Shown: positions 1 to 64,000 of the stretch, piece by piece
Layout of the letters: each line of letters begins with the position of its first letter
How positions within the stretch are numbered: the first letter of the stretch is position 1
Origin: Companilactobacillus pabuli
GTDB taxonomy: Bacteria; Bacillota; Bacilli; Lactobacillales; Lactobacillaceae
Length of the DNA stretch: 64,000 nt
Direction of reading: 5' to 3'
Assembly (NCBI RefSeq): GCF_014058425.1
Contig: NZ_CP049366.1
Location: 2,046,001 to 2,110,000, forward strand
Position numbers and translations under genes: made by a program
Notes under the pieces: generated by a model
Databases searched by the model: none
Seen by the model: the letters and a program-made list of their open reading frames with translations, nothing else
Told to the model about the DNA's origin: nothing

Positions 1-225
1 ATTTGCAATCATAGCATCGTTTATGCCAAACGTTTTCAAAAATTGATGATTTCAGAAAATGACATCAGTGTTTTTCAGCATTTGCTGTTTGAAAGTCAGC
101 GCTTAATGCGGGCAAATACGTATTTCAAAATACCGTCACTTAGCCCTTGCTATGGAACGCGTTCGACAGCTTATACTGACTTTGAAATCAGAAAGGTGGA
201 TGAAAATTATGTTTGCTTACGTTGA
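1..225 (+). CDS. Possible 3' end of an upstream gene (partial)
   Basis: The frame starting at base 1 is open for 74 codons to a TGA at 223-225, so it could be the tail of a gene that begins before the window. There is no ribosome binding site before the internal ATG at 43, so it does not look like a complete gene. I recognise no family. It overlaps the start of the next gene by 17 bp, as translationally coupled genes often do. It may also be a chance open frame. Confidence 0.3.
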   Translation: MCNHSIVYAKRFQKLMISENDISVFQHLLFESQRLMRANTYFKIPSLSPCYGTRSTAYTDFEIRKVDENYVCLR

Positions 226-496
226 AATTATTGATTCAGAAGAAAAAGTTTCATATGGATATTCTAATTTTTCATTTTCTAAAGGCATCCTTTCAATTAG
301 ACCAATTAAAGGGATGTTAGGTACATCAACTCAAAATATTCCTATCAAAGAAATCACTAACATCAAAGAAGACACTTATTATGGTTGGAACCGGATCTCA
401 TTTAACTTTGATAGTAAAACTTATTCCTTCCTATACAGTGGTTATGGTGAATTTGATTATTTAAAGGAACACCTAATGACTGAAATCATGGCCTAA
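209..496 (+). CDS. Small conserved-looking hypothetical protein (95 aa)
   Basis: Start ATG at 209 is chosen because AAAGGTGG ends about 9 bases upstream; the in-frame ATG at 200 touches that site and a still earlier ATG lies at 152. The product is soluble, rich in beta-prone and aromatic residues (YGYSNFSFSKG, YYGWNRISFNFD), with no signal peptide or membrane segment. The pattern of short strands would suit a small PH-like or barrel fold, but that is a guess from composition. No function is proposed. A separate gene follows 75 bp later. Confidence 0.55.
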   Translation: MFAYVEIIDSEEKVSYGYSNFSFSKGILSIRPIKGMLGTSTQNIPIKEITNIKEDTYYGWNRISFNFDSKTYSFLYSGYGEFDYLKEHLMTEIMA

Positions 497-571
497 TCAC
501 AAAACTTAATTTTTGCCCTCGTTTTCAGAATTATTATTGTATGATTAGTAGTAGAAAACAGGGGGAAAATT

Positions 572-2350
572 ATGGGGATACTAGCAGAATTCCGACGTCA
601 AAATAGCAATTTTTGGCGTTATTTTTGGAAATACAGTCAAATCATCATTTTAATTCAGTTGATTATTCATTTTATCTTGATTCCCGTTTTGAGCTTTTTA
701 GCTAACGGCATCAATTTTTTGGGTAACGTCAACTATGTTTCATACACTAACGCTTTAGAACTGATTACGCATAAACCATTAGTGGTAATTGGACTAATAT
801 TAGTCCTGTTTCTACTATTATTATTGGTTTTCGCGCAATTCACTTTATTACTAGTCAGCTTTCAAGCTATCAAATCACACGCCAATCTGAGTTGGTGGGA
901 CTATCTCAAGAGTGTCAGTAAGAATCTCTTTGGATTACCTTTCAAAGCTTTTGGATTCTTTCTATTATATTTTTTGATTATCACACCCTTTGGCAGTTTG
1001 GGATTATCTTCAACTCTTTTAAGTAAAGTCAAGATTCCCCAATTCATTCTCGATTGGCTATTTCAAGAACATTTACCATTAGGATTATTGTTGATTGTCG
1101 CTTATTTAATAGTTTTATACGTTGGAATTCGTTGGATTTTAGTACTTCCTTCAATGATTTTCGAAAATAAATCTATCAAAACTTCAATTCATCACAGTTG
1201 GAACAAAACTAGACATCAGGAATTTTATTATTTAGGAATCTTTTTGATTTTGTTAGCTGTGGTCGCCATCTTCATCACCGTTTCAACAAGTATCTTAATT
1301 GCTTTCCAATACTTGATTGATCACGTTGGTGCATTAAAAGTTCTTGATTTTCCAATGGCTGTCGTCAATATGACCGCTATTCAACTAATCAATTACATTA
1401 CGGGAATTTATGCTTCTGGGATGGCCATTTTGATTATCCTGAGTGATACACATACGAATTACTTTTATCCTAAACGTAATCACCGCTATCACAAATGGTT
1501 CTGGGGCATCTTAGGAACAGCTGTTGTCGTCAGTTTTGTTACTTACGACATTACCTACTTCAACAACTGGTTACTAGAACCACCTTTGACCATTTCTCAT
1601 CGAGGTGTTGACGATGGCAACGGTGTTCAAAACACTATCGAATCACTTAAAGCCACTGCCAAAGAAAAACCTGATTACATTGAAATGGATATTCAGGAAA
1701 CTAAGGACCACAAGTTTGTCGTTTACCATGACAACACACTCAAAGGTTTGGCTGGAATCAATAAAACTCCGAGTCAACTAACCTTAAATGAATTAACTAA
1801 GATTCAAGTTCACGAAAATGGTAAAACTATTCACATTGCAAGCTTTGATAACTATTTAGCAACTGCCACAAAATTACATCAAAAACTATTAGTCGAATTA
1901 AAAGATGTTTCTGGTAATAAGTCCGATTTTGTCAGTCTCTTTGCCAAAAAATATGGTAAGAAGTTGCAAGAAAACAAAGCAATGGTACATTCTTTGGATT
2001 ATCAATACATCGAAGATACCAAACGGCTTTTGCCTAAGATTCAAACTAGTTACGTCTTACCATTCAACCTCTTTGGGGTTCCTTACACTAATTCCAATGC
2101 ATTCACGATGGAATACACGACTCTAAACGATTCCTTCATTGACCAAGCACACATTCAACAAAAGAAGGTTTTCGCTTGGACTGTTAACGATACTTCCGAT
2201 ATGGATCGAATGATTTTTATGGGTGCTGACGGTGTGATTACTGATAATCTCAGTGATTTGCATGAAGAAATTGCCGATTTGTTTAAAGATTCTAGTTATT
2301 CTGAACGAATGACAGTTTACGTAACACAAATGCAAGATCCATTCGAATGA
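572..2350 (+). CDS. Membrane-anchored glycerophosphodiester phosphodiesterase
   Basis: Hydrolyses glycerophosphodiesters, probably from lipids or teichoic acid, to an alcohol and glycerol phosphate. The first ~330 residues hold about seven hydrophobic segments, the layout of the membrane domain found on Gram-positive GDPD proteins. From residue ~343 the catalytic GDPD domain shows HRG, then NTIES, EMDIQ and a VVYHDNTL motif, the usual metal and catalytic His/Glu/Asp residues; a late WTVND and GVITDNLSDL complete the fold. At 592 aa it is full length for the family. AGGGGGAAA precedes the ATG. The gene is alone and ends in a strong bidirectional terminator. Substrate is not visible from sequence. 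Confidence 0.9.
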   Translation: MGILAEFRRQNSNFWRYFWKYSQIIILIQLIIHFILIPVLSFLANGINFLGNVNYVSYTNALELITHKPLVVIGLILVLFLLLLLVFAQFTLLLVSFQAIKSHANLSWWDYLKSVSKNLFGLPFKAFGFFLLYFLIITPFGSLGLSSTLLSKVKIPQFILDWLFQEHLPLGLLLIVAYLIVLYVGIRWILVLPSMIFENKSIKTSIHHSWNKTRHQEFYYLGIFLILLAVVAIFITVSTSILIAFQYLIDHVGALKVLDFPMAVVNMTAIQLINYITGIYASGMAILIILSDTHTNYFYPKRNHRYHKWFWGILGTAVVVSFVTYDITYFNNWLLEPPLTISHRGVDDGNGVQNTIESLKATAKEKPDYIEMDIQETKDHKFVVYHDNTLKGLAGINKTPSQLTLNELTKIQVHENGKTIHIASFDNYLATATKLHQKLLVELKDVSGNKSDFVSLFAKKYGKKLQENKAMVHSLDYQYIEDTKRLLPKIQTSYVLPFNLFGVPYTNSNAFTMEYTTLNDSFIDQAHIQQKKVFAWTVNDTSDMDRMIFMGADGVITDNLSDLHEEIADLFKDSSYSERMTVYVTQMQDPFE

Positions 2351-2351
2351 T

Positions 2352-2399
2352 AAAAAAGCAGTTTTCTCTTTTAAATTATCAGAGAAAACTGCTTTTTTA
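2352..2399. terminator. Bidirectional intrinsic terminator
   Basis: A 17-bp stem (AAAAAGCAGTTTTCTCT and its complement) has an 11-base loop and is flanked by A and T runs. It can end both the GDPD gene on the plus strand and the converging kdgK operon on the minus strand. Confidence 0.9.
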
Positions 2400-3389
2400 T
2401 CTAATCAAGTCATTCGACCCATCACTATCAATATAACCAAAGACATCTTCTTTAGTAAAAATCGGTGTATCATTCATCGATGCTTGGGCCAAAACTGAAT
2501 TTGCGACGGCAAATTTCAGGATATCTTCGAAAGTCCATTTTTCTAACAGTCCACAGATTATTCCACTAGCAAAAGCATCCCCGCTACCGATTCGATCGAT
2601 GATATTTAATTTATGCTTACTGGAGCGATAGATTTTGTCATGATGGAACAAGAAGCCCTCAAAATACTTCTCACCATCTACAATACTACGACGACTACCG
2701 GCAAAGAAATTGATTTGATATTCGATACAGAATTTTTTGTACAACTCAGTTTCATCGTCAATTTGGTAATCCAACAAATCCGTTAAATCCCTCTTACTAC
2801 CAAAGACGATATCGACGTATGGCAAAATTTCTTGGTATCGTTTCTTCATTGTTTCGTGATCAATATCCGAATTTAAGCTCATCCGATAATTAAAATCAAA
2901 ACAGACGATTTTATTTCTTGATTGAGCTACTTGAGCTAATTTTTTGGCGGCTTTTCGTGTTTGATCAGTCAAACTCAGAGTGATGCCGCAAATATGAACA
3001 ATATCCACACCTGTCAAAGCTTTTTCGAAATCGTAATCCTCAACTTTACTCTTACTAAAAGCACTAGACAGACGGTCCTGATAAGTTACTCGTTGAGGTC
3101 GTGGTCCAAACCCCAATTCAACGAAGAAGCTGCCAATATTATGACCTTGATAAATAATCTTTCGATCAGAAATACCAAGTTTCCGTAAATCAGCTGCCGC
3201 CTTTTTTCCAACAGGATTATCTGGTAATACAGTTAAAATTGATGTGTCGTAGTCAAAATGGGCCAAACTACTCAACAAATTAACGCCCGTCCCCACAGTT
3301 GTGACCGTCATGTCGTCAGTTTGTTCGAGCATTTTATGATCATTGACGGTATAACGTAACATAACTTCGCCAAAGGCTAAAATATTCAT
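2397..3389 (-). CDS. kdgK: 2-dehydro-3-deoxygluconokinase (PfkB family)
   Basis: Phosphorylates 2-keto-3-deoxygluconate to KDGP, which the aldolase encoded next door splits to pyruvate and glyceraldehyde 3-phosphate. The 330-aa length fits PfkB sugar kinases. The N-terminus carries the GEVMLR start and a VGTGVNLLSSLAHF segment like the GGxxxNvA substrate motif. The C-terminal signature DRIGSGDAFASG contains the catalytic Asp and anion-hole glycines. It is the last gene of the operon that begins with the EIIC at 8986, 11 bp after the aldolase gene. Exact substrate is inferred from the aldolase neighbour. Confidence 0.85.
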   Translation of the reverse strand: MNILAFGEVMLRYTVNDHKMLEQTDDMTVTTVGTGVNLLSSLAHFDYDTSILTVLPDNPVGKKAAADLRKLGISDRKIIYQGHNIGSFFVELGFGPRPQRVTYQDRLSSAFSKSKVEDYDFEKALTGVDIVHICGITLSLTDQTRKAAKKLAQVAQSRNKIVCFDFNYRMSLNSDIDHETMKKRYQEILPYVDIVFGSKRDLTDLLDYQIDDETELYKKFCIEYQINFFAGSRRSIVDGEKYFEGFLFHHDKIYRSSKHKLNIIDRIGSGDAFASGIICGLLEKWTFEDILKFAVANSVLAQASMNDTPIFTKEDVFGYIDSDGSNDLIR

Positions 3390-3400
3390 CTGAAAAACCT

Positions 3401-4132
3401 CTAAAATCTTTTGATTATTTGATATAACTTAGCAACGTCTTCTGGTCTAGTATCACCATTTTCATCGATGATTGAGCTGTAAACATGAGGAATGATACGT
3501 TTAACACCAGCGTCTACAGCAATTTGGACGATTTCTTCAAAGTTATTTAGATCAATTCCACCAGTTGGTTCGAGGTCAAAATCATTTTCAGCACAAGCTT
3601 TAGCAACAGCTTCGTATTCTTCTTTGTGAGTTAAACCTTTCATTGGGAAAAATTTGATGGAAGAACCACCCATATCTTTGAGTAATGCGATGGCTGTTTC
3701 AATGTTTACTTCAGTTGGAGCTGTTTGACTACTCAAAGGACCAGTTGCCAAATTGACGAAACCGACTTTACCAGTTGGAGAAACTAGTCCATTGATAATG
3801 GTCTCATTTTGTCCAAGAGCTTGACGACTGGCACCTACACCTGTGAACACTTGATTAACGTGTTGTGGTTGGATAGCCTTTGAAACTCTGACTACCATAC
3901 TACTTTGATTAGGATCACCTGCACCTAAACCGACAGAAACAGCATTGTCGATAGCTTTTTGATATTCTTTCATATCAGCAATAGCAGCTTCATCAGTTGG
4001 ATAGTTCTTAGTCAAAACTCCTAATACTACATGACCTTCAGCGGCTTCATAACAGTCCTTAGCATTTTGAACTGAATTAGCTAAGACATTCAAACAAATT
4101 CCATTCTCCAAATAATTTGGTCTTAAACTCAT
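3401..4132 (-). CDS. KDGP aldolase, DagF/DgaF family
   Basis: Member of the family of 2-dehydro-3-deoxy-phosphogluconate aldolases found with DgaE-type ammonia-lyases; the product would be pyruvate plus glyceraldehyde 3-phosphate. Seen in the sequence are a TIM-barrel-like pattern, SSIKFFPMKGL with a candidate Schiff-base lysine, and the LEPTGGIDLNNF segment near the phosphate end of the barrel. The ATG at 4132 is chosen because GGAGG lies 8 bases upstream; it starts one base after the upstream stop. That GGAGGA also encodes the final Gly-Gly of the DgaE-like protein, so translation is probably coupled. Confidence 0.8.
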   Translation of the reverse strand: MSLRPNYLENGICLNVLANSVQNAKDCYEAAEGHVVLGVLTKNYPTDEAAIADMKEYQKAIDNAVSVGLGAGDPNQSSMVVRVSKAIQPQHVNQVFTGVGASRQALGQNETIINGLVSPTGKVGFVNLATGPLSSQTAPTEVNIETAIALLKDMGGSSIKFFPMKGLTHKEEYEAVAKACAENDFDLEPTGGIDLNNFEEIVQIAVDAGVKRIIPHVYSSIIDENGDTRPEDVAKLYQIIKRF

Positions 4133-4133
4133 C

Positions 4134-5231
4134 TTAATTTCCTCCAACGATTTCTTTTAATCTTGAAACGATTTGATACATTTCTACTTCATTAACAGCC
4201 CGAATATCAAATTCAATAATGCCTTCATTCACTCGATATTCACGTGCATAAATAGCTATTTCACCATTTCGTAACTGATCACAAATTTCTTTAGCCGATA
4301 AATTGCCAGTTGGCTTCACTTCAGCACGGTATATTTCACGACCAGCACCATCTTGAACGATTTTGACATCCATATTGGGGATTTGAGCTAGATTGTCAAC
4401 GAATGGCTTGAGTCTTTCAATCATCGATTCGCCAGACTCTGAACCATCTTTCAAATATTTGGCAATTGCGGCTGTTAATCCAATAATATTTTCCTTACCA
4501 ATCTTCATGGCCCGACCAATACCGAATCCTTGCATACGAGCCCACTTGATATATTCACTTTTACCGAAAATCACCCCAGAGGCAGGTCCTTCAATTGCTT
4601 TGGCACCACTATAAATTACAATATCAGCACCCATTTTGATGTATTTCAACAAGTCTTCTTCGGCAGCAGCATCCAAAACTAATGGCAAACTATGACGATG
4701 AGCAACTTCAATTGCTTCTGGTATCGTCAACATGCTTTTTTGCACCGTATGGTGGCTCTTGATGTATAAAATGGCGGCTGTTTGGTCAGTAATCTGCATT
4801 TCTAAATGTTCTGGCTTACACATATTGCTGTAACCAGCTGGAACCATTTTTCCACCCGCAACAGAAATCATCACATCCACTGGTGTTCCGTAGTCAACAT
4901 CGTGACCCATTGGCAAAATTACTTCTCGTTTAGTAATGCGGTCGGTATAAGGATGGTAAACATGATATTGGCTGCCTTGACCGATAATTCCCGCAAGAGA
5001 CTCGGCAATTCCAGCTGAAGCAGAGTTGACTACTAGAGCATCTTCACTACCAACTAATCGAGCTAAATACTCACCCGTTTTAACTAAAAGATCTGACATT
5101 TCAAAGAAGTTTTGTGCACCCAATTTTTGAGCATTCACTACTTCATCTGAAACTTTTGAAACACCTAAAATCGTCATTTTGCCGTCTGCATTGATAACGC
5201 GTTTTAATTTGTATTTATCATATAGATCCAT
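4134..5231 (-). CDS. PLP-dependent ammonia-lyase, DgaE/SelA-like
   Basis: A fold-type I PLP enzyme related to selenocysteine synthase. In the D-glucosaminate pathway the DgaE relative converts glucosaminate 6-phosphate to KDGP and ammonia, which fits the aldolase that follows. The PLP lysine is in IYSGAKAIEGPASG near residue 210, preceded by VLDAAAEEDL, which would hold the cofactor Asp. The N-terminus has NADGKMTILGVSKVS, typical of the SelA-like group. 365 aa is full length. The start codon overlaps the amidohydrolase end by 14 bp. Substrate assignment comes from gene context. Confidence 0.8.
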   Translation of the reverse strand: MDLYDKYKLKRVINADGKMTILGVSKVSDEVVNAQKLGAQNFFEMSDLLVKTGEYLARLVGSEDALVVNSASAGIAESLAGIIGQGSQYHVYHPYTDRITKREVILPMGHDVDYGTPVDVMISVAGGKMVPAGYSNMCKPEHLEMQITDQTAAILYIKSHHTVQKSMLTIPEAIEVAHRHSLPLVLDAAAEEDLLKYIKMGADIVIYSGAKAIEGPASGVIFGKSEYIKWARMQGFGIGRAMKIGKENIIGLTAAIAKYLKDGSESGESMIERLKPFVDNLAQIPNMDVKIVQDGAGREIYRAEVKPTGNLSAKEICDQLRNGEIAIYAREYRVNEGIIEFDIRAVNEVEMYQIVSRLKEIVGGN

Positions 5232-6345
5232 TGTTTTCTCCTATCGCATAACTTTGACCGCCGATGATACTGTAAATTGGCTCTACAACAGTGTTAGTTT
5301 GAAATTTATTGCCATCTGAATCGACTAAATCTTTTGGTTCATTTTTGACATTAAAAATTGTTAAATCAGCATCCTTGCCGACTAATAATTCACCTTTATC
5401 CAAATTGAAATTGTGAGCTGGAACTGTTGTGATCATTGGAATTACTTGTTTCAAATCAAAACCTAGATAAAGCATCTTCTCAATACAAGTTGCCATGTTA
5501 TATACAGGACCATGCTCACGGTTGTGATGATAAATATCGGTGCTAAGACTTTGAGCAAAGACATTTTCTGTGGTAGCTTGCTGAGCTGTTTTGACATTAA
5601 AACTCTCGGAACCATGTCCAATATCAAAAATAATTCCTTTTGACAAAGCCTTTTTAACGAATTCTTTTACTTGTCCATCTGAATTCAAAATACCGTTGTC
5701 TTTACCATTGAAACAATGAGTAATAATATCGCCTTTCTCTAAAACATCCATTATTTCTGACAACGTTGGTGGATTAGTTCCAACATGGACCATCAGTGGC
5801 AAATGTTGCGTTAATAATTTTTGGAACATTTTGGCTTTAATTAGTGGCTTAATTCCATTGTCGACTACAACTGATTTGCTAATTCGAGCCTTGATGCCCA
5901 CGATAAATTCAGGATATTGATTAATCATCCTTTGAAGTGGCACATATTCAACTTTAGACATATCTGCCAACTCATTTTGAGCTAAAATACCCGTTTTAGA
6001 AATATTGATCATTGCAAAAACATTAGTCTTTTTTTGACGAGTAATCTGATAGAAATCTTCAATATTGTCAGCACCAGTGGAACCAGCATCAATCACTGTC
6101 GTAACTCCAGTTAAATAGCCGACTTTATCGGGATCATCATAATAAAGTGACAATTTTTCATAGCAGTGAACGTGATCGTCAATCCAACCGGCACTAACAT
6201 AAGAATCATTGTGTAAATCAATTTCCTCATCAGCTGCTATAACATCCAATTTAGGGCCGATTTGAGCAATTTTTTGATCCTCAATCAATATTTCCAAAGG
6301 AAAACCACTAATGTCTTGGCCATTTTTGATGTAAAGACTAGTCAC
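5218..6345 (-). CDS. Amidohydrolase/deacetylase-family metallohydrolase
   Basis: A metal-dependent hydrolase of the amidohydrolase superfamily, plausibly removing an N-acyl group before the DgaE-like step. Metal ligands appear as DDHVHCYE (the HxH motif, near residue 57), then MVHVGTNPP, ITHCFNGKDNG, DIGHGSESF and a late STDIYHHN Asp. Strong annotation precedents for this subgroup are in enterococci, where it also sits with SelA-like and aldolase genes. The start codon is GTG at 6345 with AGGAGG 5 bases upstream; an ATG two bases earlier is out of frame. The exact substrate is unknown. Confidence 0.8.
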   Translation of the reverse strand: MTSLYIKNGQDISGFPLEILIEDQKIAQIGPKLDVIAADEEIDLHNDSYVSAGWIDDHVHCYEKLSLYYDDPDKVGYLTGVTTVIDAGSTGADNIEDFYQITRQKKTNVFAMINISKTGILAQNELADMSKVEYVPLQRMINQYPEFIVGIKARISKSVVVDNGIKPLIKAKMFQKLLTQHLPLMVHVGTNPPTLSEIMDVLEKGDIITHCFNGKDNGILNSDGQVKEFVKKALSKGIIFDIGHGSESFNVKTAQQATTENVFAQSLSTDIYHHNREHGPVYNMATCIEKMLYLGFDLKQVIPMITTVPAHNFNLDKGELLVGKDADLTIFNVKNEPKDLVDSDGNKFQTNTVVEPIYSIIGGQSYAIGENNGSI

Positions 6346-6347
6346 AT

Positions 6348-7436
6348 TTACCTCCTAAACTTGAACTTATCCCAAGGTCCGACGTAATCTAGCAGGAATA
6401 ATTCAGATTGAGAAATTTGAGCAACTTTATTTTTACGTTCATCTGTGTGATCTTGTAGCACAACTTGTAATTCATTCTTGTACTTACCAAAATTATCATT
6501 ACCAATAACGATGTCGCCACGTTTGAAATCATGGGAGGATTGGCTGACAGGATTATCGTTATTCTTATACTTCTTTCTAACCTCAGTCGAACGAATCACT
6601 AAGTCAGTGATGTCACCACGTCTAACGTGTTGGTTGTCTAGTAAAATCTCCCGTTCAACTTGATTAATATCATCTGATAATTCAACATTGAAAACTAATT
6701 GATAACGATTGATTTCACTGAGCTTTTTCAACTCATCTTCAGATGCATAAGCATTACCAATAATGACGCAATCAATCAAATTAGTTGCGAATAAATGCTT
6801 AGCTTGAACTTCAATTGGTAAATCACGGTGCATCTCCAAAGTTGGTAACCCGTCGTTGATATCCCAAGGACCAATCTTGCCAACTTGTGATGTGATAAAG
6901 GCTGCTGTTTCAATACCATGTTTTTTGAAACGCTTTGAAGCACTGATAAAGAAATCTAGTGGTAGACCAGTACCTCGTTGAGGATAAAAATTGTGACATC
7001 CATAAATGAATGGTTGGTTAGCTGAATAGCTGAGGATATTGTCTAAATAAGCAACGTCATTACTCATATTTAATTCAATATTCAAAGCCTGAGGATTGTA
7101 AGATAAAAGTGCCTCTTTTTGTCCGTCGAATCCTTGATCCAATCTGATTGCATCGGCTCCTAATTCAGAGAAGAAATCCAAATCATCATAGGAAATCCCT
7201 AATTGATCAAAGATATTTGGTGCAATATCCAAAGTAGTTGAAAAGCCTAGATCTTTTGCAAAGCTAATTAAATCGCTGAATTTTTTGGCAACTTTTTCTT
7301 TACCTTCAGAAACTTCCAACATACTCATAAAGATCCTCGTGAAACCATAACGATTAGCTTGAACTAAATAACGCTTATCATCATCCAAATTACTGTGATC
7401 TGGATAAAGTGAGATACCTAAAGACCTTTTGGTCAT
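6348..7436 (-). CDS. MupG/DUF871-family TIM-barrel protein
   Basis: Homologues include MupG, the intracellular 6-phospho-N-acetylmuramidase of Gram-positive bacteria, which cleaves phosphorylated disaccharides. The 362-aa protein has the two expected parts: a TIM barrel opening with LGISLYPDHS and containing DAIRLDQGFDG and YGCHNFYPQRGTGL, and from about residue 245 a small beta-rich cyclophilin-like domain (RRGDITDLVIRS, FKRGDIVIGNDN). Its ATG overlaps the stop of the small membrane protein (ATGA). In this operon it probably acts on a phosphorylated product of the EIIC, but which sugar is unknown. Confidence 0.8.
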   Translation of the reverse strand: MTKRSLGISLYPDHSNLDDDKRYLVQANRYGFTRIFMSMLEVSEGKEKVAKKFSDLISFAKDLGFSTTLDIAPNIFDQLGISYDDLDFFSELGADAIRLDQGFDGQKEALLSYNPQALNIELNMSNDVAYLDNILSYSANQPFIYGCHNFYPQRGTGLPLDFFISASKRFKKHGIETAAFITSQVGKIGPWDINDGLPTLEMHRDLPIEVQAKHLFATNLIDCVIIGNAYASEDELKKLSEINRYQLVFNVELSDDINQVEREILLDNQHVRRGDITDLVIRSTEVRKKYKNNDNPVSQSSHDFKRGDIVIGNDNFGKYKNELQVVLQDHTDERKNKVAQISQSELFLLDYVGPWDKFKFRR

Positions 7437-7699
7437 ATCTTCTTACCTCTTTCCATTTTTTTAAACTCTCGCAAGTAATACTCTGAAATATTGATTGATA
7501 AATAGATGGTACTTAAAATTACGAGAATAACTGCTGGTTTAAAAAAGAAACTCACAACCGCTGTCAAAAAGATTATTAGCGATGAAATTAAAATTAATTT
7601 TCCTGCTTTTAATCCTTTGAGAAATTTAGGTACGAATCCTTTTTGAACCAAAATCTCGCAAGTAATAAAGTAGATAAATAATAGTAGAAACACGATCAT
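7433..7699 (-). CDS. Small membrane protein (88 aa) in PTS operon
   Basis: The 88-aa product has about three hydrophobic segments (FLLLFIYFITCEILV, LILISSLIIFLTAVVSFFF, VILVILSTIYLSI) and a basic C-terminus (REFKKMERGKK). I do not recognise the family. It lies between the EIIC and MupG-like genes, 9 bp after the former and overlapping the latter by 4 bp, so it is almost certainly translated. A role beside the transporter is suggested only by position. Confidence 0.65.
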   Translation of the reverse strand: MIVFLLLFIYFITCEILVQKGFVPKFLKGLKAGKLILISSLIIFLTAVVSFFFKPAVILVILSTIYLSINISEYYLREFKKMERGKKI

Positions 7700-7708
7700 C
7701 TCATCACC

Positions 7709-8986
7709 CTATTCTTTTTCCAATTGTTGTTTTTCAAAGACTTTAAAGAATGGATAGTAAATTGCCAAATCGATTAAGAAATTGACGAATACTAAAATCA
7801 AGGCTGGAATACTCCAGTCGGTACTGACAAAAGCACCTAATGGACTAGGAACTGTAAATGGTAAACGAGCCATCATCATCGGCACGACTCCAGTTATCGT
7901 CAGAACGTATGACAGCGTCCCGGTCACTAAAGGTCCTAAAATAAATGGAATACCTAAGATTGGGTTCATAACAATTGGGGCACCGAAGATAATTGGTTCA
8001 TTGATATTGAACAATCCTGGTAAGAATGATAATTTTCCTAAATCTTTTAGATAAGCTGATTTAGAAAACATGAACAAAACAACTAATGCTAAAGTACCAC
8101 CGGCACCACCGATCCAAAGGAACCATTGTAAGAATTGTTCTGTAAAAATTGTTGAAAGTTGGTGTGCACTAGTACCGTTAGTGAATTCACCCATGTTTTG
8201 AGCAATTGACATTTCCCAAAATGGTCTAGTAATTGGTGCCAAAATTGCTGCCCCGTGAATTCCCAAAGTCCAAAAACCAGTAATCAAGAGAATCGTTAGT
8301 AAACCACCAAAGAGGCTATTACCAACTAAGACTCCTTTCAGTGGCATCAAAATCGTTGTCAAGAAAGTAGAAATATTGAAGTTCAAAACGTATCTAATAA
8401 ACCAGAAAAATAGCAAGATAAATGCTGCTGGAAATAGAGCTACGAAGGAATTTGAAACTTCTGGTGGAACACCGGCTGGCATTTTGATAGTGATATTTTT
8501 TTCTTTGAAGAAACGATAAATTTCAACTGTCAAAAGTCCAGTCACAATTGAAGCAAATAGTGATGAAGCCGAAAGATTGGCAATATTGATATAACGTCCA
8601 GCATCAATTACCCCTTTGACATTGTCTGTCACTTGAATTGGGGCTGCGGCAGAAATTAGAAAAGCCAATACAGCTAAGGTTCCATTAGTCAATTTGTCCA
8701 ATTTATAATAATCGGCTAATGATGAAGCAATTCCAAAAGCTGCATAGAGTGCTAAAATCCCAACCGTATAACGGAATGGAATATCCAGAATATCTTTGTA
8801 TGGTTCCAACATTTTAGCGACTGCTTCGATCGGGATGTTATTGATGATCGTGAAGAACGAACCAACAATCGTTAGTGGTAGCGTTGAAATGATACCCTTT
8901 CTGATTGCCATCATGTGTCGTTGTGCACCCATTTTGTTCGCGACTGGCACGATTTTAACATTCAAAAAATTAATAAAGTTATCCAT
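7709..8986 (-). CDS. PTS EIIC, lactose/cellobiose family
   Basis: Integral membrane channel that would import a sugar while phosphorylating it. The 425-aa protein fits the CelB/LacE EIIC family: about ten membrane segments, the N-terminal RHMMAIRKGIISTLPLTIVGSFF block, TLGIHGAAILAP with the substrate-loop His, and the NINEPIIFGAPIVMNP motif holding the conserved Glu. It is the first structural gene of the operon. No EIIA or EIIB of this family is in the window, so it must use partners encoded elsewhere. A promoter and operator lie just upstream. Confidence 0.9.
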   Translation of the reverse strand: MDNFINFLNVKIVPVANKMGAQRHMMAIRKGIISTLPLTIVGSFFTIINNIPIEAVAKMLEPYKDILDIPFRYTVGILALYAAFGIASSLADYYKLDKLTNGTLAVLAFLISAAAPIQVTDNVKGVIDAGRYINIANLSASSLFASIVTGLLTVEIYRFFKEKNITIKMPAGVPPEVSNSFVALFPAAFILLFFWFIRYVLNFNISTFLTTILMPLKGVLVGNSLFGGLLTILLITGFWTLGIHGAAILAPITRPFWEMSIAQNMGEFTNGTSAHQLSTIFTEQFLQWFLWIGGAGGTLALVVLFMFSKSAYLKDLGKLSFLPGLFNINEPIIFGAPIVMNPILGIPFILGPLVTGTLSYVLTITGVVPMMMARLPFTVPSPLGAFVSTDWSIPALILVFVNFLIDLAIYYPFFKVFEKQQLEKE

Positions 8987-9012
8987 TTAGTACCTCCTCC
9001 TTTTTCGCAAAT

Positions 9013-9049
9013 ATAATAACATTATAATGTTATAATGTAAACGCTTAAA
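9013..9049 (-). promoter_or_regulatory. Promoter, GntR-like operator and cre of the KDG operon
   Basis: Read on the minus strand: TTTACA (9036-9041), 17-base spacer, TATTAT (9013-9018). A perfect 12-bp palindrome ACATTATAATGT (9019-9030) fills the spacer, a good place for the adjacent GntR repressor. TGTAAACGCTTAAA (9036-9049) matches the cre consensus with one mismatch and covers the -35 box, so CcpA control is likely. Confidence 0.7.
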
Positions 9050-9059
9050 TAAAGATTAT

Positions 9060-9755
9060 TTAAATCTCATATTCAATTTTGTATGGCATTTTATTACTGT
9101 CATAAATAGATTCAGTATACTCAATTAATTTTCCTTTATTATCAAAACCACGTCTAATACGCTTCAAAGCTAAATTGTCCTGTTTTTGAAGGATTTTTTT
9201 GTCAGTTTCATCAATGTTGATAGCACTGAACTCATCACTAAAACTACTGATTTCCTGCCCATTATCACGCAAAAACTTATACAGTGATTGATTTTTCAAA
9301 TTTTTCAATTCATCAGTAACGTCAATATTTGGTAAATAATGATTAACAATGATAAAAGGTTTATTATTCAACAAATATAAGCGTTCAATATAAACAATAT
9401 TTCTATCCGTTAATTCATTTTTAAGTGGCGTATCTTCAAGAGATAAAACATCAGCTTTTAGAATTTGTTTAGTTAAATTATCCGACTCATTGACGATTGA
9501 AGAATAAGATCTAGCTTTCGATAATTTATTAAAGAGATTATTGCTAATAACACGTGTGCCAATGCCACTCTTCTTCTTTAAATATCCTTCTGCTACTAAT
9601 TTCTCAACGGCTTTACGAACCGTGATTTTACTAACATCATATTTTTGTTCTAATTCATTTTCAGTTGGAATCAAGCTACCAACCTCATACATACCTGATA
9701 GGATATTCTTTTTGATATCATCAGCTACTTTTTGGTATAAAATCTCAACGACCAT
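9060..9755 (-). CDS. GntR-family regulator with UTRA domain
   Basis: A winged-helix DNA-binding domain (residues ~1-70; ILSGMYEVGSLIPTENELEQ, then the VSKITVRKAVEKL recognition helix) is followed by a ligand-binding UTRA domain (FIIVNHYLPNIDV, IEYTESIYDS). The ATG at 9755 is used because GGGGGAAA lies upstream; an earlier in-frame TTG at 9794 has no such site. It lies upstream of the EIIC operon on the same strand and is the likely regulator of that operon through the palindrome at 9019-9030. Its ligand is probably a phosphorylated sugar acid or amino sugar. Confidence 0.85.
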   Translation of the reverse strand: MVVEILYQKVADDIKKNILSGMYEVGSLIPTENELEQKYDVSKITVRKAVEKLVAEGYLKKKSGIGTRVISNNLFNKLSKARSYSSIVNESDNLTKQILKADVLSLEDTPLKNELTDRNIVYIERLYLLNNKPFIIVNHYLPNIDVTDELKNLKNQSLYKFLRDNGQEISSFSDEFSAINIDETDKKILQKQDNLALKRIRRGFDNKGKLIEYTESIYDSNKMPYKIEYEI

Positions 9756-9877
9756 TAGTGTATTTCCCCCAGATGCTTTAATTAATTTATACATTCATTA
9801 TAGTATTTCTTATGCTAATAAAAGTTATCATTTATGTAAGCGGATGACAAGTTTAAACTTTATCTTCCCAGATATCA

Positions 9878-9923
9878 TTGACATAGTTATATGTACTAAT
9901 ATAATTAATTATGTAATTACATA
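9878..9923 (+). promoter_or_regulatory. deoC promoter with palindromic operator
   Basis: TTGACA (9878-9883) and TATAAT (9900-9905) are 16 bases apart. Just downstream is a perfect 14-bp palindrome TATGTAATTACATA (9910-9923), suited to binding one of the two GntR regulators that flank deoC. GGAGG at 9930-9934 is the ribosome binding site. Confidence 0.7.
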
Positions 9924-9941
9924 TTATCTGGAGGTATTATT

Positions 9942-10682
9942 ATGGAATTGGAATACACTTTAAATGACTTAGCAAGAATGATTGATCACACTAACTTACA
10001 TGCCTATGCTTCTAATGAAGACATGGTAAAATTATGTAATGAAGCTAAAAAATACGACTTTAGAATGGTTGCTATTAACCAAGTACAATCCAAAATATGT
10101 TCTGAACAATTAAAGGGAACCGATATTGATACAGGTGCTGCTATTAGTTTTCCTTTAGGACAAACAACCGTTGAATCCAAATTGTTTGATATCAAAGATG
10201 CTCTAAAAAATGGTGCTAATGAGATTGATTACGTTGTTAATTTGACTGAAGTTAAAAATGGCAATTTTGATTATGTAAAGGATGAAATGCAACAAATCGT
10301 TGACCTTTGCCACAGTAAATCAGTTTTGATCAAAGTTATTTTTGAAAACACTTATCTCACAAATGATGAAATCAAGAAATTAGCTGAAATTGCTAAAAAA
10401 GTTAAACCTGATTTTATTAAAACTTCAACTGGATTTGGTCCTAGTGGAGCCAAAATTGAAGACGTTAAATTGATGAAATCTGTCGTTGGTGATGAAGTAT
10501 CCGTCAAAGCTGCCGGTGGAATCAGAAATTCCGATGACTTTTTGGCCATGATTGCGGCCGGTGCTGATAGAATCGGTACAAGTAGTGGTGTCAAAATCAT
10601 CAATGCTCTCAAAGACCGCATGGAAAAAGACAACGTTGACGTTATCAAGATTGACAGAGATTATAAGAAAAATTTGAAATAA
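9942..10682 (+). CDS. deoC: Deoxyribose-phosphate aldolase
   Basis: Cleaves 2-deoxyribose 5-phosphate to acetaldehyde and glyceraldehyde 3-phosphate in nucleoside breakdown. DeoC hallmarks are the NEIDYVVN segment, the Schiff-base lysine in [10 protein letters not shown] (about residue 160) and the proton-relay lysine in [10 protein letters not shown]. 246 aa is slightly longer than many DeoC proteins, with an extended acidic/basic tail. It is followed after 19 bp by a GntR gene, and no nucleoside phosphorylase is nearby, so it could serve a specialised deoxy-sugar route rather than the usual deo operon. Confidence 0.9.
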
Positions 10683-10701
10683 TTATTCATAGGAGTTAAA
10701 G

Positions 10702-11421
10702 ATGGACAGTGGAAATTTACCGAAATACAAAATTATTGAAGATGACTTACTAAATAAAATAAAAGCTGGTTTTTATAAACCCGATACGTTGATTCCTAAG
10801 GAAATAGAACTAATGGAGATTTATCACGTTAGTCGCCCCACTGTTCGTCAAGCAATTCAGACACTAGTTAACAAGGGACTGCTAGAAAAACGGAAACGTA
10901 GAGGAACGATTGTTAAGCAAAATAAGATTTCTCAAGAATTCACACATACCATTAAGAGTTTTAACAACGAAGTCAAAAGCAAAGGCTTCACTCCTCAAAC
11001 GCGCGTTTTATTTTTCCAAAAGGAACTACCAACTCCAGAAGTCTCCGCGGCATTAAATATAAATTCAAGCGATTCCGTCTACAAGTTGGTCAGATTACGA
11101 TACGCTGATACGCAACCCGTTGTTTTGGTAACCAGCTACATCCCTTATAATATTTTTCCATCTTTAAATAAATATGATTTCAACAAAGTTTCACTATACG
11201 ATACTTTAGATTCACACGACTGTCGGATAGTGCACGTTAAACGGAAATTAGAAGTTTTAAAAGCTGATGAAACTACGGCTGATTTATTAAACGTTGATAT
11301 TAATGATCCACTTTTTTATTTCCATACTGTTGGTACTACAGAGAATGACATAAAAGCTGAATATTCTATCGCTAAATATCGCGGAGATAATAATTCATTT
11401 GAAATTTATATCGATCGCTAG
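10702..11421 (+). CDS. GntR-family regulator with UTRA domain
   Basis: The N-terminal winged helix carries IKAGFYKPDTLIPKEIELMEI and the VSRPTVRQAIQTLVNKGLL recognition helix; residues ~75-239 form the UTRA effector domain (VTSYIPYNIFPSL, EYSIAKYRGDNNSFEIYI). It is co-transcribed with deoC (19-bp gap, AGGAG site) and is probably an autoregulator acting at 9910-9923. The ligand is unknown. A terminator follows. Confidence 0.88.
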   Translation: MDSGNLPKYKIIEDDLLNKIKAGFYKPDTLIPKEIELMEIYHVSRPTVRQAIQTLVNKGLLEKRKRRGTIVKQNKISQEFTHTIKSFNNEVKSKGFTPQTRVLFFQKELPTPEVSAALNINSSDSVYKLVRLRYADTQPVVLVTSYIPYNIFPSLNKYDFNKVSLYDTLDSHDCRIVHVKRKLEVLKADETTADLLNVDINDPLFYFHTVGTTENDIKAEYSIAKYRGDNNSFEIYIDR

Positions 11422-11427
11422 TTACAC

Positions 11428-11467
11428 AAAAAGGCCCAGAAACCATTTAGATTTCTGAGCCTTTTTT
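11428..11467. terminator. Bidirectional terminator
   Basis: AAAAAGGCCCAGAAA and TTTCTGAGCCTTTTTT form a stem with one mismatch between the converging GntR and GH1 genes. Confidence 0.85.
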
Positions 11468-11471
11468 AAAT

Positions 11472-12950
<1,479 letters not shown>

Positions 12951-13859
12951 TTATTTTAGTGAATCCGTTTGCAAAAGTAAATTGTATACCGCTCCATATA
13001 AATTAGCATCACTCTTGAAATGAGCCTGAATGATATTAGGAATTTCTATCTGTGCCTTTAACAAAGGATTAGGATCTAACAAGCGTAAATAAGCTTTATT
13101 TATCTCTTCAACAACGATTGGTTGGGCACTGATTCCACCACTGATAGCAATAGTCTCCAAATCTACAACACTTTGAATATTCAAAATAACTGTCGCTATA
13201 ACGTCACAGTAATTGGAGAAAATTTTTGTAACCTGTTGATTACCATTGTTTATCGCATCAAAGACCGCTACGCCATCATGTTCATCAGTTAAATTCAAAA
13301 CTTTAGCACATTCTTCTATCATATGAACTGCCGAACCAGAGAGCCCTACTAAATTAGACATTTTGCTAGTATCAGTACCTAAACTCATGTAACTTAGTTC
13401 CCCAGCTTGATAATGTGAACCATGCAATAGCTGATGATTTAGAACGATTCCACCACCAACACCAGTTCCTAAAGTGATAATGGCACCATTGTTAACGTCC
13501 TTCAAAGAGCCTAGCCAAAGTTCAGCTGACGCTCCTGATTTAGCATCATTTTCAACCGCGACGGGAATTTGAAAAGTACCCTCCAATTCATCTTTGAAAC
13601 TAACTTTATCTAAGAATGGTAAGGCGCCCCCATAAAAAACAGTTCCCGTTTGGACGTTTACTTTGCCCGGAACACTGATGCCAACACCCTGAATGTCAGA
13701 AAGATTTTCTTGAATAATTGATTTAATCAAATTCAAAAAATCATCTTTGTTATCAGGTGTTTTTACATTCTTATGGAAGACTAACTCGCCTTGATCATCG
13801 ATAATTCCGTATTTTATATTAGTTCCACCTATATCAATGGAAAAGTACTTTTTTGTCAT
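12951..13859 (-). CDS. ROK-family sugar kinase
   Basis: Likely phosphorylates glucose or a related sugar, possibly glucose released by the GH1 enzyme of the same operon. Seen are the ATP-binding start FSIDIGGTNIKYG, the central VENDAKSGASAE and GTGVGGGIVLN loop. The usual ROK zinc motif (CxCGxxGC) is missing; that stretch reads SYMSLGTDTSKMSNLVG. It begins with MTKKY and sits upstream of the GH1 gene, so the two are probably one operon. ROK repressors have a DNA-binding N-terminus, absent here, so a kinase is favoured. Confidence 0.85.
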   Translation of the reverse strand: MTKKYFSIDIGGTNIKYGIIDDQGELVFHKNVKTPDNKDDFLNLIKSIIQENLSDIQGVGISVPGKVNVQTGTVFYGGALPFLDKVSFKDELEGTFQIPVAVENDAKSGASAELWLGSLKDVNNGAIITLGTGVGGGIVLNHQLLHGSHYQAGELSYMSLGTDTSKMSNLVGLSGSAVHMIEECAKVLNLTDEHDGVAVFDAINNGNQQVTKIFSNYCDVIATVILNIQSVVDLETIAISGGISAQPIVVEEINKAYLRLLDPNPLLKAQIEIPNIIQAHFKSDANLYGAVYNLLLQTDSLK

Positions 13860-14340
13860 TTATTTGTTTGTTCCTTTCAATTTTGGTTGGTTTTTGCTTG
13901 GAAGCGGTGAACTCTTAGAGATATTTAAATTGAATTTTAACAATACATTTAATATACGTTTATTAGTGTATAAAAATCTGGAAATAAAGTCATTCTTAAG
14001 TAAACGATTATAATGCTTTAATTTTCGTCTAAGACATTTATTCTTTGAACCGTCAATTTTAATCGATTTATTTTCAATAATTTTATCCATATTAGAATCT
14101 AATTGACATGAAATATCAGCCAATTCATTACTGATTAAAGGAACATTTGATTTCTCTTTAATAAATTTTCTTCGGCCATTTCGGAAATAAGTCTACTGGA
14201 ATAACAACACCTTTAAAATCATCTTAGTGGGATTACTAGTCCAAAAGGACTCTGTCGTCAATTCATCCATTGAATTGCCTAAACGATATGATTTTCTTTT
14301 AAAATCCAGTCTAATTCTAATTTCAAAGATGTTTCTTTAC
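13860..14340 (-). pseudogene. Decayed or non-coding stretch with remnant ORF
   Basis: Between the GH13 terminator and the ROK gene is about 480 bp without a convincing gene. One minus-strand frame is open for 87 codons (13860-14123) from a TTG with no ribosome binding site. Upstream, protein-like stretches (such as DFKGVVIPVDLFPK) appear in different frames broken by stops, as in a degraded gene. I cannot name the ancestor. It may also carry the promoter of the ROK-GH1 operon. Confidence 0.35.
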
Positions 14341-14349
14341 TAATATATG

Positions 14350-14394
14350 AAAATAAGGTCCAGAAGTCGTAATGATTTCTGGACCTTATTTTTT
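14350..14394 (-). terminator. Terminator of PTS system A operon
   Basis: AAATAAGGTCCAGAA and its complement form a ~15-bp stem around a 10-base loop; the minus strand continues into a T-rich tract. It overlaps the last codons of the GH13 gene. Confidence 0.88.
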
Positions 14395-16096
14395 ATTCCT
14401 TTTTTAATTTGTACAAATATACAACTGCACCATATGGTGGTAATTCTATCTTGTCATCATTAGTAGCTTTACTGTCAAAGTTACTAATAACAACTTGACC
14501 TTCTTTACCCTTTAATGTTTTAGGAATTTCAACGACTTGATTGTCAGCAGTAAAATTACCATTTACATATAAAACCTCGTTATCTGTTTTACGTAAATAA
14601 GAATATGTTGATTCGTTATCCTTATCTAGCAAGACATATTTTCCAGTTGTGATTATTGGTAATTCATGTCTTAATTCAATCAACTTCTTGTAGTAGTAAA
14701 ATACAGAGTTAGAATCACCTAAGGCATTTTGAACATTTATTTCCTTATAATTTGGATTTAACTTCATCCATGGAGTTCCACCAGTGAAACCCGCGTTTTC
14801 TCCATCAGTCCATTGCATTGGCGTACGAGCATTATCACGTGATTTTAAATAGATAGACTTCATTGTATAATCGTAACCTAATTTTTTATTATTAATGAAA
14901 TCATGATAAATGTCTTTAGTTTCAATATCGTTATAATCATCGATAGAACCAAATTTGGTATTTGTCATCCCTATTTCTTCACCTTCAAAAATGAAAGGTG
15001 TTCCTTGCTGCATATGTAAGATAGTTCCTAACATTTTTGCTGATTGTATACGCCATTTAGTATCGTCAGCTCCAAAGCGTGTAACCGGGCGAGCTTGATC
15101 ATGGTTACTCCAGTACAAACTGTTCCAACCATCATGTTGAGCCATGCCTTCTTGCCATCTAGTAAATACCTCTTTTAATTCAGATAATTTGAAACGTTTA
15201 GTTGAGAATTTCCCATTTTCATCGTAATCCAAGTGCATATGATCAAAGTGGAATACCATATTTAATTCATGACGCTTTGAATCAGTATATTTAACAGCAT
15301 CTTCTATTCCTGTATGTGGAGTCTCTCCCACTGTAACAATATCATATTTACTTAAAACTTCTTTATTCATTTCTTGCAAGTAATCATGAATTTTAGGACC
15401 ATTAGCTGCCCCCTTATAGTAACTGCCATAGGCTTTGTTTTGAATTACAGGGCCATCTGGATATGATGGATCCTTAGACAATAAACTAATTACATCCATT
15501 CTAAATCCATCGACACCTTTATTTAACCAAAAACGCATGATATCATACACATCTTGACGTACCTTAGGATTTTCCCAATTCAAATCAGGTTGTTGTTTAG
15601 CGAACAAGTGTAGATAATATTGACCTAATTTATCAATATATTCCCAGGTTGGACCACCAAATGAAGAACCCCAATTATTAGGTAATTTTTTGCCATCTCC
15701 ATCTTTCCAAATGTAATAATCATGATATGGATTTTCTTTGCTCTTCTTAGCTTCTTTAAACCAAGGATGTTGATCTGATGTATGATTGACAACTAAATCC
15801 AAGATCAATCTCATATGTCTTTTATGAGTTTCCGAAAGTAATTTTTCAAAATCATCCATCGTTCCAAATTTAGAATATATTTCTCGATAATTGCTTATAT
15901 CATATCCATTATCAACTTGTGGAGATTTATAAATTGGATTTAACCAAATTACATCTACTCCAAGTTTTTGTAAATAATCTAATTTTTCAATAATTCCAGG
16001 AATATCACCTATACCATCATCATTACTATCATTAAAACTTTTTGGATAGACTTGATAAACGACGCTATCACGCCACCATTCAATATTATTCGTCAT
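14393..16096 (-). CDS. GH13 oligo-1,6-glucosidase (system A)
   Basis: Intracellular alpha-glucosidase for short alpha-glucosides. Catalytic residues are the nucleophile Asp in GVDGFRMDVIS, the acid/base Glu in VTVGETPHTG and the stabilising Asp in WSNHDQAR. The QPDLNWENP stretch and the Val after the nucleophile are marks of alpha-1,6-preferring members (isomaltase type). Three ATGs in a row overlap the EIIA end; the third (16096) is 9 bases from GGAGG and is preferred. It is the last gene of the system A PTS operon, so the PTS probably imports an isomaltose-like sugar as a phosphate. How a phosphorylated substrate is handled is not clear. Confidence 0.9.
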   Translation of the reverse strand: MTNNIEWWRDSVVYQVYPKSFNDSNDDGIGDIPGIIEKLDYLQKLGVDVIWLNPIYKSPQVDNGYDISNYREIYSKFGTMDDFEKLLSETHKRHMRLILDLVVNHTSDQHPWFKEAKKSKENPYHDYYIWKDGDGKKLPNNWGSSFGGPTWEYIDKLGQYYLHLFAKQQPDLNWENPKVRQDVYDIMRFWLNKGVDGFRMDVISLLSKDPSYPDGPVIQNKAYGSYYKGAANGPKIHDYLQEMNKEVLSKYDIVTVGETPHTGIEDAVKYTDSKRHELNMVFHFDHMHLDYDENGKFSTKRFKLSELKEVFTRWQEGMAQHDGWNSLYWSNHDQARPVTRFGADDTKWRIQSAKMLGTILHMQQGTPFIFEGEEIGMTNTKFGSIDDYNDIETKDIYHDFINNKKLGYDYTMKSIYLKSRDNARTPMQWTDGENAGFTGGTPWMKLNPNYKEINVQNALGDSNSVFYYYKKLIELRHELPIITTGKYVLLDKDNESTYSYLRKTDNEVLYVNGNFTADNQVVEIPKTLKGKEGQVVISNFDSKATNDDKIELPPYGAVVYLYKLKKE

Positions 16097-16502
16097 CATC
16101 ATCAGCCTCCACTGTCATTTCATTAACATAGACAATGGCTTCTTTTGCTTGTTTAACTAGTTCTTCCATACGTTCAGAAGTTATTTCCTTATCCGCGGGT
16201 TCCAGAGCAATAGCTAAAGCCAATGGCAAATTCATTCCACTGATGATATGTGTATGAGGACGCTCTCTATACTTAAAGAATTGTTGATTAACACTACCTG
16301 CTAACATATCCGTCAAAACGATCACTTCGGTATCATCAGAAATAGTCCCCATCAATTTTTCTACTTGTTGATCTACCGGAATATTATCCATATATGCTGC
16401 CAAATCAGTAACATCAGCGGCGTTATTTGAAATAAAATTTAACGTATCTGCCAAACCAGTGGCTAATTTATGATGTGATGCTAAAATAATTTTTCGTTTC
16501 AT
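16086..16502 (-). CDS. PTS mannose-family EIIA (system A)
   Basis: Passes phosphate from HPr to EIIB. The phospho-acceptor His is in IILASHHKLATG (His10), with the ALAIALEP helix later; 138 aa is the size of a free EIIA domain. The protein ends in an acidic tail (EADDDDE) whose codons overlap the start region of the GH13 gene. It follows the EIID gene by 10 bp. Confidence 0.9.
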   Translation of the reverse strand: MKRKIILASHHKLATGLADTLNFISNNAADVTDLAAYMDNIPVDQQVEKLMGTISDDTEVIVLTDMLAGSVNQQFFKYRERPHTHIISGMNLPLALAIALEPADKEITSERMEELVKQAKEAIVYVNEMTVEADDDDE

Positions 16503-16512
16503 TTTCTACCCC

Positions 16513-17322
16513 TTATGCTTTGAAGATTCCAAAGAATGTACCTACTAATGAAATTGCAATAACCAAAAGAATGATTCGAGTTGGTGTCCATTTCTTACTA
16601 CCCAACAATTTGTAAATTAACAACGTCAGCAATGCTGGAAGCAATGCAGGCATGATTTTATCAAATACTCCCGTTTGTAAATTCAACTTAACTTTTCCAA
16701 ATTGGAATACAACGGGCATTGAAATTTTAACAACTGTGGCTACAAGTGCTCCCACAACACTTAATCCAACAATTGAAGCTGATTCTGTAAAGATATTTAA
16801 TCTTTCACCTAATGAAGTAATTAATTTTGTACCTGATGTAAATCCGACATCAAACATCTTTAGCTTCACAAACCAAAAGGCAATATTAGCAATGAACCAA
16901 ACAACTGCCCCTAAAGGATTTCCTTGTAAAGCCATGTATCCAGAAATTGATCCCATGATGGTTGGCCACAAAACCCAAACTAATGTATCTCCGACACCTG
17001 CTAAAGGTCCCATCAAACTAGTTTTCAATGATTGAACTGCATCCTTGGCACCAATACCGTCACGTTCTTCCATAGCTAATGAAGCACCTAAAATCAAAGA
17101 TGACATAACTGTGGTTGAATTGTAGTAATTAAAGTGATTCTCAAGAGCCATTTGATATTCATCATCATTGGGATAAATTTTTCTCAAGGCTGGAGCTAAT
17201 GACCAAGCAACAGCTGGTCCCATTTGTGATTCATAATTAAAAATATTACATGCCATAAAGTTATAACGAACTGCGGCACGACGACGATCTTTTTTAGTTA
17301 ATTTAATTTTTTCATCACTCAT
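16513..17322 (-). CDS. PTS mannose-family EIID (system A)
   Basis: Membrane subunit that forms the sugar channel with EIIC. Family marks are the early aromatic block FMACNIFNYESQMGPAVAWSLAPALRKIY, LGASLAMEERDGIGAKDAVQSLK and GPLAGVGDTLVW, with hydrophobic C-terminal segments. ATG 17322 is used because AAGGAG lies 9 bases upstream, whereas the in-frame ATG at 17346 has none. It overlaps the EIIC end by 8 bp. Confidence 0.9.
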   Translation of the reverse strand: MSDEKIKLTKKDRRRAAVRYNFMACNIFNYESQMGPAVAWSLAPALRKIYPNDDEYQMALENHFNYYNSTTVMSSLILGASLAMEERDGIGAKDAVQSLKTSLMGPLAGVGDTLVWVLWPTIMGSISGYMALQGNPLGAVVWFIANIAFWFVKLKMFDVGFTSGTKLITSLGERLNIFTESASIVGLSVVGALVATVVKISMPVVFQFGKVKLNLQTGVFDKIMPALLPALLTLLIYKLLGSKKWTPTRIILLVIAISLVGTFFGIFKA

Positions 17323-18115
17323 CGTAATCGTCTCCTTCATCTTCATTTGTTTCAGCAGATGCTGTCCCTGCTGACGCTAATTTCTTAGATTCACTGATAA
17401 AGTACCAGTAAGCTGCGGCAAATCCGATTAAAGCCACACCTAAAACTCCTACTTTCAAATATGCAGCTAATACGAAGCCGACAATGATATAACTGAGAAA
17501 CTTCTTAACTGGCATGTATCTTAACAACATACCAACACCGACTACTGGTAACATTCCACCAGCAACCGTTAATCCATCTGTTACCCAAGTTGGAACGACA
17601 TGAAGAATAAATTTAACTACATCTGGGCCAAAGAAAACAATCAAGATAGCTGGCAAACCAGTTTGTAAACTGAACAATGCTGGTCCCCACCATGCTTCAT
17701 GTTGCATTTTCTTGAAATCATGATTCTTTACATCGGTTTGCATTCTATGGGCAAGAAAGTTAACAATAATTCTTGCAACAACTTCTAATTGAATAGCTAA
17801 CAATCCAACTGGTAATCCAACCGCAATAGCTGATTTAATACCAGTGCCTGTTCTTACAGCAACAAAAATTCCGACGATCGTTGCTAATCCATAATTAGGA
17901 GCTGATGCACCACCTAAGGCTGCTACCCCTAACATCATCAATTGGAATGTTCCGGCAATTGTCAATGCAGTTGTCAAATCACCCATAATAATTCCGGTAA
18001 TAGTTCCGACAATAACTGGGAACCATGACATAATTACTAAACCATTTTGATCAATAGTCATATATGCCGCTAAAATAACAATAAGTATATCTTGAATAAT
18101 ATTTATTCCTGACAT
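17315..18115 (-). CDS. PTS mannose-family EIIC (system A)
   Basis: Membrane channel subunit of about eight segments, 266 aa. It shows GIIMGDLTTALTIAGTFQLMMLGVAALGGASAPNYG-type family features (the G-GTFQL-LG run, residues ~40-75), and GGMLPVVGVGMLLRYMPVKK near residue 190. The C-terminus is strongly acidic (NEDEGDDYDE), and its last codons contain the EIID start. It is preceded by EIIB (16-bp gap). Confidence 0.9.
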   Translation of the reverse strand: MSGINIIQDILIVILAAYMTIDQNGLVIMSWFPVIVGTITGIIMGDLTTALTIAGTFQLMMLGVAALGGASAPNYGLATIVGIFVAVRTGTGIKSAIAVGLPVGLLAIQLEVVARIIVNFLAHRMQTDVKNHDFKKMQHEAWWGPALFSLQTGLPAILIVFFGPDVVKFILHVVPTWVTDGLTVAGGMLPVVGVGMLLRYMPVKKFLSYIIVGFVLAAYLKVGVLGVALIGFAAAYWYFISESKKLASAGTASAETNEDEGDDYDE

Positions 18116-18131
18116 GATTTAATAATCTCCT

Positions 18132-18599
18132 TTAAGCTTTGAAAGATTCCTCGTTATCTGTTGGAACATATTGAATAACTAATGGAATATCTTTAGATTG
18201 AATTGTTTGTAAGTCTTTACGTTCTTTATCATTTAAGGCAACAAACTTAGAGACAGGTTTACGACCATCTTCATTGAAAATAATTCCTAAATCTACTTTG
18301 GGAATATCAACCCCACCTTCAATTAATTTAATAAGTGTTTCTGGTTCTTTTACTAAAACGAAAACTCTTTGTGCATCGTACTTACCGGCCGTAAAATTAG
18401 TAATAGCCTTTTGAGTATCAATAATGGACATCCCTGTGCCAGCAGGTTTTGACATTCTCATACTTGCTTTAATTGATTCATTCTTACTAATTTCATCATC
18501 AACAACCATGAAGCGCTTTACTTTAAGAGCTTGAGCCCATTGATTTACAATCAATCCATGAATTAAACGTTGATCTATTCTTGCTAATACTACTGTCAT
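18132..18599 (-). CDS. PTS mannose-family EIIB (system A)
   Basis: Transfers phosphate from EIIA to the incoming sugar. The active His is His14 in RIDQRLIHG. ATG 18599 is preferred because GGAGG ends 8 bases before it; the earlier ATG at 18614 overlaps that ribosome binding site. An 18-bp LacI-type operator (18615-18632) lies directly upstream. It begins the structural part of operon A. Confidence 0.92.
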   Translation of the reverse strand: MTVVLARIDQRLIHGLIVNQWAQALKVKRFMVVDDEISKNESIKASMRMSKPAGTGMSIIDTQKAITNFTAGKYDAQRVFVLVKEPETLIKLIEGGVDIPKVDLGIIFNEDGRKPVSKFVALNDKERKDLQTIQSKDIPLVIQYVPTDNEESFKA

Positions 18600-18614
18600 A
18601 ATAAATTCCTCCAT

Positions 18615-18632
18615 TTTGGTATCGATACCAAA
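18615..18632 (-). promoter_or_regulatory. LacI-type operator before EIIB A
   Basis: A perfect 18-bp palindrome, TTTGGTATCGATACCAAA, lies 3 bp upstream of the EIIB Shine-Dalgarno and just after the LacI gene terminator. Its half TTGGTAWCGAT also occurs in the operator at 19739, so the neighbouring LacI protein is the likely binder. No clear promoter fits between it and the terminator, so it may act as a roadblock for read-through transcription. Confidence 0.8.
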
Positions 18633-18644
18633 TAAATTTATTTA

Positions 18645-18671
18645 AAAAGAGCACTAAGCAGATGCTCTTTT
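18645..18671 (-). terminator. Hairpin after LacI A gene
   Basis: AAAAGAGCA and TGCTCTTTT form a 9-bp stem around the lacI stop codon, followed by a T run on the minus strand. It would lower expression of the PTS genes relative to the repressor. Confidence 0.65.
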
Positions 18672-19658
18672 TATTACTTTTAATTTACAAATTTGCATTT
18701 TGGAAACTTCCTCGCCATTAATCAAACCTAGCATTGCTCTGGCAGCTTTGCGTCCCATTTCATCAACTGGCTGTTTAATGGTTGTAAGAGGTATACGTAA
18801 ATTGGCTGAAGCAGGTTGATCATCCACCCCAAGAACTCCTAACTGCTCAGGAACTTTTATTCCCTGCTTCTCGGCTTCTTGTGAGATTCCCATCGCCACT
18901 TCATCACTACCAGCTATGACAACATCAGGCTTATTTTTCAAGGTCATTATCTTTTTAAATATTTCTTTGCCATCCTCAGCTGTATGTGCATTAGTAAATA
19001 ACCAATCATAATTGAATCCTAAATTGTGATCACTTAGAGAACTCTGAAATCCCGCAAAACGATCAGCATCAAAATTAGATTCTTTTTTCATAATAGTTAT
19101 GGTCTTACGACCAGTTGCATATGCAATTTTCTTATAGCCATTATCAAACAAGAAATTGGTTGCTGTATAAAATCCATCATATTGATCACCTCTAATGATT
19201 GGCACATCAACATCTTTCAAATACTCATTAACCAAAACTATCTTGCCATATTTACAATAACCATTTATCACAGACCAATCATTCTCCAAAGAACAAAGAA
19301 TTACTCCATCTACTTGCTGATTTTTTAATAGATTTAATGCTGTTAGTTCTTCTTCCGCTCGTCCAAATGTTTGGACAATCAAAGTACTATAACCTGCTTC
19401 ATCTAATTCTTGCTCAATCGCATCAACTAAATATGAAAAGAACGGATTAACAATTCTAGGTATTGTAACTGCCATAGTATTAGTTCTTGATCCACGTAAT
19501 TGTCGAGCCGCTGGTAATGGTACATATCCCAATTCATTCATTGCCGACTCTACAGCTTCTCTCTTCTTATCAGAAACATGAGGACTTTTATTTATGACTC
19601 TTGAAACTGTTGAGACAGATAAACCAGCTAGTCTAGCTACATCTGAAATTGTTGCCAA
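18654..19658 (-). CDS. LacI-family repressor (system A)
   Basis: Helix-turn-helix at the N-terminus (ATISDVARLAGLSVSTVSRVIN) and hinge VPLPAARQLRG-type sequence are followed by the sugar-binding domain (FFSYLVDAIEQEL, DGVILCS, VVIAGSDEVAMGISQEAEKQG, GVLGVDDQP). The start is a TTG at 19658, with AAAGGAGGT 9 bases upstream; the in-frame ATGs further out sit within the operator. It lies directly before the PTS genes and probably represses itself and them through operators at 19678, 19739 and 18615. Confidence 0.9.
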   Translation of the reverse strand: MATISDVARLAGLSVSTVSRVINKSPHVSDKKREAVESAMNELGYVPLPAARQLRGSRTNTMAVTIPRIVNPFFSYLVDAIEQELDEAGYSTLIVQTFGRAEEELTALNLLKNQQVDGVILCSLENDWSVINGYCKYGKIVLVNEYLKDVDVPIIRGDQYDGFYTATNFLFDNGYKKIAYATGRKTITIMKKESNFDADRFAGFQSSLSDHNLGFNYDWLFTNAHTAEDGKEIFKKIMTLKNKPDVVIAGSDEVAMGISQEAEKQGIKVPEQLGVLGVDDQPASANLRIPLTTIKQPVDEMGRKAARAMLGLINGEEVSKMQICKLKVIKRASA

Positions 19659-19677
19659 TGTTACACTACCTCCTTTC

Positions 19678-19753
19678 TGTGAAATCGTTTCCATAAACAT
19701 ATAATAAGAGCCTTATTTTGAAATGTCAACTAATTTTTGGTAACGATTTCACA
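19678..19753 (-). promoter_or_regulatory. Promoter between two LacI operators
   Basis: On the minus strand TTGACA (19724-19729), 17-base spacer and TATTAT (19701-19706) give a near-consensus promoter for lacI A. Inverted copies of a GTGAAATCGTTTCC-like operator flank it: 19678-19693 downstream and 19739-19753 upstream, about 60 bp apart. Repression by looping or simple blockade is likely. The sites also resemble cre with one mismatch. Confidence 0.75.
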
Positions 19754-19765
19754 AAGACATAAAAA

Positions 19766-19820
19766 TAAAACAGCCCGAAGCCTCTATTGTTAATAACAAC
19801 AGAAGTTTCAAACTGTTTTA
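19766..19820 (-). terminator. Terminator of PTS system B operon
   Basis: A long imperfect hairpin (TAAAACAG...CTGTTTTA outer stem, 12 of 13 inner pairs) is followed by a T-rich tract on the minus strand, beyond the end of the second LacI gene. Confidence 0.8.
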
Positions 19821-19847
19821 TGAAAAAATGGATACCAACACTATTTT

Positions 19848-20843
19848 CTAAAAGTTGTTTTTTGTATCGACAAAGGTAACTGGGAGAACTTTTTTATAAT
19901 TCTTTTGAATGGGCATTCCATTATTTTTTTTTAATAGAACAGCAACGGATTCTTTCACTATTTCATCGACAGGTTGCCTTATGGATGAAATCATCAGAGG
20001 ACTATCTCTTGAGATTCTAGACCCATCAAATCCAACAATATGAACCTTCTTTAAAAGATTTATATCTAACTTTGCTAATGCCTGTTGTGCAATCTGACCA
20101 TACTCATCAGTAACAGCAAAAATCCCATCAAATGGAAAAACTCCGTTAGAATAATGCGACTTTAGATACTCCGAATACTCTTCTCTATAAGAAGGCTGTA
20201 ATGTAGCCTCAAATATATCTAACGGGTAATGCTTACTAGTAATGTAATCTTTAAACCCTTGAGTTCTGACATCAGTTGCATTATGATGTGTAACCTCTCG
20301 TCTCAAAAGTAAAAATCTCTTTGATCCCATCTCAATTAGTTTTTTTGCGGCCAATTGTCCACCAGCATAGTTATCACTAGTTATTAGCGGTACATTTTCA
20401 GATACATATCTTTCAATAGAAACTAAATTAAGTCGTTTATCAATGTTTAAAAAATTATAAACATCTGAATATGACATCGTTATAACCCCAGAAACTTGAT
20501 TTAGAGAGGCCATTTTTAATATTTCCTCTTCCTCTTCCGAATCATTCTGAGAATTAGTTAAAATCATTTTATATCCATGACTATTTAATTCTATTTGCAT
20601 TTTATAGACTAATTCAGAAAAGAACGGTGTCCAACTAGTCGGAACAATAAGTACTACTGTAGAATTTTTAGATGTTTTAAGTTCCCTAGCCTGTAAATTG
20701 GGAATATATCCTAAATCATCGATTGCTAATTGTATTCTCTTCTTAGTTTCAGATCTAACATTTAAACCATTTATATAGTTAGAAACGGTACCGCGTCCTA
20801 CGCCTGCCGCTTTAGCAACATCATTCATTGTTGGTTTTTTCAT
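19848..20843 (-). CDS. LacI-family repressor (system B)
   Basis: DNA-binding helix TMNDVAKAAGVGRGTVSNYINGL, hinge NLQARELKTSKN, and a periplasmic-binding-protein-like effector domain (WTPFFSELVYKMQIEL, GVITMSY, GIFAVTDEYGQIAQQAL, IVGFDGSRISRDSP). It is the last gene of operon B, 10 bp after the GH31 gene. The probable target is the 18-bp palindrome in the operon promoter at 25706-25723, which would make it a negative-feedback gene. Confidence 0.9.
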   Translation of the reverse strand: MKKPTMNDVAKAAGVGRGTVSNYINGLNVRSETKKRIQLAIDDLGYIPNLQARELKTSKNSTVVLIVPTSWTPFFSELVYKMQIELNSHGYKMILTNSQNDSEEEEEILKMASLNQVSGVITMSYSDVYNFLNIDKRLNLVSIERYVSENVPLITSDNYAGGQLAAKKLIEMGSKRFLLLRREVTHHNATDVRTQGFKDYITSKHYPLDIFEATLQPSYREEYSEYLKSHYSNGVFPFDGIFAVTDEYGQIAQQALAKLDINLLKKVHIVGFDGSRISRDSPLMISSIRQPVDEIVKESVAVLLKKNNGMPIQKNYKKVLPVTFVDTKNNF

Positions 20844-20853
20844 ATTACAATTC

Positions 20854-23052
20854 TTAAATATACGACTCCCTGATGTAAGCCAATTCGCTTAGACTATCGT
20901 GTATATTTTCATCCTCCAACGTATTTAATAAATTAATAAATTTAGCATATTCATAATCTGGAGAACTAAATGCATTATATAGTTTTTGCTTCAAATCCAT
21001 TTCAATGTATGATCTTTGGAGCCTCAGCTTCATTTCGGCAATAACATCTTTTTCTGTATATGAATGAATGATTGTTTTTATTTCTCTATTAACAGGAACA
21101 ATGCTTTCTGAATCATCCTTGTTCCAACTTAATTCTTTTTTCTCGTCATCCCAATTAAATCTCGTCTTAGAAACCTTATCTCCAATATGCTCAATCATAT
21201 TATACTCACCGTCAGCCCCGCTAAATACTTCAACGGTAATCACTTTAGGTAAATCTTTATTGTTCATATAATCTTTATTTTCAACAATCAGACTCCCTCG
21301 TTTAACGAAAACGGGAACTTGATCATTATCACGATAAGTTTTAATAGAAGTGTTTCCTTTGTACGGCAAATTGCTGAAATAATCAATCCAGTTACCATTA
21401 GGAAGCCAGGTATTGCTATATGCATATTGTGTCTTATCGTCATGAGGCCGTGTGATTGGGGAAACAATCATTTCAGAACCAAAATAGTATTCATTCTTCA
21501 CAGAATATGCTTCTTTATTATTAGGATAATTATAATATACCGGTTTAACAATTGGTATGCCATTAGAATGAGTTTGATAATTTGCAGTATCAATATATGG
21601 TATCAATTCAGCTCTTAATCTTAGAAACTTCTCCTGTGCTTTTTCAAATTCTAATTTATAGTTCCACGGTTCTTTACCAGCAAAGTCATTATTAGATGAA
21701 TGAAGTCTATTAATAGGGCTAAACACTCCAAATTGCAACCATCTTGTTGCTAACTCGGCATCAAAGCTACCACGCATATGACCACCAATATCATGACTCC
21801 ACCAAGTATATCCGATATTAGCAGCTGTTGATGTAAAGTAAGGCTGAAAGTTTAGTGACCCCCATGAAATGACAGTATCGCCAGAGAACCCTAATGGATA
21901 ACGATGTGAACCTGGACCCGCATATCGGCTAAGAATTAATCCATCTCCATGATTTCGCAAATTATTATCATTGAAATGATAATGATTTAATAACCAAAGA
22001 GGATCCATCCTCTTATCCGTTCGTGCAACACCTTGTTGCCAATCAATCCACCAAAAATCAACACCATCATCTTCCATTTTATGATGAACATCATCAAAAT
22101 AAGCTTTTTTAAATTTTGGATTTTCAAGATTGAAAGAAGCTGGCTCTTCGGCTTTGGTATTTAATCCCATTGTCTTTGCTACATCTTTGTATGAATCTTC
22201 GTAAGCTCTAATTCCAGATGCTGGATGAACATTCAATGCTATCTTTTTATTATCTTCATGTAACCAATTCAGGAGTTTTTTATGATCTGGAAAAAGCTCC
22301 TTATTCCAAGAATAACCTGTCCATCCAGAACCATACTTTCTAGGAATATCAGTCTTATGCCAATCTGTATCAATAACAGAAATACCAATCGGTATCTTTT
22401 TATCATCAAACTTTTCCATCAATTTTTGATATCCATCCTGAGTATAAGGATAAAATCTACTCCACCAGTTACCCAATGCAAATCGAGGAATTAGAGGTGT
22501 TGGTCCAGTCAAATTATAAAAATCAGTTAATGTTGCCTGATAATCTCTTCCATAACAGAAGAAATATCCATCAACAACAGAATTAGAACGACTTATGAAA
22601 GAATCAGAGTCATTTATATATATAAATGATTTTGAATCATCGAGATAACTATAACCATCTTTCGACATAATGCCATCTTCAAGAGGAACCTCACCGTCTG
22701 CACGATCTAATGTTCTAGTAGTCCCTTTCAGATTTTGATGTCTTTGATCATTATCCGAACCAAAGTACCATCTATTTTGATAAAACGAATGTGCCTTCAA
22801 AGCATCTATATAAAGTGTTTCTGGAGATAATTTCCCTCCGTTGTAATACAAATGGAAAGATTCAGTAATAATTTCTACTTTATGTTCATTATTATCAAAA
22901 ATCACTTTTACATCAGGATTAGAAAAGTCTCTGTTTATGACCGTTTGTGTAGGTCTATCTTCAAATTCTCCTGTTGAATCTTCTTCAATTCTGATTAATG
23001 AATTAGTGATCACTGTAAAACGATAAGTATCTCCTTTTACAATTCTATTCAT
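20854..23052 (-). CDS. GH31 alpha-glucosidase (system B)
   Basis: Family 31 glycosidase of 732 aa: N-terminal beta-sandwich, catalytic barrel and C-terminal beta domains. The nucleophile is the Asp in DFWWIDWQQGV and the acid/base Asp is in GFSGDTVISWG; WWSHDIGGHMRG and EPWNYKLEFEK are further family blocks. The ATG at 23052 is 9 bases from GGGGAGG, and starts right after the EIIA stop; an upstream in-frame ATG at 23121 lies within EIIA. The WIDWQQG variant recalls lactobacillus GH31 enzymes acting on non-alpha-1,4 linkages, but that linkage is an inference. Confidence 0.9.
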   Translation of the reverse strand: MNRIVKGDTYRFTVITNSLIRIEEDSTGEFEDRPTQTVINRDFSNPDVKVIFDNNEHKVEIITESFHLYYNGGKLSPETLYIDALKAHSFYQNRWYFGSDNDQRHQNLKGTTRTLDRADGEVPLEDGIMSKDGYSYLDDSKSFIYINDSDSFISRSNSVVDGYFFCYGRDYQATLTDFYNLTGPTPLIPRFALGNWWSRFYPYTQDGYQKLMEKFDDKKIPIGISVIDTDWHKTDIPRKYGSGWTGYSWNKELFPDHKKLLNWLHEDNKKIALNVHPASGIRAYEDSYKDVAKTMGLNTKAEEPASFNLENPKFKKAYFDDVHHKMEDDGVDFWWIDWQQGVARTDKRMDPLWLLNHYHFNDNNLRNHGDGLILSRYAGPGSHRYPLGFSGDTVISWGSLNFQPYFTSTAANIGYTWWSHDIGGHMRGSFDAELATRWLQFGVFSPINRLHSSNNDFAGKEPWNYKLEFEKAQEKFLRLRAELIPYIDTANYQTHSNGIPIVKPVYYNYPNNKEAYSVKNEYYFGSEMIVSPITRPHDDKTQYAYSNTWLPNGNWIDYFSNLPYKGNTSIKTYRDNDQVPVFVKRGSLIVENKDYMNNKDLPKVITVEVFSGADGEYNMIEHIGDKVSKTRFNWDDEKKELSWNKDDSESIVPVNREIKTIIHSYTEKDVIAEMKLRLQRSYIEMDLKQKLYNAFSSPDYEYAKFINLLNTLEDENIHDSLSELAYIRESYI

Positions 23053-23053
23053 A

Positions 23054-23470
23054 TTATTCGTCCTCCCCATCGTCAGTGATTTGAAATTCATTAACGTATT
23101 GCAATGCATTACGAGATTCATTGATTATTTCATGTATCCTACCTACAGTAATATAATCAGCAGTGCTTTCCAGTGCAAAGGACAAAACTACTGGTAAATT
23201 CATTCCCGTAATTATATGCGTATGTTTTCTATTTCTATAGGGAAAGAACTTCTGATTTACAGAACCAGCAAGCATATCTGTAAACACGATAGTTTCCGTA
23301 TCATCTTCTATATTTGCAAATAATTTTTCTACTTTCTTCTCAATCGGACTATCATCAATGTAAGCGTCTAATACCTGAACGTTATCTTGTTTACCCGCAA
23401 TAAAATTTAATGTGCTATCTAACCCTGATGCCATATGATTATGTGATGCAATAATAATATTTCTTTTCAT
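23054..23470 (-). CDS. PTS mannose-family EIIA (system B)
   Basis: 138 aa, phospho-acceptor His10 in IIIASHNHMASG, closely parallel to the system A EIIA. It ends in the acidic TDDGEDE, whose GGGGAGGA codons double as the ribosome binding site of the GH31 gene. Confidence 0.9.
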   Translation of the reverse strand: MKRNIIIASHNHMASGLDSTLNFIAGKQDNVQVLDAYIDDSPIEKKVEKLFANIEDDTETIVFTDMLAGSVNQKFFPYRNRKHTHIITGMNLPVVLSFALESTADYITVGRIHEIINESRNALQYVNEFQITDDGEDE

Positions 23471-23490
23471 TTGTATAAAAACCTCATGTT

Positions 23491-24348
23491 TTATTTAGTT
23501 GGCATAACACCAAGAATGCCTGTGAAGGAGCCCACTAATGATAATACAATTAGCGCAACAATAATTTTAGTTGGTGTCCAGAACTTCGAATTTAACATCT
23601 TGTATACTAGATAAGTCAAACACACAGGTAAAAGTGCCGGCATAATATTATCAAAAATTCCACTTTGAACAGATAACTTAACTTTTCCAGTCATAAATGT
23701 TAGTGGAGTATAAACCTTAACCACCGTAGCTGCTAATGTACCCACAACCATTAGTCCTAGAACTGAAATTGCGTCCGTAAATAACGATAATTTATCACCA
23801 AATTCCGTTACCAATTTGACCCCTGAACTATATCCAAGATCGAAAAGCTTAATTCTAATCCAGAAAATTAATGCACCTATCAAAATCCAAGCCAAAGCAC
23901 CTAAAGGATTTCCATTAATGGCCATATATCCTGAGATAGAACCCATTACAGTTGGCAGTAAAACCCAAATAACTGTATCGCCAATTCCAGCAAATGGACC
24001 CATTAAGGAGGTCTTTAAAGCTTGTACAGCATCTTTTGACTTAATTCCATCTTTTTCTTCCATAGCAGTGGTTGCACCAAGAATGATATTAGCCATTGCT
24101 GTTGTTGTATTAAAATATTTAAAATGATTATCCAAAGCTTCAACATATTCGTCATCATCTGGATAAATCTTTCTTAATAATTTTGACATTGACCAGACCA
24201 CAGAAGTGGCTTGTTGAGTTTCATAATTAAATAAGGCAGAGCCCATAAACATCCATCTTAAAATAGCATGGTGACGATCTTTTTTAGTGATTTCATTCTT
24301 TTGTGGAGTAGTATTTTTTTGAATATTATTAGTAGTTTTATTCGTCAT
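23491..24348 (-). CDS. PTS mannose-family EIID (system B)
   Basis: Channel subunit with ALFNYETQQATSVVWSMSKLLRKIYPDD, AMEEKDGIKSKDAVQALK and GPFAGIGDTVIWVL blocks and several hydrophobic C-terminal segments; 285 aa. Its N-terminus carries an Asn/Thr-rich extension (residues 2-18) not seen in EIID A. The start overlaps the EIIC end by 11 bp. Confidence 0.9.
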   Translation of the reverse strand: MTNKTTNNIQKNTTPQKNEITKKDRHHAILRWMFMGSALFNYETQQATSVVWSMSKLLRKIYPDDDEYVEALDNHFKYFNTTTAMANIILGATTAMEEKDGIKSKDAVQALKTSLMGPFAGIGDTVIWVLLPTVMGSISGYMAINGNPLGALAWILIGALIFWIRIKLFDLGYSSGVKLVTEFGDKLSLFTDAISVLGLMVVGTLAATVVKVYTPLTFMTGKVKLSVQSGIFDNIMPALLPVCLTYLVYKMLNSKFWTPTKIIVALIVLSLVGSFTGILGVMPTK

Positions 24349-25138
24349 AATCGTCGTCCCCTGTTTCCTTTACATTATCTTGTGTTACAGCAGCTTTTGC
24401 TTCGGAGTTCTTCAAGCCAACCTTATAAACAATAATAGAAGCAGCGGCTCCAAGAATTGAAATCCCAATAATAGGTAATTTTAGATATGCACTAAAGACA
24501 AAACCAATAAATACGGCCCATATATACTTTTTAACCGGCATATAATGCATCAACAATGCAATACCCAAAACAGGTAACATTCCACCAGCAATATTTAATC
24601 CATTTGTAACCCACTTAGGAATGACAGCTAGAATCGAACTAACCGCTTTGGGACCAACCGAAACAATGATCGTCATAATAAGAATATTTTTCAAAGCAAA
24701 CATAACAGGACCAAGTAAACCAATCATACGCATCTTTTCAAATTCGTGTCTATGAGCATAAGTTTGCATTCTATGAGCAACAAAGTTATTTAAAATTTTA
24801 ACTAAAACATCAAAATTGATTGCCAATAATCCAACAGGTAATCCAACAGCAATCGCAGCTGAAAGGCCTGAACCAGTTCTAGCTGCTAAGAATGTTCCTA
24901 CCAAAGCTGCTAACCCATAATCAGGTACTGAAGCACCACCTAGACCAGCAACCCCTAAAGACATAAGTTGGAACGTTCCACCTATAAGTAAACCAGTTTT
25001 AAGATCACCCATAATAAACCCAGCAATCATACCCGTTGTTACGGCCCAATAATTAACAATAGTTATCCCCAAATTATCAAGAGTAACGTAACCCGCCAAT
25101 AATACAATTAAAATATTCTGAATAATTTCAATAGACAT
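24338..25138 (-). CDS. PTS mannose-family EIIC (system B)
   Basis: 266 aa, same length and order of hydrophobic segments as EIIC A, with GDLKTGLLIGGTFQLMSLGVAGLGG and GGMLPVLGIALLMHYMPVKK. It ends in the acidic tail ETGDDDYDE, whose codons contain the EIID start. Likely sugar: an alpha-glucoside cleaved by the GH31 protein. Confidence 0.9.
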   Translation of the reverse strand: MSIEIIQNILIVLLAGYVTLDNLGITIVNYWAVTTGMIAGFIMGDLKTGLLIGGTFQLMSLGVAGLGGASVPDYGLAALVGTFLAARTGSGLSAAIAVGLPVGLLAINFDVLVKILNNFVAHRMQTYAHRHEFEKMRMIGLLGPVMFALKNILIMTIIVSVGPKAVSSILAVIPKWVTNGLNIAGGMLPVLGIALLMHYMPVKKYIWAVFIGFVFSAYLKLPIIGISILGAAASIIVYKVGLKNSEAKAAVTQDNVKETGDDDYDE

Positions 25139-25158
25139 ATTATTCTCTCCTATACACT

Positions 25159-25650
25159 TTACTTAAATTCATGATTAGCAATTGCTTTGTCAAAACTGAT
25201 TGATGAATTCTCAGGAACATATTGAATCCTAATCGGCACTCCCCTAGATTCAATTTCTTTTAAGTCGTCAACCTCCTTTTGATTAAGAGAAACAAACTTA
25301 CTTATATTTGTTCTACCATCTTCGGCAAACACAATACCTAAGTTAACTCCAGGAATTTCTACACCATTATCCATAAGTCTGATCAATGTTTCAGGCTCTT
25401 TTACAATTACAAATACCTTTTGTGCATCGTAATTTCCATTACTAAAATTCTTAATAGCTTTTTCAGTATCAATAATACTCATTCCAGTGCCAGCTGGTTT
25501 AGATAATCTCATTGAATCTTTTATTTCTGGTTGGTGACTCACCACATCATCGATGACCATAAATCTTTTGGGATTTAATTTTGAGTTCCATTGATTAACA
25601 ACAATTCCATGAATTAATCGTTGATCTACTCGTGCATCAATTACTGTCAT
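25159..25650 (-). CDS. PTS mannose-family EIIB (system B)
   Basis: Active His14 in RVDQRLIHGIVVNQW. ATG 25650 has GGAGGAA upstream; the longer reading from 25668 has no site. It is the first gene of operon B, 26 bp from a cre and close to the promoter. A slightly longer C-terminus (SFDKAIANHEFK) distinguishes it from EIIB A. Confidence 0.92.
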   Translation of the reverse strand: MTVIDARVDQRLIHGIVVNQWNSKLNPKRFMVIDDVVSHQPEIKDSMRLSKPAGTGMSIIDTEKAIKNFSNGNYDAQKVFVIVKEPETLIRLMDNGVEIPGVNLGIVFAEDGRTNISKFVSLNQKEVDDLKEIESRGVPIRIQYVPENSSISFDKAIANHEFK

Positions 25651-25675
25651 ACATAAATTCCTCCACATTCTTTTT

Positions 25676-25729
25676 TGAAAACGCTTTCTATATCAAATAC
25701 ATTCTAGTTGGAACGTTCCAACTTGTCAA
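25676..25729 (-). promoter_or_regulatory. Operon B promoter with LacI operator and cre
   Basis: TTGACA (25724-25729), 17-base spacer, TAGAAT (25701-25706). The spacer is filled by an 18-bp perfect palindrome AGTTGGAACGTTCCAACT (25706-25723), a typical LacI operator. TGAAAACGCTTTCT (25676-25689), one base off the cre consensus, lies downstream of the start point and would act as a roadblock. Confidence 0.85.
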
Positions 25730-25742
25730 TGAATATTTTTTA

Positions 25743-25780
25743 ATAAAAAAAGTGATTAACGATTTGACTCGTTAATCACT
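25743..25780 (-). terminator. Terminator of PTS system C operon
   Basis: AGTGATTAACGA (25751-25762) pairs with its exact complement (25769-25780); the minus strand continues into a T run. It separates system C from the system B promoter. Confidence 0.92.
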
Positions 25781-25793
25781 CTTACTTTTTTAC

Positions 25794-26219
25794 TTAAATT
25801 CCATCTGAGAAATCATCATCTTCAGTAGGTTCATCATCTAACGTAAATAATTCTACGCTATTCTTTGTTACTTTAATCAAATCCTTAGCATAATCATCTA
25901 AAGAATCATACGTATTAAAGGTAGTTTCAAGTAATGAGGCCAAATTACATCCGGAAACGACTTTAACATTATCATATTTATAAGCTATTTTAGCCGCTTC
26001 TTTATATGGTGTGCCCCCAATTAAATCAGTAAAGAATAGTACTGGTTCTTCATCATTAATTGATTTTAAGAATTCATCTCTAAGATCAGTTTCACTCATA
26101 CTCTCTTTAAAATCAATAAATTTCATATTAAGTTGTTTTCCAGCTAAAAGCTTAATAGCACCTTCAAAGCCATTGGCAAACATACCATGACCAGCCACTA
26201 TTGTTTTATATTGTGACAT
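25794..26219 (-). CDS. PTS mannose-family EIIA (system C)
   Basis: 141 aa with phospho-acceptor His11 in IVAGHGMFANG and a FFTDLIGGTPYKEA block. The acidic tail ends DFSDGI, matching the DGI end of EIIC C. It is the last gene of operon C. Confidence 0.9.
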   Translation of the reverse strand: MSQYKTIVAGHGMFANGFEGAIKLLAGKQLNMKFIDFKESMSETDLRDEFLKSINDEEPVLFFTDLIGGTPYKEAAKIAYKYDNVKVVSGCNLASLLETTFNTYDSLDDYAKDLIKVTKNSVELFTLDDEPTEDDDFSDGI

Positions 26220-26230
26220 AAACTAACCTC

Positions 26231-27031
26231 CTACATAATTCCTAAGAAGGAACATAGAATACAAAGTACAAATACTACAGCAATCAATACAATTGGAGAT
26301 ACCTTTTTCTTAAGTAGCCAGTACAAGAAGAAAGTAAATGCTAACGGTAAGATATTTGGAAAAATCTTATCCAAGAAGTCCTTTTGTAGAGAAACTGATC
26401 CAATTTTAACTTTTAGAGAAAGTGATACGTAGGAACTAATCAATGCACCAATTACGGTTAGACCCATAATTGTAGCAACTCTAGCAATAATCTCAGAGTT
26501 ATCTTGAATAACATCAATTGCCTTTACACCTAAGTTATACCCTAAATGAGCAAATGGAATTCTACATAGGAAAATTCCTAAGTATACTAAGAAGAAGATA
26601 ATCGGTCCTAAAATATTTCCCTTTGATGCAAAGGAAGCCGCAATACCACCAACAATTGGCATTAATGTGAACCAATATATGGCATCACCGATACCGGCCA
26701 TAGGACCAAATAAGCCATTCTTTAGTCCTCGGATTGTTTGTCTATTAACTCTTTTTTCTTCCAAACTAGTTAATAGTCCCATAAGGATTGGTACTAGTGG
26801 TGGTGAAGTATTGATAAATTCCATGTTATCTTGCATTGCTTCTGAAAGAGCTTTTTTGTCATCGCCAAAAATTTTCTTCCAAGTTGGAACTTGTGACCAA
26901 GCCCAACCACCGGCTTGCATACGTTCATAAGAAAATGCTGATTGTAAGAATGAAGAACGTAATCCTAGCATAGTTATATCATGACTATTCAATTTTCCAT
27001 CTTGAGTTTTCTTTTCTTCTTTAGATGCCAT
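26231..27031 (-). CDS. PTS mannose-family EIID (system C)
   Basis: Channel subunit: SAFSYERMQAGGWAWSQVPTWKKIF, SLEEKRVNRQTIRGLKNGLFGPMAGIGDAIYW and hydrophobic C-terminus. ATG 27031 is used (GGAGG 8 bases upstream; an in-frame upstream start at 27046 lacks one). Overlaps the EIIC end by 11 bp. Confidence 0.9.
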   Translation of the reverse strand: MASKEEKKTQDGKLNSHDITMLGLRSSFLQSAFSYERMQAGGWAWSQVPTWKKIFGDDKKALSEAMQDNMEFINTSPPLVPILMGLLTSLEEKRVNRQTIRGLKNGLFGPMAGIGDAIYWFTLMPIVGGIAASFASKGNILGPIIFFLVYLGIFLCRIPFAHLGYNLGVKAIDVIQDNSEIIARVATIMGLTVIGALISSYVSLSLKVKIGSVSLQKDFLDKIFPNILPLAFTFFLYWLLKKKVSPIVLIAVVFVLCILCSFLGIM

Positions 27032-27827
27032 CTTCTTCACCTCCACTTACACCGTTTTCTTTCATTTCATCAATTTGATCTTGTAACTTCTTGTTCTTCT
27101 TATCACGGAAGAATTCGATCATAGCAAATACAATACCAATAATTGCGGCAGGTAAAACATTTGAGAAGTTAATGAAACATGCAACAACGAATCCTAATAA
27201 TAGATATGGGACATATTCTACACGTAGTAGAACTTTTAGTAACATTGCAAAACCAACAGCAGGTAGTGCTCCACCAGCTAATTCAAAACCATGAATTAAC
27301 CAAGCTGGCATTGCTTTAACTAAAGCAGCCATAGGAGCTTGTGCAGCATATGCTGATAAGAAAATGACTACAAAGAATGAAATACATACAATAGTCATAA
27401 TTAAATATGGAATTGATCCAAATTTCTTAGTATCTGCTTCTTTTGCAGCCTTATCCATTACTGGCATAAATACTGAAAAGATTGAGTAAAACATCAATAA
27501 AATATATTGCATTAACATAGCAAATGGCAATGATAAGCCAATTGCAGTAGCTGGAGCTACATTTGTAGTATGGGCAATAACTACAGTCATAATCCCACAT
27601 ACTGCTGGGTTTGGTGGCTGAGTTCCGCCCGCAGGTGTCAATCCGGCAAAAGCTAATTCAGTCAATCCACCTGCAATAATACCTAAACGCAAATCCCCAA
27701 GTATTAATCCAGCTATAGTACAACTAATAATAGGTCTAAATATGTACAGAACTTCGAGCCATGAATCCAGCCCAGCTATAACGGCAAAGATAGCTAAGCC
27801 CAGTCCTTGAGCTAATGTGATAGCCAT
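27021..27827 (-). CDS. PTS mannose-family EIIC (system C)
   Basis: 268-aa channel subunit with GDLRLGIIAGGLTELAFAGLTPAGG, a variant of the family block closer to galactosamine-type EIICs, and GGALPAVGFAMLLKVLL. C-terminus SGGEEDGI. AAGGGGGAA precedes the ATG. No catabolic enzyme accompanies this system, so its sugar cannot be guessed. Confidence 0.9.
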   Translation of the reverse strand: MAITLAQGLGLAIFAVIAGLDSWLEVLYIFRPIISCTIAGLILGDLRLGIIAGGLTELAFAGLTPAGGTQPPNPAVCGIMTVVIAHTTNVAPATAIGLSLPFAMLMQYILLMFYSIFSVFMPVMDKAAKEADTKKFGSIPYLIMTIVCISFFVVIFLSAYAAQAPMAALVKAMPAWLIHGFELAGGALPAVGFAMLLKVLLRVEYVPYLLLGFVVACFINFSNVLPAAIIGIVFAMIEFFRDKKNKKLQDQIDEMKENGVSGGEEDGI

Positions 27828-27864
27828 GTTGGTTCCCCCTTATATATATTTAATAATCATGATA

Positions 27865-29094
27865 TTAGAAGTTTACTTGTGTTTTGTGATCCCCAGGTAC
27901 ATCTTCAATATAAACATTTACCCCTGCGTCTACTAATTTCATCAAATCTTTTTTATCAGCATCATCGACGTACACTTTCTTAGTTACTTCTTCTTTACCA
28001 GGTGCAAAGTGCATATTACCAACATTTACTTCTTTGATTGGAACTCCACCCTCGACCAATGCTAGAGCATCGGCCGGTGTTTTAACGACGATAAAAATCT
28101 TTTGACGATCAGCAGCTTTACCAATAATCTTAATTGTTTTCTCTAATGTAAAGAATCTGATTTGTGCACCCGAAGAATCAGCTGTACTCTTCATCAATTT
28201 TTGTTGAAGCACATCATCTGCAGCTTCATCATTAGCAACTAAAATTAAATTAGCCCCTAATGTTTTTGTCCATGTGACACCAACTTGTCCATGAACCAAA
28301 CGATTATCGATTCTTGTTAATAAAATATGTGGTTCCGACATATTTGTTTCCCCCTCGTTTTCTAAAAAGAATACTTTTGATGCAGATGGAGCAACTGCAG
28401 TACTCAAATAATCAACATTACCTTCATCGTTAAATCCTTGTGTCGTTGCTTCTACGTATGTATTTCTACGGGAAAAGTTTGGTAGAACTATCATCCTCGG
28501 AGAATGATCATCCACGCTAGTATTAATTTCATGTGATAAAAATGTTGGATCTAAACTGTATTTTTGAATCAGCATAGGCATTAATTCACGATTTTCAATC
28601 TCACTAGCTTTTATCATTGGAAAATCCTTAAAAGACAAGTAGGTAATTCTGTTAATCAAAGGAACCCTATCTGATAAATAAATTTGCTTTATTCTATACA
28701 GATACTCTGAATCTGTGAGACCCATCAATTCTCTGATTTTTTGTTCTTCTCCAAATGCCAGAATACTAAATTCCTCCAGCTTAATTTTCACATCATGATC
28801 ATGACGCTTTAATTGAACACTGGGAGTATCTACATAACCAATTCCTAAATCATCTGGATTAGAAGATTCTACAAAACTACCTCTACCTTGTTTCTTAACA
28901 ATGTATTTTCTTTCTTCCAGCTCTGCCAATGCTTTTCTTATGGTAATTCTACTAACACCATACTCATCACATAGAGTTTTTTCCGACGGCAACTTAGAAT
29001 CAACTGGTAATTGATCAGTTTCTATTTTGCGTATTAAATCTGCACTTATTTGCTCATACTGCCAAAATGGCTGTTTTTTCAATACTTTCACCAA
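27865..29094 (-). CDS. GntR/UTRA regulator fused to PTS EIIB (system C)
   Basis: One open frame of 409 codons joins two proteins. Residues ~1-251 are a GntR winged helix (VDSKLPSEKTLCDEYG, VSRITIRKALAELEER) and UTRA domain. Residues 252-409 are a complete EIIB with active His at RIDNRLVHGQ (residue ~268). The EIIB's own ATG is at 28341, preceded by GAGGGGG (28350-28356) at ideal 8-base spacing, so free EIIB may also be made by internal initiation. The extreme start is uncertain: TTG 29094, GTG 29091 or TTG 29082, all with weak sites. The junction lacks only a stop codon. It may be a true fusion, or a stop lost by mutation or sequencing error. Confidence 0.85.
   Translation of the reverse strand: MVKVLKKQPFWQYEQISADLIRKIETDQLPVDSKLPSEKTLCDEYGVSRITIRKALAELEERKYIVKKQGRGSFVESSNPDDLGIGYVDTPSVQLKRHDHDVKIKLEEFSILAFGEEQKIRELMGLTDSEYLYRIKQIYLSDRVPLINRITYLSFKDFPMIKASEIENRELMPMLIQKYSLDPTFLSHEINTSVDDHSPRMIVLPNFSRRNTYVEATTQGFNDEGNVDYLSTAVAPSASKVFFLENEGETNMSEPHILLTRIDNRLVHGQVGVTWTKTLGANLILVANDEAADDVLQQKLMKSTADSSGAQIRFFTLEKTIKIIGKAADRQKIFIVVKTPADALALVEGGVPIKEVNVGNMHFAPGKEEVTKKVYVDDADKKDLMKLVDAGVNVYIEDVPGDHKTQVNF
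28341..28356 (-). promoter_or_regulatory. Internal Shine-Dalgarno and ATG for EIIB C
   Basis: GAGGGGG is followed 8 bases later by the ATG at 28341-28339 inside the fused GntR-EIIB frame. The spacing and strength match the other operon genes, which suggests that a 158-aa EIIB is translated separately. Confidence 0.75.
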
Positions 29095-29125
29095 CTTGTC
29101 ATATCAATATAACAACCATGGCTTT

Positions 29126-29163
29126 ATTATAAATCGGCCTATAGTGTTATGTCAACGCTTTCA
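29126..29163 (-). promoter_or_regulatory. Operon C promoter with perfect cre
   Basis: TTGACA (29150-29155) with TATAAT (29126-29131) 18 bases away, or TTATAA at 17. TGAAAGCGTTGACA (29150-29163) matches the cre consensus fully and covers the -35, so CcpA should repress it. A TGTCAT half-site of the nearby operator lies at 29098-29103. Confidence 0.8.
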
Positions 29164-29205
29164 TTAACTTTGATATAGAATTCACTTTATTATCACACTA
29201 AATAT

Positions 29206-29250
29206 TTGACTTATATTTAAAATTCATACTATAATCATGTCATTATGACA
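29206..29250 (+). promoter_or_regulatory. Plus-strand promoter with palindromic operator
   Basis: TTGACT (29206-29211), 18-base spacer and a consensus TATAAT (29230-29235) point rightward, where no gene follows. A perfect 13-bp palindrome TGTCATTATGACA (29238-29250) covers the expected start point; its TGTCAT half recurs at 29098 and 29300, so the operon C GntR may bind here. Confidence 0.5.
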
Positions 29251-29252
29251 AT

Positions 29253-29287
29253 AAAAAAGAACCAACAACCGCTAATTGTTGATTCTT
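29253..29287 (-). terminator. Terminator of PTS system D operon
   Basis: AGAATCAACAA pairs with TTGTTGGTTCT around a 7-base loop; on the minus strand it is followed by six T's. It lies 57 bp after the FrlB-like gene. Confidence 0.8.
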
Positions 29288-29313
29288 GCAAATATATCTT
29301 GTCATGCATTTAG

Positions 29314-29341
29314 GTCAAATACTTCGGTATTTGGCTTTTTT
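29314..29341 (+). terminator. Plus-strand terminator with TTCG loop
   Basis: GTCAAATAC and GTATTTGGC pair (one G-U) around TTCG, then a T run to 29341. It is oriented for plus-strand transcription although no plus-strand gene precedes it. Confidence 0.7.
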
Positions 29342-29342
29342 A

Positions 29343-30356
29343 TCAGTACTTAAATTGACGATAATAACGACGCATATCCAAATCATGGCCAGAATGTGAT
29401 TCTAGATGTTTAGATAATCTTCCATTTAAAATTATAGTAGAAATAATTGGTGAGATAATTGGTTGAAATTCTTTGTCAAACCCCTTAATCATATAATCAT
29501 TAATATCAAATACTGTTAGATTATTATTTTCTTTTTTCAAGAAAGCTTCAACACGTTCATCCAATGGTCTATACTTACCAACGCTTTTTACTAAAAATAC
29601 TGGAAGATCCTTATCTACTAATTCCAAAGTACCGTGGAAAAACTCTGCAGAGGTTACGGCCTTAGTCTTTAACCATTGCATTTCTTCTAGAATACACATT
29701 GTGTATAAATAAACTTCTCCCCAAAGTTCTCCACCACCGATCCACATTTGATAATCGGTATTGTAATACTTTTTTGCTATTTCTTCTGCTCTATTATCAA
29801 AATTCTTTTGGGTATTAATGATTCCCTCTACCATATTTGATTTAATTTGATCATAAAATTCATCAAATCTTGGAAAGTCTCCATTATCCGCAAGTAGTCC
29901 ATAAAAAATACCATACATACTTAAATATTCAAATTCGACGCCTTTAAATACTTGTAATGGAATACGCCAATCGCATAATTCTCCAACAGCTGACTCTTTG
30001 CTCATAACCATTGCTGCAATTCTGATCCCTTTTTCTTTTAGCCACTTTTCAGCATTAACAATTTCTTTAGTATCCCCAGACTTTGATCCCGTAATTACTA
30101 ATGAGTTTTTAGTTAAATGTGGATTATCAACTAATACTAATTCACCTGCTTGCTCAAGATATACAGGAATCTTTGTATATTGTTTTGCCAGTGTAACAAA
30201 ATTCATCATCATTGCATATGTACCACCAACACCAACAAAGAAAATATTATCGTACCCTTGTTTTGTTATTTCATCGGCAATTTTTTTTCCATCAGCAATT
30301 GCATTTACTTGAGCCGTTAAATCATTTCTATATTTATCTTCATCAAATTTTAGCAT
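29343..30356 (-). CDS. SIS-domain FrlB-like sugar-amine deglycase (system D)
   Basis: Resembles FrlB, which splits fructoselysine 6-phosphate into lysine and glucose 6-phosphate. Two SIS domains: the first with FFVGVGGTYAMMM and VITGSKSGDTKEIVNA, the second with MWIGGGELWGEVYLY and KTKAVTSAEFFHGTLEL. The end, DMRRYYRQFKY, is typical for this family; 337 aa is full length. It follows EIID D by 28 bp. Other Amadori compounds are possible substrates. Confidence 0.8.
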   Translation of the reverse strand: MLKFDEDKYRNDLTAQVNAIADGKKIADEITKQGYDNIFFVGVGGTYAMMMNFVTLAKQYTKIPVYLEQAGELVLVDNPHLTKNSLVITGSKSGDTKEIVNAEKWLKEKGIRIAAMVMSKESAVGELCDWRIPLQVFKGVEFEYLSMYGIFYGLLADNGDFPRFDEFYDQIKSNMVEGIINTQKNFDNRAEEIAKKYYNTDYQMWIGGGELWGEVYLYTMCILEEMQWLKTKAVTSAEFFHGTLELVDKDLPVFLVKSVGKYRPLDERVEAFLKKENNNLTVFDINDYMIKGFDKEFQPIISPIISTIILNGRLSKHLESHSGHDLDMRRYYRQFKY

Positions 30357-30384
30357 GTTATAAAATCTCCTTAATATATTTTAT

Positions 30385-31212
30385 TTAACCATTAACTTTA
30401 AGAATACCGAATTCAGCACATATAATTCCAAAAACTGCTGTTCCTATGATTAGCCAGATAACATTTATCTTCTTAGATAAAAGATAATAATAGATTCCAG
30501 TAAAACCTAATGGCAACATTCCGGGTAAGATGTCATCCAACACATCTTGTATTTTAGTAGCTCCACTACCTGTACCAATTTTTAATGCCGTTGTAGCAAC
30601 TACTAGATTATTTATCATACCACCAATAACCATTACTCCTAGTATTCCTGCCGCTAACATAAACATTTCCATTGCCCCTGATTTTTGGATTTTAGTAATA
30701 TAATTAGCGCCTAATTCATATCCCTTCATTGCTGTGTAATATCTCAAAATGAATGTAGGTATATTGAATATTAGGAAAAATAATATAGATCCTAATATAT
30801 TTCCTTTTATAGCAATAGATGCACCAATGCCAACAGCAAGAACACGCAATGTTCCTAAAATAATTGAATCACCTAAACCACTTAGTGGCCCCATAAGGGC
30901 CGCTTTAACAGCACTTATAGAAGAAACATCGAAATCATCTGTCTTTTCATTTTCCTCTTCCATAGCCAATGTGACACCACCGATAAACGGTGTTACATGA
31001 GCTGTGCAATTGAAAAATTCAAGATTTCTAACTAAAGATTTTTTCAATCCTTCAGGATCATCTTTATATATCTTCTGTAGACCTGAAGAAATCATATATT
31101 CAAATCCCATATGCATTTGTCGTTCATAATGCCACGAAAATTCCATTGGTAACGATCTCCAAAACATTTTTCGAAGATCCTTTTTATTCAACATTCTTTC
31201 ATTAGAATTCAT
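30385..31212 (-). CDS. PTS mannose-family EIID (system D)
   Basis: Channel subunit with MEFSWHYERQMHMGFEYMISSGLQKIY, a HVTPFIGGVTLAMEEENE block and GPLSGLGDSIILGTL. ATG 31212 is taken as start (AGGAGAGG upstream; another ATG is at 31218). The EIIC end overlaps it by 11 bp. Confidence 0.88.
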   Translation of the reverse strand: MNSNERMLNKKDLRKMFWRSLPMEFSWHYERQMHMGFEYMISSGLQKIYKDDPEGLKKSLVRNLEFFNCTAHVTPFIGGVTLAMEEENEKTDDFDVSSISAVKAALMGPLSGLGDSIILGTLRVLAVGIGASIAIKGNILGSILFFLIFNIPTFILRYYTAMKGYELGANYITKIQKSGAMEMFMLAAGILGVMVIGGMINNLVVATTALKIGTGSGATKIQDVLDDILPGMLPLGFTGIYYYLLSKKINVIWLIIGTAVFGIICAEFGILKVNG

Positions 31213-31975
31213 TATCATCCTCTCCTTTAGTCTCGGTTTTAACAGTTTTCTCATTATTCATAAACCGTACAAGTACCGTTACAAGAATCAATCCCAAAAG
31301 AGCAATTCCAATAACAGGTACTTTGAAGTAAGCTGATAGTAAAAAGCCTAAGAAGAAGAATGGCAAGATCTTTTTATTCATAATCATTTGTGCCAGCATT
31401 GCAAATCCAATACCTGGTAAAAGCCCTGTAGCAATAGTCAAACCATTAATAATTGGTTTTGGTATTGCATTAACAAACATTTTAATTTGAGATCCTCCAA
31501 GGAGATATCCAACAAATACAATAATTGCTAACATGGCACACATTATAAATCCAGCAATCATATGAACCGTATTTACAGCTTTTGCGTTCCCTTTAGCAGC
31601 ATACTTATCTGCCATTTTACCTAACATTGGTCTTACTAAAGCAAAAATGACATTATCAAATATCAAAGCTAACAAGGCGATAGGAAATGCCATTGTAAAC
31701 GCAACTGCAGGACCTTTTCCGGTTTGAATTGCAAAAGCTGTTCCTAGAACTCCTCCAACGATTACATCGGGTGGAATAAATGCACCTACAGAATAGGAGC
31801 CTAAAAATGCTAATTCCAATGTAGCACCAATTGTGACACCCATACTCAAATTTCCCATTATCAATCCTACAATGGGACCCAAGATGATTGGCCGTTGAAT
31901 TTGGTTAGTACCCGTTGCTAAATCTAATTTTCCAATAAATGCAACACACGCGAGTAAAAACGCTTTTAATATCAT
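31202..31975 (-). CDS. PTS mannose-family EIIC (system D)
   Basis: Channel subunit; GNLSMGVTIGATLELAFLGSYSVGAFIPPDV is the family block of the fructoselysine/glucoselysine-like group, and GLLPGIGFAMLAQM follows later. ATG 31975 is preferred, with AAAGGG 8 bases upstream; a longer in-frame GTG start at 31984 is possible. Ends in acidic EDDNEF. Confidence 0.88.
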   Translation of the reverse strand: MILKAFLLACVAFIGKLDLATGTNQIQRPIILGPIVGLIMGNLSMGVTIGATLELAFLGSYSVGAFIPPDVIVGGVLGTAFAIQTGKGPAVAFTMAFPIALLALIFDNVIFALVRPMLGKMADKYAAKGNAKAVNTVHMIAGFIMCAMLAIIVFVGYLLGGSQIKMFVNAIPKPIINGLTIATGLLPGIGFAMLAQMIMNKKILPFFFLGFLLSAYFKVPVIGIALLGLILVTVLVRFMNNEKTVKTETKGEDDNEF

Positions 31976-31996
31976 TCCAAACACCCTTTCAAATTT

Positions 31997-32467
31997 CTAA
32001 AGTAGCTTCTCTACACTAACTTTTGAATTACTTGGAACCATTTGTATATAAATATCTACTCCATTATTAATTAATTTTCGCATCACCTCCTTTTCTTTAG
32101 ACGTTACAGCAATTGTTTTTGTGATATTAGTTTTATCATCGGCTGGTGAGGTTCCACCGATATTAATACTTTTAACTCCTTGATAGTTTTCCACTATTTC
32201 CTTTGCATCGTTTATATTTGAAACTACAATGAATAACTTATATTTATCCGTAACTCCTTTATTTAAGGCCTTAATAGAATCTGGTACTGTCTTTATTACC
32301 AATTTAACGCCATTCGGTTTTGCTAATCTCATGGCAGTTTTTTTTAATTCATTAGTAGCAGCGGTATCATTAGCTATCAAAATACAATCAGCACCCAAAG
32401 TAGATGTCCACGAAAAAGCAACTTGTCCATGAAGCAATCTATGATCGACTCTCAACATTTCAATCAT
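31997..32467 (-). CDS. PTS mannose-family EIIB (system D)
   Basis: 156 aa with active His13 in RVDHRLLHGQVAFSW. AGGAGATG precedes the ATG. It follows the GntR gene by 44 bp and starts the PTS part of operon D. No EIIA is present; the EIIA of neighbouring system E (33385-33807) could serve. Confidence 0.92.
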   Translation of the reverse strand: MIEMLRVDHRLLHGQVAFSWTSTLGADCILIANDTAATNELKKTAMRLAKPNGVKLVIKTVPDSIKALNKGVTDKYKLFIVVSNINDAKEIVENYQGVKSINIGGTSPADDKTNITKTIAVTSKEKEVMRKLINNGVDIYIQMVPSNSKVSVEKLL

Positions 32468-32511
32468 TTATTTCATCTCCTAATCTCTATATAAATTATT
32501 CATATTTTCTG

Positions 32512-33204
32512 TTATATTCCTACAACAAATTTAAAATTAGCTTGTTCACCGTATGTAACTATGACATGTTCAACAACAATATCATTTGAATCATATATAT
32601 CACCTTCCATTTGTAACAAAGGGATTCCTTCCTTAGCATTAAATAAATTTGAAATATTTTTATTGCTAATTATTGCATTAGCTGAAATATCAGCCTTCGA
32701 TGGAAAAACAGAATATTTTTTTCTTAAAACTTCATATAATGAATTATCTTCAAAATCATACTTATCTAACCCTGGATATTGTGATAAATCCAATTCAGAT
32801 TCATCTAACGTAAGCCATATCATCTCCTCGCTATTTTTTATTCCTCTAAGTCTCTTCAAGTATAGATGATTATTAGTAACAGTCTTTTCTAATGTTTTAG
32901 TGATGGGGTTATTATCAATTTGTGATGCAAAATCAGAAAATCCTTTATAATTTATAATGTCAATTTTGGGTTGATTATACTTGATAAAACTACCCTTCCC
33001 TTGGATTCTTTCTATTAATTGTAAATTTTCTAAATCGCTCAAAGCTTTTTGAACTGTTGATCTAGCCACACCGTATATCTTTGAATACTCAGATTCAGAT
33101 GGTAGTTTGTCCCCGATAGATCCATTTTTATATATTTCATTTTGTATATCTGCAACTATTTGTGCCCTAATATTTTTACGAGTATTTTTTCTATTAATTT
33201 GCAT
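32512..33204 (-). CDS. GntR-family regulator with UTRA domain (system D)
   Basis: Winged-helix residues ~1-75 (GSIGDKLPSESEYSKIYG, VARSTVQKALSDLENL) and a UTRA domain (MIWLTLDESELDL, IVVEHVIVTYGEQANFKFVV). It leads operon D and probably controls it, with two inverted repeats of a 6-4-6 pattern upstream as candidate operators. Weak ribosome binding site (AGGTTAATAAA). Confidence 0.87.
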   Translation of the reverse strand: MQINRKNTRKNIRAQIVADIQNEIYKNGSIGDKLPSESEYSKIYGVARSTVQKALSDLENLQLIERIQGKGSFIKYNQPKIDIINYKGFSDFASQIDNNPITKTLEKTVTNNHLYLKRLRGIKNSEEMIWLTLDESELDLSQYPGLDKYDFEDNSLYEVLRKKYSVFPSKADISANAIISNKNISNLFNAKEGIPLLQMEGDIYDSNDIVVEHVIVTYGEQANFKFVVGI

Positions 33205-33223
33205 TTTATTAACCTATCTTTCA

Positions 33224-33285
33224 ACTTGACTACTCAAGTAATCATCTTCAATTACTAGGGTAATTGTAAGCGCTACCTTTGTCAA
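33224..33285 (-). promoter_or_regulatory. Operon D control region: two inverted repeats
   Basis: ACTTGA-4-TCAAGT (33224-33239) and AATTAC-4-GTAATT (33250-33265) share the same arm and spacer lengths. TTGACA (33280-33285) is a possible -35 on the minus strand, but the matching -10 is poor. TGTAAGCGCTACCT at 33264 is a weak cre (two mismatches). Confidence 0.5.
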
Positions 33286-33311
33286 CGATTTTTACAAAAA
33301 AATCACTATTT

Positions 33312-33374
33312 TTACAAAAAAAAAGATAATCAAAACGAGATTCTGCAGTTCATGACCTCTTTTTGACTATCTTT
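33312..33374 (-). terminator. Terminator of PTS system E operon
   Basis: A ~19-bp imperfect stem (33321-33339 with 33357-33374) ends in a run of T on the minus strand, after the EIIA E gene. Confidence 0.8.
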
Positions 33375-33384
33375 ATATCTATTT

Positions 33385-33807
33385 TTAAAACTCTTCATCA
33401 TCTTTTTTGGACAGTACATGTTCATATCTATAGATTCCCTTATGACCAGCATCTATAGCCTTACGGATAAGATTCTCTTTTGAAATGCCAATAGTTCTTT
33501 GTATAAACGTTTCCATAAGCATAGGCACATTAACTCCAGTTATAATATCCATTTTTGGATATTTCTTGGTTAATTCAACCAAAACATTAAATGGAGTGCC
33601 TCCCTTTAAATCTGCTAAACATAGCATATCACTAGTGTTCTCAAATTTATTAATGTGATCTACTATATCGTCCTTTAACTTGTCCAAAGACTCTCCCATA
33701 ACAAACTTAACGGTTTGACATTCATCCTGTTTTCCCGTAATCATTTCTGCGGTTTCAACCAACTTTGATGCCGATTCTCCATGTGTAATAACTAAAATAG
33801 GTATCAT
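33385..33807 (-). CDS. PTS mannose-family EIIA (system E)
   Basis: 140 aa, active His9 in ILVITHGESASK, LADLKGGTPFNVLVE later. Ends DDEEF, which parallels the ENEEF end of EIIC E. It is the last gene of operon E and the nearest EIIA for system D. Confidence 0.9.
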   Translation of the reverse strand: MIPILVITHGESASKLVETAEMITGKQDECQTVKFVMGESLDKLKDDIVDHINKFENTSDMLCLADLKGGTPFNVLVELTKKYPKMDIITGVNVPMLMETFIQRTIGISKENLIRKAIDAGHKGIYRYEHVLSKKDDEEF

Positions 33808-33823
33808 ACATTATCCTCCCATT

Positions 33824-34819
33824 CTAATATGGCAATTGACGATAATAACGGCGGATATCCATTGGATGACGATTGATATGTTCAATGTAAGCATCAATTC
33901 TATTATTAATTTGATGGAATACAAATGGTGAAACTTCTCCACGATATTTTTCAGAGATTCCCTTTAATTCATAATCTTTTGTATCAATAATAGTATAATT
34001 TCCACAAATTTCAGGTAAGAATTTTGCAACGCGCTCACTCAATGCTCTTTGAGAATCTTCTCCCACATAAACTGTTACTGGTGTATCTCTAGTTACGATT
34101 TCAAACATTCCATGGAAAAATTCAGCAGCTTCAATTGACTTAGTTTTTAACCAATGTTGTTCTTCCCAATAACACATAGCATATGAATATGTAGCACCCC
34201 ATTGATTACCTGCACCGACAAAATAGTGTATATCATCATCATGGTGCTTTTCAGCGAATTCTTTACCAAAAGAATCAGATTTCTTAGCTACCTCAACGAT
34301 GTCTTCGGCAAAATGTTCATCCATTTCTTTATAGAATTCATCATAGTCTGGGAATTCACCTGCAAGATTCATTAGACGATCTCCAACCATAAAGAATTTC
34401 AATTGTTCATTCTCAGGATAAGTAATGACATGTGTACATAATTTTGCCAAAGGAGAACCTGCCTTATCAATGAATCCTAAAACAGTTGATCCAACTTCAT
34501 TTACTTTTTTAATAGCTTTTACAACTTCTTCAGTAGTTCCAGAAACAGATGAAATAATAACTAATGTTTTATCAGTAATACGCTTATTACCTGTTACATC
34601 ATACTCTGCAGCATTTTGAACAAAAGTTTCAATCGATGATTTTTCCTTCATATGAATAACAGCCTGCATAGCAGACGCATATGTTCCACCTTGACCCAAC
34701 CAGGCTACATTTGAATATCCTTCAGAATTGATCTTATCGATAATCTTGTTAATTTCTCCTCTTAACTTCAAAGCTCCATTCATACTATCTAATTCATGTT
34801 GTTCATCAAATTTTCTCAT
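33824..34819 (-). CDS. SIS-domain FrlB/GfrF-like deglycase (system E)
   Basis: 331 aa, two SIS domains: WLGQGGTYASAMQ and VIISSVSGTTEEVVKAI; then YFVGAGNQWGATYSYAM and KTKSIEAAEFFHGMFEI, ending DIRRYYRQLPY. Homologous to the system D deglycase and to fructoselysine 6-phosphate deglycases. Second of two SIS genes in the operon, as GfrE/GfrF in the known glucoselysine pathway. Substrate is inferred from that parallel. Confidence 0.82.
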   Translation of the reverse strand: MRKFDEQHELDSMNGALKLRGEINKIIDKINSEGYSNVAWLGQGGTYASAMQAVIHMKEKSSIETFVQNAAEYDVTGNKRITDKTLVIISSVSGTTEEVVKAIKKVNEVGSTVLGFIDKAGSPLAKLCTHVITYPENEQLKFFMVGDRLMNLAGEFPDYDEFYKEMDEHFAEDIVEVAKKSDSFGKEFAEKHHDDDIHYFVGAGNQWGATYSYAMCYWEEQHWLKTKSIEAAEFFHGMFEIVTRDTPVTVYVGEDSQRALSERVAKFLPEICGNYTIIDTKDYELKGISEKYRGEVSPFVFHQINNRIDAYIEHINRHPMDIRRYYRQLPY

Positions 34820-34845
34820 AATAATAAATTCTCCTAGTATAATAA

Positions 34846-35910
34846 TTAAATTTTTGATTTCGTTATCTTATCGAATTCTGGATATGCTGACTTTTCCAAA
34901 TCATTTCCCTTACGTTGAGAAAGCTCAAACGACAATAAATGCACAGGTATAGTCATGTATAATGATGCTAACAATTCATTGCAAGTTACATTTAGATCTA
35001 AGTCTTTTTCATGTTTTTTATTTACTGAATTAATAACATAAACATTATCGACATGTAGTTCTAAAAATTCATGCAGTCTATCTACACGATCTTCAAGAGT
35101 TCCATTTGGATCTATAAAGATTATCAAATCATCCTCATGGAGTCCTAAATATGGACCATGCATATATTCTTCTAGTTCTTTGCCCCAGGAACTAATACCA
35201 ACTGTTTCAGTGATTTTTGTTTCGCCTTCTCGTGAAACTCCATATGTAGAACCATACCCAATCCATACAAGTCTCTTAGCATCTTGAAATATGTTAATAT
35301 TATCTTCAATCCATTTATTTGACCTATCTATAATATCTGGAATTTTATTGATAATTCCAGATATATCAGCAAGAAAGTCACTTTCCTCTCTATCAGATAA
35401 ATTTCCTAATATATTCCCTATTCTCATTGAAATCAAGAACAAATCTAAGATAGTAACGCTATAGCCTGCACTAACATACGGCATCTCTTCAATTGGCATT
35501 CCCATTGATAGAACATTATCGCTAACTTCATAGGCCGGACTACTATCATCACTAGTTAGCGTAAAAATTTTCTTTCCATTTTTTTCAAATTTTTCCACTA
35601 AATTAATAATGGAATAACTATGACCACCCTGTGTAATAGCAAGATACAAAGTGTCATCATTAAAATTTAACAAATAATTTGCTGCAATAGATGGCTCCTC
35701 AATATAAATCGGTAAGCCTGTCGTTTTACTCATGAATGGTAAAGCACTGTATGCAGCATTTGAACTTGATCCAGTTGCAAAAATAACGATGTTTGAAATA
35801 CCTTTCAGTATTTCTTCATTAAATTGACTATCATATAGTTCATCTTTATTTTTTAGAACATTACTATAAAATTCCTGTTCTAGGCTTACATAATCCTTGA
35901 TACTTTTCAT
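34846..35910 (-). CDS. SIS-domain GfrE-like deglycase (system E)
   Basis: 354 aa with IVIFATGSSSNAAYSALPFMS, YLAITQGGHSYSIINLVEKF and the second half SIS motif LVWIGYGSTYGVSREGETKITETVG followed by EEYMHGPYLGL (a GlmS-like catalytic-loop type His). It is the type paired with FrlB-like proteins for glucoselysine 6-phosphate breakdown. It lies 16 bp after EIID E. An isomerase role is a less likely alternative. Confidence 0.8.
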   Translation of the reverse strand: MKSIKDYVSLEQEFYSNVLKNKDELYDSQFNEEILKGISNIVIFATGSSSNAAYSALPFMSKTTGLPIYIEEPSIAANYLLNFNDDTLYLAITQGGHSYSIINLVEKFEKNGKKIFTLTSDDSSPAYEVSDNVLSMGMPIEEMPYVSAGYSVTILDLFLISMRIGNILGNLSDREESDFLADISGIINKIPDIIDRSNKWIEDNINIFQDAKRLVWIGYGSTYGVSREGETKITETVGISSWGKELEEYMHGPYLGLHEDDLIIFIDPNGTLEDRVDRLHEFLELHVDNVYVINSVNKKHEKDLDLNVTCNELLASLYMTIPVHLLSFELSQRKGNDLEKSAYPEFDKITKSKI

Positions 35911-35926
35911 AAATAACCTTCTTTCC

Positions 35927-36748
35927 TTAACCCAAAATACCTGTCCAGGCTCCTAAAATACCAATGGCGGCAATTAGCAATAGAATATACTGTGCTTTCC
36001 AGCCTTTCTTATCTAACCAATAAACAAAGAATGTAAACAATAAAGGAAGAATTTTTGGAACAATACCATCAATAATTCCTTGAAGTGTGGTTGCATCAGT
36101 ACCAGTACCGATTTTTAGCGGCATTTTTACCGTAACCATCGTAGCAACCATGGCTCCAACTACAGCTAGTCCTAAGACTGAAGCGCCATAAGATAACTTA
36201 TCCATAAGTCCAGTCTTTTGTACCTTTTCAATAAACGAAGTACCAATGTTATAACCGATAAATAAGCCATAATATCTAGCTAAAATAGCCGGAATGTTAA
36301 ATACTAGTAAGAATAGAATTGGACCTAAAATATTTCCATGCATAGCTAACGAAGTACCAATTCCAGTTGCAATAACTCTTAACGTTCCCCAAAAGAACGA
36401 ATCACCTAATCCACTAAGTGGACCCATTAAAGAAACCTTAATAGCATTGATCGAGTCTTCATCGAAATCATCACTTAAAGCATTTTGTTCTTCCATTGCT
36501 ATAGAAATACCTAATGGAAACGTACTTAACCATGGGGTTACATTGAAAAATTCAAGATGGCGTTTCAATGCGGCTGACATTTTAGATTTATTATTTCCAT
36601 AAAGTTTTTTCAATGCTGGACCCATTGAATATGCATAACCTAGGTTCATTTGTCGTTCATAATTCCAAGCCCATTCCATTGTGAATGAGCGCCAGAATGT
36701 TGACATAAGATCCTTTTTAGTCAGAACCTTAGAACTCTTCATTTTCAT
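35927..36748 (-). CDS. PTS mannose-family EIID (system E)
   Basis: Channel subunit with EWAWNYERQMNLGYAYSMGPALKKLY, SIAMEEQNALSDDFDEDSINAIKVSLMGP and LSGLGDSFFWGTL. ATG 36748 has GGAGG 8 bases upstream; the EIIC end overlaps it by 20 bp. Confidence 0.9.
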   Translation of the reverse strand: MKMKSSKVLTKKDLMSTFWRSFTMEWAWNYERQMNLGYAYSMGPALKKLYGNNKSKMSAALKRHLEFFNVTPWLSTFPLGISIAMEEQNALSDDFDEDSINAIKVSLMGPLSGLGDSFFWGTLRVIATGIGTSLAMHGNILGPILFLLVFNIPAILARYYGLFIGYNIGTSFIEKVQKTGLMDKLSYGASVLGLAVVGAMVATMVTVKMPLKIGTGTDATTLQGIIDGIVPKILPLLFTFFVYWLDKKGWKAQYILLLIAAIGILGAWTGILG

Positions 36749-37568
36749 AATCTATACCTCCATCATTGGAATCATCTGAAGTCGATTTTTCTTTATTACC
36801 TTCTTTAGCTGATTCTTCAACTACTTTATTACCTTTAAATGCTGAGTAACCTGTTAAGATCAATGCAAGACATGCACCAAAGATTGCAACACCCGTTACA
36901 GGAACTTTCATATAAACTGCCAATGCAAAACCAAGGATAAAGAATGTAACGTTTTTCTTATTAATCATAATTTTCATCAACATTGCAAAACCAAATGCTG
37001 GAAGTAATCCCGTGGCAATACCTAATCCATCAATAACAAATTTTGGAATTACAGCAAGTAATGATTTTACAGCTGCACTACCAAACATATATGAAAGACC
37101 AACAACCAATCCAATTGGTAAATTAACTGAGAAAAATCCACCTAATAGATTCATCTTCCCAACGCCTCGCTCATCACCGGCTTTGGCATAACTATCTGCT
37201 TTATGAACAAAATAAGGAAGAATAGTGATAAAGCAAATATTCTTTACAATTAACACAAGTGATGCAATTGGAATACCCAATGTCAACGCTACAGCTGTAC
37301 TTTTTCCCGCACCAATTGCAAATGCCGTACCAAGTACACTACCAGAAATAATTTCTGGAGGAATAGAAGCACCAATTGAGAATGATCCTACAAAGGCCAA
37401 TTCCAAAGATGCACCAATAATAATACCTTCTGTAATATTCCCCATTACTAGTCCAGTTAGTGTACAAGTAACTAACGGACGAGAAAGCATAGATGAACCA
37501 AGAAAATATTCACCATTAGCTAACATAGCAATTAATGCCAATATAATAGCGGTTAAATACATGTTCAT
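36729..37568 (-). CDS. PTS mannose-family EIIC (system E)
   Basis: Channel subunit of ~279 aa; GNITEGIIIGASLELAFVGSFSIGASIPPEI and GLLPAFGFAMLMKIM mark it as close to EIIC D. ATG 37568 (AGGG 8 bases upstream) is preferred over GTG 37577. The tail is unusually long and acidic (residues ~250-279, ending YENEEF). Confidence 0.88.
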   Translation of the reverse strand: MNMYLTAIILALIAMLANGEYFLGSSMLSRPLVTCTLTGLVMGNITEGIIIGASLELAFVGSFSIGASIPPEIISGSVLGTAFAIGAGKSTAVALTLGIPIASLVLIVKNICFITILPYFVHKADSYAKAGDERGVGKMNLLGGFFSVNLPIGLVVGLSYMFGSAAVKSLLAVIPKFVIDGLGIATGLLPAFGFAMLMKIMINKKNVTFFILGFALAVYMKVPVTGVAIFGACLALILTGYSAFKGNKVVEESAKEGNKEKSTSDDSNDGGIDYENEEF

Positions 37569-37598
37569 ATTTTTCACCCTGCTCTACATAAATTTTTA

Positions 37599-38063
37599 TT
37601 AATTAAATTCTTGTCTACTTTCACTAGGAACTTGTTGAATATAAACATCAGTTCCTTCATTTTTAAGCTTTTTTAAAGCGCTTACTTCATCATCAGTTAA
37701 ATTGATCGTCTTTGAATAATTTTTTGTACCTTCACGAGGTTTTGTTCCTCCAAGATTCAAACTTTTAACGACATTATTTGTTCCCTCAATAAGTTTCTTT
37801 GCGTCTGCTACTGATTCAACAACGACTAACATCTTATACTTATCTGTGATTCCTGAATTAATTGCTTTAATACTGTCGTCAATTGATTTCATTACTAGTT
37901 TCGCATTTTCTGGTTTAGCTAATCTAATAGCCGATTTTCTAAATTCATCATTTGCTACAGAGTCATTTGCCACCAAAATTGTATTAGCTCCAACTGAACC
38001 AAACCAAGCAACGGCAACCTGCCCATGAAGTAATCTATGATCTACTCTTAATAACTCAATCAT
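37599..38063 (-). CDS. PTS mannose-family EIIB (system E)
   Basis: 154 aa, active His13 in RVDHRLLHGQVAVAW. The ATG at 38063 has AGGAGGAT upstream and follows the GntR stop by 13 bp; a longer frame to 38096 would overlap the regulator. Confidence 0.92.
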   Translation of the reverse strand: MIELLRVDHRLLHGQVAVAWFGSVGANTILVANDSVANDEFRKSAIRLAKPENAKLVMKSIDDSIKAINSGITDKYKMLVVVESVADAKKLIEGTNNVVKSLNLGGTKPREGTKNYSKTINLTDDEVSALKKLKNEGTDVYIQQVPSESRQEFN

Positions 38064-38076
38064 TATTAATATCCTC

Positions 38077-38766
38077 CTAATCAAAGTCCACAACATATTT
38101 AGTACTCATTGCGGATTTATATCGATACTCTAATCCAATTGGTTCTTCATTATTATTAAGAAACTTATTATATATCTTAAAAACAGGTTCCTTTTGATCA
38201 ATTTCAAGTTGCTTTGCTAATTCATGATCCGCTTTAATCAAGCGAAGAATCTGATCTAAATCACTAACACTTTGTAATCCAGTGTTCATACTCTCCATTA
38301 TTGAAAGAACCTTAATACTAGATACTTTAAAGTTTGGATAATTACTTAATGGAAGAACTAAAATTTCTTTTGTGATTCCATCCTTATCAAGTTGTAAAAA
38401 GACAATATAATAAACCAAATCTGATTTTTTAATCTTTAACTCATCGGCAAAATAAGGACCAGCTTTTCTTAAAAAGCTTTCTTTTACTTGCTGTTTATTT
38501 ATTTGAACATCCTCTGATTTCATAACACCTGTCATTTCTAAAATATTTTGATTTGACATTGATGGTGCTACAAATAATCCAACCCCTCTCTTACGTATGA
38601 CTAAACCGTCATCCACCAACTGATCTATAGCTTTTCGGACAGTCGTTCTGCTCACGTCATACATTTTTTGAAGTTCTACTTCATTAGGAATCTCTTCTCC
38701 AGACAAATATTTACCATTTGTAATTTTTTCAGATAATTCGTTTGCTATTTTATCGAATAAGGTCAT
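38077..38766 (-). CDS. GntR/UTRA regulator 2 (system E)
   Basis: Winged helix (GKYLSGEEIPNEVELQKMYD, VSRTTVRKAIDQLVDDGLV) and UTRA domain (LVLPLSNYPNFKV, IGLEYRYKSAMSTKYVV). Its ATG shares one base with the stop of the preceding GntR gene, so the two are made in a fixed ratio. One could sense a distinct ligand or form a heterodimer, but that is not shown. Confidence 0.87.
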   Translation of the reverse strand: MTLFDKIANELSEKITNGKYLSGEEIPNEVELQKMYDVSRTTVRKAIDQLVDDGLVIRKRGVGLFVAPSMSNQNILEMTGVMKSEDVQINKQQVKESFLRKAGPYFADELKIKKSDLVYYIVFLQLDKDGITKEILVLPLSNYPNFKVSSIKVLSIMESMNTGLQSVSDLDQILRLIKADHELAKQLEIDQKEPVFKIYNKFLNNNEEPIGLEYRYKSAMSTKYVVDFD

Positions 38767-39494
38767 CAATCTAAATCCTCCTTATAATCAAAAATATTGG
38801 TAGCGTGAAGAATATATTGAAATTTACTTCCTGATAAAAATTGGTCTGTATGTTCAATAGGATTATCATCGGCATCAAAGTTATAACTCGATACTTTAAA
38901 CAATGGAAAATCTAAAGGTATCCCTAAAATTTGAGATTTTTTTTCATCTGCTTTAACACATGAAATTTCTTCTCGTCCATAAGCAACCTTTACTGAATAA
39001 TATTTCTCTAAGGTTTTGTATAGGGAACCTTTTTCAAAATCACTACTTAAAAGTTTAGGAAAACAAGAATTATTGACGTAAGCAATTTCATATGAAATAG
39101 GTACACCTTCATTTTTACGTATTCGTTCTATCCTTATTAATTTTGATCCTTTTTTTCCATCAAAAAATCTTTTGATTTTTGTGCTCGGATAATTAACTAA
39201 ACCTCTAGAAAGCTGAACTACTTCTACATCCTGATTATCCATTTGTAATTCTTCACTCATAGACCCGGAACCAAGCATATTAATTGATATTGTTTTATTT
39301 GCCCTTAATTTTCCATCAACTCTAATCAGTTCATTATTACTTTCTAAACGATGAATAGCTGACCTTATAACAGAACGACTTACTCCCAATTCATCAGATA
39401 TTTTCCTTTCTGATGAGAACTCTGTTCTATCTCTCATTAAAAGTAAAAGATCTTCCTCTACTTTTCTTACAGAAGAAATATCTTTATATTCCAT
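38766..39494 (-). CDS. GntR/UTRA regulator 1 (system E)
   Basis: First gene of operon E. The winged helix has FSSERKISDELGVSRSVIRSAIHRL; the UTRA domain has ISYEIAYVNNSCFPKLL and PIEHTDQFLSGSKFQYIL. It differs clearly from regulator 2 beyond the family level. Probable operator: the 18-bp palindrome at 39548-39565. Confidence 0.87.
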   Translation of the reverse strand: MEYKDISSVRKVEEDLLLLMRDRTEFSSERKISDELGVSRSVIRSAIHRLESNNELIRVDGKLRANKTISINMLGSGSMSEELQMDNQDVEVVQLSRGLVNYPSTKIKRFFDGKKGSKLIRIERIRKNEGVPISYEIAYVNNSCFPKLLSSDFEKGSLYKTLEKYYSVKVAYGREEISCVKADEKKSQILGIPLDFPLFKVSSYNFDADDNPIEHTDQFLSGSKFQYILHATNIFDYKEDLD

Positions 39495-39547
39495 TATTTT
39501 ACCCCTGTTTCTGGGTGCTTTTTTTTATTTGTTATACTCAAAATAAA

Positions 39548-39565
39548 ATATATCGGCCGATATAT
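39548..39565 (-). promoter_or_regulatory. 18-bp palindromic operator before operon E
   Basis: ATATATCGGCCGATATAT is a perfect palindrome 54 bp upstream of the first GntR gene. A possible -10 (TATAAC) lies between it and the gene. It suits a dimeric GntR regulator. Confidence 0.65.
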
Positions 39566-39621
39566 AAGCATTCCTTAGCACCAATAAGATACATGTTAGC
39601 TCTTTTTGATACCACAATTAT

Positions 39622-39635
39622 TGTAAACGCATACA
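39622..39635. promoter_or_regulatory. cre-like site in operon E / aldo-keto reductase gap
   Basis: TGTAAACGCATACA fits the relaxed cre consensus WTGNAANCGNWNNCA. It lies between divergent genes, 128 bp from operon E and 157 bp from the aldo/keto reductase. The rest of the 297-bp gap shows no convincing gene. Confidence 0.5.
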
Positions 39636-39791
39636 TAAATGCTGTCAATACATGATGATGTGTTTTTTTATTTATTTTTAACGTTTGGAACATACCATAT
39701 ATACACAATGTAACCGCAAACAAACCAATTGACATCCCCCACCAAACCCTCAATAATTAAGGTGATATTTAAATATTGGAGGCAAAAATAA

Positions 39792-40712
39792 ATGAAACAA
39801 CGTTATATTGGTGAAAGTAACTGGCAAGCTTCAGCTATTGCACTTGGTATCATGCGTATGAACAGTTTGACTGTGGATCAAGCTGCTAAGGCTATCGATA
39901 CAGCTTATGATAGTGGCATTAATTTTATTGACTCAGCTGACATCTATGGTGGTGGAGATTCCGAAAAAATCTTCGGTCAAGCACTCAAGCAAAGCGGTGT
40001 AAATCGTGATCAACTATTCATTCAATCAAAAGGTGGTATCGTTTCTGGTAAGAGATATGATTTCACAAAACAACATTTGATTGATGCTGTTGATGGTTCA
40101 CTAGAACGTTTAGGTGTCGATTATCTTGATTCATTCCTTTTGCACCGTCCAGACCCATTGATGGAACCTGAAGAAGTCGCTGAAGCATTTGATGAATTGC
40201 AAAAATCAGGTAAAGTCCGTCACTTTGGTGTTTCTAACTTTAATCCTCAACAATATTTACTCGTTCAGGAAGCGGTCGACCAACGTTTAATGATTAATCA
40301 ACTTCAATTCAGCATTATGCATACTGGTATGATTGACTTTGGCATGCACACTAACATGACTGATACTCGTTCTATCAACCATGATGGCGGTATTCTTGAA
40401 TTTTCTAGACGTATGGGCGTTACAATTCAAGCCTGGTCACCATTCCAATATGGCATGTTTGCTGGTACTTTCATTAACAACGACAAGTTCCCAGAATTGA
40501 ACAAAGTTCTCCAAAAACTCGCTGACAAATATGGCGTAAGTAAAAATGCCATTGCCGCAGCTTGGATTCTTAGACATCCTGCCGACATTCAAGTTATTAT
40601 CGGTACTATGAATCCAGAGCATATCGCTGATAGTGCCAAAGGTGGAGACGTAGACCTTACTAAGCAAGAGTGGTACGACGTTTACTTCGCAGCAGGTAAT
40701 GATTTACCATAA
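39792..40712 (+). CDS. Aldo/keto reductase (YdhF-like)
   Basis: NAD(P)H-dependent reductase of the AKR family, 306 aa. Catalytic tetrad: Asp in NFIDSAD, Tyr in IYGGGDSE, Lys in QSKGGI and His in FLLHRPDPL. GVSNFNPQQYLL and IQAWSPFQYG are usual barrel strands. GGAGG precedes the ATG; it is a single-gene unit ending in a terminator. Substrate is unknown. Confidence 0.9.
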   Translation: MKQRYIGESNWQASAIALGIMRMNSLTVDQAAKAIDTAYDSGINFIDSADIYGGGDSEKIFGQALKQSGVNRDQLFIQSKGGIVSGKRYDFTKQHLIDAVDGSLERLGVDYLDSFLLHRPDPLMEPEEVAEAFDELQKSGKVRHFGVSNFNPQQYLLVQEAVDQRLMINQLQFSIMHTGMIDFGMHTNMTDTRSINHDGGILEFSRRMGVTIQAWSPFQYGMFAGTFINNDKFPELNKVLQKLADKYGVSKNAIAAAWILRHPADIQVIIGTMNPEHIADSAKGGDVDLTKQEWYDVYFAAGNDLP

Positions 40713-40733
40713 ATTTTAAAAATTTGTCATAAC

Positions 40734-40783
40734 AAAAAGGCAGTTCTTTCATTTCTAATTTTTGAAAGAACTGCCTTCTTTTG
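40734..40783 (+). terminator. Terminator of the aldo/keto reductase gene
   Basis: AAAGGCAGTTCTTTCA pairs with TGAAAGAACTGCCTT, followed by TCTTTT. Confidence 0.9.
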
Positions 40784-40824
40784 GTTTATAATGTAAATAA
40801 ATTATTAAAAAAGAGGAACTTCCT

Positions 40825-41451
40825 ATGCCAAAAGTACTCGTAATTTATGCCCATCCTTTGACCGAAAAGGGATCTTCAACGCACGAATTATACAAACATT
40901 TTATCAATGCGTACCAAGAAGCTAACCCTAATGACGAAGTCGTAGTTCACAACGTTTCTGAATATATGCCTTATCCATTAAACAAATTTGCCGTTTCAAT
41001 TTATAACAAGAAATTAGCTAAATGTGATTTAGATGTCGATGAAAAGCGCTTCAATGACGCCCGTCAGATGTGGATTGATGAGTTTAATCACGCTGACAAA
41101 TACGTTTTCGTTAATCCAATGTACAATCTCTTCATCCCTGCCGAAATGAAAAGTTACATTGACATGATAATGGCTTCTCACGATACTTTGCATGGCTCAC
41201 TGAACAAACTACATGATAAAAAAGCAATTCACTTGCAAGCTAGTGGTAACAGATATCATAAAAACGTTTCGATCGATGATCCACAAATTAAAGATTTAGC
41301 TGATGAATATCTCAAAATGATGCTACATGTCATTGGTATTGATGACTATTCTAGTGTCTTCGCCGAAGGTATGGATGTTGATCCGATGAATACCATTGAA
41401 ATATTAGACGATGCCTATGATGAAGCTAAAATTGCTGGTCAAAATTTTTAA
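40825..41451 (+). CDS. NAD(P)H:flavin/quinone oxidoreductase, azoreductase-like
   Basis: Flavodoxin-fold enzyme of 208 aa, probably FMN-dependent NADH:quinone or azo reductase. Flavin phosphate loop: YAHPLTEKGSSTHELY near the N-terminus; flavin-ring loop: VNPMYNLFIPAEMKSYIDM; ASGNRYH later. AAGAGGAAC precedes the ATG. Single gene with its own terminator. Confidence 0.85.
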   Translation: MPKVLVIYAHPLTEKGSSTHELYKHFINAYQEANPNDEVVVHNVSEYMPYPLNKFAVSIYNKKLAKCDLDVDEKRFNDARQMWIDEFNHADKYVFVNPMYNLFIPAEMKSYIDMIMASHDTLHGSLNKLHDKKAIHLQASGNRYHKNVSIDDPQIKDLADEYLKMMLHVIGIDDYSSVFAEGMDVDPMNTIEILDDAYDEAKIAGQNF

Positions 41452-41462
41452 AAATGTACAAA

Positions 41463-41499
41463 AAAGAAGTTGCGATTCAAAAATCGCAGCTTCTTTTTA
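41463..41499. terminator. Bidirectional terminator
   Basis: AAGAAGTTGCGATT and AATCGCAGCTTCTT pair with one mismatch between converging genes, with T runs on both strands. Confidence 0.88.
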
Positions 41500-41509
41500 T
41501 TTCGTACTT

Positions 41510-42388
41510 TCATTGATGATAAGTTTGGCAAAAATCAACATAGGATCCACGCAAATTAGCTTCATCCGTATATTCACAAGGAACTATTTTAGGTTTGACG
41601 GAAGCAATTTTAACAATTTGACGAATCTTTTCAATTTCTTTATTAACTTCAGGAATCAAATGTGGGTTATTAGATACGGCACCACCTAAAACAATGAGTT
41701 CAGGATCGAAACTATACTGCAAATTGTAAATCCCTTTGGCAAGCGAAGAATACATGGTTTGGACCTCTTTTTGTGCTCGAACATCGCCTTGATCCGCTAA
41801 ATTAAAGACCTCTTTACCAGAATAGTTAGTTTTGGGTTGAGAGGATTCGTTATATCTTTTAGCCACGCCAACTGAGGTAGCTAAATTACTGAGTATATTT
41901 TTATCATCGACCAACGTGTATCCAAATTCGCCACCAAATAAGTGTGCGCCATGCCAAATTTGATGATTAACAATAACTGAGCCGCCAACGCCAGTTCCAA
42001 TGATCAAGAATAAAAGACTAGAAACACCCTTTCCAGCACCAGAATCTAACTCTGCCAACGCTGCGCAATTAGCATTATTTTCCATACTTACAGGTAATCC
42101 AAATTTATCTGACAAAGCTTGTTGGATTTTAAAATTATGGATATAAGGAATGGCTGAAGCCCCTTCTACCACACCAGTTTTCTTATTAACCGCACCTGGA
42201 GAACTAATTCCTACACCTTTAATTTGATATTCTGATTTCATTTTTGCTACATTTTCATTTAAGTCAGAATAAAATTCCTCTAAAGTCTTCGGAGTAGGAA
42301 TTGAAGGTAATTTCTCCAATTTTTGATTTTTCATAACAGCTAATTTTATAGATGTACCACCGATGTCAATTAAACCTAAATCACTCAT
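41510..42388 (-). CDS. ROK-family sugar kinase
   Basis: 292 aa. ATP-binding GLIDIGGTSIKLAV, VSMENNANCAALAELD and LLFLIIGTGVGGSVIVN are ROK features. The zinc motif is absent: the stretch after EFGYTL reads VDDKNILSNLATSVG. ATG 42388 is preferred (GGGGG site upstream); the frame runs to 42478 without a better start. A perfect cre lies upstream, so it is under glucose repression. Probably a glucose- or glucoside-type kinase; an orphan gene. Confidence 0.85.
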   Translation of the reverse strand: MSDLGLIDIGGTSIKLAVMKNQKLEKLPSIPTPKTLEEFYSDLNENVAKMKSEYQIKGVGISSPGAVNKKTGVVEGASAIPYIHNFKIQQALSDKFGLPVSMENNANCAALAELDSGAGKGVSSLLFLIIGTGVGGSVIVNHQIWHGAHLFGGEFGYTLVDDKNILSNLATSVGVAKRYNESSQPKTNYSGKEVFNLADQGDVRAQKEVQTMYSSLAKGIYNLQYSFDPELIVLGGAVSNNPHLIPEVNKEIEKIRQIVKIASVKPKIVPCEYTDEANLRGSYVDFCQTYHQ

Positions 42389-42409
42389 TTTATCTAGCCC
42401 CCACTCTTT

Positions 42410-42423
42410 TGTTAACGCTTTCA
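42410..42423 (-). promoter_or_regulatory. cre site before ROK kinase
   Basis: TGAAAGCGTTAACA on the minus strand matches TGWAANCGNTNWCA at every defined base, 22 bp upstream of the start codon. Confidence 0.8.
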
Positions 42424-42562
42424 GTATAAAAGTATATACATTTGAAGTCAATTTACAAAAAAATAGACTACCTTTCACCGCTCGAACTCAAGCAACTACA
42501 AGTAACCTAAATAAAAATTTTAACCTTTGGGTAAATTTTATAACCTTTAAAATAACTGTTTT

Positions 42563-44215
42563 TTATACTTTTTGAACAAGGCAAACATCATGATGGTTGA
42601 ATTTATCTTTCTTCAAAACATGCCAATGTTTATCTTTAGTAAGATTATAATTTTCATCACCCACAAAGACCATTGCAATATCACCGGATTTTGCCTCAGC
42701 GATTCTTGAATAATCTCTCAAATAATCATACTGAGTTTCTGGCCCAATTCCTACTTCATTTCTTTTACTTTCCAATTCAGGGCCTTTTTCAACAACATAT
42801 TCCGTACTGCTAATAGGATTTCTTACTAAACGAAAAACTGCAAAATTGCTACTCATATCCGTCATATACAATCTAGATTTAGGATATTTTTTGCTCATCA
42901 TTGAATCAATTTCCCGAGTTTCCTCATAAGATCCATTGAAATTATTAAAAAAATTCTTACTACCATCAAATCCAAAATAGGCTTTGCCTACAAATACTGT
43001 CAAAAAGGCTATCGGTAAGAAGAGAATAACGTATGAAAGCATCGGATTTCTCAAACGAACTTTCAAAGCACTTATGACAGAAAACAGTCCGAAACCTACT
43101 AAAGCCAACATAGGCATCCATAATAAATTCCAATGATTATAGTTAGCTTTAATTACCATCATGCAAGGAATAAAACTAACCAATCCAATTAAGCTAATGG
43201 TCCGCATGATTTTAGCCTTTTTGCTCAAATTAGGTGTCCTTATAAAGAAACCAAAAAATCCTAATAATAATGTTGGAATAGAAATCACTCCAAAAGGAGC
43301 CACACTATTTTGTGTTAAATTATCTGTTCCTAAAAAGAATTGCTGAGCACCAATTAACATATTCTGCTTTATCCCAGTTATGACTCCATTGCTCATATCA
43401 ACTAACGAACTCGTTCGATTGGCTCTTAAATAGGGATATTCAAAGAATAAAAATTTAGAAATATGATTAATATGTTGAACATTTACTCGATAAGCAAAAA
43501 CAATTAATGGTATGGCCATTATTAAAATAATAATCAACCATGTTACTAAAAGCTTTATAGGCAACCATCTTTTAATCAAAATCATTCCCGTCAGTAACAT
43601 CACTAAGATCGGTAAATAAATCCACGCGGCAATATACCCATATGCCGATAATCCTAATAATATTCCTGAAACTACTATCCAAACTAATAGAGAAATATTT
43701 TTTTGGTTGTCATTAATTGCCAAAAATAAAGTAATCAAACTCAAGGCAACAAACACAGGAGCAATATTAGCATCTAAGACCCATCTACCAGAAATAAATA
43801 TCCAGGGTGAAGTCAACATAGTGATTAAAACGCAAACAGCCAACAATTTATCTTTTTGACTAGTGTATAAAACGATTGAAAAACTTAGAATAGTCACAAA
43901 AGTCAAAATAGCCATTGGTAATCTAAATATTGTTGTTGTAAAACCAAACAGCTTAACCACTGGTAGTACAATCCAAGAATATAAAACTGACTGGCCTTGA
44001 CCCCAGACACTACCAAAATAAACTGGATCATGTAATCCATTTATATCAGTTGAAAACTTGGTTTCACTGATGACCTCATTCATATAATTGGTTTCATCTA
44101 TAAAAAGACCTGGAATACTGCCGATTTTATACAAGAAAAAACCTAAAAATACTATTGATATCGCTAAAATTATTAAAAGATAGCGATTCTCCCCCATTTT
44201 TTTCAAATACTTCAT
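42563..44215 (-). CDS. GT39-like membrane glycosyltransferase
   Basis: 550 aa with about eleven hydrophobic segments and the GT-C fold marks: an Asp-Glu pair in the first outside loop (GLFIDETNYMNEV), VWGQGQSVLY, and GRWVLDANIAP. C-terminal soluble domain from about residue 440. Such enzymes move a sugar from a lipid carrier to a wall polymer or protein. It is not linked to a polysaccharide cluster. Weak terminator-like hairpin follows at 42514-42541. Confidence 0.78.
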   Translation of the reverse strand: MKYLKKMGENRYLLIILAISIVFLGFFLYKIGSIPGLFIDETNYMNEVISETKFSTDINGLHDPVYFGSVWGQGQSVLYSWIVLPVVKLFGFTTTIFRLPMAILTFVTILSFSIVLYTSQKDKLLAVCVLITMLTSPWIFISGRWVLDANIAPVFVALSLITLFLAINDNQKNISLLVWIVVSGILLGLSAYGYIAAWIYLPILVMLLTGMILIKRWLPIKLLVTWLIIILIMAIPLIVFAYRVNVQHINHISKFLFFEYPYLRANRTSSLVDMSNGVITGIKQNMLIGAQQFFLGTDNLTQNSVAPFGVISIPTLLLGFFGFFIRTPNLSKKAKIMRTISLIGLVSFIPCMMVIKANYNHWNLLWMPMLALVGFGLFSVISALKVRLRNPMLSYVILFLPIAFLTVFVGKAYFGFDGSKNFFNNFNGSYEETREIDSMMSKKYPKSRLYMTDMSSNFAVFRLVRNPISSTEYVVEKGPELESKRNEVGIGPETQYDYLRDYSRIAEAKSGDIAMVFVGDENYNLTKDKHWHVLKKDKFNHHDVCLVQKV

Positions 44216-44258
44216 AAGTAATCCCCATACAATTATTTATTTCATATGACACACTAAC

Positions 44259-44291
44259 AAAGCATGGTAATTTATTGGATTGCCATGCTTT
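44259..44291. repeat. 13-bp inverted repeat in GT39 leader
   Basis: AAAGCATGGTAAT pairs with ATTGCCATGCTTT (one G-U) around a 7-base loop, upstream of the GT39-like gene. No long T run follows, so it may be a leader structure or protein-binding site. Confidence 0.55.
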
Positions 44292-44421
44292 ATTTTGATA
44301 TGTTTTGTTCCCCGTAACGAAAATATATATCATATTCAATAATTCACACATTAAAATTCTAGGACTGTTATAAATATTTTACAAGCAAACTTCTGATGTA
44401 CTGAATACTATTTCCCAATAT

Positions 44422-44454
44422 AAAAAAAAGATGTGACATCAATCTATCACATCT
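44422..44454 (-). terminator. Terminator of the second GH13 gene
   Basis: AGATGTGA and TCACATCT pair around 10 bases, with eight T's downstream on the minus strand. Confidence 0.85.
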
Positions 44455-44463
44455 CAAATCTTA

Positions 44464-46137
44464 TTATCTAAATAAATATACCTTTGATTCATAAGGTCTC
44501 AAATTCATATTTTCGTCATCATCGTAATTACCAATCAATAACTGACCATCTTTTTGATCATAATCACGGGTAATCTCTTTATCGGTAAAGTTACTCATAA
44601 CTAATAATGTCTCATCGTTATAACGACGCTTATAAGCAAACATTTCTTCGTCATCTGGATCTAACAATTCATAATCACCATAAATAATCAAATCACTCTT
44701 ATGACGTAATTCAATTAACTTCTTGTAATAACTAAAGACAGAATCTGGATCTTCAATTTGGTCCCTAGCATTGATTGTTTGATAATTAGGATTCAAATCA
44801 AACCAAGGATTTCCACTGGTGAAACCAGCATTCTTAGTTTTATCCCATTGCATTGGCGTTCTGGCATTGTCTCTCGACTTATAAGACAAATATTTTAGCA
44901 TTGAATCCTTATCAACAATCTTTTCATCATCTACAAATTCATGATAAGCATTCAAAGATTCTACATCTTCAAATTGAGAAAGCTTTGAATAATGAACATT
45001 TGTCATTCCCAACTCTTCACCCTCATATACATAAGGAGTTCCTTGCATCATGTGTAAAGTTGTTCCTAACATTTTAGCAGCTTTAACACGATACTTAGGA
45101 TCATCGGTAGCGAATCTGGAAACTGCTCTTGGTTGATCGTGATTGTTCCAATACAAGCTGTTCCAACCTTTGCCATTAAGTTTTGTTTCCCAAGTACTCA
45201 ATGACTTCTTCAAATCAACTAATTTAATTGGTTCGTCATACCATTTACCCAAACGTTTATCAGGATTTCCAGACAATGTTACGTGATCAAATTGAAAGAC
45301 CATATTCAGTTCATGTGAATCCAAACCAGTATATTTAATAGCATCTTCTGGCGTTGAATCAGGCATTTCACCAACCGTCATAACGTCATATTTTGATAAG
45401 ACTTTTTGATTCATTTCCTGTAAGAATTCATTCAAACGTGGTCCGTCAGCAACTACTTTTCCAACATCAGCGTATTTTTCATCAGGAGCTTTTTGTCCAT
45501 CAGGTAGTCCTTGTGGTTTAGAAATCAAATTAATGACATCCATTCTAAAACCATCAACACCCTTATCGAGCCAAAAACGCATGACATTCCAAACTTCATC
45601 ACGGACTTTAGGATTTTCCCAATTCAAATCAGGTTGTCCTTCAGCAAACAAATGTAAGTAATATTGTCCAGTAGTTTCATCGAATTTCCAAGTAGAACCA
45701 TTGAAATATGAACCCCAGTTATTAGGTTCATGTCCATCTACTGGATCACGCCAAACATAATAATCACGATATGGATTATCTTTTGACTTTTTACTCTCTT
45801 GGAACCACTTATTTTGGTCGGATGTATGATTTACAACTAGATCCATCATGATTTTCAAACCTAGACTGTGTGCTCTTTGAAGCATTTGGTTGAAATCATC
45901 CATAGTTCCATATTCAGGTTGAATGCTGCGATAATCGCTAATATCATAACCGTTATCTTTATCCGGTGACTTATAAATTGGATTCAGCCAAATAACATCA
46001 GCACCCAAATTCTTAATATAAGCTAAACGACTAGTCAAACCAGGTAAATCACCAATACCATCATTATTACTATCTTGGTAACTTCTTGGATAAACTTGAT
46101 AAACGACTGATTTCTTCCACCAATCACTTTTTACCAT
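44464..46137 (-). CDS. GH13 oligo-1,6-glucosidase (second copy)
   Basis: 557 aa, same type as the system A enzyme: nucleophile in GVDGFRMDVIN, acid/base Glu in MTVGEMPDST, stabilising Asp in WNNHDQPR, QPDLNWENP signature and Val after the nucleophile, pointing to alpha-1,6 bonds. A single-gene unit with its own promoter and perfect cre, so it is separately controlled. Possible substrates are isomaltose and isomaltulose-like sugars. Confidence 0.92.
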   Translation of the reverse strand: MVKSDWWKKSVVYQVYPRSYQDSNNDGIGDLPGLTSRLAYIKNLGADVIWLNPIYKSPDKDNGYDISDYRSIQPEYGTMDDFNQMLQRAHSLGLKIMMDLVVNHTSDQNKWFQESKKSKDNPYRDYYVWRDPVDGHEPNNWGSYFNGSTWKFDETTGQYYLHLFAEGQPDLNWENPKVRDEVWNVMRFWLDKGVDGFRMDVINLISKPQGLPDGQKAPDEKYADVGKVVADGPRLNEFLQEMNQKVLSKYDVMTVGEMPDSTPEDAIKYTGLDSHELNMVFQFDHVTLSGNPDKRLGKWYDEPIKLVDLKKSLSTWETKLNGKGWNSLYWNNHDQPRAVSRFATDDPKYRVKAAKMLGTTLHMMQGTPYVYEGEELGMTNVHYSKLSQFEDVESLNAYHEFVDDEKIVDKDSMLKYLSYKSRDNARTPMQWDKTKNAGFTSGNPWFDLNPNYQTINARDQIEDPDSVFSYYKKLIELRHKSDLIIYGDYELLDPDDEEMFAYKRRYNDETLLVMSNFTDKEITRDYDQKDGQLLIGNYDDDENMNLRPYESKVYLFR

Positions 46138-46169
46138 TTTTGAATTCCCCCTCTTAGTGCATTAACTTC

Positions 46170-46206
46170 ATTCTAAAAGTAAATTCAATAATTGACAACG
46201 GTTACA
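46170..46206 (-). promoter_or_regulatory. Promoter and cre of second GH13 gene
   Basis: TTGTCA (46193-46198), 17-base spacer, TAGAAT (46170-46175). TGTAACCGTTGTCA (46193-46206) fits the cre consensus fully and covers the -35. Confidence 0.82.
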
Positions 46207-46211
46207 AAATT

Positions 46212-46961
46212 TTAGTTAGCGGTAACTTTTTTCGATCCCCGATAAACTAAATAAGAAGTAATTGGCACCGTCAAAATAACACCAATCGTACAAATTAAAG
46301 TAGTCAACACCTCTGCCACTACCAACTTATCATTTACGATTTCACCCACACCATAGCCTAATGAGTGAATTACAAAAAATAGTGGGAACGTGGATGAGAA
46401 GAAATTGAACAGCAAGGTATTAGTCTGCGTATTCAAAATCCTATTACCAACGGAAAAACCATCATTAAAGATTTCTGTTGGTGTTAAAGTCGGTTTATTT
46501 TCGACAATTTCGTTCAACCCACTCGTTATAGCAACACTAGTTTCTGAGATAACTCCCAAACTGTTGATCACAATAATAGAAATGGCTAATTGTGGATACG
46601 ATATCCCCGCTGCTAGCGAGAAGGATTCCAATTCATCCTGATTTTCTGCTGCTAAACCTTGCGCATTAGCCCAAAATTCCAAAGGTACTGTAATTAACAA
46701 AATTACTACCATTATCAATAATGACGTTTTAAAAGCCGTGCTGGCAGTTTTCCCATTATCAACGTTCATATAAATCGCTACAACCAAAATAACCATGGCG
46801 ATAATGCCGGTAGTAATTAAAATATTGAATCCATCAGCAATCAATATCAACAAAGCTAAGACTGATACGACATTGATTCCTAATCCAAATAATAAGGTCA
46901 AACCTCGTGTTCCCATGACGATTAATAATAAAACAACGAAGGTCAAAAATAGATACAACAT
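46212..46961 (-). CDS. YibE/F-family membrane protein (249 aa)
   Basis: Multi-pass protein of about seven segments with the family features GVISETSVAITSGLNEIVE and FNDGFSVGNRILNTQTNTLLFNFF. It directly follows a longer YibE/F gene (stop and start codons abut), so the two probably form a complex. Function is not established; transport is often proposed. Confidence 0.8.
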   Translation of the reverse strand: MLYLFLTFVVLLLIVMGTRGLTLLFGLGINVVSVLALLILIADGFNILITTGIIAMVILVVAIYMNVDNGKTASTAFKTSLLIMVVILLITVPLEFWANAQGLAAENQDELESFSLAAGISYPQLAISIIVINSLGVISETSVAITSGLNEIVENKPTLTPTEIFNDGFSVGNRILNTQTNTLLFNFFSSTFPLFFVIHSLGYGVGEIVNDKLVVAEVLTTLICTIGVILTVPITSYLVYRGSKKVTAN

Positions 46962-48032
46962 TTATTTCACCTTCCTTGTAATTATTCGACTAGCAATAAA
47001 ACTTGTCATTGGTACAGTCAAAACAATCCCAATTGCACTGATCAACAATTGAGTAATTCCTAAACTCAAAGTCATGTTCAACGTATAACCAACCGAGTTT
47101 CCATTGCTCAAATACAGTAAGACCACATTTAAATCTTCAGCAATCACGATAAATAACAAAATATTGATTAACGGTCCAATCAATTCCTTACCAATATTGA
47201 TGCCAGATTTAAACAGCTTATTTTCAGCAATGTCTGTAACTTCTTTTTTCATTTCAATCAACGAAGAAGAAATATCCATCGTCTCATCCAAAATGACACC
47301 TAAGACACTGAAGATAACTTGTGATAAAAAGACACCTAAATATGGCTGTAATTCAAAATCAGTCAATTCCAGATGGATTCCACTATAATTGGATAATCCC
47401 AAAACAAAGACACTCAACAAGATTGCCACTGTCGTTGATAAAACAGTACTTGAGTAAGCCATTAATGCTTGATAGCTCGGTCCTAAAATCACTAATAACG
47501 CCGTTGCAGATATCAGCAAAGCCGTTATAACGGTTAATGGCAATAAGATACTATCGTGAGTTTTAATAATAATTTGAATAAAGCCATAGTAAATTACGGC
47601 ATTGATCAAAACACTGATGAACAATCGTTTACGGTCGAATTTCATACAGAATAACAAGAAAACTACTAGCCCAACAGTAAAGACAATACTAGTATCACGT
47701 TTAATATTTTGCGGCGTATAATTTTTTCCTGATCTAGTTAATATCACTTGTTGACCCTTTGTATATTTCGTATCGATCAACTGTGATTTGTAATACGTAT
47801 TTCTAAAAGTTACTTTTTCATGTTTACGATTCAATAAAGTTCCACTGACACGTTGAGTAATTTGCGTATCGGTGTTTTTATATTGATCGGTTGACGTACT
47901 CTTATGTAAAATCTGAACTTCTTGTACTTTCATAACTGGATTTTTGTACAAAAAACTGTCGAAATGAGTAAAGACCGTTGCCAAGATGACTAATAGTCCA
48001 ACTAATAAGAGCATCCGAATATTTTTTTTCAT
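46962..48032 (-). CDS. YibE/F-family membrane protein (356 aa)
   Basis: An N-terminal anchor (residues ~5-25), an outside domain of ~100 residues (VQILHKSTSTDQYKN) and then about seven membrane segments with GVILDETMDISSSLIEMK and FKSGINIGKELIGPLIN. Its partner follows. A minus-strand promoter is at 48065-48092. Confidence 0.8.
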   Translation of the reverse strand: MKKNIRMLLLVGLLVILATVFTHFDSFLYKNPVMKVQEVQILHKSTSTDQYKNTDTQITQRVSGTLLNRKHEKVTFRNTYYKSQLIDTKYTKGQQVILTRSGKNYTPQNIKRDTSIVFTVGLVVFLLFCMKFDRKRLFISVLINAVIYYGFIQIIIKTHDSILLPLTVITALLISATALLVILGPSYQALMAYSSTVLSTTVAILLSVFVLGLSNYSGIHLELTDFELQPYLGVFLSQVIFSVLGVILDETMDISSSLIEMKKEVTDIAENKLFKSGINIGKELIGPLINILLFIVIAEDLNVVLLYLSNGNSVGYTLNMTLSLGITQLLISAIGIVLTVPMTSFIASRIITRKVK

Positions 48033-48064
48033 AAAAAATTCCTCGCATTTCTGCCGATGTCTAC

Positions 48065-48092
48065 ATTATATGTTTTTTCAGAAAAAAGTTAA
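48065..48092 (-). promoter_or_regulatory. YibE/F promoter
   Basis: TTAACT (48087-48092), 16-base spacer, TATAAT (48065-48070) on the minus strand, divergent from the leader promoter at 48118. Confidence 0.55.
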
Positions 48093-48117
48093 TAATTTTC
48101 GTATTAATAATTTGTGG

Positions 48118-48146
48118 TTGACAATCCGTGATTATTGAAATATATT
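48118..48146 (+). promoter_or_regulatory. Promoter of the leader-ABC transporter operon
   Basis: TTGACA (48118-48123), exactly 17 bases, TATATT (48141-48146). The transcript would begin near 48153, carrying the leader peptide and stem-loops. Confidence 0.8.
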
Positions 48147-48177
48147 TGAGACATCAAATTTGTTAGGAGAATATATT

Positions 48178-48231
48178 ATGAAATCATTTAACTCTCTAAA
48201 CATCGTAAACGTTCGTTGGCAAAGCCGATAA
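48178..48231 (+). CDS. Leader peptide, 17 aa, one Trp codon
   Basis: A short reading frame (MKSFNSLNIVNVRWQSR) has AGGAGA (48165-48170) 7 bases before its ATG. A single Trp codon (48217-48219) lies four codons from the stop. Too short for normal gene finders. The site is after a strong promoter, before two terminator hairpins and a TrpXYZ-type ABC transporter. The likely job is sensing tryptophan or charged tRNA-Trp by ribosome stalling. Confidence 0.7.
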   Translation: MKSFNSLNIVNVRWQSR

Positions 48232-48307
48232 TTCAGATTGGTCCGAGATGGATTCAGTCTGAAGTGGATTGAATCCGTGTCGGCCTATTAAACTATGAAA
48301 TTTTAAG

Positions 48308-48356
48308 CCCGCATGGATAAGTTTTAACAATTTAGCCATGTGGGTATTTTATTTTT
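48308..48356 (+). terminator. First leader terminator
   Basis: CCCGCATGG (48308-48316) pairs with CCATGTGGG (48336-48344), one G-U pair, followed by a T-rich tract to 48356. Confidence 0.7.
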
Positions 48357-48392
48357 AAAGACAATCCCACAAAATTCTGGGGTTGTCTTTTT
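48357..48392 (+). terminator. Second leader terminator before trpX-like gene
   Basis: AAAGACAATCCCA and TGGGGTTGTCTTT form a stem with one mismatch-free 12-bp core, then T's, ending 5 bp before the GGGGG ribosome binding site of the ABC transporter gene. Confidence 0.75.
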
Positions 48393-48410
48393 CATTCGGG
48401 GGAATTTACG

Positions 48411-49418
48411 ATGAAACATACGAGAAGACTTTACGTAACACTTATAGCACTAGCAATGTTCTTGATTTTTGCATATTTTTACACGGGGAGAGCTGATACA
48501 CAGAAACAAAATGCCATCCCTAAAGTTGGTATCTTACAGTTGATGTCGCATCCGGCTTTGGATCAAATCAATAAGGGAATCAATGATACTTTGAAGAAAA
48601 ATGGTTACGTCAATGGCAAGAATATCAAAATTGAATTCCAAAACGCCCAAAACGATCAAAGTAATTTACGGACTATCAGTAAACAATTCGTCCAAGATAA
48701 CGTCGATGTAGCGGTTGGTATCGCCACTCCATCAGTTCAATCGCTCAAGAATGCCACTTCAAAGATTCCCATCGTCATGGGAGCTGTCACTGATCCTGAA
48801 GGCGCCGGTATCATCACTAACAACAATAAACCGGGCAAAAATATCACCGGTGTTTCTGATCAAGCACCACTTGAAGCTCAACTAGAATTGATGAAACAAG
48901 TTATTCCTAATCTCAAAACTATAGGTATTATTTATACATCTAGCGATGCATCTGCAACTAGTCAGATGAAGAAGATGCAAAAGCTCGCTAAGAAAAAAGG
49001 CTTTAACGTCAAGGTTTCTAGTATCAATTCCGTCAACGACATTCAACAAGTCGGAACTGCTTTGGCCGAAAGTGTTCAAACAATCTACATTCCAACTGAC
49101 AATACCGTCGCTTCTGGTATGAAACTACTATCTTCTATCGCTACTAAACAAAATATCGCCGTTTTTCCAGCTGCTACAACCATGGTCAAAGATGGCGGAC
49201 TAGCAACAGTTGGTTTGAGTCAATACGAACTTGGTGAAGAAACTGGTAAATACGTTGTTAGAATCCTTGAACACAAAGAAGATCCCGCTACAACTCCTGT
49301 TACTTTCATGAAAAAAGGTCACTTAATGCTCAACGAAAAGATGGCTAAGAAACTCAATATTCAATTCTCTGATTCACTCATCAAACAAGCTCAAAAGAAA
49401 GGACAAATAATCAAATGA
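48411..49418 (+). CDS. trpX: ABC transporter substrate-binding protein (TrpX type)
   Basis: 335 aa; membrane anchor at residues ~7-24 with no lipobox cysteine; binding-protein domain of the PF04392 (ABC_sub_bind) family: VGILQLMSHPALDQINKGIND, IPIVMGAVTDPEGAGII, IGIIYTSSDASA and GLATVGLSQYELGEETGKYVVRILE. TrpX in streptococci is tied to tryptophan uptake. Operon with permease (4-bp overlap) and ATPase. The leader's Trp codon supports the substrate but other aromatic compounds remain possible. Confidence 0.82.
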   Translation: MKHTRRLYVTLIALAMFLIFAYFYTGRADTQKQNAIPKVGILQLMSHPALDQINKGINDTLKKNGYVNGKNIKIEFQNAQNDQSNLRTISKQFVQDNVDVAVGIATPSVQSLKNATSKIPIVMGAVTDPEGAGIITNNNKPGKNITGVSDQAPLEAQLELMKQVIPNLKTIGIIYTSSDASATSQMKKMQKLAKKKGFNVKVSSINSVNDIQQVGTALAESVQTIYIPTDNTVASGMKLLSSIATKQNIAVFPAATTMVKDGGLATVGLSQYELGEETGKYVVRILEHKEDPATTPVTFMKKGHLMLNEKMAKKLNIQFSDSLIKQAQKKGQIIK

Positions 49419-50305
49419 ATCTAATCGTCTCTACTATCAGTCAAGGTTTCATCTGGTCCATCATGGCTATCGGATTATTCATCACCTTTAGAATCCTCGA
49501 CTTTCCCGATATGACTGTTGAAGGAAGTTTCCCATTAGGTGCCGTGACAGCCGTTAGTCTAATTCAAAGTGGTCACTCAACTTTGTACTCACTTTTAATT
49601 GCTTTTATCTTCGGATGTTTAGCTGGTTTTGCGACAGCTTTTCTCTACGCCAAGTTAAACGTTCCTATCCTATTAGCTGGTATCTTAACAATGACTGCAC
49701 TTTATTCCATCAATTTGAGAATTTTGGGTAAAGCTAACATGTCATTAACTAAATCTACTAATATCTTCAATCAATTTGGTTTAGATAAATTACCTACTAA
49801 TTTCAACGGCATCATCTTAGGTATCATCATCATTGCTATTATCATCTTCTTGTTGATCATTTTCTTAAACACAGAAAAAGGTCAAGCTGTCATCGCTACT
49901 GGTGATAACGAAACAATGGCCGCATCCCTTGGTATCAATACCACTGTTATGAAGTTCATCGGTTTGATGGTTTCTAACGGAATCGTCGCTATAACGGGTG
50001 GCTTGATTGCTCAACAAAACGGTTTTGCGGACGTCAACATGGGTATCGGTGTCATCGTTATCGGCCTATCTGCCATTATTATCGGTGAAGTAATTTATCC
50101 CGATGTTCCACTAAGTATTCGTCTAATTACTATTGTTATTGGTAGTATCGTCTATCGTTTGATTTTAATGATTGTTCTACAACTAGGCTTCAATACCAAC
50201 GATTTGAAATTGATCTCAGCTATCATCTTGGCACTATGTCTAGCACTACCAACGATTCGCGCACAATTCTTAAAAACTATGAGAAATGGGGTTAAAACTA
50301 AATGA
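49415..50305 (+). CDS. trpY: ABC transporter permease (TrpY type)
   Basis: 296 aa with about nine membrane segments. Early TFRILDFPDMTVEGSFPLGAV and later ATGDNETMAASLGINTTVMKFIGLMVSNGIVAITGG mark it as the permease partner of PF04392 binding proteins. Its start overlaps the trpX end and its end overlaps the ATPase start, so translation is coupled. Confidence 0.85.
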   Translation: MNLIVSTISQGFIWSIMAIGLFITFRILDFPDMTVEGSFPLGAVTAVSLIQSGHSTLYSLLIAFIFGCLAGFATAFLYAKLNVPILLAGILTMTALYSINLRILGKANMSLTKSTNIFNQFGLDKLPTNFNGIILGIIIIAIIIFLLIIFLNTEKGQAVIATGDNETMAASLGINTTVMKFIGLMVSNGIVAITGGLIAQQNGFADVNMGIGVIVIGLSAIIIGEVIYPDVPLSIRLITIVIGSIVYRLILMIVLQLGFNTNDLKLISAIILALCLALPTIRAQFLKTMRNGVKTK

Positions 50306-51051
50306 AACCATTACTAGAAATTAAACATGCCGTCAAAACTATTTATAATGACGACGATAATCTCAATATTCTCAACGACATCAATTTAACTATCAATCCC
50401 AAAGATTTCTTAGTCGTTTTAGGAACTAACGGTGCCGGTAAATCAACCTTACTAGATGCTATCACTGGAACAAACAAATTAACTTCCGGCCAAATTCTTC
50501 TCAACGGTGACGACATTACTGGTGAAAATCTAGCCAAAAGGAGCCGTCACATCAGCCGTGTTTATCAGGATCCAAAATCCGGAACAGCCCCTCGAATGAC
50601 AGTTGCTGAAAACTTGTTGCTCGCCAAACGCCGTGGTTTACCTAGACGTTTAAGATTACGTAAATTAAAAGAAAATATGCCTGAATTTCAAAAATTAATT
50701 TCTAACTTGCCTACTTTGGACAATCGTTTGAATACTTTCACTGAAAAATTATCCGGTGGTCAAAGACAGACATTGAGTTTCTTGATGGCAATCATTCAAC
50801 GCCCAGAATTATTATTATTGGATGAGCATACCGCCGCACTTGATCCTCAAACTAGCAAGGATTTAATGGAATTAACTAACAAGATTATTTTGGAAAAAGA
50901 ATTGACTTGTATGATGATCACCCATGACTTATCTGATGCCATGAAATACGGTAATCGCTTGATTGTCTTGAAAAAAGGTGAAATCATCCTCGATTTGGAT
51001 AAGACCGAAAAAGATAAATTGACTGAAAGCGACTTGTTGCAATACTTTTAG
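50302..51051 (+). CDS. trpZ: ABC transporter ATPase (TrpZ type)
   Basis: 249 aa. Walker A LGTNGAGKSTLLDAI, ABC signature LSGGQRQTLSFLMA, Walker B ELLLLDEHTAALDP, H-loop ITHDLSD. It energises uptake through the TrpY-type permease. Confidence 0.9.
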   Translation: MKPLLEIKHAVKTIYNDDDNLNILNDINLTINPKDFLVVLGTNGAGKSTLLDAITGTNKLTSGQILLNGDDITGENLAKRSRHISRVYQDPKSGTAPRMTVAENLLLAKRRGLPRRLRLRKLKENMPEFQKLISNLPTLDNRLNTFTEKLSGGQRQTLSFLMAIIQRPELLLLDEHTAALDPQTSKDLMELTNKIILEKELTCMMITHDLSDAMKYGNRLIVLKKGEIILDLDKTEKDKLTESDLLQYF

Positions 51052-51058
51052 CCACAGC

Positions 51059-51093
51059 AAAAAGACGATACCTGCCATAGTATCGCCTTTTTT
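51059..51093. terminator. Terminator after trpZ
   Basis: AAAAGACGATAC and GTATCGCCTTTTTT form a stem with one mismatch, between the converging ABC and surface-protein genes. Confidence 0.75.
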
Positions 51094-51127
51094 AATGCTT
51101 ATTTTGCCAAAAATTGCTGAATTGTGA

Positions 51128-53245
51128 TTAAAGAACGTCGCTTGCTTTAACCCATTCGTTTGTAGCTACTCGGTACATTTTTTCACCATTGATTGTAGCT
51201 ACTTTATCAGAGAACCAAGCACTGCCAGATGCTAGAGCTCTCAAGCTACTCTTCTTACCGTTAATATCATATAAATATTTTGCGGAACCTGAAGTAGTAT
51301 TTACGACCTTGTTAATTGCTTCATATTCTACGATGTCACTTGCTTTTACATATTCGTTATTACCCACTCGATAGTAAGTTACACCGTTTAAAACTAGTTT
51401 TTGATCAGTCTTCCAACCAGTATTGAAGGCAAGCGCACGATTGCGAAGTTGCTTTCCGTTCTTGTCGAATAGACTTGTTGTTTGTTTTGTTTGAACTGTA
51501 GATAAGTGTGCTGTTTGTGATGTTACTGGAGATTTTTCAATTACATAAATATTGAAAGATTTTTTTGATTTGTCTAAAACAATTGATTTCGATGAACCCT
51601 TAGCAAGTTCATATCCATCAGGTAATTGAATATCCACTTTTTGACCATGTTTACCTTGAGCAATATAACTATGAATTGTTTTATTGCTGTTTTGATTGAT
51701 AAGGTTAATTTGTGCTGTTACTTTGGTTGGATCTTCTGGTAGATCTACTCCGTTGGCCGGGACTACTAGGATGTTACGCACAGAATCGTTTTTAGCCGCC
51801 GTAATAGTATTGTTAGGAATATTAACTAACTTGTAGCCCTTAGGGATATTTAAATTAATATCTGCACCCTTGCCTGTATATTCTTTTTGACTACTTACGA
51901 CTCTACCTAATGCATCAACAAAGTTTATAGTCGTATGAACTTTTTTTACTATCCAAATCCACAGTACTCCACTTTCACTACTTAAGTATTGATCATAAGA
52001 TAATGCATACCCTTCAGGGACTATCTCCTCCGTTACTTTTTCACCAGTAATACCAACATAATCCATTAGATCTCCAATACTTTCCACTGGCCCACCATCA
52101 TTATGAACTTTGAATTGAATTTTAAAGTTAGTTTTTTCCCCCTTTAAAACTATTCTATGAACATATTTATCCACGTCATGAATTGTGATTTTATTATTTC
52201 CTATAATTGAAAAACCTTTTTTTGGCGATACAGTTATTTCTTGGTTTTTTGAACCTCGAACTTCTTCTGTATATCCAATACTATTTCCCTTTAAATCAAC
52301 AAACTCGATTATATTTCTATATTGGTGTTTTACTTTTACTATATAATGTCCACCCGAAGTAACATTAATTTCATTCGGTTGATTGTCATCGAGAATGTAT
52401 TCGTTATTATAACTTGTCTCTTGTCCCAAAAGATTTTCTACATTTATAATTGGATAATTTGGATCAAAATCGCTCTCAATATCTTTATTAAAAATATTAA
52501 TACCATTTTCATCTTTAAAAGATAATTTCACATTATGAATATCTTTGATTAACTTAATATTGAAAGTATTTCCCGATTCCTTTGCTATTACATACAGTGG
52601 TTGATTTTTTGCTAATTTGTAATTGTCTGGTTCAGGAACATAGACTTTACTTCCAACTTCACTATACGTTGTTTGTTTTTCTACAAAATTATTATTTTCG
52701 TCATAAAAATTAAAAATAACCGCTACACTTTCTTCATGAATCGCTTTTCGACTGATACTAATGTCATAGTTAGTATTGTCTCCACTCAAGGTATATTTAT
52801 TACCCCAAATTAAAGAATAACCCTTAGGAATCACATTATCAGGTATTATAACCTCATCACCAGTATATCCTTTAGCAATCCAAGTTCCTAAAAGACCATC
52901 TCCCCATCTATCCACAAAATTTAAGATATTCTCTACATACAACGCCTCAACATTAACATATCTAATTTTTTCAACATCAGAAATAATATTAATATATTTG
53001 TCACCTTTAATTTCGTATCCGTGTGGGATTAAGTCATATAAATTGTATTTCTTGCCGACTTCTCCTTCGATATTTATAGCAACATGTTCTCCCTTTTGAG
53101 TTATTAAAACGATATTGTTATAAACTTTAGAATTCTCTTTAGTCTCTTGCTCATTCGATACAGTAGCAGCATTAACCGATATATATTGCCCACCGAACAT
53201 CATAGTTGAGAATAAAATACTAGTTACTAAAACACTCTTTTTCAT
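51128..53245 (-). CDS. Secreted SLAP-domain protein, ~705 aa
   Basis: Signal peptide (LVTSILFSTMMFGGQYISVNA), then about nine repeats of ~60-70 residues, each with FVDxxG-like starts (IEFVDLKGNSIG, INFVDALGRVV) and P-[KD]GY turns, similar to mucin-binding-type repeats. Two SLAP domains end the protein (residues ~590-705): LFDKNGKQLRNRALAFNTGWKTD and YDINGKKSSLRALASG with YRVATNEWVKASDV. SLAP holds proteins to wall polymers without sortase. ATG 53245 is preferred (AGGGG site). A 266-bp AT-rich gap upstream has possible promoters only. Confidence 0.82.
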   Translation of the reverse strand: MKKSVLVTSILFSTMMFGGQYISVNAATVSNEQETKENSKVYNNIVLITQKGEHVAINIEGEVGKKYNLYDLIPHGYEIKGDKYINIISDVEKIRYVNVEALYVENILNFVDRWGDGLLGTWIAKGYTGDEVIIPDNVIPKGYSLIWGNKYTLSGDNTNYDISISRKAIHEESVAVIFNFYDENNNFVEKQTTYSEVGSKVYVPEPDNYKLAKNQPLYVIAKESGNTFNIKLIKDIHNVKLSFKDENGINIFNKDIESDFDPNYPIINVENLLGQETSYNNEYILDDNQPNEINVTSGGHYIVKVKHQYRNIIEFVDLKGNSIGYTEEVRGSKNQEITVSPKKGFSIIGNNKITIHDVDKYVHRIVLKGEKTNFKIQFKVHNDGGPVESIGDLMDYVGITGEKVTEEIVPEGYALSYDQYLSSESGVLWIWIVKKVHTTINFVDALGRVVSSQKEYTGKGADINLNIPKGYKLVNIPNNTITAAKNDSVRNILVVPANGVDLPEDPTKVTAQINLINQNSNKTIHSYIAQGKHGQKVDIQLPDGYELAKGSSKSIVLDKSKKSFNIYVIEKSPVTSQTAHLSTVQTKQTTSLFDKNGKQLRNRALAFNTGWKTDQKLVLNGVTYYRVGNNEYVKASDIVEYEAINKVVNTTSGSAKYLYDINGKKSSLRALASGSAWFSDKVATINGEKMYRVATNEWVKASDVL

Positions 53246-53457
53246 AAACATCCCCTGATATAAAAATTTCTTATTATATTTTTGAATTTACAGGTATAAC
53301 GCATTCTTATAATAAGATAAAACTAATATATTATATTTACCTAAAATAAAACAACAAATAAATCAAAATATTTAAAATTCATTGCTATATCAATAAATAT
53401 ATGAATTTATAATTATTGTAATTCGAAATTAATCTATAAGTTATCATTTATATATAA

Positions 53458-53489
53458 ACAAAAAGATCAATCCTCACGGAATGACCTTT
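53458..53489 (-). terminator. Terminator of second SLAP gene
   Basis: AAAGGTCA and TGATCTTT pair (one G-U) around a TCC/GGA inner stem, with T's after it on the minus strand. Confidence 0.6.
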
Positions 53490-53517
53490 CATTTTTGTGA
53501 TTTCAGAACTATTTTAA

Positions 53518-55215
53518 TTATTTAACATCGCTTGCTTTAACCCACTCGTTTGTGGCTACTCGGTACATTTTTTCACCATTTACTGTTGCGTATTGATCTG
53601 TGTACCATTTTGAGTTAACGCCCAAAGCACGATTTGTAATCATTTTACCTTCAAGAGTATATAGACGCTTGTATGAACCGTTAGTTGTTGTAACAATGCC
53701 TTCATGTTTAACAGGTACACTAGTCATCTTCTTAACAAAGACCTTGATATCCTTGTTACCCTTTTTATCAAACTTAATTGTGGCATCTTTTGCATTTGTG
53801 AACGAATAACCTTTAGGAGCTTCAATCTTAGTTGAGAATGAGGCTTTTCCTGTTACTTGCTTGTAGCCTACTAAATCCTTTGAGTTTTGATCAACGAATG
53901 TGATACGAACTCTTTGGATTGTGTAACGCGCACCTGATGGACGCTTTGATGGCTTAGCAGCTGGTTTCCCTGGTTTACTTGGAGTAGGCGCTGGTGTTGA
54001 AACAACCTTTGTTGACTCAACTTTTACTTGAACACTACCATCCTTATTAATATCCAACTTAATTTCATTTTTTCCGTTAGCTAATTTGTAACCATTTGGT
54101 AAGTTTTTATCACCAATAGTGATGGTTTTATCTGCTTTGTTTACTTGGAAAGTTCGTACACCAGATGGAATTGATTTTCCTGTTTTAGCGTTAATGAACT
54201 TAACCGTTACATTCTTTTTAGTTACTACTTCACTACCAATTTTCACTACTCTAACGTAAACAGTATTTTTACTATCTTCATTATTGATTCTCAAAGTAAT
54301 CTGATCTAAATCACTTTCCAGTTTGTATTCTGTTGGTAACATATCTTTTTTGATAGTTACATTCTTCGTATTATTTGATACTTGAATCGTTTTTGAACTT
54401 TTATCGATAGCTTTACCCGTTGCCTTATCAATAAATTGAATTTGTACATTCTTATTTGTTGGAGTCACAGCTTTTTTTGGTTCTACTTTAATTTGAACAC
54501 TATTATCGCTATTAATTTCCAATGTAATCTTATCTTTACCATTAATTAATTTGTAGTCACTAGGTACATCTTTACTATTAATAGTGATGGTTTTAGCAGC
54601 ATTATCAATTGGAAAAATTTGTACACCAGATGTAACTACTTTATTGGTTTTACTGTCGACAAATTTAACTGTTACATTCTTCTGAGTTGCAACATTATTG
54701 CTTTTTTTCACTATAGCAACATAAATTACATTTTGACCATCTTTACTACTATTAATTCTAAAACTCATTTGCTTCACGTCATTCTCAAATTGATAACCAT
54801 CTGGAAGCATATCTTTAGTAACAGTAGTTGATTTCTGTGCGTTTGGCACCTCAATAGTTTTTGTCTTATTTTCTAAAGTTTTATGTGCATCTTTGTCAAT
54901 AAACTTAAGTTGTACCGACTTCGTTGTTGATGCGGCTGGCTTATTATCGTTAGTATCACCAGGTTTTCCAACTGAAACAATGTCCGGAGCCGTCAATTGC
55001 GGTTCATGACTTTGTTGTTCTTGTTCATCTGGCGTAATAATTTCAGGTGGTGTCAATTCAGTAATACCCGATTTTGGTAAACCTGCTGGTCCTAATGCTC
55101 TTGCACTTGTTTGAGCATTTTCTGCCGCCATAGCAGTAATACTGCCAACATTCACACTTCCTAAAACACTAGAAAATAATAATCCAGATACGATCACTGT
55201 CTTAGCTAACTTCAT
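53518..55215 (-). CDS. Secreted SLAP-domain protein, 565 aa
   Basis: Signal peptide (MKLAKTVIVSGLLFSSVLGS...), linker rich in Pro/Gln/Glu, then alternating repeats: VQLKFIDKDAHKTLENKTKTI type and VTVKFVDSKTNKVV type, four in all (residues ~105-400), a proline-lysine spacer, a further RITFVDQNSKDLVGYKQV repeat and one C-terminal SLAP domain ending YRVATNEWVKASDVK. ATG 55215 fits (CGGAGGG site). The promoter is at 55267-55295. Probably an adhesion or wall protein. Confidence 0.82.
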   Translation of the reverse strand: MKLAKTVIVSGLLFSSVLGSVNVGSITAMAAENAQTSARALGPAGLPKSGITELTPPEIITPDEQEQQSHEPQLTAPDIVSVGKPGDTNDNKPAASTTKSVQLKFIDKDAHKTLENKTKTIEVPNAQKSTTVTKDMLPDGYQFENDVKQMSFRINSSKDGQNVIYVAIVKKSNNVATQKNVTVKFVDSKTNKVVTSGVQIFPIDNAAKTITINSKDVPSDYKLINGKDKITLEINSDNSVQIKVEPKKAVTPTNKNVQIQFIDKATGKAIDKSSKTIQVSNNTKNVTIKKDMLPTEYKLESDLDQITLRINNEDSKNTVYVRVVKIGSEVVTKKNVTVKFINAKTGKSIPSGVRTFQVNKADKTITIGDKNLPNGYKLANGKNEIKLDINKDGSVQVKVESTKVVSTPAPTPSKPGKPAAKPSKRPSGARYTIQRVRITFVDQNSKDLVGYKQVTGKASFSTKIEAPKGYSFTNAKDATIKFDKKGNKDIKVFVKKMTSVPVKHEGIVTTTNGSYKRLYTLEGKMITNRALGVNSKWYTDQYATVNGEKMYRVATNEWVKASDVK

Positions 55216-55266
55216 AATTTTTCCCTCCGAAAAGTAATTTTCCTTAATATCCAATAAGGTAAAGCT

Positions 55267-55295
55267 AATGTAATATATCCAGATTTTTCTAGCAA
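55267..55295 (-). promoter_or_regulatory. Promoter of second SLAP gene
   Basis: TTGCTA (55290-55295), 17-base spacer, TACATT (55267-55272). The rest of the 294-bp gap to the HAD gene is AT-rich and shows no gene. Confidence 0.6.
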
Positions 55296-55432
55296 TTAAA
55301 AAAAGCAATATTTAAATTTAGTTACTATAAATATTAATTTAGCAACAATCTATTTATTATTTTTGCACTGAAATATTTTATATTAATATAAGAATTTCAT
55401 TATGTAACCGACAATTTCTAATATATCCCTAA

Positions 55433-55467
55433 TAAAAAAAACACAAACCAATTATGATTTGTGTTTT
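55433..55467 (-). terminator. Terminator of HAD gene
   Basis: AAAACACAAA and TTTGTGTTTT pair around 10 bases; T run follows on the minus strand. Confidence 0.82.
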
Positions 55468-55509
55468 CTTTTTGATAATTGTAAATTTTCTTTACTAATT
55501 TTATTTTGG

Positions 55510-56184
55510 TTATTCTTGGAAGAATTTATTAATACCTGAATAATTTCGAATTAATTTATCAATTCGCAAATTCTCAGGAAGATTTACTTTTTCCAATTTT
55601 GGATCTTCGACCAGAACTACTTTACCCGCTTGAGCTGTATTAGCTGCTTGAATACCTGAAACCGAATCTTCAAAAATAGCACTATTACTTACTTTACCAT
55701 CAACGTTTTCGATAGCTTTCAAGAAGATATCAGGTGCTGGTTTACCCTTGATTTGACCGTCATTGAAAGCAACTTTGCTTAAATCAAACCAACGTCCCAA
55801 TTGCAACTGCTCGAAGAAAAACTCTACATTAGAATATTCCGAAGCCGTTGCGATGTTCAGCTTAATATCATTACTCTCACACCAGTCCAAAAAATCAGCT
55901 AATCCTGATACTAATTGGAATTCATCGGGAGTATTCAAACAAATTTCTCGATAAATATTCTCTTTTTTATCTGACAATTGAGTTAATTCAGCACCTGAAA
56001 TACTTCTGCCCAAATAATACTCAAAAGTATTACGATTATTAATTCCAGCAATGTGCAATTGATAATCTTGACTGGTCAATTTGCGATTGAACTCGACTTC
56101 TAAAAATTTTCCCCAAGCTCTCTTTTGAATCAAACCGTCGAAAATCATCGTACCGTTGAAATCAAAAATCATTGTATCAATCAT
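55510..56184 (-). CDS. HAD-family phosphatase, beta-phosphoglucomutase-like
   Basis: 225 aa. Motif I IFDFNGTMI (nucleophile Asp; the usual second Asp is Asn), ATASEYSNVEFFF (motif II), KVAFNDGQIKGKPAPDIF (motif III Lys), AIFEDSVSGIQAANTA (motif IV). ATG 56184 has GGGAGGA upstream; 56202 does not. The missing second Asp of motif I (DFNGT) matches phosphatases or mutases with an atypical acid/base residue. Substrate unknown. Confidence 0.82.
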   Translation of the reverse strand: MIDTMIFDFNGTMIFDGLIQKRAWGKFLEVEFNRKLTSQDYQLHIAGINNRNTFEYYLGRSISGAELTQLSDKKENIYREICLNTPDEFQLVSGLADFLDWCESNDIKLNIATASEYSNVEFFFEQLQLGRWFDLSKVAFNDGQIKGKPAPDIFLKAIENVDGKVSNSAIFEDSVSGIQAANTAQAGKVVLVEDPKLEKVNLPENLRIDKLIRNYSGINKFFQE

Positions 56185-56314
56185 AAGTATCCTCCCATGC
56201 AAGCGCTTTTAAACAAATTGTCTCACGTCGAGGTTTTTCCAACAAGTTAACTTCAAAATAAGAAATCTATTTTAAAATAAGATAAACATTTCATTTTTTG
56301 AATAATTTTTCCAA

Positions 56315-56345
56315 CAAAAAACCATGAATCGATTTGATCCATGGT
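56315..56345 (-). terminator. Terminator of third SLAP gene
   Basis: ACCATG and CATGGT with partial inner pairing, followed by six T's on the minus strand. Confidence 0.65.
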
Positions 56346-56357
56346 CGAAATTTTCAA

Positions 56358-57509
56358 TTATTTAATATCAGAAGCTTTAACCCATTCATTAGTAGCTACA
56401 CGATACATCTTGGCTCCATTGATTGTCTTCATCAAATCAGTAGCCCAAGCTGAATTCCTACCTAAACCACGATTTGAAATAGTTTGACCATCTCTTGTAT
56501 AAAGTGGTGTGATATTGACATTCTTTGTAGTTACTTTATTTACATCAGATTTTTCTGCACCGACAGCATCTGCTTCTGTATTAGTATTATTACCGGTCGA
56601 TTTAACTGATACATCAGAAGCTTTGACCCATTCAGTAGTTGATACTTGATAATAATCTACTCCATCCAAAGTCATTTTGTTGTTAGTTTGCCAATCAGTT
56701 CCTCCGCGAAGTGCACGGTTAGCTAAAGCACCAGTCTTTGTATATAGTGGTGTGTATTCTGAATCGGTATTAGTCGTTACAACGCTCTTGAATGGTGTTA
56801 CTCCATTATCAGCTTTATTAACGGTCACGATTTGGGTATTACCATTGGCTTGCAAAGCTACTGTAGCATCTTTAGTAGCGTAACCCTTTGGAAGTTGTGA
56901 AGTAACATCGACAGTTTCACCAACTTTTTTGCCAGAAATAGTAGCTGTTCCTACTTGTTCGTTGTCAGCAGTCTTAAAGATTATTGTGTTGCTGATTTCT
57001 TTAGTTACATTAATGCTGTATGTAGCATCTTTTGCAATCTCAACACTAGCATCAGCATCACTCAAAACATAACCTGTGATATCTGGCTTAGGGATCGACA
57101 AAGTTTGTCCAATCACGGCATCAACACTAGTTTCTCCTACTTGAGTTTTGGTTGCCTCATCGACGTAGTTGATTGTGACATTAGTGATTTGATCTGTCTT
57201 CACAACCTTAAAAGTTTGTGTAGTTCCGTCAGCTTTGACAACTGCCTCTTGATCAAGTCCCGGATATAGTGAATAACCGTCTGGCATGTTGATTTTTGCA
57301 CCAACACTAGCTTTCACTGATGTGGCAGGAAGATCTTTAATAGCATTGCCATTGACATCAGTAAATTTAATCAAATTCGTAGCTTCATTCTCTGCTGTAG
57401 TTGAAGCAGTTCCTTCAGCGTTAACAGTTGTAACAGGAGCACTAACTGTGCCTAGTACCATACCTGATACTAGTAATCCACTCAATAATAATGATGTAGC
57501 TTTTTTCAC
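56358..57509 (-). CDS. Secreted SLAP-domain protein, 383 aa
   Basis: GTG start with GGAGGG upstream. Signal peptide (SLLLSGLLVSGMVLGTVSAP), three mucin-binding-like repeats (LIKFTDVNGNAIKDLPAT; VTINYVDEATKTQVGE; TIIFKTADNEQVG) and two SLAP domains (residues ~245-300 and ~330-383) with PLYTKTGALANRALRGGTDW and PLYTRDGQTISNRGLG. The last domain ends YRVATNEWVKASDIK, nearly identical to the other two proteins. Likely surface adhesin. Confidence 0.82.
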   Translation of the reverse strand: MKKATSLLLSGLLVSGMVLGTVSAPVTTVNAEGTASTTAENEATNLIKFTDVNGNAIKDLPATSVKASVGAKINMPDGYSLYPGLDQEAVVKADGTTQTFKVVKTDQITNVTINYVDEATKTQVGETSVDAVIGQTLSIPKPDITGYVLSDADASVEIAKDATYSINVTKEISNTIIFKTADNEQVGTATISGKKVGETVDVTSQLPKGYATKDATVALQANGNTQIVTVNKADNGVTPFKSVVTTNTDSEYTPLYTKTGALANRALRGGTDWQTNNKMTLDGVDYYQVSTTEWVKASDVSVKSTGNNTNTEADAVGAEKSDVNKVTTKNVNITPLYTRDGQTISNRGLGRNSAWATDLMKTINGAKMYRVATNEWVKASDIK

Positions 57510-57584
57510 AATAAACCCTCCGTATCCTATTTGTTCATGTAAATATTAGTTTAGTTAAACATTTGTTTCAAGTTAATGATTTTT

Positions 57585-57914
57585 TTACTGGCCAAAACCT
57601 TCTGGAATTCCCAATGCTACCCGGGCATAGCGACTCATTTTAGAAATATCCCAGATTGGATACCATACTAACTCGATTTCACAATTTTTGATACCTTCGA
57701 CCGACTTGACAGCTGCGGTAATCGTATCATGCAACATGTCGCTGAGAGGACAGCCCATTGTGGTCAAGGTCATCGTTATAACGGCATCAGTTTCATTTTC
57801 AATTTCTACTTCATAAATCAAACCTAAATTAACAATATCAATTCCTAGTTCAGGATCAATCACCTTCTCTAAGGCATCCATAACTAGGTCTTTTTTGGTC
57901 TTATCTTCTGTCAT
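57585..57914 (-). CDS. sufT: SufT-like MIP18/DUF59 Fe-S maturation protein
   Basis: 109 aa. DUF59 features: KVIDPELGIDIVNLGLIYEVE and TLTTMGCPLSDMLHDTI with the conserved Cys. Lies 5 bp after sufB, so in the Suf operon. Proposed to help pass clusters to target proteins. Confidence 0.85.
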   Translation of the reverse strand: MTEDKTKKDLVMDALEKVIDPELGIDIVNLGLIYEVEIENETDAVITMTLTTMGCPLSDMLHDTITAAVKSVEGIKNCEIELVWYPIWDISKMSRYARVALGIPEGFGQ

Positions 57915-57919
57915 ATTCT

Positions 57920-59311
57920 TTAACCAATTGACCCTTCCATTTCATAACTAATCAAACGATTCAATTCAACCGCGTATTCCATAGGTAGTTTCTTCGTAAA
58001 TGGTTCAACAAAGCCCATAACAATCATCTCGGTAGCTTTTTCTTCGGAAATTCCTCGGCTCATTAAGTAATAAAGTTGTTCTTCAGAAATCTTTGATACT
58101 CGAGCTTCATGTTCCATCGAAACATTGGCATTATCAATTTCATTGTAAGGAATCGTATCCGATGAAGATTGATCGTCCATGATAATCGTGTCGCATTCAA
58201 CGTGGGCTTTCGAGCCATCAGAATGTTTGCCAAATCTAACTGTACCTCGATAGTCCACTGATCCACCAGTTTGAGCGATTGATTTAGAAACGATTGAACT
58301 AGAAGTGTTTTTGGCATTATGAATCATGCGAGCACCAGAATCTTGATGAATTCCGTTACTGGCCACCGCAATTGACAACATCGTTCCTCGAGCATTTTCA
58401 CCATTCAAGTAAACACTTGGGTATTTCATTGTAACTTTGGAACCAAGGTTACCGTCGACCCATTCCATCGTGGCGTTTTCCGAAGCGGCAGCCCGTTTAG
58501 TTTCCAAACTATAAACGTTGTCAGACCAATTTTGAATCGTTGTATAACGACAATATGCATCTCGCAAAACGTTAACCTCAACTACTGCAGCATGCAAACT
58601 ATCAGAAGAATAATTCGGTGCAGTACAACCTTCGACGTAATCGACTTTGGCACCTTCATCGACGATAATTAAGGTCCGCTCAAATTGCCCCGAGTTTTCG
58701 GCATTTAATCTGAAATAGGATTGGATTGGAATATCACATCTCACGCCTTTAGGAACATAAATGAACGATCCACCAGACCAAACTGCTCCATTCAAAGCCG
58801 CAAATTTGTTATCAGTAGGTTTAACTAATTTACCAAACCATTTTTTGAAAAGTTCTGGATACTCTTGTAACGCCGTATCCGTGTCGGTGAACAAAATTCC
58901 TAACTTTTCAAATTCATTGCGCATATTATGATAAACGACTTCCGATTCATATTGAGCTGAAGATCCGGCTAAGTATTTGCGTTCAGCTTCAGGAACACCT
59001 AAACGGTCAAAGGTTTCCTTCATCTTATCCGGCACGTCATCCCAGTCACGATATTTTCTATCGGTCATTTTTTGATAATACAACATATTTTCTAAATCTA
59101 AGTCTGACAGATCTGGGCCGAAATTAGGCATCGCCAATTTTTGATAGGTTTTGTAAGACTTTAAACGATAATCCAACATCCATTGTGGTTCGTTTTTCTC
59201 GGCTGAAATTTTGCGGACTGTTTCTTCTGTCAAACCGCGTCCAGTACTAAATTTAGGCTTTACATCATCGTGAAAACCGTATTCGTATTCTGAATTTTCT
59301 AAATCAATCAT
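57920..59311 (-). CDS. sufB: Fe-S scaffold subunit SufB
   Basis: 463 aa core of the SufBCD scaffold. [43 protein letters not shown] and [20 protein letters not shown] are signature blocks, with the cluster-building Cys at EGCTAP. Starts overlap the sufU end by 8 bp. Confidence 0.95.
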
Positions 59312-59750
59312 CGACTTCTTCTCCTAATGATTTTCTTAAAGCCCACCAGCTCAATGTGGCACACTTAATCCGGGCTGGAAACTGCATGACACTTGATAAG
59401 ATTGCGGCATCACCCAACTTCTTTAAATCTGAATCAGAATGCTTTTTACCCATGACCATATCAGAAAAGATGTGGGCCATTTCTAGTCCTTGCGTGGTGG
59501 TTTTATCAATTATAGCATCGGTCATCATGCTGGCAGATGCTTGACTGATAGTACAACCTTCGCCACTAAATCCTGCATCAATGATCTTGTCATCTTTAAT
59601 TTCTAATTCCAAATTGATTACATCGCCACAAGTTGGATTTTTCAAAGTAGTCTTAGACGTTGCTTGTGGTAAAGCATGCTTATGATGTGGATTTTGTGAA
59701 TGATCCAAGATAACTTCACGATATAGATTGTTCAATCCCATTAAACTCAT
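59304..59750 (-). CDS. sufU: Sulfur-transfer protein SufU
   Basis: 148 aa. Zinc ligands: Asp and Cys in [20 protein letters not shown] and [11 protein letters not shown]. Receives sulfur from SufS. Overlaps the sufS stop by 4 bp. Confidence 0.94.
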
Positions 59751-60976
59751 ACTCTGAAGAACTCCTTTGTATCAGTGATTGCTTGTAATAATTTATCAAC
59801 ATCAGCTTTAGTATTGTAAAAATAAAGACTGGCACGAACGGTTGCCACGACTCCCAAATATTTCATCAACGGTTGGGCACAATGATGTCCCGCTCTGACA
59901 GCTACTCCATCCATATCAAAAGCCGTTGCCACATCATGTGGATGTAAATCATTAAGATTAAATGAGATAACGGCGTTATGATTTTTGGAATCATGTGGTC
60001 CGTAAACTGTTAATCCTTCGATGCTCAATAATTTAGGCAACGCATAATCAACTAATTCCTGTTCATATTCGGCGATATTTTCCATTCCTAAATTATTCAA
60101 ATAATCGATAGCTTTGCCTAATCCAATTGCGCCACTGACATTTTGCGTTCCAGCCTCGAATTTCCAAGGTAGTTCACTCCAAGTACTATCGAATTTGTCC
60201 ACTGAATTGATCATCTCACCGCCAAATTGGTATGGTGAAGTTTGTTCTAACAATTCTTTTTTGCCATACAAAACACCGATTCCCATTGGGCTCAACATCT
60301 TATGTCCTGAAAAGGCATAGAAGTCAGCATCTAATTTTTGTACGTCGACTGGTTGATGTGGAACTGCTTGAGCACCGTCAACTACTATAACGGCGTTATG
60401 AGAATGCGTGATTTGCGCTAATTTTTTAATATCATTAGTCACACCCAAGACGTTACTTGCATGAGCTACGGCAACAATTTTAGTTTTATCTGTGATTTTA
60501 TTCAGAGCATCGTTCATATCCAATTGACCATCATCAGTCAATTCAATATATTTCAAAACGGCATGTTTTCTGATAGCGAGTTGTTGCCAAGGAATCAAAT
60601 TACTATGGTGTTCCATATAAGTGATAACTATTTCATCACCTGCTTGAATATTTGCTTCGCCATAAGTACTAGCAACTAAATTCAAACTATCGGTCGTCCC
60701 TTTAGTAAAAATAATTTCTTTGCTAGATTGAGCATTGATAAAATGCTGAACTTTCTTACGAGCTGATTCATATTCATCAGTTGCTCGTTGTCCTAATGTA
60801 TAAACGCTGCGATGCGCATTAGCATTGATAGTTTGGTAATAATTTGTGACAGTATCGATAACTGTTTGCGGTTTTTGAGAAGTGGCAGCACTGTCCAGAT
60901 AAACTAATGGTTCATTATTTATTCGCTGCTTTAAGATTGGAAAATCATCACGAATTTTCTGAAACTGCTTGTCCAT
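59747..60976 (-). CDS. sufS: Cysteine desulfurase SufS
   Basis: PLP enzyme of 409 aa. LVYLDSAATSQKPQ, ITYMEHHSNLIPWQ, PLP lysine in FYAFSGHKMLSPMGIG, and active Cys in VRAGHHCAQPLM. ATG 60976 has AAAGGAAG upstream and lies inside the sufD end. Confidence 0.95.
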   Translation of the reverse strand: MDKQFQKIRDDFPILKQRINNEPLVYLDSAATSQKPQTVIDTVTNYYQTINANAHRSVYTLGQRATDEYESARKKVQHFINAQSSKEIIFTKGTTDSLNLVASTYGEANIQAGDEIVITYMEHHSNLIPWQQLAIRKHAVLKYIELTDDGQLDMNDALNKITDKTKIVAVAHASNVLGVTNDIKKLAQITHSHNAVIVVDGAQAVPHQPVDVQKLDADFYAFSGHKMLSPMGIGVLYGKKELLEQTSPYQFGGEMINSVDKFDSTWSELPWKFEAGTQNVSGAIGLGKAIDYLNNLGMENIAEYEQELVDYALPKLLSIEGLTVYGPHDSKNHNAVISFNLNDLHPHDVATAFDMDGVAVRAGHHCAQPLMKYLGVVATVRASLYFYNTKADVDKLLQAITDTKEFFRV

Positions 60977-62117
60977 TTGCCAACTTCCTTTCAATCGTTT
61001 GTACCAATTGTTCTCTGATTGCTTTAGATGGGATAGAAACTAACACGTCACCTAAGAACCCACGAATAACCATCCGTTGAGCAGTTTTCTTATCCAATCC
61101 ACGGCTCATCAAATAATAGAGCTGATTTTGATCGACTTGACCTACACTAGCGGCATGGCCTGCCAAAACATCATTTTCATCTATCAATAAAATTGGATTG
61201 GCATCTCCATGAGCGTGGCTCGACATCATTAAGACACGATTTTGTTGTTCAGCATTAGCTCCTGAAGCGCCTTTGATAATGTGGCCGATACCGTTAAAAA
61301 TCAATCGTGAATGGTCAGTAATCACCCCACGTTGATTGATATTACCAATAGTTTTCTTACCATAATTAGTAACACGAGTATTGACCCCTTCAAGTTGTTT
61401 TCCAGCAGTAATATCGACAACTTTAATTTCTGAATGAGCACCAGTACCCTTTAAATCAGTGTCAAAATCAGCGACAGTATTTCCCTCATTCATCAAACCA
61501 ATCGACCAGTCAACGTAAGCATCCCGACCAACATCCGCTCGGCGACTTAAGTACGACGTTACATTTTGACCGAGTTCATCAACTGCTGCGTACTTCACTT
61601 CACTGTTATCTAAAGCTTTGATTTCTACAACACAATTAGCAACACTTACTTGATCACCTTTGGTAGTAGTCTTTTGAATCAATGAGAATTTTGAGTTTTC
61701 ACCCGCTACGACCAAAACATGAGAAACAAATGGCTGACTAGAATCTTGTTGAAATTCTAATTCGATTGGTTTTTCTACGACCGTATCTTTAGGAACATAC
61801 AAGAAAACACCATGATTTACATAGGCTGTATTATAAGCCGACAACTTGTTTTCATCTGCTTTAATTACGGTGTACAAATACTTCTGAACTAAGTCAGGGT
61901 ATTCATTTAGGGCCTCAAACAAATCCATCAAAATATAATTGTCTTGTGATGCTACTTTTATCTTAATAATCGTTTCAGATGGCGGTGTTAGTTGCCAATT
62001 ATGAAAATCAAAACGTTGTATTGTTGGCAACGGTAATTTCTCAATTGAATTTAATGCCGTCAGTCTTTTTTGAACGAACCAATCAGGTTCATTAATTGTC
62101 AGATTTTCTAATGTCAT
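60948..62117 (-). CDS. sufD: Fe-S scaffold subunit SufD
   Basis: 389 aa SufB paralogue. NQRGVITDHSRLIFNGIGHIIKGASGANAEQQNRVL-type core (residues ~265-300) and [27 protein letters not shown] near the C-terminus. Follows sufC by 9 bp. Confidence 0.94.
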   Translation of the reverse strand: MTLENLTINEPDWFVQKRLTALNSIEKLPLPTIQRFDFHNWQLTPPSETIIKIKVASQDNYILMDLFEALNEYPDLVQKYLYTVIKADENKLSAYNTAYVNHGVFLYVPKDTVVEKPIELEFQQDSSQPFVSHVLVVAGENSKFSLIQKTTTKGDQVSVANCVVEIKALDNSEVKYAAVDELGQNVTSYLSRRADVGRDAYVDWSIGLMNEGNTVADFDTDLKGTGAHSEIKVVDITAGKQLEGVNTRVTNYGKKTIGNINQRGVITDHSRLIFNGIGHIIKGASGANAEQQNRVLMMSSHAHGDANPILLIDENDVLAGHAASVGQVDQNQLYYLMSRGLDKKTAQRMVIRGFLGDVLVSIPSKAIREQLVQTIERKLANGQAVSENS

Positions 62118-62126
62118 AATATCCCC

Positions 62127-62918
62127 TTAGTCGTCGGCTAGATTAGCCTTGATTCCTAATTCATCTCGCAAGCCAGCATAACCCTCATCTTCTAGTTTTT
62201 GCGCAAGATCAGCCGAACCAGTTTTGACAATTCTTCCGTCCATCATTACGTGGACCACGTCTGGTTTGATGTAATTCAAAAGTCTTTGATAATGAGTGAT
62301 AATCAAAGCACCAAAGTTATCCCCGCGCATTGAATTAACACCTTTAGAAACAACTTTTAAAGCATCGATATCAAGTCCTGAGTCGATTTCATCTAATAAA
62401 GCAAAACTAGGTTTGATCATCAATAATTGTAAAATCTCATTACGTTTCTTTTCGCCACCAGAAAAGCCTTCATTCAAATAACGTTCTGTCATAGCTTGAC
62501 TCATGTCTAACAATTCCAAATTCTTGTCGAGTTCTTTCAAAAAATCCATTACAGAAATTTTGTCATCTGCTGGACGTCTAGAATTGATGGCTGCTCTCAA
62601 AAATTCAGCATTAGTAACACCTTGAATCTCAGCAGGATATTGCATCGCCAAAAATAATCCTTTTCGAGCACGTTGATCGACTGGCATATCCAAAATACTT
62701 TCACCGTTCAAAAGGATATCGCCTTTAGTAACGTGGTAGTTTTTTTGACCCATAATAGTCTGCGATAATGTTGATTTACCTGTACCATTAGGTCCCATGA
62801 TGGCATGAATCTCACCTGTATTCATCAGCAAGTTGACACCTTTGAGAATCTCTTTTTTATTCTTAGTCTCTTCATCTTCCACTTCAACGTGAAGATTTTT
62901 TACTTCAAGTGTTGCCAT
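62127..62918 (-). CDS. sufC: Fe-S ABC-type ATPase SufC
   Basis: 263 aa. Walker A IMGPNGTGKSTLSQTIMG, signature NEGFSGGEKKRNEILQ, Walker B SFALLDEIDSGLDID. Start 62918 has GGAGGG upstream. First gene of the operon; promoter TATAAT at 62951-62956 on the minus strand is likely but its -35 is weak. Confidence 0.95.
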   Translation of the reverse strand: MATLEVKNLHVEVEDEETKNKKEILKGVNLLMNTGEIHAIMGPNGTGKSTLSQTIMGQKNYHVTKGDILLNGESILDMPVDQRARKGLFLAMQYPAEIQGVTNAEFLRAAINSRRPADDKISVMDFLKELDKNLELLDMSQAMTERYLNEGFSGGEKKRNEILQLLMIKPSFALLDEIDSGLDIDALKVVSKGVNSMRGDNFGALIITHYQRLLNYIKPDVVHVMMDGRIVKTGSADLAQKLEDEGYAGLRDELGIKANLADD

Positions 62919-62967
62919 TGTAGCCCTCCAAATACTTTCGATAACAATATTATAATATGAAAAAAAT

Positions 62968-63001
62968 AAAAAAACGTTCAATTAACAAATGAACGTTTTT
63001 T
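62968..63001 (-). terminator. Terminator after YbaK-like gene
   Basis: AAAACGTTCA and TGAACGTTTT pair exactly around 9 bases, T run on the minus strand, separating it from the suf operon. Confidence 0.88.
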
Positions 63002-63512
63002 ATTCCAAATCTAAGATTTCATACTCAAACCCACAAGCATCGATGAATTTCATCAAATCACTGGCGGTTAAGAAAATCGTGTGCGTATTAACATTTGGAT
63101 GGAAAGTCAGGATCTCTTCACTATCCAGCATTTCTTTATCAAAATACAACTTTATATTATGAGCCGTATTATTAATAATGCCAAACGGTGAAACAATCCC
63201 CGCTTCCAGACCCAATTGCTCCTCAATATCGTGGTCATGTGCCATCGATATACGTTTTGTCCCTGTAAGTCCTTGGAAATTCTTGAAATCCATCCGTTTT
63301 TTATCATCCATAATCACTAAATAGAAATGTTTCTTCTTATCTTTTAAAAACATCGTCTTAGTTCTAACGCCCTCTAAACCGGCAATATAATTGTCAGCTT
63401 GCTCAGTCGTTTCAGCTGCTGGATGGTCAACTACTTTATATTTAATATCTAACTGATTGAGTTTTCCTGCCAAATCTTTATAGGCTTGTTCTGAACCCCT
63501 ACTCATAATCAT
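63000..63512 (-). CDS. YbaK/ProX-type aminoacyl-tRNA editing protein
   Basis: About 170 aa with the editing fold: KYKVVDHPAAETTEQADNYI, KTMFLKDKKKHFYLVIMDDKKR, the GLEAGIVSPFGIIN substrate-loop, ILTFHPNVNTHTIFLTASDL. Free-standing proteins of this kind remove alanine from mischarged tRNA-Pro. Three ATGs in a row (63515, 63512, 63506) follow AAGGG; 63512 suits spacing best. Overlaps the upstream gene end. Confidence 0.85.
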   Translation of the reverse strand: MIMSRGSEQAYKDLAGKLNQLDIKYKVVDHPAAETTEQADNYIAGLEGVRTKTMFLKDKKKHFYLVIMDDKKRMDFKNFQGLTGTKRISMAHDHDIEEQLGLEAGIVSPFGIINNTAHNIKLYFDKEMLDSEEILTFHPNVNTHTIFLTASDLMKFIDACGFEYEILDLE

Positions 63513-64000
63513 CATTACCCTTCATATCTTGATATTGTTTGCGCAAAGCGTTGATTCTCAATTCCACTACTTCATTATGATTAATTTTAGCAAAAGCCAT
63601 CGCATCCGTTAATAAGTCTTTGACATCTGTTGCTGGTTGGTTTGTATTAATCGCAATTTTAGCCTCTAACAATTTCAATCTTGGTAAATAGTAAGTAATA
63701 TGTTGTTCAGAACATAACTTGATGCCACGTTTTACCAATTCCAAGCTATTTTCAAACTTGTTTTTAACAATCAAAAAATCAGCCGTATAGAAAACAATCG
63801 TTAGAATTCGTAAATAAACGTTTAACCCATTTTTCTGGAAAGTTTGATCTTTGTGTACATTAATATAATCCAAAACTTTATCAAAATAAAACTCAGCTTG
63901 CTCCATTTTATTAATGCGTGAATAAAAAATTCCCATACCTACATATGATAAGTAAGAATAAATCGTGTGATGTTCTTCGTCCAAATTGTCCAAAATTTGT
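63499..64000 (-). CDS. 3' part of a helical (Rgg- or TPR-like) gene, cut by window end
   Basis: The frame is open to the last base of the window, so the 5' end lies outside. The visible ~165 residues are wholly alpha-helical with TPR-like pairs (MGIFYSRINKMEQAEFYFDKVLDYI; KFENSLELVKRGIKLC). This resembles the C-terminal domain of Rgg/MutR-type regulators, but the DNA-binding part is not visible. Overlaps the editing gene start. Confidence 0.55.
   Translation of the reverse strand, partial: QILDNLDEEHHTIYSYLSYVGMGIFYSRINKMEQAEFYFDKVLDYINVHKDQTFQKNGLNVYLRILTIVFYTADFLIVKNKFENSLELVKRGIKLCSEQHITYYLPRLKLLEAKIAINTNQPATDVKDLLTDAMAFAKINHNEVVELRINALRKQYQDMKGNDDYE

Follow-up and report, generated by a model that had tools for sequence, protein, structure and literature searches.

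It is only partly understood by what means HutC regulators of amino-sugar phosphotransferase system (PTS) operons detect their substrate. AgaR1 and AgaR2 are GntR/HutC regulators of GalN/GalNAc genes in Lactobacillales, and for AgaR2 no ligand was found in the study describing them (PMC4694137). A locus in Companilactobacillus pabuli offers a compact case, with two likely products, one frame and a conserved internal ribosome-binding site. It lies in the window, the whole stretch of 64,000 nucleotides that was analysed (contig NZ_CP049366.1), where a regulator of this class continues in frame into the EIIB subunit of the PTS encoded beside it. That a regulator of this kind is naturally fused to its own transporter's EIIB points to the transporter as the input, and suggests a switch able to feel sugar uptake directly. 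Is the fusion real, does it recur, and could the EIIB domain inform the regulator to which it is joined?

The fused frame and its distribution

The minus strand between 27865 and 29094 is a single open frame of 409 codons, counted from its first TTG, in which a GntR/HutC regulator (winged helix plus UTRA) and a complete PTS EIIB of galactosamine type (AgaB) are joined with no stop codon between them. Pfam places GntR (PF00392) at residues 12-75 (3.6e-17; 62.2 bits against a cut-off of 27), UTRA (PF07702) at 117-191 (4.3e-6; 27 bits against 23.8; profile positions 19-93 of 141) and PTSIIB_sorb (PF03830) at 257-403 (3.3e-49). The C-terminal third of the UTRA profile found no Pfam match in the regulator half, and the Pfam hits of the fused protein include no PRD domain. 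With an N-terminal GntR winged helix and a C-terminal UTRA domain, the regulator half has the domain make-up of the HutC subfamily. The EIIB half belongs to the mannose/sorbose family and to its galactosamine type (AgaB): it covers 147 of 148 profile positions and scores 251.5 bits, above the cut-off of 180 of the NCBIfam galactosamine IIB equivalog (NF007288). The in-frame fusion and the complete EIIB described in the first-pass annotation are both borne out, the active-site motif included. The closest solved EIIB is the GalNAc-type AgaB of E. coli, 3eye (E 6.7e-74); the PDB chain consists of an EIIB of 168 residues alone, whereas the fusion carries a regulator.

The fused gene probably starts at TTG 29082, because an SD-like GGTGA (29088..29092, minus strand) lies 5 nt ahead of it, because the start codons of its clade agree, and because the RefSeq start of the L. 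paracasei homologue is the equivalent ATG. The codon at this place is ATG in five and TTG in five of the ten clade members compared, with GGTGA ahead in all ten. The TTG at 29094 was dropped in favour of this start, so the frame drawn earlier from 27865 to 29094 stands as an open frame but its start codon does not. The predicted product has 405 residues. Residues 1-240 (28363..29082, minus strand) form the regulator half, and EIIB begins at residue 248; the same 158 amino acids, counted from an internal ATG (27865..28341, minus strand), would serve both as a free EIIB and as the C-terminal domain of the fusion. His264 (codon 28291..28293, minus strand), within RIDNRLVHGQV, is invariant in 7/7 aligned rows, and this histidine of the LVHGQ motif is the phosphorylation site expected for the EIIB family.

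Ten genomes, the window's own among them, and three plasmid records of L. paracasei have the fusion intact; the fused rows share 42-78% identity with the protein of the window. Full-length, stop-free matches were found in 4/36 genomes of the genus, 9/397 of the family (G000, the window's own genome, with G002, G026, G007, G496, G645, G611, G720 and G640) and 3/395 of the order (G000, G007 and G122), as well as in 1/29 of the family of G122; the surveys from family to phylum scored four to six candidates per genome. At the level of class (1/348) and phylum (1/299) the match was G000 itself, with no further fused match at E <= 1e-70 among the five to six candidates scored per genome. Nine plasmid records covered at least 80% of the query, all of them from L. 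paracasei; three are fused, all typed conjugative, and six carry separate genes. RefSeq names the whole fused 408-aa plasmid protein 'PTS galactosamine transporter subunit IIB' (L059 6013-7239, L060 1423-2649 and L128 513-1739), a name that hides the DNA-binding half.

A stop codon lost only in this strain, or a sequencing or assembly error, had been the simple alternative, and that many relatives carry the regulator and EIIB as separate genes speaks for it. Nine further genomes and three plasmid records with the frame likewise intact refute it, and its probability is negligible. The comparison of the junction among relatives turned up one break of the kind that the first-pass annotation had listed as refuting the fusion, but the ten intact genomes outweigh it. 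In the draft genome of the close relative G552 (70 contigs; L114 near 5890-5980, minus strand), the EIIB ATG is read through in the frame of the regulator, whereas the rest of EIIB is encoded in a different frame, either through draft error or through decay. A different GntR gene (L023, L026), found in many genomes of the genus, has an EIIB gene behind it in the same frame, with a single stop codon between the two, and the window's own genome has a match of this kind at G000:C1:1919662-1920810. Fusions like the present one might have had such an arrangement as their precursor.

A tree of 54 EIIBs places G552, the plasmid form of L. paracasei and the window gene, together with the genes of eight other genomes, in one clade (98/86). 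Its sister group comprises 13 EIIBs (97/88), and no homologous regulator was found in the flanking sequence available for them (0/13). G640 pairs with the separate-gene G060 (94/93), outside the main fused clade. Because this tree groups all fused forms but G640, there were probably two fusion origins. The regulator tree unites nine fused rows in a clade (100/100), next to which G552 branches, but groups G122 with the separate genes (93/85), apart from the other fused rows; G122 and G552 are both flagged there as long branches, and the count of origins depends on where G122 is placed. None of the titles and abstract openings listed in the literature searches describes a GntR-EIIB fusion or this operon. 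A GntR/UTRA regulator joined to the EIIB of its own galactosamine PTS is a real architecture, new to the literature surveyed, and probably a recurrent one.

The junction and selection on the frame

The two halves are joined by the linker ENEGETN (28342..28362, minus strand), over which lies a GAGGGGG (28350..28356, minus strand; duplex energy -10.7 kcal/mol), 8 nt ahead of ATG 28341, as first described. A strong SD is present at 11/11 fused junctions, with a mean of -10.2 kcal/mol and a range from -6.5 (G640, the weakest) to -11.9. By comparison, 101 other in-frame ATGs of the same fused genes average -2.0 kcal/mol, five of them reaching -6.5, and 16 separate EIIB genes have a mean of -8.3 kcal/mol. 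The fused linkers vary in length, in the codon phase of the SD and in peptide, with ENEGETN, KQKLRGGNN and RHKEEHT among the versions; since all three change, the SD is conserved as nucleotides. This conservation supports a second product, a free EIIB from the internal start, and the suggestion of such a product in the first-pass annotation thus gains comparative backing.

If the fused protein were instead the sole product, acting as both EIIB and regulator, the internal SD would be idle. PTS domains work in many fused forms, and the next EIIB-only match in the window's own genome, among the matches listed, is 39% identical. The retention of the SD nucleotides through changes of peptide, length and phase, at a strength matching that of separate EIIB genes, makes this improbable.

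Local RNA structure masking the internal SD was considered and dropped, as it stood out only in G007 (z -2.37), the five others folded giving -0.33, 0.70, 0.05, 0.19 and -1.16. In that genome (L065 6724-6793), the U-rich tail of the UTRA region and the internal SD pair with each other, as though the SD had to be opened by translating the regulator.

The main competing reading is a passive fusion: after loss of the regulator's stop, the EIIB tail would simply be tolerated and would transmit nothing, all PTS work would fall to the free EIIB from the internal start, and the regulator would respond to a small molecule. The strength of the internal SD suits it, as does G552, in which the frame can be seen to break. 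The probable double origin of the fusion speaks against it, and so does the behaviour of the frame: the linkers of the intact fused genes differ by whole codons, with zero frame changes, although fused rows are in frame by definition, while the EIIB ATGs of 16 separate pairs occupy frames 0, 1 and 2 in 4, 8 and 4 cases, requiring seven changes on the EIIB tree and six on the regulator tree. The regulator itself is under purifying selection in seven pairs, with dN of 0.05-0.20 (HTH) and 0.07-0.34 (UTRA) and dS of at least 0.88 or saturated.

Neutral appearance of stops was simulated from four starting linkers over ten tips, on an all-site and a third-position tree. On the all-site tree, the probability that none of the ten tips acquires a stop was 0.006-0.08 if all linker sites could vary and 0.03-0.40 if the SD was kept fixed; the third-position tree gave 0.003-0.017 and 0.01-0.17, respectively. 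When G122 was omitted, the corresponding values were 0.015-0.12 and 0.055-0.50 on the all-site tree, and 0.0045-0.03 and 0.02-0.20 on the third-position tree. With the SD held, a short linker free of stops is thus not very unlikely under neutrality, as a passive fusion would have it, and the tests favour selection on the fused frame moderately at best. Overall, a passive fusion is a serious possibility, though we would not expect it to be the correct one.

The operon and its control region

The fusion is followed on the minus strand by genes for EIIC (AgaC; 27021..27827; NCBIfam 396.1 bits, cut-off 300), EIID (AgaD; 26231..27046; 426 bits, cut-off 400) and a mannose-type, AgaF-like EIIA (25794..26219; PF03610), and the four-gene operon ends in a terminator-like hairpin of 15 pairs plus a T run (25748..25783, minus strand). 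EIIB, EIIC and EIID pass the NCBIfam galactosamine cut-offs; EIIA, at 100.1 bits, is under the AgaF cut-off of 130. EIIC and EIID come directly after the fusion in all 11 loci mapped, which comprise the window and ten others, G496 and the copy L001 being counted once. A window-like EIIA follows in eight of these, and in G720, L. paracasei and G640 its place is taken by another gene, like the L. paracasei 'hypothetical'. Between the window (25794-29082) and L064/L073 of G002/G026, EIIC and EIID are 93-94% identical, EIIA 70-74% and the regulator half 69%; evolution is thus much quicker in the regulator and in EIIA than in the membrane subunits.

Upstream is a sigma-70 promoter, TTGACA-N18-TATAAT (29126..29155, minus strand), with 12/12 consensus matches. 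A candidate CcpA site, TGAAAGCGTTGACA (29150..29163, minus strand), overlaps the -35 and matches the cre consensus. Such a cre-like site precedes 24/27 homologous regulators, the exceptions being G122 and both of the L. paracasei forms with separate genes.

Downstream of the -10 and ahead of the start codon lies a 20-bp palindrome (29096..29115, with no strand assigned), likely an autoregulatory operator and conserved upstream of homologues. Its pattern TTGTTATANNNNTATAACAA occurs with no more than 3/16 mismatches ahead of 27/27 fused and separate regulators, compared with 33/5600 base shuffles; G552 was scored as well but excluded from the 27, as its start had been misplaced and the stretch used missed the site. 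That separate-gene relatives bear the same palindrome also speaks for a passive fusion. A search of the window's own genome with up to three mismatches gave one exact copy, and on account of this single copy the regulator's likely target is its own operon. The next-best site (one mismatch) is upstream of a small helix-turn-helix gene. No regulon beyond the operon is proposed, as a reversed control pattern gave more matches than the palindrome pattern (23 against 19). A short frame in the palindrome, ATG GTT GTT ATA, was rejected as a leader peptide, being shorter in L. paracasei and lacking its ATG in G122.

In the text available, AgaR1 and AgaR2 resemble the present system in being HutC-type proteins beside a galactosamine PTS, in their even palindrome (20 bp and AT-rich for AgaR1) and in their predicted autoregulation (PMC4694137). 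They differ in that no fusion is mentioned, the word 'fused' being absent from the main text, and the few AgaR sites shown do not resemble the palindrome found here (PMC4694137).

Regulator input and related systems

Other HutC proteins respond to a variety of effectors. The closest solved regulator by sequence is NagR/YvoA (2wv0, 4u0v), which likewise combines a winged helix with UTRA and controls an amino-sugar operon, but which has no EIIB and whose Arg133 and Arg135 are not kept in the fused regulator; in NagR, these two arginines hold the phosphate of GlcN-6-P, and Glu145 is among the sugar contacts (PMC4333415). With NagR-equivalent columns placed by hand through a remote UTRA alignment, arginine is found at the 133 or the 135 column in 0/25 regulators, a set that lacks the fused plasmid form and one of the two plasmid forms with separate genes. 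The Glu145 position holds Glu in 12/15 separate and 0/10 fused regulators, and Arg in 9/10 fused regulators and in the separate G060. This contrast does not represent many independent events, because the fused rows share ancestry, and the loss of the arginines needs no fusion, because the separate-gene relatives lack them as well. Nor is pocket loss tied to the mere presence of an adjoining EIIB gene, since in G010 and G003 an unrelated GntR that has an EIIB gene in line next to it reads KRLRFADGIPVMLERTYLP, with R-x-R and Glu kept. Judged from this alignment, the regulator family, fused or separate, is without a NagR-type pocket.

Operon position, pocket loss and analogy with PTS-gated regulators together make it plausible that EIIB is the regulator's input. 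The reading that we favour, at a confidence close to even, is that one frame yields two proteins, an autorepressor gated by its EIIB domain and a free EIIB. The 405-aa GntR/UTRA-EIIB chimera would bind the palindrome between promoter and start codon and repress its own galactosamine PTS operon, while the 158-aa EIIB made from the SD and ATG 28341 would take part in transport. Flux of galactosamine, or of a related amino sugar, through EIIC and EIID would leave the EIIB domain of the chimera dephosphorylated, docked on the membrane complex, or both; the repressor would then leave its operator and the operon would open. CcpA at the cre site may add glucose repression.

A broader form of this EIIB-gated repressor can be put forward more tentatively. 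In it, a HutC repressor without small-molecule sensing would use the catalytic EIIB of its transporter as a built-in flux sensor, and the internal start would set the ratio of sensor to free EIIB. Such a design would have at least two origins and would also travel on conjugative plasmids, and the separate relatives may bind a neighbouring EIIB in trans.

PRD regulators such as LevR and LicR carry EIIA/EIIB-like domains; the fusion differs from them in being a GntR/UTRA protein with the sorbose-family EIIB of its own transporter and no PRD. MtlR, as far as the available text describes it, is alike in being a transcription regulator whose built-in PTS-like domains interact with the transporter, and a title cited there refers to its sequestration at the membrane by an EIIB domain (PMC6148471). 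By this precedent the EIIB tail might mainly anchor the regulator to membrane-bound EIIC/EIID, its phosphorylation being irrelevant. The full conservation of the EIIB active-site motif weighs against an anchor of this kind, although the shared frame would force such conservation if a free EIIB is needed, and only a slim chance is left to it.

The two other GntR-led mannose-type PTS systems in the window do have separate GntR and EIIB genes, as previously noted. In another GntR-led PTS (37599-38769, minus strand), 20 nt are shared by the frame of GntR and the one called as EIIB, which are separate genes. Among the four other UTRA regulators of the window, judged by eye, those at 10702 and 38766 keep R-x-R, that at 38077 is without it and that at 32512 is gapped there. 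Between 10702 and 42478, several mannose-type PTS systems are clustered with SIS-domain genes, a GH31 enzyme, LacI regulators and ROK-type proteins.
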